64,000 nt of DNA from Pseudomonas sp. G2-4 (lineage in GTDB: Bacteria > Pseudomonadota > Gammaproteobacteria > Pseudomonadales > Pseudomonadaceae), in contig NZ_CP125957.1 of the NCBI RefSeq assembly GCF_030064125.1, forward strand, positions 1,240,001-1,304,000, in the 5' to 3' direction. The notes under the pieces are model-generated. The model was not told the DNA's origin. It worked only from the letters and a program-made list of their open reading frames with translations, and made no database searches. The first letter of the stretch is position 1; the number at the start of each line of letters is the position of its first letter. This document shows positions 1-64,000 of the stretch, in pieces. A program made the translations under genes and the position numbers.

Positions 1-2310
1 CTGGATGAAGTGGCGGAACAGGCTCTTGTCGAAGAATTCCGGGGCATTGAGGCCATGCAGGATCGACAGGCGTTGGGCCATGACTGTGCAAAGGTCTTCC
101 AGCTCTTCGGCGCTGACCGTGTTCTGGCCGCTGTTGAGCAGCAGCGAGACGGTCATGTAGAAGCGCTGCAAGGTCTGGGCGATGCTTTTCGACAGCAGGG
201 TCAGCAGCACGAAATGCCGCGAACTCGGCGCCGGGCGCAGGTACAGGTCGTTTTCGAAACGCAGCAGGCCTTGTTCGACGAACGCTTCGAGCCACTGGTC
301 GACCACGTCGTCCAGTTCTTCCAGCGACCAGCGAATGAACAGCTCCGATTGCAGGTACGGGTACAAGGCGTGGGTGTAGCGCAGGATCTGCTCGCGGCTC
401 ATGCGCGAGCTGCTCTGGAAGAAGCTGGCGAGCAGCGCTGGCAGGGCGAAGATGTGCAGTACGTTGTTGCGGTAATAGGTCATCAGCACCGCGTTCTGTT
501 CATCCAGATACAGAATCTTGCCCAGGGCATCGCTCTGTTCCGAGAGCAGGTCCATGCCTTTGACGTGCTCGATCAGCGCCTGGCCGTCGCCTTCGGGCAG
601 GGTGGTGTGCGGGGAATACGGCACTTTGCGCAGCAGCGCCAGGTACAGGTCCAGCACCCGCGCCATGGCGCGGTCGTCCAGGGCCAGGCGGCTGGTGGAC
701 AGCAGTGCCAGGGCCACGAGGTTGACCGGATTGATGGCCGCGGCTTCGTTCAGGTGTCGGGCCACGCGTTCGCCGAGGCGGTGGGTGGTCGCGTTGAGCC
801 AGGCCGGCTTGAATTGCGGGCCCAGCTCCTGTTGGCGCCAGCCTGGTTGTTCGCCGTCGAGGAATTCCGCCAGTTTGATCGGTTCGCCGAAGTTCACCGC
901 CACCTGGCCGAAGCGTTGCTTGAGGGCGCCAATGACCTTGAAGATGTCGAAGATCGATTCTTTCTTCTTGCTGGCTCCGCGCAGCTCGCCCAGGTAGGTA
1001 CGGCCCTCCAGTACCCGCTCATAGCCGATGTAGACCGGCACGAAGACGATGGGCATGCGCGATGAACGCAGGAAGCTGCGCAGGGTGATGGCGAGCATGC
1101 CGGTCTTGGGTTGCAGCATGCGCCCGGTGCGCGAGCGCCCGCCTTCGACGAAGTACTCCACCGGAAAACCCTTGGTGAACAGCGTGTGCAGGTATTCGTT
1201 GAACACGGCGGTGTAGAGCGGGTTGCCCTTGAAGGTGCGGCGCATGAAAAACGCCCCGCCACGGCGCAGCAGGCCGCCGATGACCGGCATGTTGAGGTTG
1301 ATGCCGGCGGCGATGTGCGGCGGGGTCAGGCCGTTGCGAAACAGCAGGTATGACAGCAGCAGGTAGTCGATGTGGCTGCGGTGGCACGGCACGTAGATGA
1401 CTTCGTGGCCCTGGGCGACGTTTTGCACACCTTCGATGTGGTTGACCTTGATGCCGTCGTAGATCTTGTTCCAGAACCAGCTCAACACCACTTCCAGGAA
1501 GCGGATCGCGGTGTAGGTGTAGTCCGAGGCGATTTCGTTGCCGTAGCGCAGGGCCTGGGCCTTGGCTTTTTCCGGGGCGATCTTCTCCCGCTCGGCCTCG
1601 TCGATAATCGCCTGCTTGACCAGCGGCTGGTTCAGCAGGCCCTTGACCAGGTTGCGGCGGTGGGAAATGTCCGGGCCGATGACCGCTGCTTTCAGGTTGC
1701 GAAAGTGCACCCGCAGGATCCGCTGGGCCATGCGCACGGTGCGTTCATGGCCCTTGTCGTGTTCGATCAGTTCGCGCAGGTGGATCGGCGCGGAGAACTG
1801 CACGCGGGTCTTGCGGCCCAGGATCATGATGCTCAACAAGCGGCGCAGGCGTCCGGTGACGGCCCAACTGTCGGCGAACAACAACTTCCACGGGCTGGAT
1901 TCGCTGTCGGGCGACTGGCCCCAGAACACGCTGACCGGGATGATCTGTGCATCTTCGGCTGCGTTGTCGGACAGGACGTTGACCAGCCGCGTCAGGGTCG
2001 GCGGCGCGCCACGTTTATCCTGGCGCCCGAGCCAGTCCGGTGCCGGTGTCAGGTAGAAAAACGCCGCCGGTTCCAACAGGTTACCCACCGAGACCGGCAG
2101 CACCGGACGCGGCAGGCCAGCCTTGGTGCATTCGGTGTCGAGCACGGCCAGGTCGGTGAGCGAAGGATCTTGCAGGACGTAGAACACCGGACGACTGCGG
2201 TCGAGGTTGAGGGTGAAGGACGACTGGTTGATCGTCTCGGAGCGAACCCAGAGGTACAACAGTCGGCGCAGGGTGCCAAACACAAGACGGCGGAACGGGG
2301 AGCGGGTCAT
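1..2310 (-). CDS. plsB: Glycerol-3-phosphate acyltransferase PlsB (3' end outside window)
   Basis: Inner-membrane enzyme that acylates sn-glycerol-3-phosphate at position 1, the first step of phospholipid synthesis. The frame is open from the ATG at 2310 to base 1 (770 codons), so the C-terminus lies beyond the window; family members are about 800-830 residues. The acyltransferase signature is visible as CHRSHID, giving the H-x4-D pair at His310/Asp315, followed by the substrate-binding block [10 protein letters not shown] and later [10 protein letters not shown]. It is divergent from the cold-shock gene at 2536. Identity is based on full-length similarity to the gammaproteobacterial PlsB family. 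Confidence 0.96.
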
Positions 2311-2399
2311 ACGGCTTCTGCATGAGTGAATGGGGTTGAGCGGTCGGTAGTGTGCAGGATTCGTCGAAAATCGGCAAAAAAGCGCCGAAGTAAAGTCAG

Positions 2400-2427
2400 T
2401 TGAGAGTTTTTTCGGGTGTCATATACT
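2400..2427 (+). promoter_or_regulatory. Sigma70-type promoter of the cold-shock gene
   Basis: A -35 TTGAGA (2400-2405) and a -10 TATACT (2422-2427) are separated by 16 bases. Transcription would start near 2434 and give a 5' untranslated leader of about 100 nt, as is usual for cspA-type genes. The leader contains a hairpin, CGGCTTT (2485-2491) with AAAGCCG (2498-2504). Inferred from sequence only. Confidence 0.6.
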
Positions 2428-2535
2428 CGGCCAGTGACTGCCACGGCCCCCTTATGGACGGTCGGACGGTAGCTAACGTTCGTACGGCTTTCCCTCGAAA
2501 AGCCGACTTAAAAATAAGAAATGGGAGTGAGCATC

Positions 2536-2745
2536 ATGGCAACACGCGAGACCGGCAGTGTGAAGTGGTTCAACGACGCCAAGGGTTATGGCTTCATTCA
2601 GCGTGAAGGCGGGGCGGATGTTTTTGTGCATTACCGCGCTATCCGTGGCGAAGGCCACCGTTCCCTGACTGAAGGCCAGCAGGTCGAGTACGGCGTCGTG
2701 GAAGGGCAGAAGGGCTTGCAGGCTGAGGATGTGGTGGGGTTGTAA
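2536..2745 (+). CDS. Cold-shock domain protein (CspA family)
   Basis: Single cold-shock-domain protein of 69 residues that would bind single-stranded RNA/DNA and act as an RNA chaperone. RNP1 is visible as KGYGFIQ and RNP2 as VFVHY; the start of the fold is GSVKWFND. The ATG at 2536 is chosen over the in-frame ATG at 2521 because GGGAG (2523-2527) sits 8 bases before it and family members begin close to this point. RNP2 is followed by [11 protein letters not shown] instead of the SAI..GFKTL of E. coli CspA. Monocistronic, with its own promoter and a roughly 100-nt leader. Confidence 0.93.
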
Positions 2746-2774
2746 ACCGCATTCACTGGCTACACAAAACCCAT

Positions 2775-2863
2775 TGTGGGAGCGAGCTTGCTCGCGATAG
2801 CGGTGTGTCAGTCACTTCTAATCTGGCTGATCTACCGCTATCGCGAGCAAGCTCGCTCCCACA
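2775..2863. repeat. REPIN, REP family A (inverted pair)
   Basis: Two inverted copies of the palindrome GTGGGAGCGAGCTTGCTCGC flank a short unique spacer. The arms continue as GATAGCGGT / ACCGCTATC, giving a long imperfect hairpin. It lies between the cold-shock gene and the next, convergent gene. This is the standard REP-doublet layout of the P. fluorescens group. Confidence 0.9.
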
Positions 2864-2891
2864 TTGGCTCTTCGGTGGGCGGGGGGCTGCG

Positions 2892-3269
2892 TCACGCCGT
2901 CTTCCAGGTAATCTCTTCTTCCCCATCCACGCTGATGCGAATCCAGCGATCCGCCGATTCCTCACCTTCTTCTTCCACCCACGAGCCGGGGGCGCAGCGC
3001 ACTTCGACATTCAGCGCGGCGAAGGCGGCGCGGGCGCAGGCGATGTCGTCTTCCCACGGGGTCTGGTCGCTTTCCAGGTACAGGCTGTTCCACTTGCCCA
3101 CTGCTTTAGGCAGCCAAGTCACCGGGACGTCGCCGGCCTTGCACTTGTAGGTCTGGCCTTTCTGTACCCAATCGCTGCACGGGCCCAGGGCCTGGCTGAG
3201 CCAGGCGGCGATGGCCTTGTGGTCGACGTCGGCGTCTTTGAGGTAAATCTCGATATCGGGTTGGCGCAT
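2892..3269 (-). CDS. Conserved Pseudomonas protein of unknown function (125 aa)
   Basis: Small acidic soluble protein with no signal peptide or membrane segment. It begins MRQPDIEIYLKD and contains KAIAAWLSQALG, a lysine/cysteine stretch WVQKGQTYKCKAG, WLPKAVGKWNSLYLES and an acidic tail ending in EEEITWKTA. The ATG at 3269 is preceded by GAGG; an in-frame extension to 3347 has no family-like sequence and is not used. I recall close relatives next to dapE in other pseudomonads but know no function. It is the last gene of a possible dapE-rlmA-this-gene unit, 81 bases after rlmA. Confidence 0.75.
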   Translation of the reverse strand: MRQPDIEIYLKDADVDHKAIAAWLSQALGPCSDWVQKGQTYKCKAGDVPVTWLPKAVGKWNSLYLESDQTPWEDDIACARAAFAALNVEVRCAPGSWVEEEGEESADRWIRISVDGEEEITWKTA

Positions 3270-3350
3270 GGATGTCCTCACTGTGGTCTTGAAAAATCCA
3301 TTCGCGGATTTAACGGGGCCCGAGCGGTTGCCCGGGACCGGAATCAAAGG

Positions 3351-4160
3351 TTATTGAAGAACGAAATAATCGTAGCGCATCGACACGCTGACCTCGAATG
3401 GCTCGGCCTGCTCGATCACGCTGGCGCGGCGCTCGGCACTGGCGCGCCAGCCGTGGGGCGTCATGGCCAGCAGGTTGGCGCGGTCCTGGCCACTGTCGAG
3501 CGTCAGCTTGAACTCGAGGGTTTCGCTGTGATCCAGGGCCATGCCCGCAGGCACCAGGGCCAGGTGCTTGTCATCGGTGTACTCGCGCACTTCGTCGTAC
3601 AGGCGCTCGCGCAGTTCCATCAGATGGCCGGCTGTTGGGCCGACTTTCATCAAGCCACCACCCGGGCTGAGCAGGCGCTTGGCCTCCTGCCAGTCCAGAG
3701 GGCTGAACACGCTGGCCAGGAACTGGCAGCAGCCGTCCGCCAACGGCACTCGGGCCATGCTGGCGATCAACCAGGTCAACTGCGGATTGCGTTTGCAGGC
3801 ACGCTTGACCGCCTCGCGGGAAATGTCCAGGGCATAGCCATCGGCATTGGGCAACGCTTCAGCGATCTGCGCGGTGTAGTAGCCCTCGCCACAACCAATG
3901 TCCAGCCAGCGCCCGGGTGCGCGTTCGGCGGCCAGTTCGGCCAGGCGGCGGGCAACGGGGGCGTAATGCCCGGCGTTGAGAAAATCGCGCCGGGCTTCGA
4001 CCATGGCCTGGTTGTCGCCGGGGTCACGGCTGTTCTTGTGCTGCACCGGCAGCAGGTTCAGATAACCCTGTCGCGCGCGGTCGAATCGGTGGCCGGCCGG
4101 GCACACCACGCCGTTGTCCACCGCGTTCAGCGGTTCACTGCAGATCGGGCAGGCGAGCAT
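3351..4160 (-). CDS. rlmA: 23S rRNA (guanine-N1)-methyltransferase RlmA
   Basis: SAM-dependent methyltransferase expected to modify G745 (E. coli numbering) of 23S rRNA. The 269-residue length equals that of E. coli RlmA. The N-terminus is a zinc-binding module (CPIC...VVCPAGHRFD, residues 4-26) followed by RARQGYLNLLPVQ. The class I methyltransferase motif I is LDIGCGEGYYT and the acidic motif II region is YALDISREAVKRA. The start codon overlaps the dapE stop as TGATG, a one-base overlap, so the pair is translationally coupled. Confidence 0.92.
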   Translation of the reverse strand: MLACPICSEPLNAVDNGVVCPAGHRFDRARQGYLNLLPVQHKNSRDPGDNQAMVEARRDFLNAGHYAPVARRLAELAAERAPGRWLDIGCGEGYYTAQIAEALPNADGYALDISREAVKRACKRNPQLTWLIASMARVPLADGCCQFLASVFSPLDWQEAKRLLSPGGGLMKVGPTAGHLMELRERLYDEVREYTDDKHLALVPAGMALDHSETLEFKLTLDSGQDRANLLAMTPHGWRASAERRASVIEQAEPFEVSVSMRYDYFVLQ

Positions 4161-5311
4161 CAGGCGAGCAACTTGATCAGCGTCTTGTAGTAGATCTCGG
4201 TCAGCACATCGAGATCGGCTGCCAGTACCCGTTCGTCGACCTGGTGGATGGTCGCGTTGACCGGGCCCAGTTCGACCACTTGGGTGCCCATGGTAGCGAT
4301 GAAACGACCATCGGACGTGCCGCCGCTGGTGGACGCCTTTGTCTCGCGACCGGTGACGTCCTTGATGCTCGACGACACCGCGTCCAGCAACGCCCCCGGC
4401 TCGGTGAGGAACGGCAGGCCGGACAGCGCCCAGTCGATGTGCCAGTCCAACTGGTGCTTGTCGAGGATATCGGCGACGCGCTGTTGCAGGCCTTCGACGG
4501 TGGACTCGGTGGAGAAACGGAAGTTGAACACCGCCACCAGGTCGCCGGGGATCACGTTGGTCGCGCCGGTGCCGGAGTTGAGGTTGGAGATCTGGAAACT
4601 GGTGGGCGGGAAGAAGTCGTTGCCGTGGTCCCAATGCTCGGCGGCCAACTCTGCCAGCGCCGGAGCAGCCAGGTGGATCGGGTTCTTCGCCAGGTGTGGA
4701 TAAGCCACATGGCCTTGTTTGCCGCGCACGGTCAGCTTCGCGCCGAGGGAACCGCGCCGGCCGTTCTTGACCACGTCGCCCACCAAGGTGGTGCTCGACG
4801 GCTCGCCGACGATGCACCAGTCCAGCCGCTCCTGGCGGGCCTTGAGGCGCTCGACCACGGCCTTGGTGCCGTGGTGGGCCGGGCCTTCCTCATCACTGGT
4901 GATCAGGAAGGTCAGCGAGCCCTTGTGGTCAGGGTAATCGGCGACGAAGCGCTCGGCCGCCACGATCATTGCCGCGAGGCTGCCTTTCATGTCCGCCGCG
5001 CCACGGCCACAGAGCATGCCGTGCTCATCGATGACCGCATCGAACGGATCGAGCTGCCAGGCTTGAACCGGACCGGTCGGCACCACGTCGGTGTGCCCGG
5101 CGAAACACAGCACCGGACCGTCATGCTTGCCGTGGCTGGCCCAGAAGTTATCCACATCCTCGATGCGCATCGGCTCGAGCTGGAAACCGGCGTTGCCCAG
5201 GCGCTGCATCATCAGTTTCTGGCAATCGGCATCCACCGGCGTCACGGACGGGCGGCGAATCAGGTCGCAGGCGAGTTGCAGGGTCGGCGAGAGGTCGGCG
5301 TGGGCCGTCAT
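4160..5311 (-). CDS. dapE: Succinyl-diaminopimelate desuccinylase DapE
   Basis: Zinc hydrolase of the M20 family that removes succinate from N-succinyl-LL-diaminopimelate in lysine and peptidoglycan precursor synthesis. Metal ligands are visible in [21 protein letters not shown] and TSDEEGPA, with a further His near the C-terminus (NATIHQVDE). The product is 383 residues with ATG at 5311 preceded by GGAGC; an in-frame ATG at 5341 adds ten residues not typical of the family. dapD and dapC of the same pathway lie within 10 kb, but not in the same operon. Confidence 0.96.
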
Positions 5312-5436
5312 GAAAGCTCCGGAAATATAGAATGGACGCAAGGCTTGTGGCGGGCTGGCTCCCGCAAAATGGCGGTTATCTTATAGCAAAACGACCACCA
5401 TGGGCCCCTGGTGCGGGACAGGTGGAACACAAAACC

Positions 5437-5526
5437 TGTGGGAGCGAGCTTGCTCGCGATGACGGTGTATCAGCCGACATTGATGCTGGCTGATCCGACG
5501 CCATCGCGAGCAAGCTCGCTCCCACA
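5437..5526. repeat. REPIN, REP family A
   Basis: Inverted pair of GTGGGAGCGAGCTTGCTCGC palindromes between divergent dapE and tcdA. It lies upstream of the tcdA -10 element. Confidence 0.9.
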
Positions 5527-5558
5527 GAGGTTTTGCTTAAATTGCCGAGACAAAGCCC

Positions 5559-5564
5559 TATAAT
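5559..5564 (+). promoter_or_regulatory. tcdA promoter -10 element
   Basis: A perfect TATAAT followed by a GC-rich stretch (GCGCGCC) lies 27 bases before the tcdA start. No convincing -35 hexamer is at 16-18 bases; TTGCTT at 5533 is 20 bases away. The GC-rich discriminator recalls stringently controlled promoters. Confidence 0.5.
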
Positions 5565-5590
5565 GCGCGCCGGTTTTCGGGGTAATGGTC

Positions 5591-6403
5591 ATGAGTACAG
5601 AAGATCCACGGTTTGCCGGTATTGCCCGTTTGTATGGCATCGACGGCCTGGAGCGCCTGCGGGCGGCCCATGTTGCGATTGTCGGGGTGGGCGGTGTCGG
5701 TTCCTGGGCGGCGGAAGCCATCGCCCGTTGTGGCGTGGGCGAGATTTCGCTGTTCGACCTGGACGATGTCTGCGTCAGCAACGCCAACCGTCAGTTGCAT
5801 GCCCTGGACAGCACCGTCGGCAAGCCCAAGGTCGAAGTGATGGCCGAGCGGCTGCGGGGGATCAACCCCGATTGCACGGTGCATGCGGTGGCCGACTTCG
5901 TCACCCGCGACACCATGGCCGAATACATCACGCCGAACATCGACTGCGTGATCGACTGCATCGACAGCGTCAACGCCAAGGCGGCGTTGATTGCCTGGTG
6001 CAAGCGCCGCAAGATCCAGATCATCACCACCGGCGGCGCGGGCGGACAGATTGACCCGACGCTGATTCAGGTCTGCGACTTGAACCGCACGTTCAACGAT
6101 CCGCTGGCCTCGAAAGTGCGTTCTACCCTGCGCCGCGACTACGGTTTTTCCCGCACCGTGACCCGCCACTACAGCGTGCCTTGCGTGTTTTCCACCGAAC
6201 AGCTGCGCTATCCGAAACCGGACGGCAGTATCTGCTTGCAGAAGAGTTTTGTCGGCGATGGCGTCAAGCTCGACTGCGCCGGTGGGTTTGGCGCGGTGAT
6301 GATGGTCACAGCGACGTTCGGCATGGTCGCGGCGACCAAGGCTGTGGATAAGATTGTGGCGGGTGTGCGGCGGCCGGCGGATAGGGTCAAGCCGCAAGTT
6401 TGA
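5591..6403 (+). CDS. tcdA: tRNA threonylcarbamoyladenosine dehydratase TcdA (CsdL)
   Basis: E1-like ATP-dependent enzyme that cyclises t6A37 of tRNA to ct6A. The adenylating Rossmann motif is VGVGGVGSWAAEAIARCG, followed by LFDLDDVCVSNANRQ and the IDSVNAKAAL region, as in the ThiF/MoeB/CsdL fold. The product is 270 residues if started at the ATG at 5591 with GGGG 8 bases before; an ATG two codons upstream is possible. It is convergent with csdE-csdA, whose sulfur-transfer proteins partner CsdL in E. coli, so the three genes form one functional neighbourhood. Confidence 0.95.
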   Translation: MSTEDPRFAGIARLYGIDGLERLRAAHVAIVGVGGVGSWAAEAIARCGVGEISLFDLDDVCVSNANRQLHALDSTVGKPKVEVMAERLRGINPDCTVHAVADFVTRDTMAEYITPNIDCVIDCIDSVNAKAALIAWCKRRKIQIITTGGAGGQIDPTLIQVCDLNRTFNDPLASKVRSTLRRDYGFSRTVTRHYSVPCVFSTEQLRYPKPDGSICLQKSFVGDGVKLDCAGGFGAVMMVTATFGMVAATKAVDKIVAGVRRPADRVKPQV

Positions 6404-6423
6404 GGGTGGGGCTGATGGCTTCA

Positions 6424-6513
6424 TCGCGAGCAGGCTCGCTCCCACATTGGATCTCATAGAACACAAATTTTGTGTACGACACGAATCCCCTGTGGGAGCG
6501 AGCCTGCTCGCGA
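6424..6513. repeat. REPIN, REP family A, in the tcdA/csdE convergent gap
   Basis: Inverted doublet with arms TCGCGAGCAGGCTCGCTCCC and its complement; the stem carries CAGGCTC where most other copies have CAAGCTC. It ends 7 bases before the csdE stop codon and may serve as a bidirectional 3' structure, since no T-rich terminator is visible. Confidence 0.88.
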
Positions 6514-6519
6514 TTGCGG

Positions 6520-6924
6520 TTATTGAGTCAACTCAAACATCCGCTTTAGCACCGCATTCAACCCATTGCTACGCGACGGCGACAACTGCCGCGACAATCC
6601 CAGCTCATTGAACCACCCTGGCAAATCAACCTGCTGCAACTCGGCGGCTGACAACCCATTGACCCGCGCCAGCAGCAACGCCACTAACCCACGAATCAAC
6701 CGCGCGTCGCTGTTGGCGCAAAACTGCCACTGCCCATTGATCAACTGGCCCACCAGCCACACCTGACTTTCACAGCCGTGGACCAGGTTGGCATCGCATT
6801 TGTCCGCGTCGCTTAACGGCGGCAAACGTTCGCCCCATTGCATCAGCAGCCGGGCCCGTTGTTCCCACCCCGAGGCGTCCTGGAAAACCTGCAGCGCTGC
6901 GCCAGCATCGGCCGGTAGGTTCAT
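6520..6924 (-). CDS. csdE: Sulfur acceptor protein CsdE (SufE family)
   Basis: SufE-like protein of 134 residues that accepts persulfide sulfur from the cysteine desulfurase CsdA. The family signature with the acceptor cysteine is VHGCESQVW, near residue 51, followed by the SDARLIRGLVALLL helix. Its ATG overlaps the csdA stop by four bases (ATGA), so it is coupled to csdA. The CsdE assignment (not SufE) rests on this pairing and on the nearby tcdA. Confidence 0.93.
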   Translation of the reverse strand: MNLPADAGAALQVFQDASGWEQRARLLMQWGERLPPLSDADKCDANLVHGCESQVWLVGQLINGQWQFCANSDARLIRGLVALLLARVNGLSAAELQQVDLPGWFNELGLSRQLSPSRSNGLNAVLKRMFELTQ

Positions 6925-8126
6925 CGCAGCATCTCCAAGGCCTGATCGAGGGCGTCGAAGAAGCGTTCGATGTCGGCGGAGTCGTTGTACAGCGCCAGCG
7001 ACACGCGGATCGCGCCGGAAAGCTTCAGATGCTTGAACAGCGGCATGGCGCAGTGATGCCCGGCCCGCACCGCGATGCCTTGCTCGGTCAGCAGGTGGGC
7101 CAGGTCGGCGTTGTGCACGCCTTCGACCACGAAGCTGACCAGGGCCAGGCGCGGGTTGCCCACCAGGCGCACGCCATTGCGCGCCAGCAGGCCGTGCAAC
7201 AGATAGTCGTGCAGCGCCGCTTCATGATCGATGAGCGCTTGCGGGTCGAGACCGGACAGGTAATCCAGGGTCGCCCCCAGCCCGATCACGCTGGCAATCG
7301 GCGGTGTACCAGCCTCGAAGCCCAGCGGTGCCGGGCGGAAGGTGGCGCTGTGGTAATCGGCCTGCTGCACCATCTCGCCGCCGAATTGCCAATGCCGTAG
7401 CTGACGAAATGCTTCGGTACGGCCGAACAAAGCGCCCAATCCTTCGGGACCGTAGAGCTTGTGGCTGGAAAATACGTAGAAATCGCACCCCAGGGCCTGC
7501 ACGTCATGACGGCCATGGACCACGCCCTGGGCGCCGTCGATCACCGTCAACGCCCCATGGGCCTTGGCCAGGGCCAGCAGCGCCGGCAAGGGCTGCCAGG
7601 TGCCTAGCACGTTGGACAACTGGCTCACCGCCAGCAGGCGCGTACGCGGGCCGATCAGCTCGGCGGCGGCGCCCAGGTCGATCACCCCATCGGCATCCAG
7701 CGGCAACACCACCAGCGTCAACGAACGGCGCTCGGCCAGTTGTTGCCACGGGAGCAGGTTGGCGTGATGTTCCAGGGCGCTGATGACGATTTCATCGCCC
7801 GGGTTGAATAGATGTTCCAGCCCGTAGGCCAGCAGGTTCAACGCGGAAGTCGCGCCATGGGTGAAGACGATCTGCCCGCAATCGCCGGCGTTGAGCCATT
7901 GCGCCACCTTGAGGCGGCTGTCTTCGAAGGCCTGGGTGGCGTGGGCGCCGGGCAGATGTTGCGCGCGATGCACGTTGGCCGCGCCATTGGCGTAGTAATG
8001 CGCCAGGGCGTCCAGCAGGGCTTGGGGTTTTTGCGTGGTAGCGGCGTTGTCCAGGTAGGTCTGGCCTTGCCGTTGCAGGGCGGCGATGGCCGGGAAGTCG
8101 GCACGCCAGGGGGATTGGATCAACAT
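6921..8126 (-). CDS. csdA: Cysteine desulfurase CsdA
   Basis: PLP enzyme of the class V aminotransferase fold, group II (SufS/CsdA), that releases sulfur from cysteine as an enzyme persulfide. Visible features are YLDNAATTQKP, the cofactor loop HGATSALNL, EHHANLLPW, the PLP lysine in SSHKLYGPEG and the catalytic cysteine in RAGHHCAMPL near the C-terminus. Length is 401 residues. Sulfur passes to CsdE and in E. coli to TcdA/CsdL. A REPIN precedes the gene; I see no strong promoter hexamers. Confidence 0.95.
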   Translation of the reverse strand: MLIQSPWRADFPAIAALQRQGQTYLDNAATTQKPQALLDALAHYYANGAANVHRAQHLPGAHATQAFEDSRLKVAQWLNAGDCGQIVFTHGATSALNLLAYGLEHLFNPGDEIVISALEHHANLLPWQQLAERRSLTLVVLPLDADGVIDLGAAAELIGPRTRLLAVSQLSNVLGTWQPLPALLALAKAHGALTVIDGAQGVVHGRHDVQALGCDFYVFSSHKLYGPEGLGALFGRTEAFRQLRHWQFGGEMVQQADYHSATFRPAPLGFEAGTPPIASVIGLGATLDYLSGLDPQALIDHEAALHDYLLHGLLARNGVRLVGNPRLALVSFVVEGVHNADLAHLLTEQGIAVRAGHHCAMPLFKHLKLSGAIRVSLALYNDSADIERFFDALDQALEMLR

Positions 8127-8175
8127 GCTTTCGGGCCCTGCTGGAGTTACGCTGGCCCCTATGAGGGCGGGCTTT

Positions 8176-8281
8176 TGTGGGAGTCGAGCTTGCTCGCGAT
8201 GGGAGCGATACGGTTTAACTGCAAGACCGCGTCATCGTTCATCGCGAGCAAGCTCGGCTCCCACAAAGGCTCGCTCCCACA
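8176..8281. repeat. REPIN, family A variant with an extra base in both arms
   Basis: The left arm reads GTGGGAGTCGAGCTTGCTCG and the right arm AGCAAGCTCGGCTCCCAC: both carry one additional base after GGAG compared with the other copies. A partial third arm (GGCTCGCTCCCACA) follows directly. It lies between csdA and dapD. Confidence 0.85.
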
Positions 8282-8294
8282 GGTGGTGTGAAGC

Positions 8295-9329
8295 TTAGTT
8301 GTGAGCGTGCAGTGCTTCGTTCAGCTCGATGGCCGATTTATGGGTCTTGCATTCCACCGCGCCGGTCTCGGAGTTGCGACGGAACAACAGGTCGGGCTGG
8401 CCAGCGAGGTCGCGGGCCTTGACCACTTTCACCAGTTGGTTGTTTTCGTCCAGCAGCTTAACCTTGGTGCCGGCGGTCACGTACAGGCCCGACTCCACGG
8501 TGTTGCGGTCGCCCAAGGGGATGCCGATGCCGGCGTTGGCGCCGATCAGGCAGCCTTCGCCAACCTTGATCACGATATTGCCGCCGCCCGACAGGGTGCC
8601 CATGGTGGAGCAGCCGCCGCCTAGGTCCGAGCCCTTGCCGACGAACACGCCCGCCGAGACACGGCCTTCGATCATGCCCGGGCCTTCGGTGCCGGCGTTG
8701 AAGTTGACGAAACCTTCGTGCATCACGGTGGTGCCTTCGCCCACGTAGGCGCCCAGGCGGATTCGCGCGGCATCGGCGATACGTACGCCGGCCGGAACCA
8801 CGTAGTCAGTCATTTTCGGGAATTTGTCCACCGAGAACACTTCCAGCAACTCGCCGCGCAGGCGGGCTTCGAGCTGGTGCTCGGCCAGTTCGGCCAGGTC
8901 GATTGCACCCTGGCTGGTCCAGGCCACGTTCGGCAGCAGCGGGAAGATGCCAGCCAGGTTCAGACCGTGGGGCTTGACCAGGCGATGGGACAGCAGGTGC
9001 AACTTGAGGTAAGCCTCAGGCGTGGAACTCAGTTGGCCATCCTCGGCCAGCAGGGTGGCAACCAGCGGCTTGTGGCTTTCGGCCAGGCGGGTCAGCAGCG
9101 CGGCTTGCCCGGCATCAACGCCCTTGAGCGCTTCAGCCAGTTGCGAAGCCTGGGCGGTGGTGAAGGTGATGGCCTGGTTGCCGTCGCTGTAGCCGAGAAT
9201 CGGCGCGATGGCGGCGACAATGTCTGCCGACGGATTGAGCAGTGGCTGTGCGTAGAACACTTCCAGCCAGGCGCCTTGACGGTTTTGAGTGCCGACACCG
9301 AAGGCCAGGCTGAACAGGGTAGTGGACAT
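8295..9329 (-). CDS. dapD: Tetrahydrodipicolinate N-succinyltransferase DapD (long pseudomonad type)
   Basis: Transfers succinate from succinyl-CoA to tetrahydrodipicolinate in the lysine/DAP pathway. The 344-residue length and the N-terminal half (MSTTLFSLAFGVGTQNRQG) match the long Pseudomonas/actinobacterial-type DapD, not the 274-residue E. coli form. The left-handed beta-helix hexapeptide region spans roughly residues 170-285 (RIRLGAYVGEGTTVMHEGF, then CLIGANAGIGIPLGD). The active-site glutamate lies within TEGPGMIEGRVSAG. The ArsC-like gene begins 33 bases upstream of its start and may be cotranscribed. Confidence 0.96.
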   Translation of the reverse strand: MSTTLFSLAFGVGTQNRQGAWLEVFYAQPLLNPSADIVAAIAPILGYSDGNQAITFTTAQASQLAEALKGVDAGQAALLTRLAESHKPLVATLLAEDGQLSSTPEAYLKLHLLSHRLVKPHGLNLAGIFPLLPNVAWTSQGAIDLAELAEHQLEARLRGELLEVFSVDKFPKMTDYVVPAGVRIADAARIRLGAYVGEGTTVMHEGFVNFNAGTEGPGMIEGRVSAGVFVGKGSDLGGGCSTMGTLSGGGNIVIKVGEGCLIGANAGIGIPLGDRNTVESGLYVTAGTKVKLLDENNQLVKVVKARDLAGQPDLLFRRNSETGAVECKTHKSAIELNEALHAHN

Positions 9330-9361
9330 GGAATTACCTCTACAAAATGGACTGGGCAGGC

Positions 9362-9724
9362 TTATTTGATTTCTGCCGCATAAACATCTGGCTTGAAGCC
9401 AATCAGGGTTCGGTCACCGAGATCGAGCACCGGGCGCTTGATCATCGAGGGTTGGGCGAGCATCAGTTCGATGGCTTTCGTCTGGTCGAGATCGGCTTTG
9501 CGTTCGTCGTCGAGTTTGCGAAAGGTCGTACCGGCACGGTTCAACACCACTTGCCAGCCATGCTCGTTGCACCATTGGGTCAGGTGCTCACGGTCGATGC
9601 CGGCGGTCTTGTAATCATGAAAGTCGTAGTGCACAGCGTGTTCATCGAGCCAGGTGCGCGCCTTTTTCATCGTGTCACAGGCTTTGATGCCGAAAAGGTG
9701 CAACGTTTTGCTTGAATCGGTCAA
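9362..9724 (-). CDS. ArsC/Spx-family thioredoxin-fold reductase (YffB-like)
   Basis: Protein of 120 residues with the ArsC-like fold. A single N-terminal cysteine sits in FGIKACDTMKKAR (Cys16), and the conserved MIKRPVLD motif and GF.P end match YffB/Spx-type proteins, a glutathione-linked ArsC-like group with no proven arsenate activity. The start is taken as TTG at 9724, because GGGGG lies 8-9 bases upstream and the next ATG falls inside the active-site helix. It precedes dapD by 32 bases, an association that recurs in pseudomonads; the role is unknown. Confidence 0.85.
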   Translation of the reverse strand: MTDSSKTLHLFGIKACDTMKKARTWLDEHAVHYDFHDYKTAGIDREHLTQWCNEHGWQVVLNRAGTTFRKLDDERKADLDQTKAIELMLAQPSMIKRPVLDLGDRTLIGFKPDVYAAEIK

Positions 9725-9822
9725 GGAAATTGCCCCCTTTGCAGGTGCTGGAAATAGAAGGTGAAGGATTATGCCATGACCGGACGGTTTCGCGACGGCC
9801 CAGGTTGATGTACACCAAAACC

Positions 9823-9902
9823 TGTGGGAGCGAGCTTGCTCGCGATGGCCAACATTGATGTCGACTGGTTACACCGCTATCGCGAGCAAGCTCGCTCCCA
9901 CA
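9823..9902. repeat. REPIN, REP family A
   Basis: Inverted doublet of GTGGGAGCGAGCTTGCTCGC with a short spacer, in the gap between the divergent ArsC-like and antiporter genes. Confidence 0.9.
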
Positions 9903-10014
9903 AGGGCAGGGCTGCGACATAGGTGTAACGGCCAAGTTAATGCTAAGCGGTTAATATGGCACTTCAACGGCAAGCTGTTGCCGGATGTGTGTTGCTGTAA
10001 TTGGAAGTCCGTTT

Positions 10015-11661
10015 ATGCAAAGCGCGTATACCGTCCTGATCCTGTTGATGCTGGTGGGCGTTTCGCGTCTGCTCGGACGGCTGGTCCCGCTGCCGTTGCC
10101 CCTGGTGCAGATCGGCGCCGGTGCGCTGTTGGCCTGGCCGTCCCTGGGCCTGCACGTGGCCCTCGATCCCGAACTGTTCCTGTTTCTCTTCTTGCCGCCG
10201 CTGCTGTTCTCCGACGGCTGGCGCATGCCCAAGCGCGAGTTTTGGCGTTTGCGCGGGCCGATCCTGACGCTGGCGGTGGGCTTGGTGTTGTTTACCGTGG
10301 TGGGGGCTGGTTATTTCATTCATTGGCTGCTGCCCAGTATTCCGTTGCCGGTGGCTTTCGCCCTGGCCGCAGTGCTGTCGCCGACCGATGCTGTGGCGGT
10401 GTCGGCGATCGCCCGGGACCGTTTGCCCGGGCCGCTGATGCATATGCTCCAGGGCGAGGCGTTGATGAACGACGCGTCGGGCCTGGTGACCTTCAAGTTC
10501 GCCTTGGCGGCGGCCATCACCGGGGTGTTTTCCCTGGCGGGTGCGAGCCTGACTTTTGTGCTGGTGGCGATTGGCGGCCTGCTGGTCGGCGTGGCCCTGA
10601 GTTGGCTGGTGGGCCGTCTACGCGCCTGGATGATTGCCCGGGGTTGGGACGACCCGGCGACCCATGTGGTGTTCATGTTGCTGCTGCCGTTCGCGGCCTA
10701 TGTGTTGGCGGAACGCTTGGGCGCCTCGGGGATTCTTTCGGCGGTGGCGGCGGGGATGATGCAGAGCTGGCTCGACCTGCTACCGCGCCAGACCGGTACG
10801 CGGCTGCTCAATCGCAGTGTCTGGTCGCTGCTGGAGTTCGCTTTCAACGGCCTGATCTTCCTGCTGCTGGGCTTGCAGTTGCCCGACATCATCAAGGCGG
10901 TGACCAGCCACGAGACCACGCTGTGGCCAACGCTGCTCTACCGTTGCCTGGACGTGGTGGCGATTTTCCTGGTGTTGCTGGTGCTGCGGTTTGTCTGGGT
11001 GCAAAGCATCTGGCGCTTGTCCGGGTTGTTGCGCCGCTGGCGTGGCAAGGGCGAACTGACACTGGTGCCGAACGCACGGTCCTGTTGGTTGCTGACCTTC
11101 GGCGGGGTGAGAGGGGCGGTGACGCTGGCGGGCGTGCTGTCGGTGCCGTTGCTGTTGGGCGCCGGAGAGGCCTTTCCCGAGCGGGACTTGCTGATCTTCA
11201 TTGCCGCTGGGGTGATTCTGCTGTCGCTGATCGCGGCGTGCATTGCCTTGCCGTTGCTGCTGCGGGGTATCGACAAGAGCCCTGATGACAAACGTCGCAA
11301 CGAAGTTCGAGAGGCCTGGCGAAAAACCGCTGAAGCGGCGATCCACGCATTGGAAGTGGAGGAACCGGCCGAAGCGGCCACTACGCCGGATGCAGCCCAG
11401 GCGGCGCTGGCGGCCGAGGTCAAGGCGCGGTTGATGTCCGAGTATCGTCATCAGCTCGACGTGTTCAACGACTCCGCCGAAGCCCAGGCGTTGGCATTCG
11501 AGATGGACCTGCTGGAGCGACGGCTGCGCTTGAAGGCTTATCGGGCGCAGCGTCTGGAGTTGTATCGCCTTAGTCGTCATCACCAGATTGGGGATGATGT
11601 GCTGCGTGAGGTGTTGGGGGAGTTGGATTTGGCGGAGGCGAATTTGGGGTTGGGTAAATAG
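10015..11661 (+). CDS. Na+/H+ antiporter, CPA1 family (NhaP/YjcE-like)
   Basis: Inner-membrane monovalent cation/proton antiporter of 548 residues with about 12 hydrophobic segments in the first 410 residues and a hydrophilic, partly helical C-terminal tail of about 130 residues. Family features include FLFFLPPLLFSDGW, the transport-core ALAAVLSPTDAVAVSAI (TM5-like ND/TD pair), EALMNDASGLVTFKFAL and GGVRGAVTLAGVLS. The ATG at 10015 has GGAAG 7 bases before it. The substrate (Na+ or K+) cannot be decided from sequence. Confidence 0.9.
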   Translation: MQSAYTVLILLMLVGVSRLLGRLVPLPLPLVQIGAGALLAWPSLGLHVALDPELFLFLFLPPLLFSDGWRMPKREFWRLRGPILTLAVGLVLFTVVGAGYFIHWLLPSIPLPVAFALAAVLSPTDAVAVSAIARDRLPGPLMHMLQGEALMNDASGLVTFKFALAAAITGVFSLAGASLTFVLVAIGGLLVGVALSWLVGRLRAWMIARGWDDPATHVVFMLLLPFAAYVLAERLGASGILSAVAAGMMQSWLDLLPRQTGTRLLNRSVWSLLEFAFNGLIFLLLGLQLPDIIKAVTSHETTLWPTLLYRCLDVVAIFLVLLVLRFVWVQSIWRLSGLLRRWRGKGELTLVPNARSCWLLTFGGVRGAVTLAGVLSVPLLLGAGEAFPERDLLIFIAAGVILLSLIAACIALPLLLRGIDKSPDDKRRNEVREAWRKTAEAAIHALEVEEPAEAATTPDAAQAALAAEVKARLMSEYRHQLDVFNDSAEAQALAFEMDLLERRLRLKAYRAQRLELYRLSRHHQIGDDVLREVLGELDLAEANLGLGK

Positions 11662-12087
11662 CGGTTGGGGTCAGAGCGGAAGGTATGTTTTTACAATCCT
11701 TCCCCTCATAAAAAGCAAAGCCGCCCGAAGGCGGCTTCAATCGACGCGCAGTTGAGCTTGCTTCGCCCTTTCTGCGCCGCTGGGTCAACCCCGAGAGGGA
11801 CCCAGACTCCTGCCAGCTTCGCTGGTGACGGGGGCGATCATGGCTACTGGTATTAGCGAATTCAAGCCAGCTTGCACGCTCTAAACAGCGTTGCCTGGGA
11901 TGTGTCGACGTACTAAGTCAACGAAATCAATGGTTTCGCTTATCGCAGTACGTTTTATTTCTTTTCTTGTCTGAGCAAGCGATTGTGGTCTGTCAGACGC
12001 ACCGAAGTTTCCGACAAGTTTTTAAGGTTGTCCGTCGGAAGCGAGGGCTCTAGCCTTTGGGTGTCGCTGCCAATTCAGCGACCGGAC
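11662..12087. other. Gene-free stretch after the antiporter
   Basis: No convincing coding frame is seen. It contains a minus-strand terminator (11710-11737), a hairpin TTCCGAC (12009-12015) with GTCGGAA (12034-12040), and a hairpin TCGCTG (12064-12069) with CAGCGA (12076-12081) that leads into the structured leader below. A short minus-strand frame (MIAPVTSEAGRSLG...) near 11790-11840 could be a gene remnant but is too short to claim. Confidence 0.5.
11710..11737 (-). terminator. Intrinsic terminator, minus strand, without a visible parent gene
   Basis: Read on the minus strand: AAGCCGCC-TTCG-GGCGGCTT, a perfect hairpin with a UUCG loop, followed by TTTGCTTTTT. On the plus strand no T-run follows, so it is not the antiporter terminator. 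There is no minus-strand gene upstream of it (to the right) before 12663. Confidence 0.65.
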
Positions 12088-12295
12088 GTGAGAATCCGAT
12101 TTCCCCTAGTAGGCGCGTAGGCGCCGACCATATAAAGTGCAGGCGCTTTTCGTCTGGGCATTGTGTTATGGCGGCTGTGCGCGGGCATGCTTCGGCATGG
12201 CCGGGCTTCTAGGGACTCGGATTCTCACCCCGCGTACGGCTGCCACCCTCCAGTCCGTGAGAAGACTCGGTGGCGGCTTCTAATTCCCCTAGGAG
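12088..12295 (+). ncRNA. C4-antisense-like structured leader, copy 1
   Basis: Elements in order: upstream target (GTGAGAATCCGA 12088-12099 and CCCTAG 12104-12109); hairpin H1, CATGC-UUCG-GCATG capped as C(UUCG)G (about 12183-12202); antisense core CTAGGG...TTCTCAC (12209-12228); stem GCTGCCACC (12240-12248) with GGTGGCGGC (12270-12278), whose loop holds GTGAGAA (12257-12263); and CCCTAGGAG (12287-12295), which contains the Shine-Dalgarno of the next gene. The core pairs with the upstream target (12 + 6 bp) or with the two downstream segments (7 + 6 bp). The second copy at 58699-58888 has the same plan with different pairing sequences. Similarity to P1/P7 C4 RNA is my inference. Confidence 0.7.
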
Positions 12296-12302
12296 CAATG
12301 AC

Positions 12303-12662
12303 ATGATCAAAGAGACACCGAATCCTCCAAAGCCAGCCTCCACGTTCCCCTACGGCGACTACGCCCCCGAAAAGCTGCAAGAAGCCGCTGATCGTGCGCT
12401 GGATCATTACCTCAAGCCTGACGACAGCGAGTCAGACCCCAGGCCCTCGATACAGTTGTTCACCGTGTCGGACAGCGTTGATACCGAAGCCCTGCTAGCC
12501 AACCTCAGCGAAACCCTGGCTTCGGCCAATGCGATGCTCAGCGACCTGGCCTTCGACCTGGACGGCTCGCGACGGCATGTAGCATTGGGCGTGGCGCAGA
12601 TGATCGAGTTGGGGGAGTTGCTGGCGAACAAGTGCCTGGACCGGGCAGAGCTTCGGGTTTGA
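12303..12662 (+). CDS. Small Pseudomonas protein, DUF6124 type (copy 1)
   Basis: Soluble, probably helical protein of 119 residues with no signal or membrane segment. It shares the family pattern with the product at 58341-58694: an N-terminal (K)-TPNPP motif, a EAADRALDHYLKP helix, a variable acidic linker, then VDTEALLANLSETLASANAM.SDLAFDL.GSRRHVALGVAQMIELGELLAN. Function unknown. ATG at 12303 with AGGAG 7 bases before. The leader suggests antisense control of translation. The DUF number is recalled from memory. Confidence 0.82.
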   Translation: MIKETPNPPKPASTFPYGDYAPEKLQEAADRALDHYLKPDDSESDPRPSIQLFTVSDSVDTEALLANLSETLASANAMLSDLAFDLDGSRRHVALGVAQMIELGELLANKCLDRAELRV

Positions 12663-12682
12663 TGCAATAAGCGCCGGCCTCA

Positions 12683-12705
12683 TCGCGAGCAGGCTCGCTC
12701 CCACA
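12683..12705 (-). repeat. Single REP, family A
   Basis: One arm only, TCGCGAGCAGGCTCGCTCCC followed by ACA, with no inverted partner nearby. It lies just before a family B doublet. Confidence 0.8.
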
Positions 12706-12750
12706 GTGGTTCTGTGTCGCTCACACATAGGGTGGTCGACGCCAAACCCC

Positions 12751-12881
12751 TGTGGCGAGGGAGCTTGCTCCCGCTGGGGCGCGAAGCGGCCCTAAAACCT
12801 GACAACCCGGTGTCTCAGGCAAATTGAGTTGACTGCTTTGGGGCCGCTGCGCAGCCAGCGGGAGCAAGCTGCCTCGCCACA
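12751..12881. repeat. REPIN, REP family B
   Basis: Inverted doublet of a second palindrome, TGTGGCGAGGGAGCTTGCTC, continuing CCGCTGGGG..GCGAAGCGGCCC; the right arm (GGGCCGCTGCGCAGCCAGCG...) ends 7 bases before the antitoxin stop codon. Confidence 0.88.
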
Positions 12882-12888
12882 ACAGCGC

Positions 12889-13191
12889 TTATGCGTGAGC
12901 CTCTTCCTGCTCAGGAACCAGCCGCACTTCCACTCTCTGACCCAGCGCACGCGCTGCGCTGGCAAGTGTTGCCAGCGTCATTCCTGCATCATTCTGATCC
13001 AGTGCACGATCAACAGCAGTGCGACTGGTGTGCATCCGTTGTGCCAAGGCCTTTTTGGTCACTTTCTGAAGCTTCATGGCTTCGGCAATCTGCCAGGCAA
13101 TAACGCGTTTGAGCGCAGCGGCGGAAACTTCTTCGGCGATGCCTTGCTCGGCGAGAAAGTCGTCAAAATCAGAGCCAATGTGCTTGTTCAT
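12889..13191 (-). CDS. HigA-like antitoxin (XRE-type helix-turn-helix)
   Basis: Protein of 100 residues with an N-terminal dimerising segment (MNKHIGSDFDDFLAEQGI) and a helix-turn-helix around residues 50-70 (VTKKALAQRMHTSRTAVDRAL), then a LATLASAARALG helix. ATG at 13191 preceded by GAGG; the frame extends further upstream but overlaps the toxin gene. It starts 10 bases after the toxin stop, toxin first, as in higBA. It should neutralise the upstream RelE-like toxin and repress the promoter. Confidence 0.85.
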   Translation of the reverse strand: MNKHIGSDFDDFLAEQGIAEEVSAAALKRVIAWQIAEAMKLQKVTKKALAQRMHTSRTAVDRALDQNDAGMTLATLASAARALGQRVEVRLVPEQEEAHA

Positions 13192-13201
13192 TTGCGGTAC
13201 C

Positions 13202-13543
13202 TCATAATCTTGCTTTGCGCTGCTTGGCGGTTGCCATGTCGGTGGCTGGCGTTTTTTGACTTTTTTTGATGAAACCGTGGAGCAGCACCATGTCGGAGCC
13301 CACCACAGTGAAGAGAACGCGGGCAATGGTATCTCCAAGGTCAATCCTGACCTCCCATAGCCCAGTGTCCAGTTTGCGAACCACCGGCATACCTATTGGC
13401 CAACCAATCTGAACAGTCTTGATGTCGGTCCCGATCATCCGTCTGTGCTCGCGAGGCAGGTCAGTCAACCATTCGCGAACGGGTTCATTTCCAGCGTCTG
13501 TGCGGAAGAAACGTACGTTCAGTATGGGGGCAATATCAACCAT
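13202..13543 (-). CDS. HigB/RelE-like toxin (phage Gp49 family)
   Basis: Protein of 113 residues resembling the phage-derived Gp49-like/HigB branch of the RelE superfamily, which act as ribosome-dependent or free mRNA interferases. Visible features: NEPVREWLTDLPREHR, KTVQIGWPIGMPVVRKLDTGLWEVRIDLGD, RVLFTVVGSDMVLLHGFIKKSQKTP and a basic C-terminus. Start taken at the ATG at 13543; one further in-frame ATG at 13570 is possible. It forms a two-gene module with the antitoxin at 12889-13191. Confidence 0.85.
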   Translation of the reverse strand: MVDIAPILNVRFFRTDAGNEPVREWLTDLPREHRRMIGTDIKTVQIGWPIGMPVVRKLDTGLWEVRIDLGDTIARVLFTVVGSDMVLLHGFIKKSQKTPATDMATAKQRKARL

Positions 13544-13636
13544 GAATGAAGTGTACCGAAATAGGTGCATTGCGCAACCTAGGCATCACTGAGTATTTGT
13601 ACAGGGGGAGGTGGTGGCCGGTATGGATGTTGCTGT

Positions 13637-13680
13637 TGGGGCCGCTGCGCAGCCCAGCGGGAGCAAGCTCCCTCGCCACA
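13637..13680 (-). repeat. Single REP, family B
   Basis: One family B arm (GGGCCGCTGCGCAGCCCAGC..., ending CTCCCTCGCCACA) in the same orientation as the right arm of the doublet at 12751-12881. The toxin-antitoxin pair therefore lies between two directly repeated REP arms. Confidence 0.85.
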
Positions 13681-13710
13681 ACAGCGGTCCGCTTCAGTCC
13701 GAGACAGCCA

Positions 13711-14910
13711 TCAACCCCGACGCTGGATAAACGCGCGAATCCGCTCCGCCGCTTCCACGCATTCAGCCAGCGGCGCAACCAGGGCCATGCGCACACGCCC
13801 GGCGCCTGGGTTGACGCCATCCACATCGCGGGACAGGTAGGAGCCCGGCACCACGGTCACGTGTTCCTGTTCGAACAGGTCGCGACAGAACGCTGCATCA
13901 TCGCCGGCCACGTTCGGCCACAGGTAGAAGCTGCCGTCGGGGCGTTGCACGTCCAGCACCGGGCTGAGGATTTCCAGCACGGCGTCGAACTTCTCCCGGT
14001 ACAGCGCGCGGTTGGCCCGTACGTGCACTTCGTCGTTCCACGCGGCGATGCTCGCCAGTTGGGTTTGAACCGGCATCGCGCAGCCGTGGTAGGTGCGGTA
14101 CAGCAGGAAGCCCTTGAGGATGTCCGCGTCGCCGGCGACGAAACCGGAGCGCAGGCCGGGCAGGTTGGAGCGTTTGGACAGGCTGTGGAACACCACGCAG
14201 CGCTTGAAATCCTGGCGGCCGAGTTCAACACAGGCACTGAGCAGCCCTGGCGGCGGGGTCTGTTCGTCGAAGTACAGTTCGCTGTAGCACTCGTCCGCCG
14301 CGATCACGAAGTCATATTCATCAGCCAGGGCGATGAGTTTCTTCAGCACGTCCACCGGGATCAACGCGCCGGTCGGGTTGCCGGGAGAGCACAAGAACAG
14401 GATCTGGCAGCGTTTCCAGATGTCCGGCGAGACAGCCTCGAAATCCGGGTTGAAGCCGTTCTCGTCCAGGCATGGCAGGTAGTGCGGCTTGGCCCCGGCC
14501 AGGAACGCTGCGCCTTCGTAGATCTGGTAGAAAGGGTTCGGGCTGACCACCAGCGCATCGTCGCCACGGTTGACCACAGTCTGGGTGAAGGCGAACAGGG
14601 CTTCACGGGTGCCATTGACCGGCAGCACGTGGCGCGCCGGGTCCAGCCAGCCGCTCGGCACATTGAAGCGACGCTCGCACCAGCCGGTGATGGCTTCACG
14701 CAGCTCCGGGATGCCGAGGGTGGTCGGGTACACGGCCATTTTTTCCAGATTGCTGGCCAGGGCTTCGGCTACGAAGCTGGGCGAGCGATGCTTGGGTTCG
14801 CCGATGGACAACGCGATGGGGCGTTTGTCGGGGTGGGGCGTGACGCTGCCGAGCAGGGCGCGGAGCTTTTCGAACGGGTAGGGCTGCAACTGGTTCAAAG
14901 CGTTGTTCAT
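13711..14910 (-). CDS. dapC: Succinyldiaminopimelate transaminase DapC
   Basis: PLP aminotransferase (fold type I, class I/II) of 399 residues that converts N-succinyl-2-amino-6-ketopimelate to N-succinyl-LL-DAP. Motifs: ALSIGEPKH near the N-terminus, PVNGTREALFAF, SPNPFYQIYEG, SPGNPTGALI, DECYSELYFD and the PLP lysine in HSLSKRSNLPGLRSGF. ATG at 14910 with GAGG upstream. The dapC call over other aminotransferases rests on overall sequence and its place upstream of glnD-map, as in other pseudomonads. Confidence 0.92.
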   Translation of the reverse strand: MNNALNQLQPYPFEKLRALLGSVTPHPDKRPIALSIGEPKHRSPSFVAEALASNLEKMAVYPTTLGIPELREAITGWCERRFNVPSGWLDPARHVLPVNGTREALFAFTQTVVNRGDDALVVSPNPFYQIYEGAAFLAGAKPHYLPCLDENGFNPDFEAVSPDIWKRCQILFLCSPGNPTGALIPVDVLKKLIALADEYDFVIAADECYSELYFDEQTPPPGLLSACVELGRQDFKRCVVFHSLSKRSNLPGLRSGFVAGDADILKGFLLYRTYHGCAMPVQTQLASIAAWNDEVHVRANRALYREKFDAVLEILSPVLDVQRPDGSFYLWPNVAGDDAAFCRDLFEQEHVTVVPGSYLSRDVDGVNPGAGRVRMALVAPLAECVEAAERIRAFIQRRG

Positions 14911-14940
14911 CGAGGGCCTCGTCAATGTGGGCGCGGTCCT

Positions 14941-15030
14941 TGTGGGAGCGAGCTTGCTCGCGATAGCGGTGGGTCAGGCAACATCAATGCTGGATGTTGC
15001 GCCGCCATCGCGAGCAAGCTCGCTCCCACA
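14941..15030. repeat. REPIN, REP family A
   Basis: Inverted doublet between glnD (stop at 15047) and dapC (start at 14910), with arms GTGGGAGCGAGCTTGCTCGC and its complement. Confidence 0.9.
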
Positions 15031-15046
15031 GGGGCAGTTCGTTGAT

Positions 15047-17749
15047 TCAGATAGTGATGCGCGTCAGGTTGATATCCGGTTCCTGGTTGACGCTCAAATG
15101 CCGCACGATCGCTTCCTGCAGGCGGCTGCACAGCTGCGGATCGGACAGCGGCTGGTTATGGGCGTCGGTGATGAAGAACACGTCCTCCACCCGCTCGCCC
15201 AAGGTGGCGATCTTGGCGTTTTGCAGCGACAGGTCGAACTCCAGGAAGATATGACCGATTCGCGCCAACAGGCCTGGACGATCCGGGGCGCTGAGCTCCA
15301 GCACCGTGACCTGGCGCTGGGCGTCGTTGTGGATCGTCACTTGCGGAGCGAACGCAAAATGCTTGAGCTGACGCGGTACCCGGCGCTGGATGATGGTCGG
15401 GTAGTCCGCCGGGTTGCGCAGGGCTTCGGTCAGGCCATCGCGAATCTGCTTGACCCGCGCCGGGTTGTCGCCAATCGAGTCGCCGTCGGTGTCGAGCACG
15501 ATGTAGGTGTCGAGGGTGAACTGGCTGCTGGAGGTGATGACCCGGGCGTCATGGATGTTGAGGTTGAGCTGGTCCATCGCCGCCACGGTCACGGCGAAGA
15601 AGTCGTGCTGGTCGGGGGCGTAGATGAAGATCTGCGTGCCGCCCTCGAACTCGCGCTGGGTGGTTTCCTTGATCAGCACCAGCGGCCCGCCATCGGCCGG
15701 TTGCTGCAAAATCGCGTCGCTGTGCCAGGCCACGTCGCCGGCCGTGTGGCGCAGGAAATAGTCATCACCCAATTGCGACCAGAGCTGTTCGACGTCGTCC
15801 GGATCGGTGCCGCCGCGCACCAGGATGTCCAGGGCTGCGCTTTGGGTGCGACGGATCTGCTCTTCGCGATCCACCGGGTTTTCCAGGCCGCGACGCAAGG
15901 CCCGCTTGGTCTCGGTGTACAACTGGCGCAACAGGCTGGCGCGCCAGGAGTTCCACAGGCTCGGGTTGGTGGCGTTGATGTCGGCCACGGTCAGCACGTA
16001 GAGGTAGTCCAGGCGGGTTTCATCGCCGACGATCTGGGCGAAGTCGTGGATCACCTGCGGGTCGGACAAATCCTTGCGCTGGGCAGTGGTGGACATCACT
16101 AGGTGGTTCTGCACCAGCCAAACGATCAACCGGCTGTCCCACAGAGGCAATTGATGGCGCTGACAGAACGCCTCGGCATCCACCGCGCCGATTTCGGAGT
16201 GGTCGCCCTGGCGGCCCTTGCCAATGTCGTGGTAAAGCCCGGCCATGTAGATCAGCTCAGGCTTGGGCAGCTTGGCCATGAGCTTGCTGGCCAGCGGGAA
16301 TTTCTCCGACACCTGGGTGTACTGCAACTTACGCAGGTGCTTGATCAGGTTCAGCGTGTGGGCATCAACCGTATAGATGTGGAACAGGTCGTGCTGCATC
16401 TGCCCGACGATGAAGCCGAACTCCGGCAGATAGCGCCCGAGGATCCCATAGCGGTTCATACGCCGCAGGTTGCGGTGCACGCCGATCCGGCATTTGAACA
16501 ACTCGATGAACAGGCTGGTGTTGCGGATGTCGTGGCGGAAATCCTCATCGATCAGATGACGGTTTTCCCGCAGCAGGCGGATGGTGTCGGCGCGCACGCC
16601 TTTGATTTCCGGCTGCTGGGCCATGAGCACGAAGATTTCGAGCATGGCGAAGGGCGTGCGGCGGAATACATTGGCGCTGCGGGCTTCGATGTAGCCGTCG
16701 TGCAGTTGGAAGCGTGAGTTGATCGGCTGCGGCGGCTCTTCGTCCTCGGGGGCGAGGATGACTTCCTCGAAGTGCTGGATGATCAGTTCACTGAGCTGGG
16801 CGATGCTCATCACCACCCGGTAGTACTGCTGCATGAAGTTTTCGATGGACTGCTTGGCGTCCTGCCCCTCGAAACCCAGGAGGTTGGCGATGGAGCGCTG
16901 GTGATCGAACAGCAAGCGGTCTTCTGAGCGGCCAGCGAGCATGTGCAGGGCGTAGCGAACCTTCCACAGGAATTCCTGGGACGAGGCCAGCAAGGCATTT
17001 TCGCTTTCCACCAGGAAGCCTTCGCCGGCCAGGGCCCGCAGGTTCAACGTGCCGTACTGGCGGCGGGCAACCCAGAGGATCGTCTGGATATCCCGCAGCC
17101 CGCCGGGGGAGCCTTTGACGTTGGGCTCCAGGTTGTATTCGGTGTCGTTGTACTTGTGGTGGCGAGCCTTCTGCTCGGCGTGCTTGGCCAGGAAAAAATC
17201 CTTGCTCGGCCACATGTGCGCGGTGCTGGTGACGTCGAGCATGCGCTGGCGCAGGTGCTCGGGGCCGGCGATGGTGCGGCTTTCCATCAGGTTGGTGATC
17301 ACCGTCAGGTCGGCGCGGGCCTCCTCGGCGCATTCCTGCACCGAGCGCACGCTTTGGCCGACTTCCAGGCCGATGTCCCACAGCAGCGTCAGGAAACGTT
17401 CGATGGAATCGCGGAAAACCTCATGGTCGGCGCTGTCCAGCAGGATCAGCAGATCGATGTCGGAGTAGGGGTGCAGCTCGCCGCGCCCGTAGCCGCCCAC
17501 CGCCACCAGGGCAATGTCGGCATCTTCACTCCAGTCGAATTGCTCCCAGGCCTTTTGCAGGATGTTATCGACGAACCAGGCGCGGTCTTCGATCAGTCGG
17601 CGGATATCCCGGCCATTGCGAAAACGTTGGTCGAGCACATCATGGGCCTGGCGGATCGCCTTCTTGAATGCCGAGATGGGGCTTGCCTTCAGGGCCAGTT
17701 CAGCCTGGAACTGGCCGCGGTCGAAGAGTTCGGGATCCACCTGCGGCAT
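15047..17749 (-). CDS. glnD: PII uridylyltransferase/uridylyl-removing enzyme GlnD
   Basis: Bifunctional nitrogen sensor of 900 residues that uridylylates PII when glutamine is low and removes UMP when it is high. Domains in order: nucleotidyltransferase with [16 protein letters not shown] (residues 85-100, the metal-binding Asp pair in SDID), a helical linker, an HD hydrolase domain near residues 505-515 ([12 protein letters not shown]), and two C-terminal ACT domains (about 700-890) that bind glutamine. Full length and intact. It is upstream of dapC, on the same strand as map. Confidence 0.97.
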
Positions 17750-17793
17750 TGAATGGCTTTCCTTTCTATCTATAGCTATAGGCTGTGTTCGGG

Positions 17794-18576
17794 TCAGGCG
17801 GAAACGCGGGCGATGGTGTCATCGCTGCGCAGGGTAAAGATCTCGTAGCCGGTCTCGGTGACCAGCAGGGTGTGTTCCCACTGGGCCGACAGCTTGCGGT
17901 CCTTGGTGATGGCGGTCCAGCCGTCGCCCAGTACCTTGGTGTCGGCGCGACCCTGATTGATCATCGGCTCGATGGTAAAGGTCATGCCTGCCTGGAGCTC
18001 CATGCCGGTGCCGGCGCGACCGTAGTGCAGGATCTGGGGCTCTTCATGGAACACCTTGCCGATACCGTGGCCGCAGAATTCGCGCACCACCGAGAAGCCG
18101 TTCTTCTGCGCGTGCTTCTGGATCACTTCGCCGATATCCCCCAGGCGGCAGCCCGGCTTCACCAGTTCAATGGCCATGTACATGCATTCCTGGGTGACTT
18201 TCGACAGGCGCTGGGCCCACTCCGGCACGTTGCCGACATGGAACATGCGGCTGGTATCGCCGTGGTAGCCGTCCTTGATGACGGTGACGTCGATGTTCAG
18301 GGTGTCGCCATCCTTCAACGGTTTTTCGTTGGGGATGCCATGGCAGACCACGTGGTTGATCGAGGTGCAGATCGACTTCGGGAAGCCCTTGTAGTTGAGC
18401 GGCGCCGGGATGGCCTTCTGCTCGTTGACGATGTAGTCGTGGCAGATGCGGTCCAGCTCTTCGGTGGTCACGCCCGGCTTGACGTAATCGGCAATCATTT
18501 CCAGGACGTCGGCGGCGAGTTTGCCGGCGACACGCATTTTTGCGATGTCCTCGGGGGTCTTGAGGGTGACGGTCAT
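17794..18576 (-). CDS. map: Type I methionine aminopeptidase
   Basis: Metalloprotease (M24A) of 260 residues that removes the initiator methionine. Metal ligands are visible in [20 protein letters not shown] (two Asp), [13 protein letters not shown] (His), TIEPMI (Glu) and the final Glu in QWEHTLLVT. It diverges from rpsB, the conserved gammaproteobacterial arrangement, and ends 44 bases before glnD starts. Confidence 0.97.
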
Positions 18577-18701
18577 ACAGGCTCTCTCTGCGCCCGGCGG
18601 CGCTGTTCAAAACGAAATGGGCGGCGGAAGGTGATCCGGGCGGCCCTGAAAACGCGATTCTAACAGACGATCAGTACAATGAGCTCTCCAGGCTGGAACT
18701 C

Positions 18702-18833
18702 TGTGGCGAGGGGCTTTATCCCCGCTGGGGCGCGTAGCGGCCCCCCAACCAGGCAGCGCGGTGTATCTGGTCGATTGAGTCGTCTGATCCGGGGCTGCCA
18801 TGCAGCCCAGCGGGGATAAATCCCCTCGCCACA
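18702..18833. repeat. REPIN, family B variant (GGGGATTTATCCCC core)
   Basis: Inverted doublet: left arm TGTGGCGAGGGGCTTTATCC, right arm GGGATAAATCCCCTCGCCAC. The flanks (CCGCTGGGGCGCGTAGCGGCCCC / GGGGCTGCCATGCAGCCCAGCGG) are those of family B, but the palindrome centre differs, so this may be a third sub-family. It lies between map and the rpsB promoter. Confidence 0.85.
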
Positions 18834-18876
18834 AGAGGTTTTCAGAATCCGTGTTCCGTTTTCGCCCTTGCTGTGG

Positions 18877-19024
18877 TATAAAATGCGCCGCTTTCCGGGG
18901 ATGACCCCGCAAGCTTAAATCCACACACGTGTCGACACGATGACCTGGGTGCCTCGGCTTATATAAGCCGCTGGTTGGTCATTGGGATACGTGGAGGCCA
19001 AACCCGACTTATCAAGGAACTATC
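18877..19024 (+). promoter_or_regulatory. rpsB promoter -10 and structured S2-type leader
   Basis: TATAAA (18877-18882) is followed by a GC-rich discriminator (ATGCGCCGC), as at stringently controlled promoters; the -35 is weak (TTCCGT-like). The leader folds into ATGACC (18940-18945) with GGTCAT (18977-18982), enclosing CGGCTT-ATAT-AAGCCG (18955-18970). Autogenous control of rpsB by S2 through a conserved leader is established in gammaproteobacteria; this element fits that position and shape. Confidence 0.65.
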
Positions 19025-19762
19025 ATGTCCCAAGTCAACATGCGCGATATGCTGAAGGCCGGTGTGCACTTCGGTCACCAGACCCGTTACTGGAACCCGA
19101 AAATGGGCAAGTACATTTTCGGCGCGCGCAACAAGATCCACATCATCAACCTTGAAAAAACCCTGCCGATGTTCAACGAAGCACTGACCTTCGTAGAGCG
19201 CCTGGCCCAGGGCAAAAACAAGATTCTGTTCGTCGGCACCAAGCGTTCCGCTGGCAAGATCGTTGCTGAAGAAGCAGCACGTTGCGGTTCGCCGTACGTC
19301 GATCACCGCTGGTTGGGCGGCATGCTGACCAACTTCAAGACCATTCGCGCTTCCATCAAGCGTCTGCGTGACCTTGAAGTCCAGTCCGAAGACGGTACTT
19401 TCGCCAAGCTGACCAAGAAAGAAGCGCTGATGCGCACTCGCGATCTTGAGAAGCTGGACCGCTCCCTGGGCGGTATCAAGGACATGGGCGGTCTGCCTGA
19501 CGCACTGTTCGTGATCGACGTTGACCACGAGCGCATCGCGATCACCGAAGCCAACAAGCTGGGTATCCCGGTCATCGGCGTTGTCGATACCAACAGCAGC
19601 CCGGAAGGCGTTGACTACATCATCCCAGGCAACGATGACGCCATTCGCGCCATCCAGCTGTACATGGGTTCGATGGCTGACGCTGTGATCCGTGGTCGCA
19701 ACAACGTGAATGGCGGCACCGAAGTCTTCGCTGAAGAAGCTCCGGCAGCAGCCGCTGAGTAA
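19025..19762 (+). CDS. rpsB: 30S ribosomal protein S2
   Basis: Small-subunit protein S2, 245 residues, with the expected start [27 protein letters not shown], the [16 protein letters not shown] and [10 protein letters not shown] regions and an alanine/glutamate-rich tail. First gene of the rpsB-tsf pair and of the long plus-strand block. A terminator follows, so tsf expression depends on read-through or its own promoter. Confidence 0.99.
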
Positions 19763-19790
19763 GTGACGCCCTGGCGTTGACTCAGTAAGC

Positions 19791-19815
19791 AAAAAGGGGG
19801 CTTGGCCCCCTTTTT
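19791..19815 (+). terminator. Intrinsic terminator/attenuator between rpsB and tsf
   Basis: AAAAAGGGGG-CTTGG-CCCCCTTTTT, a perfect inverted repeat with a T-run. Such a structure between rpsB and tsf is known in E. coli, where it partly uncouples the two genes. Confidence 0.88.
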
Positions 19816-19953
19816 GCCACCTCGAAAACCATTTGTCGGCAGCGCAGCTACAGCATCTGTAACGTGCAGCGGCTAACAAGGGTGGTTCGGGAAGAATTGA
19901 ACGCCCGTTCGATCGGGTGGAATGGTTGAAAACCTATCCAAGAGGATTTTGAA

Positions 19954-20817
19954 ATGGCAGAGATTACTGCAGCGTTGGTCAAAGAACTGCGCGAGCGTAC
20001 CGGCGAAGGCATGATGGACTGCAAGAAAGCCTTGACCAAGGCTGGCGGCGACATCGAGAAAGCCATTGATGACATGCGTGCTTCGGGCGCCATCAAGGCT
20101 GCCAAGAAAGCCGGCAACATTGCCGCTGAAGGCGCGATCGGCATCAAGGAAGACGGCAAGGCAGCCGTTATCATTGAAGTCAACTCGCAGACTGACTTCC
20201 TTGCCCTGCAAGACGACTTCAAGGCATTCGTTGCTGCCAGCGTAGAAAAAGCCTTCGCTGACAAACTGACCGACGCAGCTCCGCTGATCGCCGCCCAGGA
20301 ATCGGCGCGTGAAGCATTGGTTGCCAAAGTAGGCGAAAACGTCAACATCCGTCGTCTGGTTCGCATCGAAGGTGACGTTGTCGGTTCTTACCTGCACGGC
20401 AACAAGATCGGCGTCGTTGTAGCCCTTAAAGGCGGCAACGTGGAACTGGCCAAGGACATCGCGATGCACGTCGCTGCCAGCAACCCTGAGTTTCTGCTGC
20501 CTTCGGAAGTTTCCGCTGACGCCATCGAGCGTGAAAAAGCTGTGTTCATGCAGCTCAACGAAGACAAGATCAAAGGCAAACCAGCCGAAATCGTTGAAAA
20601 AATGGTTGCCGGTCGTATCACCAAGTTCCTGGCTGAAGCCAGCCTGGTTGAGCAGGCGTTCGTCAAGAACCCTGAAATCAAGGTCGGTGAACTGGCCAAG
20701 AAAGGCGGCGCTGAAATCGTTTCCTTTACCTACTTCAAAGTGGGCGAAGGCATCGAGAAGCCAGTAGACAACTTCGCTGAAGAAGTCGCTGCTCAGCTGG
20801 CTGCCAGCAAGCAATAA
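19954..20817 (+). CDS. tsf: Elongation factor Ts
   Basis: Guanine-nucleotide exchange factor for EF-Tu, 287 residues. The N-terminal UBA-like module ends in [17 protein letters not shown], followed by the TDFLA-containing core ([13 protein letters not shown]). ATG at 19954 preceded by GAGG. A clear terminator follows at 20844. Confidence 0.99.
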
Positions 20818-20843
20818 GACGGTTTTTATAACTGTCGCCCTGA

Positions 20844-20878
20844 AGAGGCTGCCCGCTTAACGCGCGCAGCCTCTTTTT
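20844..20878 (+). terminator. Intrinsic terminator after tsf
   Basis: AGAGGCTGC ... GCAGCCTCT stem (20844-20852 with 20866-20874) followed by TTTTT. Confidence 0.9.
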
Positions 20879-21030
20879 GGATGGGGATGCCGATTTCTAT
20901 TGGTTTCCTGTCGGAACTGGCTTACAAAGCCGTGTTCCGATGGCGCTGTGTCAGCGTCAGACTAGAGTGAGAGCGGGCTGCAAACAGCCTGAAAAGAATT
21001 TTCGAAAATACGCCGCAGGAGAGATTCGCA

Positions 21031-21774
21031 ATGGCTCAGCAGGGCAGTGGTTATCAGGCTCGCTATAAACGCATTCTACTCAAGCTTAGCGGCGAGGCCC
21101 TGATGGGCTCGGAAGAGTTCGGGATCGATCCGAAGGTGCTGGATCGCATGGCGCTGGAAGTCGGCCAACTGGTCGGGATCGGCGTTCAGGTCGGCCTGGT
21201 CATCGGCGGCGGCAACCTGTTCCGCGGCGCGGCGCTGAGCGCGGCCGGCATGGATCGGGTCACGGGCGACCACATGGGCATGCTGGCCACTGTGATGAAC
21301 GCCCTGGCTATGCGTGATGCGCTGGAGCGTGCCAATATCTCGGCCATCGTCATGTCGGCCATTTCCATGGTCGGCGTAACCGATCACTACGACCGCCGCA
21401 AAGCCATGCGCCACCTCAACGCCAAGGAAGTGGTGATTTTTGCCGCCGGTACCGGCAATCCGTTCTTCACTACGGATTCGGCCGCCTGCCTGCGAGCGAT
21501 CGAGATCGATGCCGATGTCGTGCTCAAGGCGACCAAGGTCGACGGTGTCTATACCGCTGACCCGTTCAAAGACCCGCATGCCGAGAAGTTCGATCATCTG
21601 ACCTACGATGAAGTGCTGGATCGCAAGCTGGGTGTGATGGATCTGACGGCTATCTGCCTTTGCCGTGACCACAAGATGCCGCTGCGTGTCTTTAATATGA
21701 ACAAGCCTGGCGCCCTGCTGAATATCGTGCATGGCGGCGCCGAAGGAACACTGATCGAGGAAGCGCAACAATGA
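21031..21774 (+). CDS. pyrH: UMP kinase
   Basis: Hexameric bacterial UMP kinase (amino-acid kinase fold), 247 residues, converting UMP to UDP. Visible: [34 protein letters not shown] and [16 protein letters not shown] at 21031 preceded by GGAGAG. The stop overlaps the frr start by four bases (ATGA). Confidence 0.98.
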
Positions 21775-22328
21775 TCAACGAAATCAAGAAAGACGCTGAA
21801 CAGCGCATGCAGAAATCCCTGGAATCCCTGGCGCACAACTTCGGTCGCATTCGTACCGGCCAGGCGCATCCGAGCATCCTGGAAGGTGTGATGGTGCCGT
21901 ACTACGGCTCTGACACGCCGATCAAGCAAGTGGCCAACATCACCGTCAAAGATGCTCGCACCCTGCAAGTCGTGGCTTTCGAGCGCAACATGCTGGGCGC
22001 GGTCGACAAGGCCATCGGCAGTGCCGGCCTGAACCTGAACCCAACCAACCTGGGTGAGTTGCTGCTGATCTCCATGCCGGCCCTGACCGAAGAAACCCGC
22101 AAGGGCTTCACCAAGCAGGCTCGTGACGTGGCTGAAGACGCCCGTGTTGCCGTGCGCAACATTCGCCGCGATGCCAACAGTCAGCTCAAGGACCTGGTCA
22201 AGGAAAAGGAAATCAGCGAAGACGAAGAGCGTCGCGCTACCGGTGAAATTGATGATCTGACCAAGAAGTACGTGGCTAAAATCGACGCGGATTTGGCGCA
22301 GAAAGAAAAAGACCTGATGGCCGTATAA
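21771..22328 (+). CDS. frr: Ribosome recycling factor
   Basis: RRF, 185 residues, which with EF-G splits post-termination ribosomes. Family sequence throughout: [32 protein letters not shown]-like [14 protein letters not shown], and the C-terminal [12 protein letters not shown] helix. Coupled to pyrH by a four-base overlap. Confidence 0.98.
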
Positions 22329-22341
22329 GGGTCTCGTTTTC

Positions 22342-23097
22342 ATGGATAAGACCAAGCAGGCCGTGCCGTTTGCGGTGCCGCGCCACGTGGCGATCATCAT
22401 GGACGGCAATAATCGCTGGGCCAAGAAACGCTTTATGCCCGGCGTTGCCGGGCACAAGGCTGGGGTCGATGCGGTTCGCGCGGTTATCGAGGTGTGTGCC
22501 GAAGCCGGGGTCGAGGTATTGACCCTGTTCGCGTTCTCCAGCGAAAACTGGCAGCGTCCGGCCGATGAAGTCAGTGCCTTGATGGACCTGTTCCTCAAGG
22601 CCTTGCGTCGTGAGGCCAAGCGGCTCAACGAGAACAGCATCAGCCTGCGCATCATTGGCGATCGCTCGCGTTTTCATCCCGAGCTGCAAGCGGCGATGCG
22701 CGAAGCCGAGGCTGCGACTGCGGGCGCCGACCGTTTTGTCCTGCAGATCGCCGCCAACTATGGCGGCCAGTGGGACATTGCCCAAGCGGCCCAGCGGTTG
22801 GCTCGGGAGGTCCAGGCCGGGCACTTGCGGCCCGAAGACATCACCCCCGAACTGTTGCAAACCTGTCTGGCTACCGGCGACCTGCCGTTGCCGGACTTGT
22901 GCATCCGCACGGGTGGCGAACACCGCATCAGCAATTTCCTGCTCTGGCAGCTGGCTTATGCTGAATTGTACTTCTCCGACCTGTTCTGGCCGGACTTCAA
23001 ACACGAAGCCATGCGCACCGCGCTGGCCGATTTCGCTTCCCGTCAGCGTCGCTTCGGTAAAACGAGCGAGCAGATCGAAGCTGGAGCCCGGGTTTAA
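22342..23097 (+). CDS. uppS: Undecaprenyl diphosphate synthase (isoprenyl transferase)
   Basis: Cis-prenyltransferase, 251 residues, making the C55 lipid carrier for peptidoglycan and O-antigen. Catalytic Asp21 lies in IIMDGNNRWAKKR; downstream blocks are TLFAFSSENWQRP, ADRFVLQIAANYGGQWD and DLCIRTGGEHRISNF. The stop overlaps the cdsA start by one base (TAATG). Confidence 0.98.
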   Translation: MDKTKQAVPFAVPRHVAIIMDGNNRWAKKRFMPGVAGHKAGVDAVRAVIEVCAEAGVEVLTLFAFSSENWQRPADEVSALMDLFLKALRREAKRLNENSISLRIIGDRSRFHPELQAAMREAEAATAGADRFVLQIAANYGGQWDIAQAAQRLAREVQAGHLRPEDITPELLQTCLATGDLPLPDLCIRTGGEHRISNFLLWQLAYAELYFSDLFWPDFKHEAMRTALADFASRQRRFGKTSEQIEAGARV

Positions 23098-23903
23098 TGC
23101 TCAAACAACGAATCATCACCGCCCTGATCCTGTTGCCTATCGCCCTGTGCGGGTTCTTCTTGCTCAAAGGAGCAGGTTTTGCTCTGTTCATCGGGCTGGT
23201 GGTGACCCTGGGGGCGTGGGAGTGGGCGCGCCTGGCAGGGTTTCCTGCGCAGTCGGCGCGTGTGGCCTACGCAGCAGCCGTAGCGGCCATGCTCTTCGTC
23301 ATGTACCTGGTGCCGGGCCTCGCGCCTTGGGTGCTGGGTGCAGCGGTGCTGTGGTGGGCGACGGCGACCTTCCTGGTGCTGACCTATCCGAGTACCACGC
23401 ACCATTGGGCCAACGCGGCGACCAAGCTGATGATCGGCCTGTTGATCCTGTTGCCGGCCTGGCAGGGCCTGATCTGGATCAAGCAGGGCGCGTTGGGTAA
23501 CTGGCAGATCATGGCCGTGATGGTATTGGTCTGGGGCGCCGATGTCGGTGCCTATTTCTCCGGCAAGGCGTTCGGCAAGCGCAAGCTGGCACCGAAGGTC
23601 AGTCCCGGCAAGAGCTGGGAAGGCGTCTACGGTGGCCTGGCCCTGAGCCTGGTGATTACGACCGTGGTCGGCTTCGTGCGGGACTGGACGGTCGCGCAGC
23701 TGCTGATGGGGTTGTTCGGCGCCGCGCTCATCGTATTCGTCTCCGTGGTCGGCGATCTGACCGAAAGCATGTTCAAGCGTCAGTCCGGGATCAAGGACAG
23801 CAGTAACCTGTTGCCGGGTCACGGTGGCGTGCTGGATCGCATCGACAGCCTGACCGCCGCGATCCCGATCTTCGCCGTGCTGCTGTGGATGGCGGCACCG
23901 TGA
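23097..23903 (+). CDS. cdsA: Phosphatidate cytidylyltransferase
   Basis: Integral membrane enzyme making CDP-diacylglycerol, 268 residues with about seven or eight hydrophobic segments. The C-terminal signature is complete: [14 protein letters not shown] and later [20 protein letters not shown] followed by GVLDRIDS. Overlaps uppS and dxr at its two ends. Confidence 0.97.
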
Positions 23904-25090
23904 GTCGTCCTCAGCAGATCACTGTCCTGGGGGCGACCGGTTCGATCGGCCTCAGTACGCTTGACGTCATCGGTCGGCATCCCGAGCGCTACCAGGTGTT
24001 CGCCCTGAGTGGGTTTACGCGTTTGAGTGAATTGCTGGCGTTGTGCATACGCCACACGCCGCGCTTTGCCGTGGTGCCCGAGGTCGGCGTGGCGCGGGCG
24101 TTGCAGGATGATCTGCGGGCGGCCGGCTTGCCTACGCGTGTGCTGGTGGGGGAGGAGGGCCTGTGTCAGGTGGCCTCGGACCCTGAAGTCGATGCGGTGA
24201 TGGCGGCGATCGTCGGTGCGGCGGGCCTGCGTCCGACGTTGGCGGCGGTGGAGGCAGGCAAGAAGATCCTGCTGGCCAATAAAGAAGCGCTGGTGATGTC
24301 TGGCGCCCTGTTCATGCAGGCTGTGCGCAAAAGCGGTTCGGTGCTCTTGCCTATCGACAGCGAGCACAATGCGATTTTCCAGTGCATGCCGCGAGATTTT
24401 TCCCGTGGCTTGGGCGCTGTGGGTGTCCGGCGGATTTTGCTGACAGCCTCCGGCGGTCCGTTCCGGCAGACACCGCTGGAAGAGTTGGTGCATGTTTCAC
24501 CCGAGCAAGCCTGTGCACATCCGAACTGGTCCATGGGGCGCAAGATTTCCGTGGATTCGGCCAGCATGATGAACAAGGGGCTTGAGCTGATCGAGGCCTG
24601 CTGGCTGTTCGATGCCAAGCCGTCCCAGGTCGAGGTGGTCATCCACCCGCAGAGCGTGATTCACTCCCTGGTAGATTACATAGACGGTTCGGTGCTGGCT
24701 CAGTTGGGCAATCCGGACATGCGCACGCCGATCGCCAATGCGCTGGCCTGGCCGGAGCGAATCGATTCGGGCGTGGCGCCGCTGGACCTGTTCGCCATTG
24801 CTCGTCTGGATTTCCAGGCGCCCGATGAGCAGCGCTTCCCCTGCCTGCGTTTGGCACGTCAGGCGGCCGAGGCAGGCAACAGCGCGCCAGCCATGCTTAA
24901 CGCCGCCAATGAAGTGGCGGTTGCGGCGTTTCTCGAAGGGCGTGTCCGTTACCTCGAGATCGCGAGTATCATCGAGGAAGTCTTGAGCCTCGAGGCCGTG
25001 GTTTCGGTTGATGACCTCGATGCGGTATTTACGGCGGACGCCAGGGCTCGTGAGTTGGCGGGCCAATGGCTGAGGCGCCACGGGCGTTGA
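23900..25090 (+). CDS. dxr: 1-deoxy-D-xylulose 5-phosphate reductoisomerase
   Basis: Second enzyme of the MEP isoprenoid pathway. GTG at 23900 is chosen: it overlaps the cdsA stop as GTGA and gives [17 protein letters not shown], a 396-residue protein with the usual N-terminus. NADPH motif GATGSIG; metal/substrate sites in [22 protein letters not shown] and [18 protein letters not shown]. The other MEP genes ispD and ispF are also in this window. Confidence 0.96.
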
Positions 25091-25142
25091 AGCTGCGAGA
25101 CGTTAGCCAGGGTTACCCTGGACAGGATTGCGGAGAAAACAG

Positions 25143-26495
25143 ATGAGCGCGCTCTATATGATTGTCGGCACCCTGGTTGCATTGGGGGTGCTGGTCACAT
25201 TTCACGAATTCGGTCATTTCTGGGTCGCGCGGCGCTGTGGCGTCAAGGTTCTGCGTTTTTCCGTGGGCTTTGGCATGCCGTTGCTGCGCTGGCACGACAA
25301 GAAAGGCACCGAGTTCGTCGTGGCGGCCATCCCGCTGGGCGGCTACGTGAAGATGCTTGACGAGCGCGAGGGTGAAGTACCTGCCGATCAGCTCGATCAG
25401 TCCTTCAATCGCAAGACCGTCCGTCAGCGTATCGCCATCGTCGCGGCGGGACCGATCGCCAACTTCCTGCTGGCCATGGTTTTTTTCTGGGCGCTGGCCA
25501 TGCTGGGCAGCGAGCAGGTACGTCCTGTCATCGGTGCGGTGGAGGCTGGCAGCATTGCGGCCCGGGCCGGGCTCGGCGCAGGGCAGGAAATCGTCGCTAT
25601 CGATGGCGAGCCGACTTCGGGCTGGGCAGCCGTCAACCTGCAGCTGGTGCGCCGTCTGGGCGAGAGCGGTTCGTTGCAGTTGATGGTGCGTGAGCAGGGC
25701 ACCACGGCGGATTCACCACGGGAGTTGGTGTTGGATAGCTGGCTCAAGGGCGCTGACGATCCGGATCCGATCCGTTCCCTGGGCATCCGTCCATGGCGTC
25801 CGGCGTTGCCACCGGTGCTTGCCGAACTTGATCCGAAAGGCCCGGCCCAGGCCGCGGGGCTGAAGACCGGTGACCGGTTGCTGGCACTCGATGGCCAGCC
25901 GGTCAGCGATTGGCAGCAGGTGGTCGATTCGGTTCGCGTACGCCCTGATGCCAAAATTGTTCTGCGCGTCGAGCGCGACGGTGCTTCAATCGACGTCCCG
26001 GTAGCCCTGGCTGCCCGTGGCGAGAGCAAGGCGCCGACCGGTTACCTGGGGGCGGGCGTCAAGGCGATCGACTGGCCACCGGAGATGATTCGCGAGGTCA
26101 GCTTCGGCCCTGTGGCGGCGATTGGCGAGGGTGCGCGTCGTACCTGGACCATGAGTGTCCTGACCCTCGACTCCCTCAAGAAAATGTTGTTCGGCGAGCT
26201 CTCGGTAAAAAACTTGAGTGGACCGATAACCATTGCTAAAGTGGCGGGCGCTTCTGCCCAGTCGGGCGTTGCTGATTTCCTGAATTTCCTTGCTTATCTG
26301 AGCATTAGCCTGGGGGTTCTGAATTTGCTACCCATTCCAGTACTGGATGGGGGGCATTTGCTGTTCTATCTGATCGAGTGGGCGCGTGGTCGTCCCTTGT
26401 CGGATCGGGTGCAGGGTTGGGGGATACAGATCGGTATCAGCTTGGTGGTTGGGGTCATGTTGCTTGCCCTGGTCAACGATCTGGGTCGTCTGTAA
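25143..26495 (+). CDS. rseP: Site-2 protease RseP
   Basis: Inner-membrane zinc metalloprotease (M50), 450 residues, that cleaves anti-sigma factors such as MucA/RseA to release the envelope-stress sigma factor. Active site HEFGH near residues 22-26 in the first membrane segment and LPIPVLDGGH in the third; two PDZ domains between, around residues 110-310. ATG at 25143 with GGAG 8 bases before. Confidence 0.97.
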   Translation: MSALYMIVGTLVALGVLVTFHEFGHFWVARRCGVKVLRFSVGFGMPLLRWHDKKGTEFVVAAIPLGGYVKMLDEREGEVPADQLDQSFNRKTVRQRIAIVAAGPIANFLLAMVFFWALAMLGSEQVRPVIGAVEAGSIAARAGLGAGQEIVAIDGEPTSGWAAVNLQLVRRLGESGSLQLMVREQGTTADSPRELVLDSWLKGADDPDPIRSLGIRPWRPALPPVLAELDPKGPAQAAGLKTGDRLLALDGQPVSDWQQVVDSVRVRPDAKIVLRVERDGASIDVPVALAARGESKAPTGYLGAGVKAIDWPPEMIREVSFGPVAAIGEGARRTWTMSVLTLDSLKKMLFGELSVKNLSGPITIAKVAGASAQSGVADFLNFLAYLSISLGVLNLLPIPVLDGGHLLFYLIEWARGRPLSDRVQGWGIQIGISLVVGVMLLALVNDLGRL

Positions 26496-26515
26496 AGCTT
26501 CGCTGAATTGCGAAT

Positions 26516-26540
26516 CTGCCGCATTTTGCGGCAGTTTGTT
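26516..26540 (+). terminator. Weak terminator-like hairpin between rseP and bamA
   Basis: CTGCCGCA-TTT-TGCGGCAG followed by TTTGTTTATT. It may attenuate rather than end transcription, since bamA starts 36 bases after the stem and no promoter is evident between. Confidence 0.5.
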
Positions 26541-26569
26541 TATTGCCAGTTGGAATAAGAAAGGACTTC

Positions 26570-28945
26570 ATGAAACGTCTGCTGCTAACTGCGGTTCTCA
26601 CCGTATTGATGATCGCCGAAGTTCACGCCGAGTCCTTCACTATCTCTGATATTCGCGTCAATGGCCTCCAGCGGGTCTCCGCGGGTAGCGTCTTTGGTGC
26701 CTTGCCGTTGAACGTCGGCGAGCAGGCGGATGATCGGCGTCTGGTGGAATCCACTCGTGCGCTGTTCAAAACCGGCTTCTTTCAAGATATCCAACTGGGT
26801 CGTGACGGCAATGTCCTGGTCATCACGGTCGTCGAGCGCCCGTCGGTCGCCAGTATCGAGATCGAAGGCAACAAGGCGATCTCTACTGAAGACCTGATGA
26901 AGGGCCTCAAGCAATCCGGCCTGGCCGAAGGCGAGATCTTCCAGCGCGCCACCCTTGAAGGCGTGCGTAACGAGCTGCAGCGTCAGTACGTCGCCCAGGG
27001 TCGCTACTCGGCCACCGTCGACACCGAAGTGGTGCCGCAACCCCGCAACCGGGTAGGCCTGAAGGTCAATATTAATGAAGGCACCGTGGCGGCGATCCAG
27101 CACATCAACGTGGTGGGCAACACGGTTTTCCCTGACGAAGACCTGATCGACCTGTTTGAACTCAAGACCACCAACTGGCTGTCGTTCTTCAAGAACGACG
27201 ACAAGTACGCCCGTGAAAAACTCTCCGGTGACCTGGAGCGCCTGCGTTCCTACTACCTGGACCGTGGCTACATCAACATGGACATCGCTTCGACCCAGGT
27301 GTCCATCACCCCGGACAAGAAGCACGTCTACATCACCGTCAACGTCAACGAAGGCGAAAAGTACACCGTTCGTGACGTCAAGCTCAGCGGTGACCTGAAG
27401 GTGCCTGAAGACCAGGTCACGTCGCTGCTGTTGGTGCAGAAGGGCCAGGTGTTCTCGCGCAAGCTGATGACCACCACGTCCGAACTGATCACCCGTCGCC
27501 TGGGTAACGAGGGTTACACCTTCGCCAACGTCAACGGCGTGCCGCAGCCGCACGATGAAGACCATACCGTCGATATCACCTTCGCCGTGGATCCGGGCAA
27601 GCGTGCCTACGTCAATCGCATCAACTTCCGTGGCAACACCAAGTCCGAGGACGAGGTGCTGCGCCGTGAGATGCGCCAGATGGAAGGTGGCTGGGCGTCG
27701 ACCTACCTGATCGACCAGTCCAAGACCCGTCTGGAGCGCCTGGGCTTTTTCAAGGAAGTCAACGTCGAGACTCCGGCAGTGCCGGGCGTCGATGACCAGG
27801 TCGATGTGAACTACAGCGTCGAAGAGCAGGCCTCCGGTTCGATCACCGCCAGTGTCGGTTTCGCCCAGAGCGCCGGCCTGATCCTTGGGGGTTCGATCAC
27901 CCAGAACAACTTCCTGGGTACCGGTAACAAGGTCAGCATCGGCTTGACCCGCAGTGAGTACCAGACCCGCTACAACTTCGGTTACGTGGACCCCTACTGG
28001 ACCGCTGACGGTGTGAGCCTGGGCTACAACGCCTTCTATCGCACCACCGACTATGACGAGCTCGACTCCGACATCTCCAGCTATGCCGTGGACAGCCTGG
28101 GTGCAGGCGTCAACGTGGGTTATCCAATCAGCGAGACTTCGCGTCTGACGTTCGGTCTCACCGCCCAGCAGGACGAGATCAGCACCGGGCGTTATACCGT
28201 TGACGAGATTTTTGACTTCGTTGACAAGGAAGGCGACAAGTACCTGAACTTCAAGGCGTCTGTCGGTTGGTCCGAATCGACCCTGAACAAGGGTGTACTG
28301 GCGACTCGTGGCCGTTCCCAGAGTCTGGTTCTGGAAACCACTACGCCAGGCAGCGACCTCTCGTTCTTCAAGCTCGATTATCGCGGTCAGCTGTTCCAGC
28401 CGCTGTCTGATAACTACACCATGCGCCTGCACACCGAGCTGGGCTATGGCGACGGTTACGGTTCGACTGATGGCTTGCCGTTCTACGAGAACTACTATGC
28501 CGGTGGTTTCAACTCGGTTCGTGGCTTCAAGGACAACACCCTGGGCCCACGTAGCACTCCGAGCCAAGGCACCAATCCGGGGACACTTAAGGACCCGGAC
28601 CAGGATCCGCTTCCATTCGGTGGCAACGTGCTGATCCAGGGTGGTGTCGAGGTTCTGTTCCCGATGCCGTTCGTCAAGGATCAACGCTCCCTGCGTACCT
28701 CGGTATTCTGGGACGTAGGTAACGTATTCGACTCTTCGTGCAGTGACACCACCAACGCCAATGGCTCTAAGTCCAACACCAAGTGCAACGACATCAGTCT
28801 GAGCAACATGGCAAGTTCCGTGGGCGTGGGCGTGACCTGGGTCACCGCGCTGGGGCCTTTGAGCTTTGCCTTGGCGATGCCGATCAAGAAACCGGATGAC
28901 GCTGAAACTCAAGTGTTCCAATTCTCCCTCGGCCAGACGTTCTAA
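26570..28945 (+). CDS. bamA: Outer-membrane assembly factor BamA
   Basis: Omp85 protein, 791 residues, core of the BAM complex inserting beta-barrel proteins. Signal peptide MKRLLLTAVLTVLMIAEVHA (residues 1-20), five POTRA domains to about residue 420, then a 16-strand barrel with the lid-lock motif VRGF in FNSVRGFKDN and a C-terminal beta-signal ending in phenylalanine. Two cysteines (CSDTT...TKCND) lie in a late loop. ATG at 26570 with AAAGG upstream. Followed by skp. Confidence 0.98.
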   Translation: MKRLLLTAVLTVLMIAEVHAESFTISDIRVNGLQRVSAGSVFGALPLNVGEQADDRRLVESTRALFKTGFFQDIQLGRDGNVLVITVVERPSVASIEIEGNKAISTEDLMKGLKQSGLAEGEIFQRATLEGVRNELQRQYVAQGRYSATVDTEVVPQPRNRVGLKVNINEGTVAAIQHINVVGNTVFPDEDLIDLFELKTTNWLSFFKNDDKYAREKLSGDLERLRSYYLDRGYINMDIASTQVSITPDKKHVYITVNVNEGEKYTVRDVKLSGDLKVPEDQVTSLLLVQKGQVFSRKLMTTTSELITRRLGNEGYTFANVNGVPQPHDEDHTVDITFAVDPGKRAYVNRINFRGNTKSEDEVLRREMRQMEGGWASTYLIDQSKTRLERLGFFKEVNVETPAVPGVDDQVDVNYSVEEQASGSITASVGFAQSAGLILGGSITQNNFLGTGNKVSIGLTRSEYQTRYNFGYVDPYWTADGVSLGYNAFYRTTDYDELDSDISSYAVDSLGAGVNVGYPISETSRLTFGLTAQQDEISTGRYTVDEIFDFVDKEGDKYLNFKASVGWSESTLNKGVLATRGRSQSLVLETTTPGSDLSFFKLDYRGQLFQPLSDNYTMRLHTELGYGDGYGSTDGLPFYENYYAGGFNSVRGFKDNTLGPRSTPSQGTNPGTLKDPDQDPLPFGGNVLIQGGVEVLFPMPFVKDQRSLRTSVFWDVGNVFDSSCSDTTNANGSKSNTKCNDISLSNMASSVGVGVTWVTALGPLSFALAMPIKKPDDAETQVFQFSLGQTF

Positions 28946-28990
28946 GCGTCTGACCCAAGATAACGACAATGGATTTTGTAGGAGTACATC

Positions 28991-29494
28991 GTGCGTAAGT
29001 TGACTCAATTGGTTCTCCTGGCGACCGTACTGGTCGCAGGCCCGGCTTTTGCCGACATGAAGATTGCCGTGCTGAACTATCAGATGGCCCTGCTGGAATC
29101 CGATGCGGCGAAGAAGTACGCCGTGGATGCCGAGAAGAAATTCGGCCCGCAACTGACCAAGCTTAAAGGCCTGGAAAGCAGCGCCAAGGGTATCCAGGAC
29201 CGCCTGGTAGCCGGTGGCGACAAGATGGCCCAGGGCGAGCGCGAGCGTCTGGAGCTTGAGTTCAAGCAAAAGGCCCGTGATTTCCAGTTCCAGTCCAAGG
29301 AACTGAACGAAGCCAAAGCCGTTGCCGACCGGGAAATGCTCAAGCAGCTCAAGCCGAAACTCGACAGCGCTGTGGAAGAAGTCATCAAGAAAGGTGGTTT
29401 TGACCTGGTGTTCGAGCGTGGCGCAGTGATTGATGTCAAGCCTCAGTACGACATCACGCGTCAGGTCATCGAGCGCATGAATCAGCTGAAGTAA
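28991..29494 (+). CDS. skp: Periplasmic chaperone Skp (OmpH family)
   Basis: Trimeric periplasmic chaperone delivering unfolded outer-membrane proteins to BamA, 167 residues. Signal peptide MRKLTQLVLLATVLVAGPAFA, a short beta segment (MKIAVLNYQ) and a long charged helical hairpin. The start is GTG at 28991 with AGGAG 7 bases before it. Ends 3 bases before lpxD. Confidence 0.95.
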   Translation: MRKLTQLVLLATVLVAGPAFADMKIAVLNYQMALLESDAAKKYAVDAEKKFGPQLTKLKGLESSAKGIQDRLVAGGDKMAQGERERLELEFKQKARDFQFQSKELNEAKAVADREMLKQLKPKLDSAVEEVIKKGGFDLVFERGAVIDVKPQYDITRQVIERMNQLK

Positions 29495-29497
29495 TCC

Positions 29498-30553
29498 ATG
29501 ACCGCGACCATCAAGCTCGGCCAATTGGCCGAGTTCCTCGGCGCCACCCTGCGTGGCGACCCGGAGACGACAATTACTGGGCTAGCCACTTTGCAAGAGG
29601 CTGGCCCAGCTCAGTTGAGCTTTCTGGCAAATCCCCAATACCGCAAGTACCTGGCCGACAGCCGGGCTGCTGCGCTGTTGCTCAAGGCCGCTGATGCCGA
29701 AGGGTTTGCCGGCAATACGCTGATCGTGCCCGATCCGTACCTGGCGTATGCGCGGATTTCCCATCTGTTTGATCCCAAGCCCAAATCAACCCCTGGCATT
29801 CACGCCAGTGCGGTTATCGCGGCAGATGCCGTGGTCGATCCCTCGGCCAGCATCGGTCCTTTTGTGGTCATCGAAAGCGCGGCCCGAGTCGGTGCCGGCG
29901 TCACGCTGGGCGCCCATTGCTTCATCGGCGCGCGCAGCGAGATCGGTGAAGGTGGCTGGCTGGCTCCGCGGGTCACCTTGTATCACGACGTGCGCATCGG
30001 CAAGCGGGTGGTGATCCAGTCTGGCGCGGTACTGGGCGGTGAAGGGTTCGGTTTTGCCAACGAGAAAGGCGTCTGGCAAAAGATCGCCCAGATCGGCGGC
30101 GTCACCGTTGGCGATGATGTGGAAATCGGTGTCAACACGGCGATCGACCGTGGTGCGCTGGCCGATACGATCATTGGCAATGGCGTCAAGCTCGACAACC
30201 AGATCCAGATCGCCCACAACGTCCAGGTGGGTGACCACACGGCCATGGCCGCCTGCGTGGGTATCTCCGGCAGCACCAAGATCGGCAAGCACTGCATGCT
30301 CGCCGGTGGCGTGGGGTTGGTAGGACATATCGAAATCTGTGACAACGTATTCCTGACCGGGATGACCATGGTGACCCACTCGATTACCGAGCCGGGTGCC
30401 TATTCTTCCGGTACGGCGATGCAGCCGGCAGCCGAATGGCGCAAGAGCGCGGCCCGTATTCGTCAGCTCGATGACATCGCGCGACGTCTGCGACAGGTGG
30501 AAAAGCGTGTAGGGGACGTGACCCCTGGCGGTAATGCTTCATCAGATGGCTGA
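29498..30553 (+). CDS. lpxD: UDP-3-O-acylglucosamine N-acyltransferase
   Basis: Third lipid A enzyme, 351 residues. N-terminal uridine-binding domain (to about residue 100, with [16 protein letters not shown]), then a left-handed beta-helix of hexapeptide repeats ([15 protein letters not shown]...) with the catalytic-His region [12 protein letters not shown], and a C-terminal helix. Confidence 0.97.
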
Positions 30554-30658
30554 TACCATTTTCATATCAAGTGTGCACAGCCGTTAGGGCTCCTTGATTT
30601 GCTAGCGGAGTGCGCGTCACTCGCGCACCCCCAATCTTTACATAGGCTTCCCCCCGAA

Positions 30659-31099
30659 ATGATGGACATCAACGAGATTCGCGAATACCTGCCTCACCGT
30701 TACCCGTTCCTGTTGGTGGATCGGGTGGTGGACCTGGACGTTGAAGGCAAGCGCATTCGCGCCTACAAGAATGTCAGCATCAACGAGCCGTTCTTCAATG
30801 GTCACTTTCCCGCGCATCCAATCATGCCGGGCGTGCTGATCATCGAAGCGATGGCTCAGGCTGCCGGGATCCTTGGTTTCAAAATGCTCGACGTAAAGCC
30901 AGCCGACGGCACGCTTTATTACTTCGTCGGCTCCGACAAGCTGCGCTTCCGCCAGCCGGTCACCCCGGGCGATCAGTTGATCCTCGAGGCCAGGTTCATC
31001 AGTTGCAAGCGTCAGATCTGGAAGTTCGAATGCCAGGCTTCGGTCGATGGCAAGCCGGTCTGCTCCGCTGAAATCATCTGTGCGGAACGCAAACTATGA
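30659..31099 (+). CDS. fabZ: 3-hydroxyacyl-ACP dehydratase FabZ
   Basis: Hot-dog-fold dehydratase of fatty-acid elongation, 146 residues. Catalytic His/Glu are in [20 protein letters not shown]. Start taken at the first of two adjacent ATGs (30659), matching the usual [17 protein letters not shown]. Its stop overlaps the lpxA start (ATGA). Confidence 0.97.
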
Positions 31100-31872
31100 G
31101 TTTGATTGACCCTCGCGCAATCATCGATCCGACGGCCGTCCTGGCCGCCGATGTCGAGGTCGGCCCGTGGTCGATCATCGGCGCAGGTGTGGAAATCGGC
31201 GAGGGTACGGTGATTGGTCCCCACGTAATTCTCAAGGGACCCACCCGGATTGGCCGTCACAACCGCATCTACCAGTTTTCTTCGGTAGGCGAGGACACGC
31301 CCGATCTCAAGTACAAAGGTGAAGAAACCCGTCTGGTCATCGGTGATCACAACGTGATTCGCGAGGGCGTGACGATTCACCGTGGCACCGTCCAGGATCG
31401 CAGCGAAACGACCCTGGGCGACCATAACCTGATCATGGCCTACGCTCATATCGGCCATGACAGCGTTATCGGTAACCATTGCATCCTGGTCAACAACACC
31501 GCGCTGGCCGGCCATGTGCATGTGGCTGACTGGGCGATCCTGTCCGGTTTCACCCTGGTGCACCAGTATTGCCATATCGGCGCCCACAGCTTCTCTGGCA
31601 TGGGCACCGCCATCGGCAAGGACGTTCCGGCCTATGTCACCGTGTTTGGCAATCCGGCCGAAGCGCGCAGCATGAACTTCGAAGGCATGCGCCGTCGTGG
31701 TTTCAGCGAAGAGGCGATTACGGCGCTGCGTCGCGCCTACAAGGTGGTGTATCGCCAGGGCCTGACGGTCGAGCAGGCGCTCGCCGAGCTGGCCGAGTCT
31801 TCGGCGCAGCACCCGGAAGTTGCGATATTCCGCGACTCCATCCAGTCTTCGACCCGCGGCATCACTCGTTAA
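31096..31872 (+). CDS. lpxA: UDP-N-acetylglucosamine acyltransferase
   Basis: First committed lipid A enzyme, 258 residues, with hexapeptide repeats from the N-terminus ([19 protein letters not shown]), catalytic His in [17 protein letters not shown] and a C-terminal helical domain. Coupled to fabZ by a four-base overlap; lpxB starts 2 bases after its stop. Confidence 0.98.
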
Positions 31873-31874
31873 TC

Positions 31875-33005
31875 ATGGCTAATTTGCGTATTGCACTGGT
31901 GGCGGGAGAGGCTTCCGGTGACATTCTGGGCGCCGGTCTGATGCGTGCGCTCAAGGCGCAGCATCCCGCAGTCGAGTTCATTGGCGTCGGCGGGCCGTTG
32001 ATGCAAGCCGAGGGGCTGACTTCTTATTTTCCGATGGAGCGTCTGTCGGTCATGGGCCTGGTGGAGGTGCTCGGCCGCCTGCGGGAGTTGCTGGCCCGTC
32101 GCAAGAAGCTGATCCAGACTCTGATCGATGAAAAACCGGATGTGTTCATCGGCATCGATGCGCCGGATTTCACCCTTAACATCGAACTCAAGTTGCGCCA
32201 GGCTGGTATCAAGACCGTGCATTACGTCAGCCCATCGGTCTGGGCTTGGCGGCAGAAGCGGGTACTGAAAATTCGCGAAGGCTGCGACCTGATGCTGACG
32301 CTGCTGCCGTTCGAAGCCAAATTCTACGAAGAGAAGGGCGTGCCGGTGCGGTTTGTCGGTCATACCCTGGCCGATACCATTCCCCTAGAGGCCGACCGCG
32401 AAGCCGCTCGCCAGGCATTGGGTCTGCCGGAAGGACCGCTGGTGGCCTTGATGCCTGGCAGCCGGGGCGGCGAAGTGAGTCGCCTGGGTGGCTTGTTTTT
32501 CGATGCCGCTGAGCGCCTGCGGGCGATGCGTCCCGGTGTGGGGTTTGTCTTGCCGTGTGCCAATGCGGAGCGCCGGGCCCAGCTTGAGGCGCTTCTGGTC
32601 GGTCGCGATTTGCCGGTTACACTGCTCGACGGTCGCTCCCATGAAGCGTTGGCGGCGTGTGATGCCGTGTTGATTGCTTCCGGCACGGCTACCCTTGAGG
32701 CGTTGTTGTACAAGCGCCCGATGGTGGTCGCTTATCGCCTGGCGCCGCTGACATTCTGGATTCTCAAGCGTATGGTCAAGAGCCCTTACGTCTCCCTGCC
32801 CAACTTGCTGGCCCAGCGCTTGCTGGTGCCCGAGTTGTTGCAGGACGATGCGACCGCCGATGCGCTGGCCAACACACTTTCGCCCCTGATCGACGGCGGC
32901 CAGGAGCAAACCCGGGGCTTCGACGAAATCCACCGCACTTTGCGCCGCGATGCCTCCAACCAGGCGGCGGACGCAGTGCTGACCCTGATCGGCGCAAAAC
33001 AATGA
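31875..33005 (+). CDS. lpxB: Lipid A disaccharide synthase
   Basis: GT19 glycosyltransferase of 376 residues that condenses UDP-2,3-diacylglucosamine with lipid X. N-terminal [15 protein letters not shown], then [25 protein letters not shown] and [15 protein letters not shown] at 31875. The stop overlaps rnhB by four bases (ATGA). Confidence 0.97.
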
Positions 33006-33643
33006 ACAATGTAAAGCTACAGATGGGCCTGGACTTCAACCTGGTCGCTGAGGTGGAAGAGCTGGTGGCCGGTGTCGATGAAGTCGGGCGCGGCCCGTTG
33101 TGCGGCGCGGTGGTCACGGCGGCGGTGATTCTCGATCCGAACCGGCCAATCCTGGGGCTCAACGACTCCAAGAAGCTCACCGAGGCCCGTCGCGAAAAGC
33201 TCTACGACGAAATCTGTGAGAAAGCCCTGAGCTGGTGCATTGCCCGGGCCGAAGTCGAGGAAATTGACGAACTGAATATCCTGCACGCCACCATGCTCGC
33301 CATGCAGCGTGCCGTGGAAGGCCTGCACATCACGCCGAAGCTCGCGATGATCGATGGCAATCGTTGCCCGAAACTGTCGATGCGCGCCGAAGCGGTCATC
33401 CAGGGCGACGGCAAGGTGCCCGCCATCGCAGCGGCCTCGATCCTGGCCAAGGTCAGCCGTGACCGGGAAATGGCTGCTTTCGAATTGATCTACCCGGGCT
33501 ATGGCATCGGTGGACACAAGGGCTACCCGACCCCCGTTCATCTGGAAGCCCTGGCACGCCTTGGGCCGACGCCCATCCACCGGCGTTCGTTCGCACCGGT
33601 GCGACTGGCCTATGAGGCTCGTGAAGGGTTGGTCGAAAGCTAA
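33002..33643 (+). CDS. rnhB: Ribonuclease HII
   Basis: Removes ribonucleotides from DNA:RNA hybrids, 213 residues. Active-site Asp-Glu in [32 protein letters not shown] and [12 protein letters not shown] are all present. Last gene of the overlapping lpxA-lpxB-rnhB run; the lpx-rnhB-dnaE order is conserved. Confidence 0.97.
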
Positions 33644-33692
33644 AGGCCGATTGCCGGCTGCCATGCGGTTCACTTGAGGTTTGTTGAATCAT

Positions 33693-33782
33693 TGTGGCGA
33701 GGGAGCTTGCTCCCGCTGGGCTGCGCAGCAGCCCTTTCTTATGGGCGCTTCGCACCCAAGCGGGAGCAAGCTCCCTCGCCAC
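33693..33782. repeat. REPIN, REP family B
   Basis: Inverted doublet of TGTGGCGAGGGAGCTTGCTC in the rnhB-dnaE gap, with GGGCTGCGCAGCAGCCC on the inner left and GGGCGCTTCGCACCC on the inner right. Confidence 0.9.
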
Positions 33783-33833
33783 GGATTCAATCACTCCAAT
33801 GAACGACATGGGTTGCAGGCTGATGTTTTACCC

Positions 33834-33857
33834 AAGGCCCGGTACAATCCGGGCCTT
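33834..33857 (+). promoter_or_regulatory. Inverted repeat enclosing a TACAAT -10-like hexamer before dnaE
   Basis: AAGGCCCGG-TACAAT-CCGGGCCTT is a perfect 9-bp inverted repeat whose 6-base loop is a good -10 sequence; GTTGTTTTC follows. It can be read as the dnaE -10 (start 31 bases on) or as a weak terminator for the lpx-rnhB run. No good -35 lies 16-18 bases upstream. Confidence 0.45.
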
Positions 33858-33887
33858 GTTGTTTTCATGACTTAACGCAGGATCACT

Positions 33888-37409
<3,522 letters not shown>

Positions 37410-37558
37410 CGGCCAGGTGCCACTCTGGAAACCAGAACGACCCTGATCTCGACCCGAATTTTTAATCTCGACCTGAACGCGCCTCTCCCTTAAGGTAGGC
37501 GCGAATAGACAACCGGCCGGCCCAAGCTCTCTTGGACGTCGACCCAAGACGGACGCCT

Positions 37559-38506
37559 ATGAACCCGAATTTTCTAGATTTCGAACAGCCGATCGCCGAC
37601 CTGCAAGCCAAGATCGAAGAGTTGCGCTTGGTCGGTAATGACAATTCGCTGAATATCGGCGATGAAATCTCTCGTCTGCAGGACAAAAGCCGCACGCTGA
37701 CCGAAGACATCTTCGGCAAGCTGACCAGCTGGCAGATCGCGCGTCTGGCGCGTCACCCGCGCCGTCCATACACCCTGGACTACATCGAACACATCTTTAC
37801 CGAGTTCGATGAGTTGCACGGCGACCGTCACTTCTCCGACGACGCCGCCATCGTCGGCGGTGTCGCCCGTCTCGACGACCAGCCAGTGATGATTATTGGC
37901 CATCAGAAAGGCCGTGAAGTGCGCGAGAAAGTTCGCCGCAACTTCGGCATGCCGCGCCCTGAAGGCTACCGCAAGGCTTGTCGCCTGATGGAAATGGCCG
38001 AGCGCTTCAAGATGCCGATCCTGACCTTCATCGACACGCCGGGCGCCTACCCGGGCATCGACGCCGAAGAGCGCAACCAGAGCGAGGCAATCGCCTGGAA
38101 CCTGCGCGTGATGGCACGCCTGAAAACCCCGATCATCGCCACTGTGATCGGCGAAGGCGGTTCTGGCGGTGCGTTGGCCATTGGTGTCTGCGATCAACTG
38201 AACATGCTGCAGTACTCCACTTATGCGGTGATCTCGCCGGAAGGCTGCGCCTCGATCCTGTGGAAAACCGCCGAGAAAGCGCCGGATGCCGCTGAAGCCA
38301 TGGGCATCACCGCCGAGCGCCTCAAAGGCCTGGGCATTGTCGATAAAGTGATCAGCGAGCCAGTGGGCGGCGCTCATCGCGACCCGGCAGCGGCGGCGGC
38401 ACTGATTCGCGCCGAGCTGAGTTCGCAACTGTCGATGCTCAAGCAGTTCGACAACGACGCGCTGCTGACCCGTCGCTACGAGCGGTTGATGAGCTACGGT
38501 CTCTGA
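37559..38506 (+). CDS. accA: Acetyl-CoA carboxylase carboxyltransferase alpha subunit
   Basis: Alpha chain of the carboxyltransferase that makes malonyl-CoA, 315 residues. Begins [21 protein letters not shown]; core blocks [23 protein letters not shown] and [13 protein letters not shown] form the oxyanion/CoA site. The ATG at 37559 has only a weak Shine-Dalgarno. It follows dnaE by 149 bases that hold a GCGCCT...AGGCGC hairpin. Confidence 0.97.
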
Positions 38507-38522
38507 TTCGAGCGCTGTACCC

Positions 38523-38612
38523 TGTGGGAGCGAGCTTGCTCGCGATAGCGGTTTACCATTCAACAGATCAGTTGACTGATACGCCGCCATCGCGAGCAAG
38601 CTCGCTCCCACA
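38523..38612. repeat. REPIN, REP family A
   Basis: Inverted doublet in the accA-tilS gap; the right arm ends 25 bases before the tilS start. Confidence 0.9.
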
Positions 38613-38637
38613 TTGATTTGTGTGAAGGCCTGTTCCT

Positions 38638-39942
38638 ATGAATCAGCCCAAGATTGACCTGCCAACCCGGCTCCTCACACAACTGTTTCCCTGGCGCAAC
38701 GCCGCCACCTGGCGCATCGCTTTCTCCGGCGGTCTCGATTCCACCGTCCTGTTGCACCTGCTCGCGTCTCTCTCAAAAAATCACTCCCTGCCAACGCTCA
38801 GTGCGATCCATGTCCATCATGGCCTCCAGGCTGTGGCTGACACCTGGCCGGATCACTGTCGCTTGGTCTGCGAAGCCCTTGGGGTGCCGTTGCAGGTGAT
38901 TCATGTCCAGGTCCAGCCTGGCGCCAGCCTCGAGCGTGCTGCCCGGGAGGCGCGTTACGGCGCTTTCCAGGCGGCAATCCAGAACAATGAAGTGCTGCTC
39001 ACTGCCCAGCACCTCGACGACCAGGCTGAAACCCTGTTGTTTCGTTTGCTGCGCGGGGCAGGGGTGAGGGGCTTGTCGGCGATGCCGAGGCAGCGGCCGT
39101 TGGGCCTGGGATACTTGCTGCGACCATTGCTCGATGTATCCCATGGGGAGTTGCAAGCCTACGCAACGCAACAGGGCTTGAGCTGGATCGAAGATCCTTC
39201 CAATGACGATCACCGATACGCGCGCAATGACCTGCGCCAGCGGGTTTTCCCTGTCTTGACCGAGCGGTGGCCTCAAGCCGCCGTGACCCTGGCGCGCAGT
39301 GCTGCACACATGGGTGAAGCCCAAGGTTTGCTGGATGACCTGGCAAAGATCGATCTGGCCGCCGCTACAACCCCGAGTGTGTTCGACTGGCTTGGCTTGC
39401 GATCGCTTGAACTGGCACCTTTGCAGGCATTGTCACCGGACCGTCAGCGCAATGCATTGAGCCACTGGCTGGCGCCGCTGACGCCGTTGCCCGACAGCGA
39501 TCACTGGTCCGGTTGGGACTCGCTGCGCGATGCCAGGGGCGATGCCCATCCCATCTGGCGCCTTGCCCGCGGAGAGCTGCACCGGACCGGCGGGCGGATC
39601 TGGTGGTTATCCGACCACTGGTTGCGTTCGGCTCCAGGCGCCGTCCAGTGGCCGGATCCAGCGGTACCGCTGTGCTTGCCGGGCAATGGTGGGGTAACGC
39701 TGGACGGCAAGCCGCCTGCGGGCCCGCTTTGCGTGCGCTATCGTCAAGGCGGCGAGGTGATGGAATTACCGGGCCGTGGTCATCGGGATCTCAAGCGCTT
39801 GCTCAATGAAAACGGCGTGCCTGCTTTTGTTCGCGGCCGATTGCCGCTGCTGTATAGGGGCGAGCAATTGCTGGCGGTGGCCAACCTGACCGGGCTCGAC
39901 ACAGACACGGGTGGCAATTGGCAATTGATCTGGACGCCATGA
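38638..39942 (+). CDS. tilS: tRNA(Ile)-lysidine synthase TilS
   Basis: ATP-dependent enzyme that puts lysidine at C34 of the AUA-reading tRNA-Ile, 434 residues. PP-loop motif SGGLDSTVLLH near residue 30, HVHHGL, AQHLDDQAETLLFRLLRGAG and RPLLDVSH..L, then two C-terminal domains, with NENGVPAFVRGRLPLLY near the end. Follows accA as in E. coli. Confidence 0.95.
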   Translation: MNQPKIDLPTRLLTQLFPWRNAATWRIAFSGGLDSTVLLHLLASLSKNHSLPTLSAIHVHHGLQAVADTWPDHCRLVCEALGVPLQVIHVQVQPGASLERAAREARYGAFQAAIQNNEVLLTAQHLDDQAETLLFRLLRGAGVRGLSAMPRQRPLGLGYLLRPLLDVSHGELQAYATQQGLSWIEDPSNDDHRYARNDLRQRVFPVLTERWPQAAVTLARSAAHMGEAQGLLDDLAKIDLAAATTPSVFDWLGLRSLELAPLQALSPDRQRNALSHWLAPLTPLPDSDHWSGWDSLRDARGDAHPIWRLARGELHRTGGRIWWLSDHWLRSAPGAVQWPDPAVPLCLPGNGGVTLDGKPPAGPLCVRYRQGGEVMELPGRGHRDLKRLLNENGVPAFVRGRLPLLYRGEQLLAVANLTGLDTDTGGNWQLIWTP

Positions 39943-39957
39943 AGCCAAGATCTGGGT

Positions 39958-42722
<2,765 letters not shown>

Positions 42723-42807
42723 CGCGGTTTTCTCCGGTAAAGTACCGCTCGATTATCGCTCTGGCCCGCTGGCCGCACTGCTCTTGTGGGAGCCTGGCCT
42801 GCGATGA

Positions 42808-44259
<1,452 letters not shown>

Positions 44260-44341
44260 GCAGTAAATGGTAAAAAGACAGCGGATTGTGTCGAAAAGGT
44301 CGCCCTGGCGGCGGTTTTGCCTCTAATCTGATGCCTTATCA

Positions 44342-44373
44342 AGCACAAGCCTGGTTTTTCCAGGCTTCGTGCT
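44342..44373 (+). other. Strong stem-loop between eno and ftsB
   Basis: AGCAC-A-AGCCTGG, loop TTTTT, CCAGGCT-TC-GTGCT. No T-run follows, so it is probably an mRNA 3' stabiliser or processing site rather than a terminator. The 171-base gap holds no gene. Confidence 0.5.
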
Positions 44374-44430
44374 ATCAGACGTTTCAAAGTTTGGCATGGC
44401 TGTCTTTTTTCACTGGATACCTGATATTCG

Positions 44431-44709
44431 ATGCGCAGTCCCAATTGGTTGTTTCTTGTCTTGCTCCTGTTGCTGGCTGGCCTGCAGTACCGCCTGTGGG
44501 TGGGCAATGGCAGTCTGGCGCAAGTGGCCGACCTGACTCAGCAAATCGCCGACCAGCACGCTGAAAACGAAGCATTGCTGGAGCGTAATCGGGTGATGGA
44601 CGCCGAGGTCAGCGAGTTGAAAAAAGGCATGGAGACCGTTGAAGAGCGGGCTCGCCATGAATTGGGCATGGTCAAGGAGGGTGAAACCCTCTACCAGTTG
44701 GCCCAATGA
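44431..44709 (+). CDS. ftsB: Cell division protein FtsB
   Basis: Bitopic divisome protein of the FtsQLB complex, 92 residues: a single N-terminal membrane helix (NWLFLVLLLLLAGLQYRLWVG) and a periplasmic coiled coil (QVADLTQQIADQHAENEALLERN), ending ELGMVKEGETLYQLAQ. The stop overlaps the ispD start by four bases; the eno-ftsB-ispD order is conserved. Confidence 0.95.
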   Translation: MRSPNWLFLVLLLLLAGLQYRLWVGNGSLAQVADLTQQIADQHAENEALLERNRVMDAEVSELKKGMETVEERARHELGMVKEGETLYQLAQ

Positions 44710-45413
44710 GTATCCGTTTGCCGGCCTTCTGGGCCGTGATTCCTGCCGCGGGCGTCGGTGCCCGTATGGCTGCGGACCGTCCCAAGCAATACCTGCAACT
44801 GGGCGGGCGCACTATTCTTGAACACAGCCTCGGCTGTTTCCTCGACCATCCCACCGTCAAGGGCGTGGTGGTCAGCGTTGCACACGATGATCCCTATTGG
44901 CCGACCCTGGCCTGTGCCAGCGACCCGCGTATCCAGCGCGTGGACGGCGGCGAACAGCGTTCGGATTCGGTACTCAACGCATTACTGCACCTGCATGAGC
45001 AAGGCGCCGACGATTTCGATTGGGTGCTGGTGCACGACGCTGCCCGGCCGAACCTGGACCGGGACGACCTGGATACCTTGCTCAGTGAATTGGCGAGTGA
45101 TCCGGTCGGCGGTCTTTTGGCTGTTCCGGCGCGAGACACCCTCAAACGCGTCGACAAGCAGGGGCGCGTGCTGGAAACCGTCGATCGCAGCGTGATCTGG
45201 CAGGCGTACACGCCGCAGATGTTCCGCCTCGGCGCTTTGCATCGGGCCCTGGCCGACAGCCTGGTGGCGGATGCGCTGATTACCGACGAAGCCTCCGCCA
45301 TGGAATGGGCCGGGCAGGCGCCACGGTTGATTGAGGGGCGGGCCGATAACATCAAGATCACGCGACCCGAGGATCTGGAGTGGTTGCGTCGGCACTGGGC
45401 TGGTCGTCGCTAA
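44706..45413 (+). CDS. ispD: 2-C-methyl-D-erythritol 4-phosphate cytidylyltransferase
   Basis: Third MEP-pathway enzyme, 235 residues. Nucleotide-binding N-terminus IPAAGVGARMAADRPKQYLQLGG, then VLVHDAARPNLD and the QAYTPQMFR block. Coupled to ftsB. ispF is separated from it here by the formaldehyde-detoxification insertion (45451-48560). Confidence 0.96.
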   Translation: MSIRLPAFWAVIPAAGVGARMAADRPKQYLQLGGRTILEHSLGCFLDHPTVKGVVVSVAHDDPYWPTLACASDPRIQRVDGGEQRSDSVLNALLHLHEQGADDFDWVLVHDAARPNLDRDDLDTLLSELASDPVGGLLAVPARDTLKRVDKQGRVLETVDRSVIWQAYTPQMFRLGALHRALADSLVADALITDEASAMEWAGQAPRLIEGRADNIKITRPEDLEWLRRHWAGRR

Positions 45414-45450
45414 TCAACTTCTGATCAGTTCCGAAACCGTGTCGCGCCCA

Positions 45451-45540
45451 TCGCGAGCAAGCTCGCTCCCACACAGGACCTAGGCTGTTCACAAAATAGA
45501 TATCCACTGAGATCAAGTGTGGGAGCGAGCTTGCTCGCGA
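45451..45540. repeat. REPIN, REP family A (outward orientation)
   Basis: Arms in the order TCGCGAGCAAGCTCGCTCCC ... GTGGGAGCGAGCTTGCTCGC in the convergent gap between ispD and the LysR gene; no other terminator is seen. Confidence 0.9.
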
Positions 45541-45589
45541 TGGCAATAGATCAGGCACCTGATAAATCACTGACAGAAGCCAGCTGACT

Positions 45590-46486
45590 TTAACCCCGAT
45601 ACTCCGGCCGCTGCGCCAACCCCTCTTTCAAGTACTCCACCAACTTACGCACCTTCGGCGACAGATGCCGTTGCTGCGGATACAGCGCCCACACCGCGGT
45701 GTTCGGTGGCTGATGAGCCTCCAGCAGCGAAATCAACGCGCCGCTGTGCAAATGCTCCAGCACGTAATAATCCGGCAACTGACACAGCCCCACACCTTGC
45801 AGCGCCGCATCGAGCACCGCCTGCCCACTGTTGCAACGCCAGTTTCCCTGTACCCGCTGGGAAAATTCCCGCCCGTTCTGCTCCAACTGCCAGATATCGG
45901 AGCTGCCAATCAGGCAGTTGTGACGGCTCAATTCCGACAGGCTATGGGGCCGACCATAACGTTCCAGGTAGGACGGCGAAGCGCACAGGTACATGCGCCG
46001 CGGTGCCAGACGCGTAGCAACCAGGCGTGAGTCCTGCAGGCGGCCAAGGCGAATCGCCAGGTCCAGCGATTCGTGAACCAGGTCGAGCGGGCGATTGCTC
46101 AACTCGATGTCCACCCGCAGCTGCGGGTAGAGCCCCATGAACCGCGTCACCAGCGGCACGATGAACCGCTCGCCATAAGCCACGGCGCAGGTCATTCGCA
46201 ACATACCCTTGGGTTCGCTGGTGAGATCACCCACCGCGCGCAGGGCTTCCTCGCGTCCATCCTGAAGGCGTTGGCAATGCTGCAAAAAGGTCTGGCCGGC
46301 CTCGGTCAGGGTGACTCGGCGGGTGCTGCGATAAAGCAGCCGTGTCTGTAGACGCTCTTCAAGCCGTACGATTTGTCGACTGATGTGGGAAGAGGAAACC
46401 CCGAGACGTTCGGCCGCTGCCGTGAATTGGCTGCATTCGGCCACGGCGACGAATTCGTCGATCCCTTCCCAGCGGTTATCGGACAT
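45590..46486 (-). CDS. LysR-family transcriptional regulator
   Basis: Regulator of 298 residues: N-terminal winged helix (residues 8-65, with FTAAAERLGVSSSHISRQIVRLEERL) and a periplasmic-binding-like effector domain from about residue 90 (PKGMLRMTCAVAYGERFIVPLV). Divergent from frmA across 107 bases, so it probably controls the formaldehyde genes and itself. The CrgA/PA-type subfamily cannot be set; the effector is unknown. Confidence 0.9.
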   Translation of the reverse strand: MSDNRWEGIDEFVAVAECSQFTAAAERLGVSSSHISRQIVRLEERLQTRLLYRSTRRVTLTEAGQTFLQHCQRLQDGREEALRAVGDLTSEPKGMLRMTCAVAYGERFIVPLVTRFMGLYPQLRVDIELSNRPLDLVHESLDLAIRLGRLQDSRLVATRLAPRRMYLCASPSYLERYGRPHSLSELSRHNCLIGSSDIWQLEQNGREFSQRVQGNWRCNSGQAVLDAALQGVGLCQLPDYYVLEHLHSGALISLLEAHQPPNTAVWALYPQQRHLSPKVRKLVEYLKEGLAQRPEYRG

Positions 46487-46491
46487 GCGCG

Positions 46492-47706
<1,215 letters not shown>

Positions 47707-47714
47707 GGTCGGTC

Positions 47715-48560
47715 ATGAGCCTTGAAAACATTTCCTGCCAGAAAAGCTTCGGCGGCTGGCACAAGCGTTACCGGCACCGTTCCGAAGTGCTCGGTTGTGA
47801 CATGGTGTTTGCCGTGTACCTGCCGCCGCAAGCCGAGCAGGGCGGCAAATTGCCTGTCCTGTACTGGTTGTCCGGACTGACCTGTACCGATGAAAACTTC
47901 ATGCAGAAGGCCGGTGCCCAGCGCATGGCCGCCGAGTTGGGGTTGATCATTGTCGCGCCCGACACCAGTCCGCGCGGCGCCGACGTACCGGGCGATCCGG
48001 ACGGTGCCTGGGACTTTGGCCTGGGCGCAGGCTTTTACCTGAACGCCACGCAGGATCCGTGGGCGCGGCACTATCGGATGCATGACTACGTCGTGCAGGA
48101 ATTGCCGGAGCTGGTTGAAGCGCATTTTCCGGCCTCGGATAAACGCGGTGTCAGTGGTCATTCCATGGGCGGACATGGTGCATTGGTCTGCGCCTTGCGC
48201 AACCCGGGGCGTTATCGTTCGGTGTCGGCTTTTTCACCGATCAACAATCCGATGGATTGCCCATGGGGCCAGAAGGCCTTCTCTCGCTACCTGGGGGAAG
48301 ATCGTTCGAAATGGCGCGAGTGGGATGCCTGCGCACTGATCGCCGAAGCTGGCGAGAAGTTGCCACTGCTGGTGGATCAGGGCGATCGCGATGACTTCCT
48401 GGCCAACCAGCTCAAGCCTGAAGCCCTGCGCCAAGCCGCCAAGTCCGCCGGTCATCCGCTGGAGTTGCGCCTGCAACCGGGCTACGACCACAGCTACTTC
48501 TTCATTGCCAGCTTTATCGATGATCACTTGCAGCATCATGCACGCGCTCTAAACGTCTAA
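47715..48560 (+). CDS. fghA: S-formylglutathione hydrolase
   Basis: Serine hydrolase (esterase D family), 281 residues, releasing formate and glutathione. Nucleophile in [13 protein letters not shown], oxyanion region [15 protein letters not shown], Asp in VDQGDRDDF and His in GYDHSYFFI. Second step after frmA. Confidence 0.96.
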
Positions 48561-48573
48561 TGCAGGTAGAATC

Positions 48574-48603
48574 ACGCCCTGACAAAAATCGGGGCGTTTT
48601 TTT
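48574..48603 (+). terminator. Terminator of the frmA-fghA operon, abutting ispF
   Basis: ACGCCC (48574-48579), loop TGACAAAAATC, GGGGCGT (48591-48597), then an unbroken T-run to 48603; the ispF ATG is the next base. The GGGG of the 3' arm is the only Shine-Dalgarno-like sequence for ispF. Confidence 0.85.
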
Positions 48604-49077
48604 ATGCGTATTGGCCACGGCTACGATGTTCACCGTTTCGCTGAAGGCGATTTCATTACTCTGGGCGGCGTGCGTATTGCACACGGCTTCGGGCTGCTCG
48701 CGCATTCTGACGGTGATGTCCTGCTGCATGCCTTGAGCGATGCATTGCTCGGCGCGGCTGCCCTGGGTGACATCGGCAAGCATTTCCCGGACACCGACCT
48801 GCAATTCAAGGGCGCCGACAGCCGCGTGCTGCTGCGTCATGTGGTTTCGCTGATCCACGCCAAGGGCTGGAAAGTCGGCAATGTCGATAGCACCATCGTC
48901 GCCCAGGCGCCGAAAATGGCGCCGCACATCGAATCGATGCGGCAGCTGATTGCCGAGGACCTTCAAGTTGAGTTGGACCAAGTGAACGTGAAAGCCACCA
49001 CCACCGAGAAGCTGGGCTTCGTCGGTCGCGAGGAAGGCATTGCCGTCCATAGCGTCGCCTTGTTGCTGCGCCCATGA
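48604..49077 (+). CDS. ispF: 2-C-methyl-D-erythritol 2,4-cyclodiphosphate synthase
   Basis: MEP-pathway cyclase, 157 residues; zinc-site Asp8 and His10 in GHGYDVHRF, then [19 protein letters not shown] and [15 protein letters not shown]. The ATG immediately follows the T-run of a terminator. Overlaps truD by four bases. Confidence 0.97.
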
Positions 49078-50119
49078 CCGAACTGGAACTGTTGGGGCCC
49101 CGTGCCTACGGCGAACCGCTGGGCAGTGCGGTACTCAAGGCCACCGCTGAAGATTTCCAGGTCGATGAAGTGCTCGACATCCCCTTGACCGGCGATGGTG
49201 AGCATCTGTGGATCTGGGTGGAAAAACGCGGCTTGAACACCGAAGAAGCCGCTCGGCGAATTGCCAAGGCCGCCGGCGTGCCGTTGCGCACCGTCAGCTA
49301 CGCCGGGCTCAAGGACCGACAGGCCCTGACCCGCCAATGGTTCAGCGTCCAATTGCCCGGCAAGGCTGACCCGGACCTGTCGGCGGCAGAGAATGACACG
49401 CTGAAAATCCTCAAGACCGGTCGGCATAAACGCAAACTGCAACGCGGCGCGCACTCGGCAAACGGTTTTACTCTGCGCCTGACCCAGTTCAAGGGTGACG
49501 TGGCCGCCATCGATGCTCGGCTGCAACAGATTGCTCGCCAGGGCATCCCCAACTATTTCGGTACCCAACGGTTTGGGCATGACGGCGGTAACGTCGTCGA
49601 TGCCCGTGCCTGGGCGGCGCGCAAGGCCTTGCCGGAACAGCGCAATGTGCGCTCGCGCCTGCTGTCCACAGCTCGCAGTTTTCTGTTCAACCGGGTGCTG
49701 GCGGCACGAGTGGCCGACGGGACCTGGCAGCAGGCCCAGGTGGGCGACTTGCTGGCCTTCACCGACAGCCGCAGTTTTTTCCCGGCGGGCGAGGCTGAAT
49801 GCAGCGATCCACGCCTGGCGATCCTCGATCTGCACCCGACCGGACCGCAGTGGGGCGAAGGGCCTTCGCCTACGGCCGGCGCGACCTTTGAGCTGGAACA
49901 GGCCATCGCCGAGCGCGAAGCCGATTTGCGAGACTGGTTGATAAACGCGGGAATGAGTCACGAACGTCGCATCCTGCGACTGCCCATTGGCGGGCTGTCG
50001 TGGCATTATCCCCAGCCTGACATTCTGCAATTGGAATTCGTCCTGCCGGCCGGATGTTTCGCCACTGTCTTGGTGCGCGAACTCGTCGATCTGGTGCCGG
50101 TGGGGCAGACGGACAGCCC

Positions 50120-50132
<13 letters not shown>
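49074..50132 (+). CDS. truD: tRNA pseudouridine(13) synthase TruD
   Basis: Makes pseudouridine 13 in tRNA-Glu, 352 residues. Catalytic Asp in [14 protein letters not shown], followed by the TruD insertion domain and [17 protein letters not shown]. Start overlaps ispF (ATGA); its end overlaps the surE start by 13 bases. Confidence 0.96.
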
Positions 50133-51546
<1,414 letters not shown>

Positions 51547-51757
51547 GCATTTATAAACAAACGCTGAATTCCGTGGCATTGGCTGTGTCTTACAGCGGCA
51601 CCGGTTTGTTGAACAGCGGTCAACGGCGTCGAGCAAACGTGTGCGCAGGCCCTTGTCGCTTCATTAATAGAAGCGTTGTTGCGGCCAGCTATATTTGTAT
51701 CACCTCTGCCTGGACAGGCAGTTTCCAATTTTTCAGCCACCACAAAGGGAGCGGCGG

Positions 51758-52606
51758 GTGAGTCTCACAGTCATTGCGCAGCGTATGGGTATCACGAGCT
51801 TTCAGCGCCTGGTGACTGGCCTTGTCTTGAGTACCTTGCTGGTTGGTTGTTCCAGTACGCCGTCGGGGAACGTCCGGGTGGTCGATCGCAATAATAATGC
51901 GGCGCCACAACGTCCTACAGTAACGACCGGTCAGTATGTAGTCCGTCGCGGCGATACGCTGTTTTCCATCGCTTTTCGCTACGGCTGGGACTACAAGGCC
52001 CTCGCCGCGCGCAACAACATTCCTGCGCCTTACACAATCCATCCGGGTCAGACAATTCGCTTTGACGGCCGCAGCGGTTCAGCGCCTACCGCAGTGGTCA
52101 CGCAGTCGGGTTCGTCGGCTTCATCATCGAGTAAAACCACCGTCATTCGTCGACCGGCGGGGGCTGCAACGGCGACAGTACCGTCCGTCGCGAGCAAACC
52201 GACCCCCGCGCCGATGCCTCCGGCGGGCCCCGCCCCGACAGGCTGGGGATGGCCTTCTAATGGCGTTCTCATTGGAAAATTCTCTTCAAACGGTAGTTTG
52301 AATAAAGGAATTGATATCGCCGGGGATTTGGGACAGCCTGTTTTAGCCGCGTCTGATGGCACGGTTGTGTACGCCGGGAGTGGTTTAAGGGGCTACGGCG
52401 AACTCGTGATCATCAAACACAGCGATACCTACGTCAGTGCCTACGGTCACAACCGCAGGCTGTTGGTTCGGGAGGGGCAGCAGGTCAAGGTCGGACAGAC
52501 AATTGCCGAAATGGGATCAACGGGAACAGACCGGGTGAAACTGCATTTTGAGATTCGCCGACAAGGTAAGCCAGTCGATCCGCTGCAATTCCTGCCACGT
52601 CGTTGA
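51758..52606 (+). CDS. nlpD: Lipoprotein NlpD: LysM and M23 (LytM) domains
   Basis: Envelope lipoprotein that activates the amidase AmiC at division, 282 residues. GTG at 51758 (GGGAG 6 bases before) gives a signal peptide ending in the lipobox LVGC. LysM domain around residues 50-95 (YVVRRGDTLFSIAFRYGWD), a low-complexity Ser/Pro/Ala linker, then an M23 domain from about 175. The zinc-ligand set is degenerate (GSLNKGIDIAG for HxxxD; LHFEI kept), as in EnvC/NlpD activators. Its coding region probably carries an rpoS promoter, as in relatives. Confidence 0.92.
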   Translation: MSLTVIAQRMGITSFQRLVTGLVLSTLLVGCSSTPSGNVRVVDRNNNAAPQRPTVTTGQYVVRRGDTLFSIAFRYGWDYKALAARNNIPAPYTIHPGQTIRFDGRSGSAPTAVVTQSGSSASSSSKTTVIRRPAGAATATVPSVASKPTPAPMPPAGPAPTGWGWPSNGVLIGKFSSNGSLNKGIDIAGDLGQPVLAASDGTVVYAGSGLRGYGELVIIKHSDTYVSAYGHNRRLLVREGQQVKVGQTIAEMGSTGTDRVKLHFEIRRQGKPVDPLQFLPRR

Positions 52607-52712
52607 TTTGATTGTCAGCCTGTTCCGTCACGTAGAGGGAACAGGCTCCAGCGTTGCCAAGGATAAAGGCGTCGCTTGAGCTTGAGGTCGAACTCACCAA
52701 AGGACTATAACA

Positions 52713-53720
52713 ATGGCTCTCAGTAAAGAAGTGCCGGAGTTTGACATCGACGATGAGGTTCTCCTTATGGAGACCGGCATCGCTATGGATTCGATGTCGA
52801 ATGATGAAGGGGCGACTCCACCTTCCGTTCGTGCCAAATCCAAACACTCCGCTTCACTTAAACAACATAAGTACATCGATTACACCCGGGCGCTTGACGC
52901 CACTCAGCTGTACCTCAACGAAATCGGTTTCTCGCCGCTGCTCTCTCCCGAGGAAGAAGTTCATTTTGCGCGCCTGTCGCAAAGTGGCGACCCGGCCGGT
53001 CGAAAACGCATGATTGAAAGTAACCTGCGCCTGGTGGTGAAAATCGCCCGACGCTACGTCAATCGCGGGCTTTCGCTGCTGGATCTGATCGAAGAGGGCA
53101 ACCTGGGCTTGATTCGCGCCGTCGAGAAATTCGACCCTGAGCGAGGCTTCCGTTTCTCGACCTACGCCACCTGGTGGATTCGCCAGACCATCGAACGAGC
53201 GATCATGAATCAGACCCGGACCATCCGGTTGCCGATTCACGTGGTCAAGGAGCTGAACGTCTACCTGCGGGCCGCCCGTGAGTTGACCCAAAAACTCGAC
53301 CATGAACCTTCACCCGAAGAGATAGCCAACCTGCTGGAAAAACCGGTAGGGGAGGTCAAGCGCATGCTTGGGCTCAACGAGCGGGTCTCTTCGGTGGACG
53401 TCTCGCTGGGGCCGGATTCGGATAAGACCCTGCTGGACACCCTGACCGACGATCGCCCCACCGACCCATGCGAGTTGCTCCAGGACGATGACTTGTCCCA
53501 GAGCATCGACCAATGGCTGTCGGAACTCACCGACAAGCAACGGGAAGTGGTGATTCGCCGCTTCGGCTTGCGCGGTCATGAAAGCAGCACCCTTGAAGAT
53601 GTAGGCCTGGAGATTGGTTTGACACGTGAGCGCGTCAGGCAGATCCAAGTGGAAGGGCTCAAGCGTCTCCGGGAGATCCTGGAGAAAAATGGCCTCTCGA
53701 GTGAGTCGCTGTTCCAGTAA
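52713..53720 (+). CDS. rpoS: RNA polymerase sigma factor RpoS
   Basis: Stationary-phase/general-stress sigma factor, 335 residues. Acidic N-terminus, region 1.2 ([21 protein letters not shown]), region 2 ([51 protein letters not shown]), region 3 and region 4 with the [25 protein letters not shown]. Follows nlpD; a strong terminator comes after. Confidence 0.98.
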
Positions 53721-53740
53721 CGAACGCGAGTGCAGCAGCG

Positions 53741-53767
53741 AAAGCCCCGACTGGTTCGGGGCTTTTT
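53741..53767 (+). terminator. Intrinsic terminator of rpoS
   Basis: AAAGCCCC-GACTGGTTC-GGGGCTTTTT, 20 bases after the rpoS stop. Confidence 0.92.
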
Positions 53768-53836
53768 CGTTTCTGAGCAGATGTATTGGGCACTGCGCCA
53801 TGCGTTCCTCAGCCTTTTCTATTTATAGATTCGGCG

Positions 53837-53854
53837 TGTAAGCTTTTGCCTAGT
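53837..53854 (+). promoter_or_regulatory. Candidate GacA upstream activating site of rsmZ
   Basis: TGTAAG-N6-CCTAGT: the left half is a perfect match to the GacA box TGTAAG-N6-CTTACA, the right half matches 3 of 6. It lies about 190 bases upstream of the predicted rsmZ start, the distance I recall for this gene in P. fluorescens. The stretch 53768-54026 has no gene. Confidence 0.5.
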
Positions 53855-54026
53855 GTTGCGTAAGCGTTCGGATTCCCGTGCACGGGATAGACGACTATAA
53901 AAGTTGTCGTATCTCTTTAACTTTCTGATTTATAAGGTGATTTTATTTGTGGCTGTATCATGACAGAGACAGTCGACGGTATCCGGGGAATTGCACTCGG
54001 CGGGTAAAACACTAATATCAGTCCTG

Positions 54027-54160
54027 TGTCGACGGACAGACACACCCGTCACGGACGATGGGGAAGGAAGGAGATCGCAGGACGCGATTCATCAGGACGA
54101 TGAAAAGGATCAAAGGGATTAGGGAAAAAATGTGGGCGGGTCAAACCGCCCCTTTTTTTT
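54027..54160 (+). ncRNA. rsmZ: Small regulatory RNA RsmZ
   Basis: Non-coding RNA that sequesters the CsrA-type proteins RsmA/RsmE under GacS/GacA control. It lies in the rpoS-fdxA gap, the known rsmZ position. At least eight GGA motifs occur (54034, 54053, 54066, 54070, 54080, 54095, 54107, 54116), several in hairpin loops such as TCGCAGGACGCGA and TCATCAGGACGATGA. A -10 TAATAT (54013-54018) precedes the TGTCGACGG 5' end, and a terminator (GGGCGG-GTCAAA-CCGCCC plus T8) ends it at 54160. Length about 134 nt, near the 127 nt I recall for RsmZ. Confidence 0.88.
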
Positions 54161-54187
54161 GCCTGCGATTTGTTGAATCCGAGAAAG

Positions 54188-54213
54188 CAAAAAGGCCCGC
54201 AAGGGGCCTTTTC
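54188..54213 (-). terminator. Intrinsic terminator of fdxA
   Basis: Minus strand: AAAAGGCCCC-TTGC-GGGCCTTTTTGC, 18 bases after the fdxA stop. It faces the rsmZ terminator. Confidence 0.85.
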
Positions 54214-54230
54214 GATGAGCTCAGGAGCGA

Positions 54231-54554
54231 TCAGCGTTCGAGGTCTGCGAGCTTGCCAGTCTTGCCATCCCACTCAGCGGCGTCCGGCAGGGAATCTTTC
54301 TTCTCGGTGATGTTCGGCCAGATGTCCGCCAGTTCGGCGTTCAACTCGATGAAATTCTCCATGCCAGCGGGCACTTCATCTTCGGAGAAGATGGCCACGG
54401 CAGGGCATTCCGGCTCACACAGGGCGCAGTCGATGCACTCGTCCGGGTGAATGACCAGGAAGTTCGGGCCTTCGTAGAAGCAGTCCACCGGACAGACTTC
54501 TACACAATCGGTGTACTTGCACTTGATGCAGTTGTCGGTGACGACGAAGGTCAT
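54231..54554 (-). CDS. fdxA: 7Fe-8S ferredoxin FdxA
   Basis: Electron carrier of 107 residues with one [3Fe-4S] and one [4Fe-4S] cluster: [17 protein letters not shown] (Cys 9-25) and [12 protein letters not shown] (Cys 40-50), plus the Azotobacter FdI-type C-terminal extension. It lies between rsmZ and mutS, the common pseudomonad order. Confidence 0.96.
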
Positions 54555-54696
54555 TTCTAATTCTCTCCTCAGGCGGCGGCAGCGGAACCCCTTTACGGTG
54601 GGCTCGCCAGGTTCAGGAGCGATAGTCTGCAGACCAGGCTAATTGCCTGCAGCATCCCAAACCGCGCGAGATTCTAACAGCTTGAAAGCCTGTGCG

Positions 54697-57276
54697 TTAG
54701 ATCCGTGTCTTCAATGTATAGAGTAAATCCAGCGCCCGACGTGGCGTCAGGTCGTCCAGGTCAAGCTTGGCCAGTTCATCGAGCACCGGATGCGGCAGGC
54801 TGGCGAACATATCGCTTTGCTGCGGTACGGCCGGTTTGCCCTTGGTCGGGAGCGGCGCTTCATGGGGCAGGCTGGTGGTTTCCAGACGGCTCAGGTGCTC
54901 GCGGGCACGGCTGATCACTTCGCTGGGTACACCGGCCAGTTGCGCCACCGCCAGGCCGTAGCTCTGGCTGGCCGGGCCGGGCAGCACGTGGTGCAGGAAC
55001 ACGATGCGCTCGTTGTGCTCGGTGGCGTTGAGGTGCACGTTGGCCACCAGTGGCTGGCTTTCCGGCAACACGGTGAGTTCGAAATAATGCGTGGCGAACA
55101 GCGTGTAGGCCCGCAGGTGCGCCAGCCGTTCGGCCGCCGCCCAGGCCAGGGACAGGCCGTCGAAGGTGCTGGTGCCGCGTCCGACTTCGTCCATCAGCAC
55201 CAGGCTGCGTTCGGTGGCGTTGTGCAGGATGTTCGCGGTTTCGCTCATTTCCACCATGAAAGTCGAGCGTCCGCCGGCCAGGTCATCACTGGAGCCGATC
55301 CGGGTGAAGATCCGGTCTACCAGAGACAACTCGCAACTCGCCGCCGGCACGAAGCTGCCGATGTGGGCCAGCAGCACGATCAGTGCCGTCTGGCGCATAT
55401 AGGTGGATTTACCGCCCATGTTCGGACCGGTGATCACCAGCATGCGCGTGTTGTCGTCCAGGCTCAGGTCGTTGGCCACGAACGGCGTGGTCAGTACCTG
55501 CTCGACCACCGGGTGGCGGCCCTGGCTGATGCGCATGCACGGCTCGCTGACGAAGCGCGGGCAGTTGAGGTCCAGGTTCAGCGCGCGCTCGGCCAGGTTG
55601 CTCAGCACGTCCAGTTCCGCCAAGGCGCCGGCGGTGTCCTGCAACGGCGGCAGTTGGCTGATCAGGTCTTCGAGCAGCGCTTCGTAGAGCATCTTTTCCC
55701 GGGCCAGGGCACGGCTCTTGGCCGACAGCGCCTTGTCTTCGAAGGCCTTGAGTTCCGGGGTGATGAAGCGCTCGGCGCCCTTGAGGGTCTGGCGGCGAAT
55801 GTAGTCGGCTGGGGCCTGTTCGGCCTGCTTGCTCGGCAACTCGATGAAGTAGCCGTGGATACGGTTGTAGCCAACCTTGAGGTTGGCCAGGCCGGTACGG
55901 GCTTTTTCCCGGGCTTCGAGGTCGATCAGGAACTGACCGGCGTTCTCGCTCAGCGACTGCAACTCGTCGAGTTCGGCGTCATAGCCGGTTTTTAGCACGC
56001 CACCGTCACGGATCACCGCCGGCGGGTTGTCGATAATGGCTTTTTCCAGCAGCGCGGCCAGGTCCGGATAAGTGCTGGTGGTGCTCGCCAGTTGCTGCAG
56101 GTGCGGCGCCTCGAGATCGGTCATCGCCACTTGCAGCTCGGGCAAGGCGCCGAGGGCATCGCGCAGGCGCGCCAGGTCCCGGGGACGGGCGTTGCGCAGG
56201 CCGATACGGGCCAGGATCCGCTCGATGTCACCGATTTCCTTGAGCTGTGGTTGCAGTTGCTCGAAGCGATAACGGTCCAGCAGGCAGGTGATGGAGGTCT
56301 GGCGCGCCAGCAGCACCGTCAGGTCCCGTAGCGGACGATTCAGCCAGCGGGTGAGCAGGCGGCTGCCCATGGCAGTCTGGCAGCGGTCGACCACCGATTG
56401 CAGGGTATTGTCGCGCCCGCCGGCCAGGTTGGTGTCCAGCTCCAGGTTGCGGCGGCTCGCGCCGTCCAGTACCACCGTGTCATCCAGGCGCTCGTGACGC
56501 AGGCTGCGCAAGTGAGGCAGGGCGGTGCGCTGGGTTTCCTTGGCGTAGGCCAGCAAGCAACCGGCAGCGCCAATGGCCAGGGTCAGGTTTTCGCAGCCGA
56601 AGCCCTTGAGGTCCTGAGTGGAAAACTGTTGGCAGAGACTTTTCAGCGCCGAATCACGCTCGAAATCCCACGGCGCCCGACGACGCACGCCACGGCGTTT
56701 TTCCGCCGGCAGGTCTTTGGGCCAGTCATCCGGGATCAGGAGTTCTACCGGGTTGACCCGCTCCAGTTCGGCCAGCAGGTTTTCCCAGCCCTTGATCTCC
56801 AGCACCGAGAAGTTGCCGCTGGTGATGTCCAGCACCGACAGGCCGAACAAGCGCTCATCCCCCAGGACTGCGGCGATCAGGTTGTCCCGGCGTTCATCCA
56901 GCAGGGCTTCATCACTGACCGTACCCGGCGTAATGATCCGTACGACTTGGCGTTCCACTGGCCCTTTGCTGGTGGCCGGGTCGCCGACTTGCTCGCAAAT
57001 CACTACGGACTCGCCGAGCTTGACCAGTTTCGCCAGGTAACCTTCCGCTGCGTGGTAAGGAATCCCACACATCGGAATCGCCATGCCCGCCGATTGCCCA
57101 CGTGCCGTCAGGGTGATGTCCAACAACTTGGCGGCCTTCTTCGCGTCCTCGTAGAAGATCTCGTAGAAGTCGCCCATGCGGTAGAACATCAGCTGATCGG
57201 GGTGCTGATTCTTCAGGCGCCAGTATTGCTGCATCATGGGCGTGTGGGAGGACAGGTCGTTCACGGCTGTATTCAT
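54697..57276 (-). CDS. mutS: DNA mismatch repair protein MutS
   Basis: Mismatch-recognition ATPase, 859 residues. Mismatch-binding Phe-x-Glu in [12 protein letters not shown] near residue 34, core and clamp domains, Walker [15 protein letters not shown], Walker [13 protein letters not shown], and a C-terminal tetramerisation/beta-clamp region ([16 protein letters not shown]). ATG at 57276 with a weak ribosome site; the longer frame to 57324 is not family-like. The last core gene before the accessory region. Confidence 0.97.
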
Positions 57277-57708
57277 CGGTGTCAGGGAAGCTCGTTGAAA
57301 GGTGTAGGGCAAAAGGAGGGGCATTGGCCCGGCTTTTCCGCGATGGGCGCAAGGTTAACATGGGTGGTCTGGTGGGACCCAGCGTTTGGGATTGTGTGCA
57401 TATCCGTTGCTGCGGTAACGGCTACTTATGGTTCCGCCCTTACGGCGGCTCACTTTCGAAGAGCGCGAAAGTAAGCAAAGCGCTTTTGCCCCACCACTCG
57501 GTGCCTCGCCTAGGCTCGGCATGCCTGAACGAAGGCATCGCTCCGTGGGCCGCCGCGAAGGGCCATCCATGGCCCAGCGCGGCTAACCCGGCATCCATGC
57601 CGGTTTGCCCACTGCGCAATACCTTCGTTCAGCCAGCGTGGTTAATGGGGCGCCGAGATCAACGTCCACCGCGAGGCGGCCTGATTCTTGGTGGGACCGC
57701 GTTCCTCC
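57277..57708. other. Gene-free stretch upstream of mutS
   Basis: No coding frame with family features. It holds several GC-rich inverted repeats: CCGCCCTTACGGCGG (57436-57450), CTTTCG..CGAAAG near 57462, GCCATCCATGGC (about 57563) and GGCATCCATGCCGG. It reads as a structured intergenic element of the kind repeated in Pseudomonas genomes, but I cannot show copies within this window. Confidence 0.4.
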
Positions 57709-58205
57709 TGTGGGAGCGAGCCTGCTCGCGAAGGCGGCCTGATAGCCGACCTGTTTCTCCGGCTATACCCCGATCCAACTGTGGGAGCGAGCCTGCTCGC
57801 GAAGGCGGCCTGACAGCCGGCCTGTTTCTCCGGCTGTACCCCGATCCAACTGTGGGAGCGAGCCTGCTCGCGAAGGCGGCCTGACAGCCGGCCTGTTTCT
57901 CCGGCTGTACCCCGATCCAACTGTGGGAGCGAGCCTGCTCGCGAAGGCGGCCTGACAGCCGGCCTATCTCTGCGGCTGTGCCCCGATCCAATTGTGGGAG
58001 CGAGCCTGCTCGCGAAGGCGGCCTGACAGCCGGCCTGTTTCTCCGGCTGTACCCCGATCCAACTGTGGGAGCGAGCCTGCTCGCGAAGGCGGCCTGACAG
58101 CCGGCCTATCTCTGCGGCTGTGCCCCGATCCAATTGTGGGAGCGAGCCTGCTCGCGAAGGCGGCCTGATAGCCGGCCTGTTTCTCCGGCTGTATCCCGAT
58201 CCAAC
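57709..58205 (+). repeat. Seven tandem copies of a 71-bp REP-containing unit
   Basis: Units begin at 57709, 57780, 57851, 57922, 57993, 58064 and 58135, exactly 71 bases apart. Each has TGTGGGAGCGAGCCTGCTCG, then CGAAGGCGGCCTG, then an inverted repeat ACAGCCGG...CCGGCTGT and CCCCGATCCAAC. Units 4 and 6 share a variant (CCTATCTCTGCGGCTGTG), giving an order A-A-A-B-A-B-A. All reading frames stay open by chance because 71 is not a multiple of 3 and lacks stops; it is not coding. Confidence 0.95.
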
Positions 58206-58294
58206 TGTGGGAGCGAGCTTGCTCGCGATGACGGCTGCCAATACAACTTAGTTGTAACTGGACTACCGCTATCGCGAGCAAGCTCGCTCCCACA
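58206..58294. repeat. REPIN, REP family A, closing the tandem array
   Basis: An ordinary doublet whose left arm is in phase with the 71-bp array (start 58206). The CTTGCTC centre and inner flank differ from the tandem units. Confidence 0.9.
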
Positions 58295-58340
58295 ATGATT
58301 ACTCGGGCTTCTCTTAGGCCTCGGCCTGCATCATGAATGC

Positions 58341-58694
58341 CTACCTCACTTCAACCACATCCAACGCCCGATTCGCCAGCAACTGCCCCAACTCAATCAT
58401 CTGCTGGACCCCCAACGCGATATGCCGTCGCGAGCCCTCCAGGTCGAATGCCAGATCACTGACCATCGCATTGGCCGAGGCCAGGGTTTCGCTGAGGTTG
58501 GCGAGCAGGCATTCGGCGTCGATGTTGGGGGCGATGATGAAAAGGGTATCGAGTGTGTCGGATGTTTCTTTGTCGGCTTTCGGTTTGAGGTAATAGTCCA
58601 GGGCGCGGGTAGCGGCTTCGTCGAGTTTTTTGGCGTTGGCAGACTGGCTGCGGGAGACGTGATCGTCTGGGGGATTCGGAGTGTTCTTGAACAT
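58341..58694 (-). CDS. Small Pseudomonas protein, DUF6124 type (copy 2)
   Basis: Paralogue of the 12303-12662 product, 117 residues: KNTPNPPDDH, LDEAATRALDYYLKPK, a short linker, then NIDAECLLANLSETLASANAMVSDLAFDLEGSRRHIALGVQQMIELGQLLANRALD. No signal or membrane segment, function unknown. ATG at 58694 preceded by a modest AAGAAG. The leader RNA upstream has the same architecture as at copy 1. Confidence 0.82.
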   Translation of the reverse strand: MFKNTPNPPDDHVSRSQSANAKKLDEAATRALDYYLKPKADKETSDTLDTLFIIAPNIDAECLLANLSETLASANAMVSDLAFDLEGSRRHIALGVQQMIELGQLLANRALDVVEVR

Positions 58695-58698
58695 GCTT

Positions 58699-58888
58699 CT
58701 TAGATCCTTGAGTTGGAGCCGCCACCGATTCGCTACTAAACGAAGAGGGTGGCAGCTGTACGCAGGTTAGTAGACCGGGGATCCAAGAAACCGGCGCACC
58801 CGAAGGCGCCCTGCGCACAGCCACCATTGAGTGCAGGAGTACCTGACTGAATGGAGCAATGAACATCTTGGATATCGAGCTACTAAAC
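58699..58888 (-). ncRNA. C4-antisense-like structured leader, copy 2
   Basis: Minus-strand order: upstream target GTTTAGTAG...ATCCAAG (58888-58867); hairpin H1 GGCGCC-TTCG-GGTGCGCC capped C(UUCG)G (58811-58793); antisense core CTTGGATCC...CTACTAAC (58787-58766); stem GCTGCCACC with GGTGGCGGC, its loop holding GTTTAGTAG (58741-58733); and GGATCTAAG (58707-58699), immediately before the start site. The core pairs with either flank, one G-U in the downstream pairing. H1 keeps its shape, including a G-G mismatch after five pairs, although its stem differs from copy 1. Confidence 0.7.
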
Positions 58889-59084
58889 CCGATCACTGAT
58901 GGGCAGTGACAAGAACCAAAGTACCGATGGGATCCAAGGTGGACAAGCCGGCGGATTCTGGCGTAGTCGTAGGCAGAGGCGCAAGGCGATGTAGCCTGGT
59001 GTCGCACATTTGAAGGACGCGGATCGAGGGATTTCCCAAGAGGTTGTAGGGGAAATTTCCCAATTCAAGGATTGGATTGAACCC

Positions 59085-59218
59085 GTGGCGAGGGAGCTTG
59101 CTCCCGCTGGCGTGCGTAGCGCGCCCAAAAGCACTGAGCCCAATTCGCCGAATGCTCAGTGATTGGAGGTTTTTTAGGGCTGCTGCGCAGCCCAGCGGGA
59201 GCAAGCTCCCTCGCCACG
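59085..59218. repeat. REPIN, REP family B
   Basis: Inverted doublet (GTGGCGAGGGAGCTTGCTCC ... its complement) with a 40-base unique centre, between the copy 2 leader and prtR. The stretch 58889-59084 holds nothing I recognise. Confidence 0.9.
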
Positions 59219-59234
59219 GTGGATCGGGCCGAGC

Positions 59235-59282
59235 TTGAGTGAATGGTTTCTTCATCGATATGCATGTTTATGCAAAACAGCA
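59235..59282 (+). promoter_or_regulatory. Candidate prtR promoter with repressor-type ATGCAT site
   Basis: TTGAGT (59235-59240) could serve as -35 for a poor -10 near 59258. ATGCAT (59260-59265) followed by TTTATGCA (about 59267-59274) repeats the motif found five times in the operator after prtR, which suggests autorepression. A similar ATGCGCGTTATGCAAAAA covers the proposed start codon. Confidence 0.4.
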
Positions 59283-59310
59283 TTTGTCTTCTGCGAAAAG
59301 AACAAGCACT

Positions 59311-60054
59311 ATGCGCGTTATGCAAAAACGCAACGTTTCTACCGTATTAAGAGCATTGCTCGATCAGCACGGGATCTCCCCCACGGAGCTTCACCGGCGT
59401 ACCGGCGTGCCTCAGTCCACCCTCTCGCGGATCCTCAGCGGCAAGATCGTCGACCCTTCGGATAAACACATTTCGAAGATCGCCGAGTACTTCGCCGTGA
59501 GCACCGACCAGTTGCGCGGGCGCGCGGACGTTGCGCCCGCGGGCCTTAGCCGCCGCGTCGAGTCGCATTCCGAACTCAAGGACATAAGCCTGTGGGATGA
59601 CGAAACGCCCGTCGAGGAAGACGAGGTGTCGGTCCCTTTTCTGCGTGAGGTTGAATTGGCTGCTGGATCAGGAAGATTCGTCATTGAGGAAAGCGAGCGC
59701 TCAAGCCTGCGCTTCGGCAAGCGCAGCCTGCGGCATAACGGCGTGCAGTTCGACCAGGCCAAGTGCGTGACGGTGCGCGGCAACAGCATGTTGCCGGTGC
59801 TGCGCGACGGTGCCACGGTCGGGGTGAACGCAGGCAAATGCGGGATCGGCGACATCGTCGACGGTGACCTCTACGCCATCAATCACAACGGCCAACTGCG
59901 AGTGAAGCAGCTTTACCGCCTGCCTACCGGCATCCGTCTGCGCAGCTTCAACCGCGACGAGCATCCGGATGAGGACTACACCTTCCAGGAAATGCAGGAT
60001 GAGCAGATCGTCATCCTCGGCCACGTCTTCTGGTGGGGCATGTACGCCCGTTAA
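59311..60054 (+). CDS. prtR: PrtR-like repressor of the tailocin cluster (LexA/CI-type)
   Basis: DNA-binding self-cleaving repressor, 247 residues from the ATG at 59311 (244 if 59320). N-terminal XRE helix-turn-helix (ISPTELHRRTGVPQSTLSRIL), linker, and a C-terminal S24 peptidase domain with the cleavable Ala-Gly in ELAAGSGRF, the catalytic Ser in RGNSMLPVLRDG and the Lys in LRVKQLYRL. Cleavage with RecA* after DNA damage would derepress the tailocin genes. No prtN activator gene lies beside it. Start uncertain, as no strong Shine-Dalgarno is present. Confidence 0.9.
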   Translation: MRVMQKRNVSTVLRALLDQHGISPTELHRRTGVPQSTLSRILSGKIVDPSDKHISKIAEYFAVSTDQLRGRADVAPAGLSRRVESHSELKDISLWDDETPVEEDEVSVPFLREVELAAGSGRFVIEESERSSLRFGKRSLRHNGVQFDQAKCVTVRGNSMLPVLRDGATVGVNAGKCGIGDIVDGDLYAINHNGQLRVKQLYRLPTGIRLRSFNRDEHPDEDYTFQEMQDEQIVILGHVFWWGMYAR

Positions 60055-60073
60055 CCCCTCCGTTGTCAGATAA

Positions 60074-60099
60074 AACCCGCCACCGTGCGGGTTTTTTTT
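60074..60099 (+). terminator. Intrinsic terminator of prtR
   Basis: AACCCGC-CACC-GTGCGGGTT followed by a T8 run, 20 bases after the prtR stop. Confidence 0.88.
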
Positions 60100-60141
60100 C
60101 GCCTCTGAAAATCGGCTATCCCCCGTATCCATTGAGTGTTG

Positions 60142-60214
60142 ATGCGCTGATGCATGAGTCATGCATAAATAAATGCATTTACGCATTGACTGTATATGCA
60201 TCCATGCATATTCT
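60142..60214 (+). promoter_or_regulatory. Tailocin promoter with an array of five ATGCAT operators
   Basis: ATGCAT occurs at 60150, 60161, 60173, 60196 and 60204, with related GATGCGC (60142) and ACGCAT (60181). A promoter TTGACT (60186-60191), 17-base spacer, TATTCT (60209-60214) has the last two palindromes inside its spacer, so a bound repressor would block it. The start would be near 60221. The PrtR assignment is inference. Confidence 0.65.
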
Positions 60215-60220
60215 GTGTCC

Positions 60221-60520
60221 AAGCCGCTCGACAAAGCGGCTGGCAACAAAGCTCTTTAGTTCCACCAACAGGCAGCGATGAACCGGCCTTAACGGTTCAG
60301 AGGGTTGGCAACTGACCCGGGTGTGCAGCGTAAAGCACCAGAAGCAGTTATCCGGCGGGCAGGGACCGCGGTCGGAAAAACAATTTGAATGGATCCGTAC
60401 CGCGCCAGTCGCGCCGAAAGATCAAGCGCATTACTGAAAAGCCTGGGCAACCGGGCTTTTTGGAATGCCTGTGCCGTGAGGTGCGTTCAAACACATACCG
60501 CCGCCAGTGGAGGGCTTTCA
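60221..60520 (+). other. Tailocin leader with a 5' stem and a terminator-like hairpin
   Basis: About 300 gene-free bases. At the predicted 5' end AGCCGCT (60222-60228) pairs with AGCGGCT (60235-60241). Later AAAAGCCTGG-GCAA-CCGGGCTTTT (60437-60460) is a 10-bp stem with a GNRA loop and a short T-run, which could attenuate transcription before the com-like gene. Confidence 0.5.
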
Positions 60521-60703
60521 ATGCTGAAGGATTTCAGATGCGGTCACTGCAAAAGACTTCTGGCCCGCATGGGCGAGAACACCGAACTCCAGATCAAATG
60601 TTCCAGGTGTGGGACGTTGAATCATGTGAAGGCCGTTGAGCCTCGAGTGAACGCCGGCGAGCGAACAGCGTGCGGAATAGACCCTGCACTCCGTACCCAA
60701 TGA
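60521..60703 (+). CDS. Com-like zinc-finger protein
   Basis: Protein of 60 residues with a CxxC...CxxC ribbon: FRCGHCKRLLARMGENTELQIKCSRCGTLNHV split as FRCGHC (Cys7, Cys10) and KCSRCG. This matches the layout of phage Mu Com, an RNA-binding translational activator of mom. ATG at 60521 with GGAGGG 6-7 bases before. No mom-like modification gene follows, so its target is unclear. In pseudomonads similar genes are annotated as Com-family regulators. Confidence 0.75.
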   Translation: MLKDFRCGHCKRLLARMGENTELQIKCSRCGTLNHVKAVEPRVNAGERTACGIDPALRTQ

Positions 60704-60723
60704 CATTCATCGAGGTAAGAAAA

Positions 60724-61368
60724 ATGAAAATGCTCAAAAAATTCCTCCTGGCGACTGCGTTTCTGTCGCCCTTCGTATCCCTGAACACCTGGGCTGATAC
60801 GGCCATGTCGTGGAATCTGGCGCGGGACATGTATCTGATGACCGAAGCCGCACCGGCCGGTTCGCCCTGGTCCTTCATGCAAAACAAATCGGGCGTGAAC
60901 GCCTCGGCAAACTACACACTCTTCCCTGCGTTCCAGGCGGGGACATGTAATGGCAAGCCGACCACCTGCTGGCGGGACGATGCTACGGGAGCCTGGATTT
61001 CCATTCCCAACGCAAACTTCACCTTCACTGGTTCAGGCACCAGTTTCGTATTCAAGCAGGGCGACGTAGCCACACATCCCGGCACCAACAGCCAGAGCAT
61101 CTTCCGTTGGGCCAGTCCTGTCACCGGCAACATCAACGTGCTGGGTCGGGTCAACGACCTGCATAACGCCTGCGGGGATGGGATTGGCTGGTCGCTGAAC
61201 CTGGGTGACACCGTGATCCAGTCCGGAAGCCTGGCAAACGGCGGCAGCACTACGTTTATGTTGAATAGCGTAGCGGTTACGCCGACGTCTTCGCTTTATC
61301 TGGTCATCGACAGGAAGGCCAACAACTCCTGCGACGCGACCAGCGTCGACATGCTCATCACTCGATAA
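60724..61368 (+). CDS. Secreted protein of unknown function in the tailocin cluster
   Basis: Product of 214 residues with a Sec signal peptide (MKMLKKFLLATAFLSPFVSL, cleavage after ..NTWA). The mature part is rich in Ser/Thr/Asn/Gly and looks all-beta. It has four cysteines (TCNGKPTTC, ACGDGIGW, NSCDAT), probably two disulfides, and blocks PWSFMQNKSG and NDLHNACGDGIGWSLNLGD that I have seen in unrelated secreted beta-sandwich proteins. ATG at 60724 after GAGG. A signal peptide is unusual between a tailocin repressor and its holin. No function claimed. Confidence 0.8.
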   Translation: MKMLKKFLLATAFLSPFVSLNTWADTAMSWNLARDMYLMTEAAPAGSPWSFMQNKSGVNASANYTLFPAFQAGTCNGKPTTCWRDDATGAWISIPNANFTFTGSGTSFVFKQGDVATHPGTNSQSIFRWASPVTGNINVLGRVNDLHNACGDGIGWSLNLGDTVIQSGSLANGGSTTFMLNSVAVTPTSSLYLVIDRKANNSCDATSVDMLITR

Positions 61369-61417
61369 GCGCGATTGGCCCCTCAACTTCAATCCCTCAC
61401 TCCCCAGGAAACGAGAC

Positions 61418-61768
61418 ATGACAAACGAGCAACAAGCGTTGCTGGACATGCCGATCTGGCTGGTCATCGTGCTCGCCCTGGTGGGCGGGGTGTCCGGCGA
61501 GATGTGGCGCGCCGACAAGGAGGGCGCTCGTGGCTGGCCGTTGCTGCGCCGCGTGGTTTTGCGCTCCGGTGCCTGCGTGGTCTGCGGGGTTTCGGCAACC
61601 ATGCTGTTGTACGCCCTCGGCATGTCGATCTGGAGCGCCTGCGCCCTGGGTTGCCTGACTGCCATGGCCGGTGCCGATGTGGCGATCGGTTTATACGAAC
61701 GCTGGGTCGCCAAGCGGATCGGCGTATGCGAGGTGCCACCGCGGGACCTTCCGCCCGACCAGCCGTGA
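61418..61768 (+). CDS. Phage-type holin
   Basis: Small membrane protein of 116 residues with about three hydrophobic segments (IWLVIVLALVGGVSG; VVCGVSATMLLYALGM; IWSACALGCLTAMAGADVAIGL) and a charged C-terminus. It matches the holin placed at the head of R-tailocin clusters, where it opens the inner membrane for endolysin before particle release. Confidence 0.85.
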   Translation: MTNEQQALLDMPIWLVIVLALVGGVSGEMWRADKEGARGWPLLRRVVLRSGACVVCGVSATMLLYALGMSIWSACALGCLTAMAGADVAIGLYERWVAKRIGVCEVPPRDLPPDQP

Positions 61769-61804
61769 ATCGACATCGTTGATCCATACAAAAGGAGGCG
61801 ATCA

Positions 61805-62317
61805 ATGCCCGTCCTCATCGAAAAACCGTCGCAGCTGTTCGCCGCCATTGCCCAGACGCTGCGCGTCACTCACCCCACCTTGAAAGTCGGCAGTCCCCAG
61901 GAGTTCGATGGCACCGACGACCAACCCTGGGTGCTGATTGCCATTGAGCGTGATGCGTCAGGCAACCGCGCCAATGACGGACGTATCGCCCATGTCCTGA
62001 CGGTTTCCTTGCAGGTGGTCATGGCCGTTCCAGGATGGGATGCCTGCGATCTGGCCGGAGAGCTGAAACACCTGGTCGTGGATAACCGCTGGGGGCTGTC
62101 GGGCGATCAATGCGATCTGCCCACGGAGATCGATGGCATCGCATCCACGTTCACCCACGAAGCTCGGGTGTACACCGCCTGGACGCTTTCACTTACCCAA
62201 ACACTCTACCTCGGCCCGATGTTGCTGGAGGACCCACTGGGCATCCCGAAATTTGCCCGTACCTGGGAAGTCTCGAACATCGACGACCCGGATCAATACA
62301 CCACACTCGAGGCCTGA
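61805..62317 (+). CDS. R-tailocin structural or assembly protein (PA0615-like position)
   Basis: Soluble protein of 170 residues without signal. It occupies the position of the uncharacterised gene between holin and baseplate V in R-pyocin clusters. PGWDACDLAGELKHLVVDNRWGL and FTHEARVYTAWTLSLTQTLYLGP resemble phage tail-terminator-like proteins, a weak similarity. ATG at 61805 preceded by a perfect AGGAGG. Confidence 0.7.
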   Translation: MPVLIEKPSQLFAAIAQTLRVTHPTLKVGSPQEFDGTDDQPWVLIAIERDASGNRANDGRIAHVLTVSLQVVMAVPGWDACDLAGELKHLVVDNRWGLSGDQCDLPTEIDGIASTFTHEARVYTAWTLSLTQTLYLGPMLLEDPLGIPKFARTWEVSNIDDPDQYTTLEA

Positions 62318-62320
62318 CCC

Positions 62321-62932
62321 ATGTTCGATGCGCTTTTAAGTCTGCATCTGGGGCCGATCATCGAGCGTCTGGCCGAGATGGAAACCGAGCTGGAAGACTT
62401 GCACCGGCGTGCCGACAGTTTCTGTCGCATCGGCGTTTGCCAGGAGGTCGATGCCGCCACTAATACCTGCAAGGTCAGCCATGGCGGGCTGCTGACCCCG
62501 GCGATCCGGTTCTTCAATCCCAGTGCTGGCGCCCAGAGCGAGTCGCGGATTCCCTCCGTGGGCGAGCAATGCCTGTTGCTGAACCACGGCGGCGGCGAGG
62601 GCGGAGGGCAGTCGGTGGCGTTGTTCGGCCTCAACGGCGGTCAGTTCCCGCCCGTCTCGACACAGGCTTCGCTGACGCGTCGTCTCTATCCAGACGGTTC
62701 GGAAAACGGCTACGACCACGCCAGCCATGTCCTGCACTGGAAAAACGGTCCGGCGGCGTTCACCGGTTCCCGTGAATCCCTCCAACTGAACATTGGCTCG
62801 TCAAGGTTGCTGATGACACCCCAGCTCATCGAGTTGCAGATGGGCGCCGTCGGCCTGCGGCTCGACGCTTCCGGCGTGCACCTGAGCGGTCCGGTGGTGG
62901 ATCACCAGGGGCGTGTCCTCAGTACCGCATAA
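62321..62932 (+). CDS. Baseplate assembly protein V (spike)
   Basis: P2 gpV-like protein of 203 residues that forms the membrane-piercing spike. N-terminal helix, OB-fold (CRIGVCQEVDAATNTCKVSHGG), IPSVGEQCLLLNHGGGEGGGQSVALFG, then a beta-helical C-terminus (LQLNIGSSRLLMTPQLIELQM). Starts 3 bases after the previous stop. Confidence 0.88.
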   Translation: MFDALLSLHLGPIIERLAEMETELEDLHRRADSFCRIGVCQEVDAATNTCKVSHGGLLTPAIRFFNPSAGAQSESRIPSVGEQCLLLNHGGGEGGGQSVALFGLNGGQFPPVSTQASLTRRLYPDGSENGYDHASHVLHWKNGPAAFTGSRESLQLNIGSSRLLMTPQLIELQMGAVGLRLDASGVHLSGPVVDHQGRVLSTA

Positions 62933-62942
62933 GAGATTTCCC

Positions 62943-63275
62943 ATGATCGGAATCGATAGAAACACCGGCGCCACGGTCGACGACTGGCTGCAGTTCGTGC
63001 AGCGCGCCACCCGGGCGTTGACCACGCCTTTGGGCACTCGTCAGAAGCGCCCTTTGTATGGCTGCGCACTCACACAATTGCTCGGGCAGAACCTTGGCGA
63101 CGACTTGCTGATCCTGGCCCAGAGCCACGCGGCCCAAGCGTTCTACAACCCACAAAACGGTATCAGTGATTTCGAGCCACAGGTCATTGTCGCCAGCCGA
63201 CAGGGCGCCAGCTTGCTATTGCGCTTCGCCGGCACCTGGAAAAACCGCAAGCAAACCTTCGAGGTGGTGACATGA
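62943..63275 (+). CDS. Baseplate protein W (gp25-like)
   Basis: Protein of 110 residues of the phage T4 gp25/P2 gpW family, a baseplate wedge component that nucleates the sheath. Begins MIGIDRNTGATVDDWLQFV, with TPLGTRQKRPLYGCAL typical of the family. ATG at 62943; its stop overlaps the gene J start (ATGA). Confidence 0.9.
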   Translation: MIGIDRNTGATVDDWLQFVQRATRALTTPLGTRQKRPLYGCALTQLLGQNLGDDLLILAQSHAAQAFYNPQNGISDFEPQVIVASRQGASLLLRFAGTWKNRKQTFEVVT

Positions 63276-64000
63276 GTATGTTGATACCCGGCCAGAACCA
63301 GTTGGCTGAACCGGCCATCGTCACCGTCGACGCGTTCGAGGATCTGCTCGCGGAGTTCAAGACTTTCGTGGTCGAGTACGTCGGCGCCCGTTCTCCCGGG
63401 AGTGCGGCAAAGCTGCTGGAAAGTCTTGAGAACGAAAGCGAATTGCTGACCCTGGCCCTTGAGGCGTTCTGCGTCCGGCTGCAAACCCATGAACGCAAAT
63501 ACAACGCCCGCATCAAGCAGATGCTGGCGTGGTGGGCCACCGGGACCAACCTCGATGCTCGCCTGGCGGACATGGGCCTTGAACGTCAGTTGCTCGATCC
63601 GGGCGATCCGGCGGCTTTCCCGCCGATTGCTCCAGTCTACGAGAGTGACGATGACGCCCGCTTGCGTTACTACCTGGCACCCCACGCCCCAGCGGCGGGC
63701 TCGCGCATGCAGTATCGGCGGGAGATCTTCACCCTCGGCGAACGGCCTGCGGTGAAGGTGGACAGTGCCGCAGGCGGTGTAGTGAGCGTGACCTACACGT
63801 TCGATCCGGACGGTCTTGCCGCGCAAGTCAAAGACGGCAACGGACGCCGGACGGCGCCGGGTGTGGTTACGGTCACGGTGCTTTCCCGCGAGGGCAACGG
63901 CACACCGTCCGAAGCGCTGCTGAACGGTGTTCGCCAGCACTTCGCCCGGCCCGACGTCCGACCGGAAACCGACTTGGTCATCGTCCAGGCCGCGCAAATC
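63272..64000 (+). CDS. Baseplate assembly protein J (3' end outside window)
   Basis: First 243 codons of a P2 gpJ-like baseplate protein, a wedge subunit linking V/W to the tail fibre module. Typical blocks: the N-terminal helical region (LLAEFKTFVVEYVGARSPGS), NLDARLADMGLERQLLDPGDP and ESDDDARLRYYLAPHAP, then PGVVTVTVLSREGNGTPS. The frame is open to the last base. Tail fibre, sheath, tube, tape measure and lysis genes are expected beyond the window. Confidence 0.9.
   Translation, partial: MSMLIPGQNQLAEPAIVTVDAFEDLLAEFKTFVVEYVGARSPGSAAKLLESLENESELLTLALEAFCVRLQTHERKYNARIKQMLAWWATGTNLDARLADMGLERQLLDPGDPAAFPPIAPVYESDDDARLRYYLAPHAPAAGSRMQYRREIFTLGERPAVKVDSAAGGVVSVTYTFDPDGLAAQVKDGNGRRTAPGVVTVTVLSREGNGTPSEALLNGVRQHFARPDVRPETDLVIVQAAQI

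Follow-up and report, generated by a model that had tools for sequence, protein, structure and literature searches.

At positions 58341-58694 of a 64,000-nt stretch of the Pseudomonas sp. G2-4 genome (the window), a gene for a DUF6124 protein is preceded by a leader whose core is complementary to segments on both of its sides, and a second DUF6124 gene in the window (copy 1) has its own such leader. These loci raise the question of what the RNA is, what it controls, and whether each copy recognizes only its own mRNA. The core at 58748-58825 is a C4 antisense RNA, a member of a known family. The reading that we favor, with a probability of about 85%, is that a C4-type antisense switch controls the DUF6124 gene directly behind it, and that the genome carries 32 such RNAs, each mainly silencing its own mRNA. 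The features of the two loci are as follows (the ends of the C4 were placed by analogy with the 77-nt C4 of P1).

58941-58946, minus strand: -35-like hexamer TTGTCC, 17 nt from the -10-like hexamer; putative promoter element
58918-58923, minus strand: -10-like hexamer TACTTT, some 30 nt upstream of a1, a spacing like that of P1; putative promoter element
58892-58910, minus strand: 5' hairpin of the a1b1 element, GTCACTGCCCATCAGTGAT (computed fold)
58880-58888, minus strand: a1 target GTTTAGTAG, within a hairpin, complementary to a'; counterpart of P1 a1
58866-58873, minus strand: b1 target ATCCAAGA, exact complement to 8 nt of b'
58748-58825, minus strand: C4 antisense RNA, predicted mature length 78 nt (Rfam match 58745-58831)
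58796-58809, minus strand: P2 hairpin with UUCG loop (computed fold and consensus alignment)
58779-58790, minus strand: b', the P3 loop TTTCTTGGATCC, partner of b1 and b2
58766-58773, minus strand: a' element CTACTAAC, partner of a1 and a2
58748-58756, minus strand: C4 3' strand GCTGCCACC, which can pair with the C4 5' strand or with 58726-58718
58733-58741, minus strand: a2 target GTTTAGTAG, within a hairpin, complementary to a' (computed fold)
58718-58726, minus strand: GGTGGCGGC, alternative pairing partner for the C4 3' strand
58696-58707, minus strand: b2 target GGATCTAAGAAG, covering the ribosome-binding region of the DUF6124 gene
58341-58694, minus strand: DUF6124 gene, 117 aa, ATG at 58694 (PF19619, E 5.4e-33); the controlled gene in the proposed switch
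12050-12102, plus strand: copy 1, a1b1 element (RF03163, 55.5 bits)
12164-12250, plus strand: copy 1, C4 antisense RNA (RF01695, 68 bits)
12303-12662, plus strand: copy 1, DUF6124 gene (PF19619, E 2.6e-30)

Read along the minus strand from 58910 to 58694, the order is hairpin, a1, b1, C4 core, a2, GGTGGCGGC, b2 and ATG; b' and b2 pair over 12 nt in antiparallel orientation, two of the pairs being G-U. The TTGTCC region coincides with an upstream block common to many copies in the genome (30 copies aligned, two of the 32 left out), and at the -10-like position the aligned upstream regions of other copies have TATCGT, TATAGT or TAGTTT. The locus has mutS on one side and an S24-type repressor on the other; it borders a region that looks prophage-like and includes a phage-type holin. 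Copy 1 is flanked by a Na+/H+ antiporter on one side and a Gp49/HTH pair on the other.

The core scored 82.9 bits with the Rfam model RF01695, whose cut-off is 45 (E 8.6e-15 over the whole window). Its computed fold has three stems at -45.3 kcal/mol (z -4.2; none of 200 shuffled sequences equaled it), and both this fold and the consensus alignment present a' and b' unpaired. Further marks of the family are present, with a2 and b2 downstream (b2 on the ribosome-binding site), the complements a1 and b1 upstream, and GGT at the predicted 5' end, from which the spacing gives 78 nt; the C4 of P1 likewise begins with GGT. The a1b1 element gave a partial match to RF03163 (c4-a1b1, 58875-58910) of 29.7 bits, below the gathering cut-off of 46.7. 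The annotated P1 record places a1 at 48255-48261, b1 at 48269-48276 (a1 and b1 being labeled putative in the record itself), C4 at 48343-48419, a2 at 48423-48429, b2 at 48452-48459 and icd from 48470. Measured from the C4 end (the GCCACC mark, at 58748), a2, b2 and the start codon lie at 7, 41 and 54 nt, as compared with 4, 33 and 51 nt in P1; given this same order and similar spacing, the elements picked out by the initial annotation correspond to a1, b1, a', b', a2 and b2. The likeness to P1 and P7 takes in a three-stem RNA of about 77 nt with a' and b', flanked within one leader by a1/b1 on its 5' side and by a2/b2 on its 3' side, where b2 overlies the ribosome site. The differences lie in the controlled gene, which is icd/ant in the phages and DUF6124 here, between mutS and the S24-type repressor, and in number, with 32 copies of distinct address in one Pseudomonas genome. 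The immI layout of P1/P7, with icd and ant downstream, is absent: the next gene is the PF19619 match, which had no NCBIfam or PHROG match at E 0.1.

The architecture described in the initial annotation is not new: the Rfam match and the P1 layout identify it with the C4 antisense RNA that phages P1 and P7 carry, and a new RNA family is rejected because Rfam assigns the core to C4 above the cut-off. Its description of a second copy with its own pairing sequences was borne out, in that all of the named elements are present on the minus strand and the pairing sequences of copy 1 are unrelated. The summed duplex energy of a' and b' is -22.5 kcal/mol for this copy with itself and -28.9 kcal/mol for copy 1 with itself, compared with -8.7 and -16.6 kcal/mol crosswise. 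A G-G mismatch described for the UUCG hairpin appears only if the hairpin is extended; the computed fold has 5 bp including a G-U wobble, and the two Gs fall in neighboring junction stems of the C4 fold.

From the sequence and by analogy with P1, we infer the following course of transcription, processing, repression and insulation at the DUF6124 loci. One promoter would give a leader containing a1b1, C4 and a2b2, followed by the gene. The C4 would fold and be cut free of its precursor at the GGU that begins it; the enzyme is probably RNase P, as in P1/P7. The processed RNA would bind a2 by its a' and b2 by its b'; because b2 covers the ribosome-binding site, hiding it should block translation of DUF6124. 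The C4 of P1 acts in trans, and there the block also lets Rho end transcription early.

The two copies of the initial annotation proved to be part of a much larger set. The 6.65 Mb genome has 32 C4 matches, every one above the cut-off, and 30 DUF6124 matches. The majority of the C4 modules (23 of 32) directly precede a gene of DUF6124, a family of unknown function; one such gene, following the C4 at 5189875, appears to carry a frameshift, and seven of the 30 DUF6124 matches are without a C4. Short reading frames follow six C4s (the four of these that were scanned with Pfam matched no family), and three C4s have no clear gene. In a genus sample, 110 of 119 genomes had a C4 match (E <= 0.001), 109 of them above the cut-off, with counts per genome from zero to at least 33; sixteen genomes chosen for high counts (15 with at least 33 matches in the genus sample, one with 31) held 32 to 55 matches at E <= 0.001. 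A second Pseudomonas genome, G005, had 42 matches, 39 of them above the cut-off. C4 was present in 62 of 398 genomes across a phylum sample, and DUF6124 in 17 of 198 genomes of the family (two of 19 genera). Among named loci of close DUF6124 relatives, all of them in Pseudomonas, 60 of 66 have a C4 just upstream (one of these C4s is weak). Behind some of the phylum-sample C4s stands an Icd-like, HTH_35, BRO-N or DUF3077 gene, and others matched nothing; the HTH_35 genes we take to be Ner-like. The Icd-like, Ner-like and BRO-type genes of other Proteobacteria resemble the Pseudomonas loci in having a C4 directly before the gene, with a1 and a2 matched in 20 of 27 loci, but the products there are of phage type, whereas in Pseudomonas the place is often taken by DUF6124 or DUF3077.

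Several C4s occur in clusters of two or three within a few kb (1103888-1110735 and 5724681-5725850 in this genome, 3628832-3630617 in G005), and two C4s of the G005 cluster have an identical b'. G005 also has a locus (L160, 2521054-2521140) in which a C4 precedes a 175-aa frame that by eye resembles a BRO-type antirepressor, in a phage-like arrangement; the same genome has many DUF6124-like modules.

We estimated how private these pairings are from duplex energies of the b' loop (13 nt) and of a' (9 nt) with the ribosome-site window and the a2 window of each module (ATG starts preferred). Over the 32 modules the mean summed energy was -21.6 kcal/mol for a C4 with its own target and -10.9 kcal/mol with foreign targets, and none of 100,000 random reassignments gave a mean below -14.18. 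Of the 32 C4s, 29 paired best with their own target, and 29 of the 32 targets likewise paired best with their own C4; the exceptions were two C4s that lack a gene (1103888 and 5369766), a third C4, at 14886, and one target, at 4375309. Foreign pairs came within 3 kcal/mol of a target's own C4 in 67 of 992 cases, 55 of them on two geneless targets. When only the 29 gene-bearing modules were considered, the own partner was best for 28 C4s and for all 29 targets, and 11 of 812 foreign pairs came within 3 kcal/mol. Both directions of the near-duplicate pair 14886/6390927 are among these 11, as is the target at 5725764 with the C4 from 1110649. At the 58341-58694 locus the next best foreign C4 was weaker by 4.4 kcal/mol. 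Strong pairing has been lost in two of the three geneless C4s and kept in the third.

These windows were adopted after initial windows of 20 nt, which included GC-rich stem arms, had given a noisy outcome (own downstream target best for b' in nine of 31 loci, 31 of the 32 being covered), and they were fixed before the test on G005. There, 30 of the 42 copies gave mean energies of -20.5 kcal/mol (own) versus -10.6 kcal/mol (foreign), and the own partner was best for 22 of 30 C4s, some of the eight misses (by eye L167, L172 and L180) stemming from shifted fixed-position extraction, and for 24 of 30 targets. The two genomes have a single b' in common (31 distinct in this genome and 29 distinct among the 30 copies of G005). 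Since the stems are common to the modules and a'/b' and a2/b2 differ from locus to locus, each RNA is expected mainly to silence its own mRNA, and we infer from the computed energies that the C4-target pairs are largely insulated. The prediction of the initial annotation that each RNA recognizes only its own mRNA therefore holds as a tendency (29 of 32, 28 of 29 with a gene, 22 of 30 in G005) and is too strong in its strict form: cross-reaction is predicted between the near-duplicates 14886/6390927 and also for the C4 at 1110649 with the target at 5725764.

The pairing elements are retained on both sides of the core across the collected loci. Exact 7-nt complements of a' stand on both sides in 29 of 32 modules of this genome (which alone has 14 distinct a' sequences), 58 of 60 named loci, 25 of 25 viral-contig loci (mostly from one site) and 23 of 30 copies in G005. 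In a diverse set, of which 29 modules were fetched and two were lost in extraction, a 6-nt word of a' matched both a1 and a2 in 20 of 27, the seven misses being counted as such even though some look by eye like extraction shifts.

As a control for relatedness we formed disjoint closest pairs by protein score from the 85 of 92 modules with a downstream frame of at least 80 residues. In 39 closest pairs the two members have different a' sequences; both members of 35 of these pairs retain exact a1 and a2, and none of the 39 has an a' that fits the other member's a2. Where b' differs at four or more of 13 positions, own pairing beats swapped pairing in all 39 contrasts (means of -14.4 and -6.5, respectively, per duplex; Wilcoxon p 5e-8), indicating that core and target vary together beyond relatedness; in several closest pairs the addresses are unrelated despite 97 to 99% identical proteins. 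The initial annotation had read covariation between two loci as a sign of function, and this extends far beyond those two; covariation no higher than relatedness, the outcome that it had named as contrary to its claim, was not what the closest-relative contrasts gave.

Re-addressed and still matching modules also occur at sites with the same flanks (358615 compared with L062 and with L095, the latter matched to the site by one flank, and 3755133 compared with L094). At the mutS site, the tree of the neighboring regulator gene requires at least eight changes of a' type. Leader and gene start there differ jointly between two a' types, and one copy (L127) is a mosaic, so that cassette exchange is a likely route of address change at this site, as judged from these sequences; eight independent compensations are ruled out as an account of the switches, block exchange being likelier. 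Two IMG/VR contigs, L107 (4865-6637) and L127 (4867-5848), each carry a pair of closely spaced C4 leaders in the vicinity of the mutS site; the second leader of L127 combines an a1 of one type with an a' and a2 of another, and precedes a different short reading frame.

The DUF6124 orthologs at the mutS site have a dN/dS of 0.22 (66 of 78 pairs), indicating purifying selection. The predicted structure (pLDDT 75) has three helices with a confident helical hairpin; no PDB entry matched it structurally with E < 0.001, and no solved relative was better than E 1.5. The protein encoded at 58341-58694 gave no PADLOC match at E 1 and no PHROG or NCBIfam match at E 0.1, and that of copy 1 gave one NCBIfam match, far under its cut-off. 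Kinship with DUF3077 was considered and is weak, with a sub-threshold Pfam match (E 0.0021) and an hhalign E of 0.0098 at a probability of 4%, and a link to a family of about 90 aa was not significant. In tblastn searches the protein of 58341-58694 matched one of 50,697 phage records and no plasmid record; 24 of the 25 IMG/VR loci with relatives have the chromosomal regulator flank of the same mutS site.

The prophage-like region (S24 repressor, phage-type holin) that the locus at 58341-58694 borders, the origin of C4 as a phage immunity RNA, the three geneless C4s and the apparent frameshift behind 5189875 could all be taken to mean that the modules are inactive relics of immunity regions, with pairing kept only through common descent. 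We consider this very improbable, because pairing has been renewed by co-change in 39 of 39 b' contrasts, only one b' is common to this genome and G005, re-addressed leaders at orthologous sites still match, DUF6124 has a dN/dS of 0.22, and just one of the three geneless C4s has not lost strong pairing. A live phage role is conceivable as well: the C4s may chiefly guard against incoming phages with matching a2/b2, the downstream gene being secondary. P1/P7 C4 confers immunity, the fast turnover of addresses between this genome and G005 would suit an arms race, and PMC5320573 raises such a role for the C4 sets of Acinetobacter. Nearly every C4, however, matches its own resident gene; tblastn matched only one of 50,697 phage records, and 24 of 25 IMG/VR loci have the chromosomal regulator flank. 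We regard this role as distinctly unlikely.

The remaining alternative dispenses with a free RNA. The initial annotation had described a stem between GCTGCCACC and GGTGGCGGC; this stem can form, making a hairpin that contains a2 (-16.8 kcal/mol over 39 nt), but it competes with the C4's own stem for the same 3' strand. A leader might therefore flip between the C4 fold, with the ribosome site free, and one that joins b' to b2 and the C4 3' strand to GGTGGCGGC, and insulation would follow from pairing inside one molecule. Because a2/b2 and C4 share one transcript, such a fold could use the same pairing. The whole-leader minimum fold of the 58694-58910 locus is indeed of the alternative kind, with the extra stem and b'/b2 paired in cis, 8 kcal/mol below the C4 fold; 18 of the 32 leaders have some alternative fold that is better than the C4 fold by over 3 kcal/mol, and a like stem is possible in P1 (with one mismatch) and in distant loci. 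Own partners form the extra stem better than foreign ones (z 4.5 for the 32 loci of this genome, z 6.6 for 27 diverse loci, and a weak z 2.6 for 60 named loci, where some shuffles attain the observed mean), all three z values being inflated by relatedness. In none of the other 31 leaders, however, does the minimum fold contain contacts of b' or a' with the downstream part; the gain over the C4 fold is -5.7 kcal/mol with the own downstream half and -5.0 kcal/mol with that of another locus; P1 shows no gain, its minimum fold being the C4 fold; the characterized relative, P1 C4, acts in trans (as stated in the relevant part of PMC5320573); and a cis switch has no need of conserved a1/b1. With the gain nearly equal for swapped halves and the b'/b2 contact seen at one locus only, the computed folds indicate that the stem is a shared rather than private feature. 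The swap control likewise led us to reject the idea of bistable leaders, having given nearly the own-leader gain, and we judge a cis switch to be unlikely.

Taken as an antisense switch acting mainly on its own mRNA, the Pseudomonas set can be compared with other systems. C4 antisense RNA and c4-a1b1 are listed for Proteobacteria and phages in the relevant entries of Weinberg et al. 2010 (PMC2864571), whose predictions included Pseudomonadales according to a passage in PMC5320573, and C4 appears in lists for Burkholderia cenocepacia (in part of PMC4603805) and Xylella (in part of PMC12189769). The C4 section of PMC5320573 attributes the separate specificities of P1 and P7 to a 4-nt difference and describes multi-copy C4-like sRNAs in Acinetobacter baumannii ('Group 1'), with an RNA-seq pattern of processing from longer transcripts. 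That set, known here from the paper's description, is alike in having many C4-type RNAs within one bacterial genome; the variability reported there is in a', and bacterial mRNA targets were proposed, whereas the Pseudomonas copies, unlike the set as described in that section, mostly have their own matched a2/b2 and a gene directly behind. Open-licence papers, covered mostly at the level of listings, yielded no report of a link between C4 and DUF6124 or of a private C4 set in Pseudomonas, and no paper on DUF6124 was found among them. The antisense geometry would also fit a type I toxin-antitoxin system, but there the silenced product is a small toxic, usually membrane-active peptide, in contrast to the 117-aa, predicted helical DUF6124 protein.

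Judged by sequence, a known RNA family here occupies a new setting, as a large set of functional-looking modules whose addresses are mostly private. If the pairs are as private as predicted, about thirty insulated sRNA-mRNA pairs on one scaffold share one cell, and the avoidance of cross-talk among paralogous antisense switches becomes directly testable. DUF6124, with 30 matches in this genome, gains a regulatory context, and C4 sets show how fast antisense addresses can change even though the controlled protein hardly does. A wider conjecture, doubtful when taken with all of its details, is that C4-rich Pseudomonas have made a phage immunity RNA into a self-insulating switchboard of 30 to 55 C4s per genome, most silencing a DUF6124 or DUF3077 protein. 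Addresses would be rewritten far faster than the protein, by cassette exchange or through selection against cross-talk, DUF6124 and DUF3077 would be near-interchangeable small proteins, and single modules could be released, for example by incoming a1b1-like decoys.

Other features of the window lie close to the two loci. Immediately downstream of the DUF6124 gene at 58341-58694 are 7.4 tandem copies of a 71-base unit (57708-58235, 93% matches), an array that we presume to be REP-like, and near the mutS start there is a match to the Rfam TwoAYGGAY RNA (57519-57638, minus strand; 52.4 bits, cut-off 43). Beside copy 1 lies a Gp49-like (PF05973) and HTH_37-like gene pair (12892-13570, minus strand; HTH_37 at 25.3 bits, below the Pfam cut-off of 27), which in our view resembles a HigBA-type toxin-antitoxin pair. 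Elsewhere in the window, Rfam matched PrrB/RsmZ at 54025-54159 (plus strand, 124.7 bits) and t44 at 18904-19003 (plus strand, 69.2 bits).
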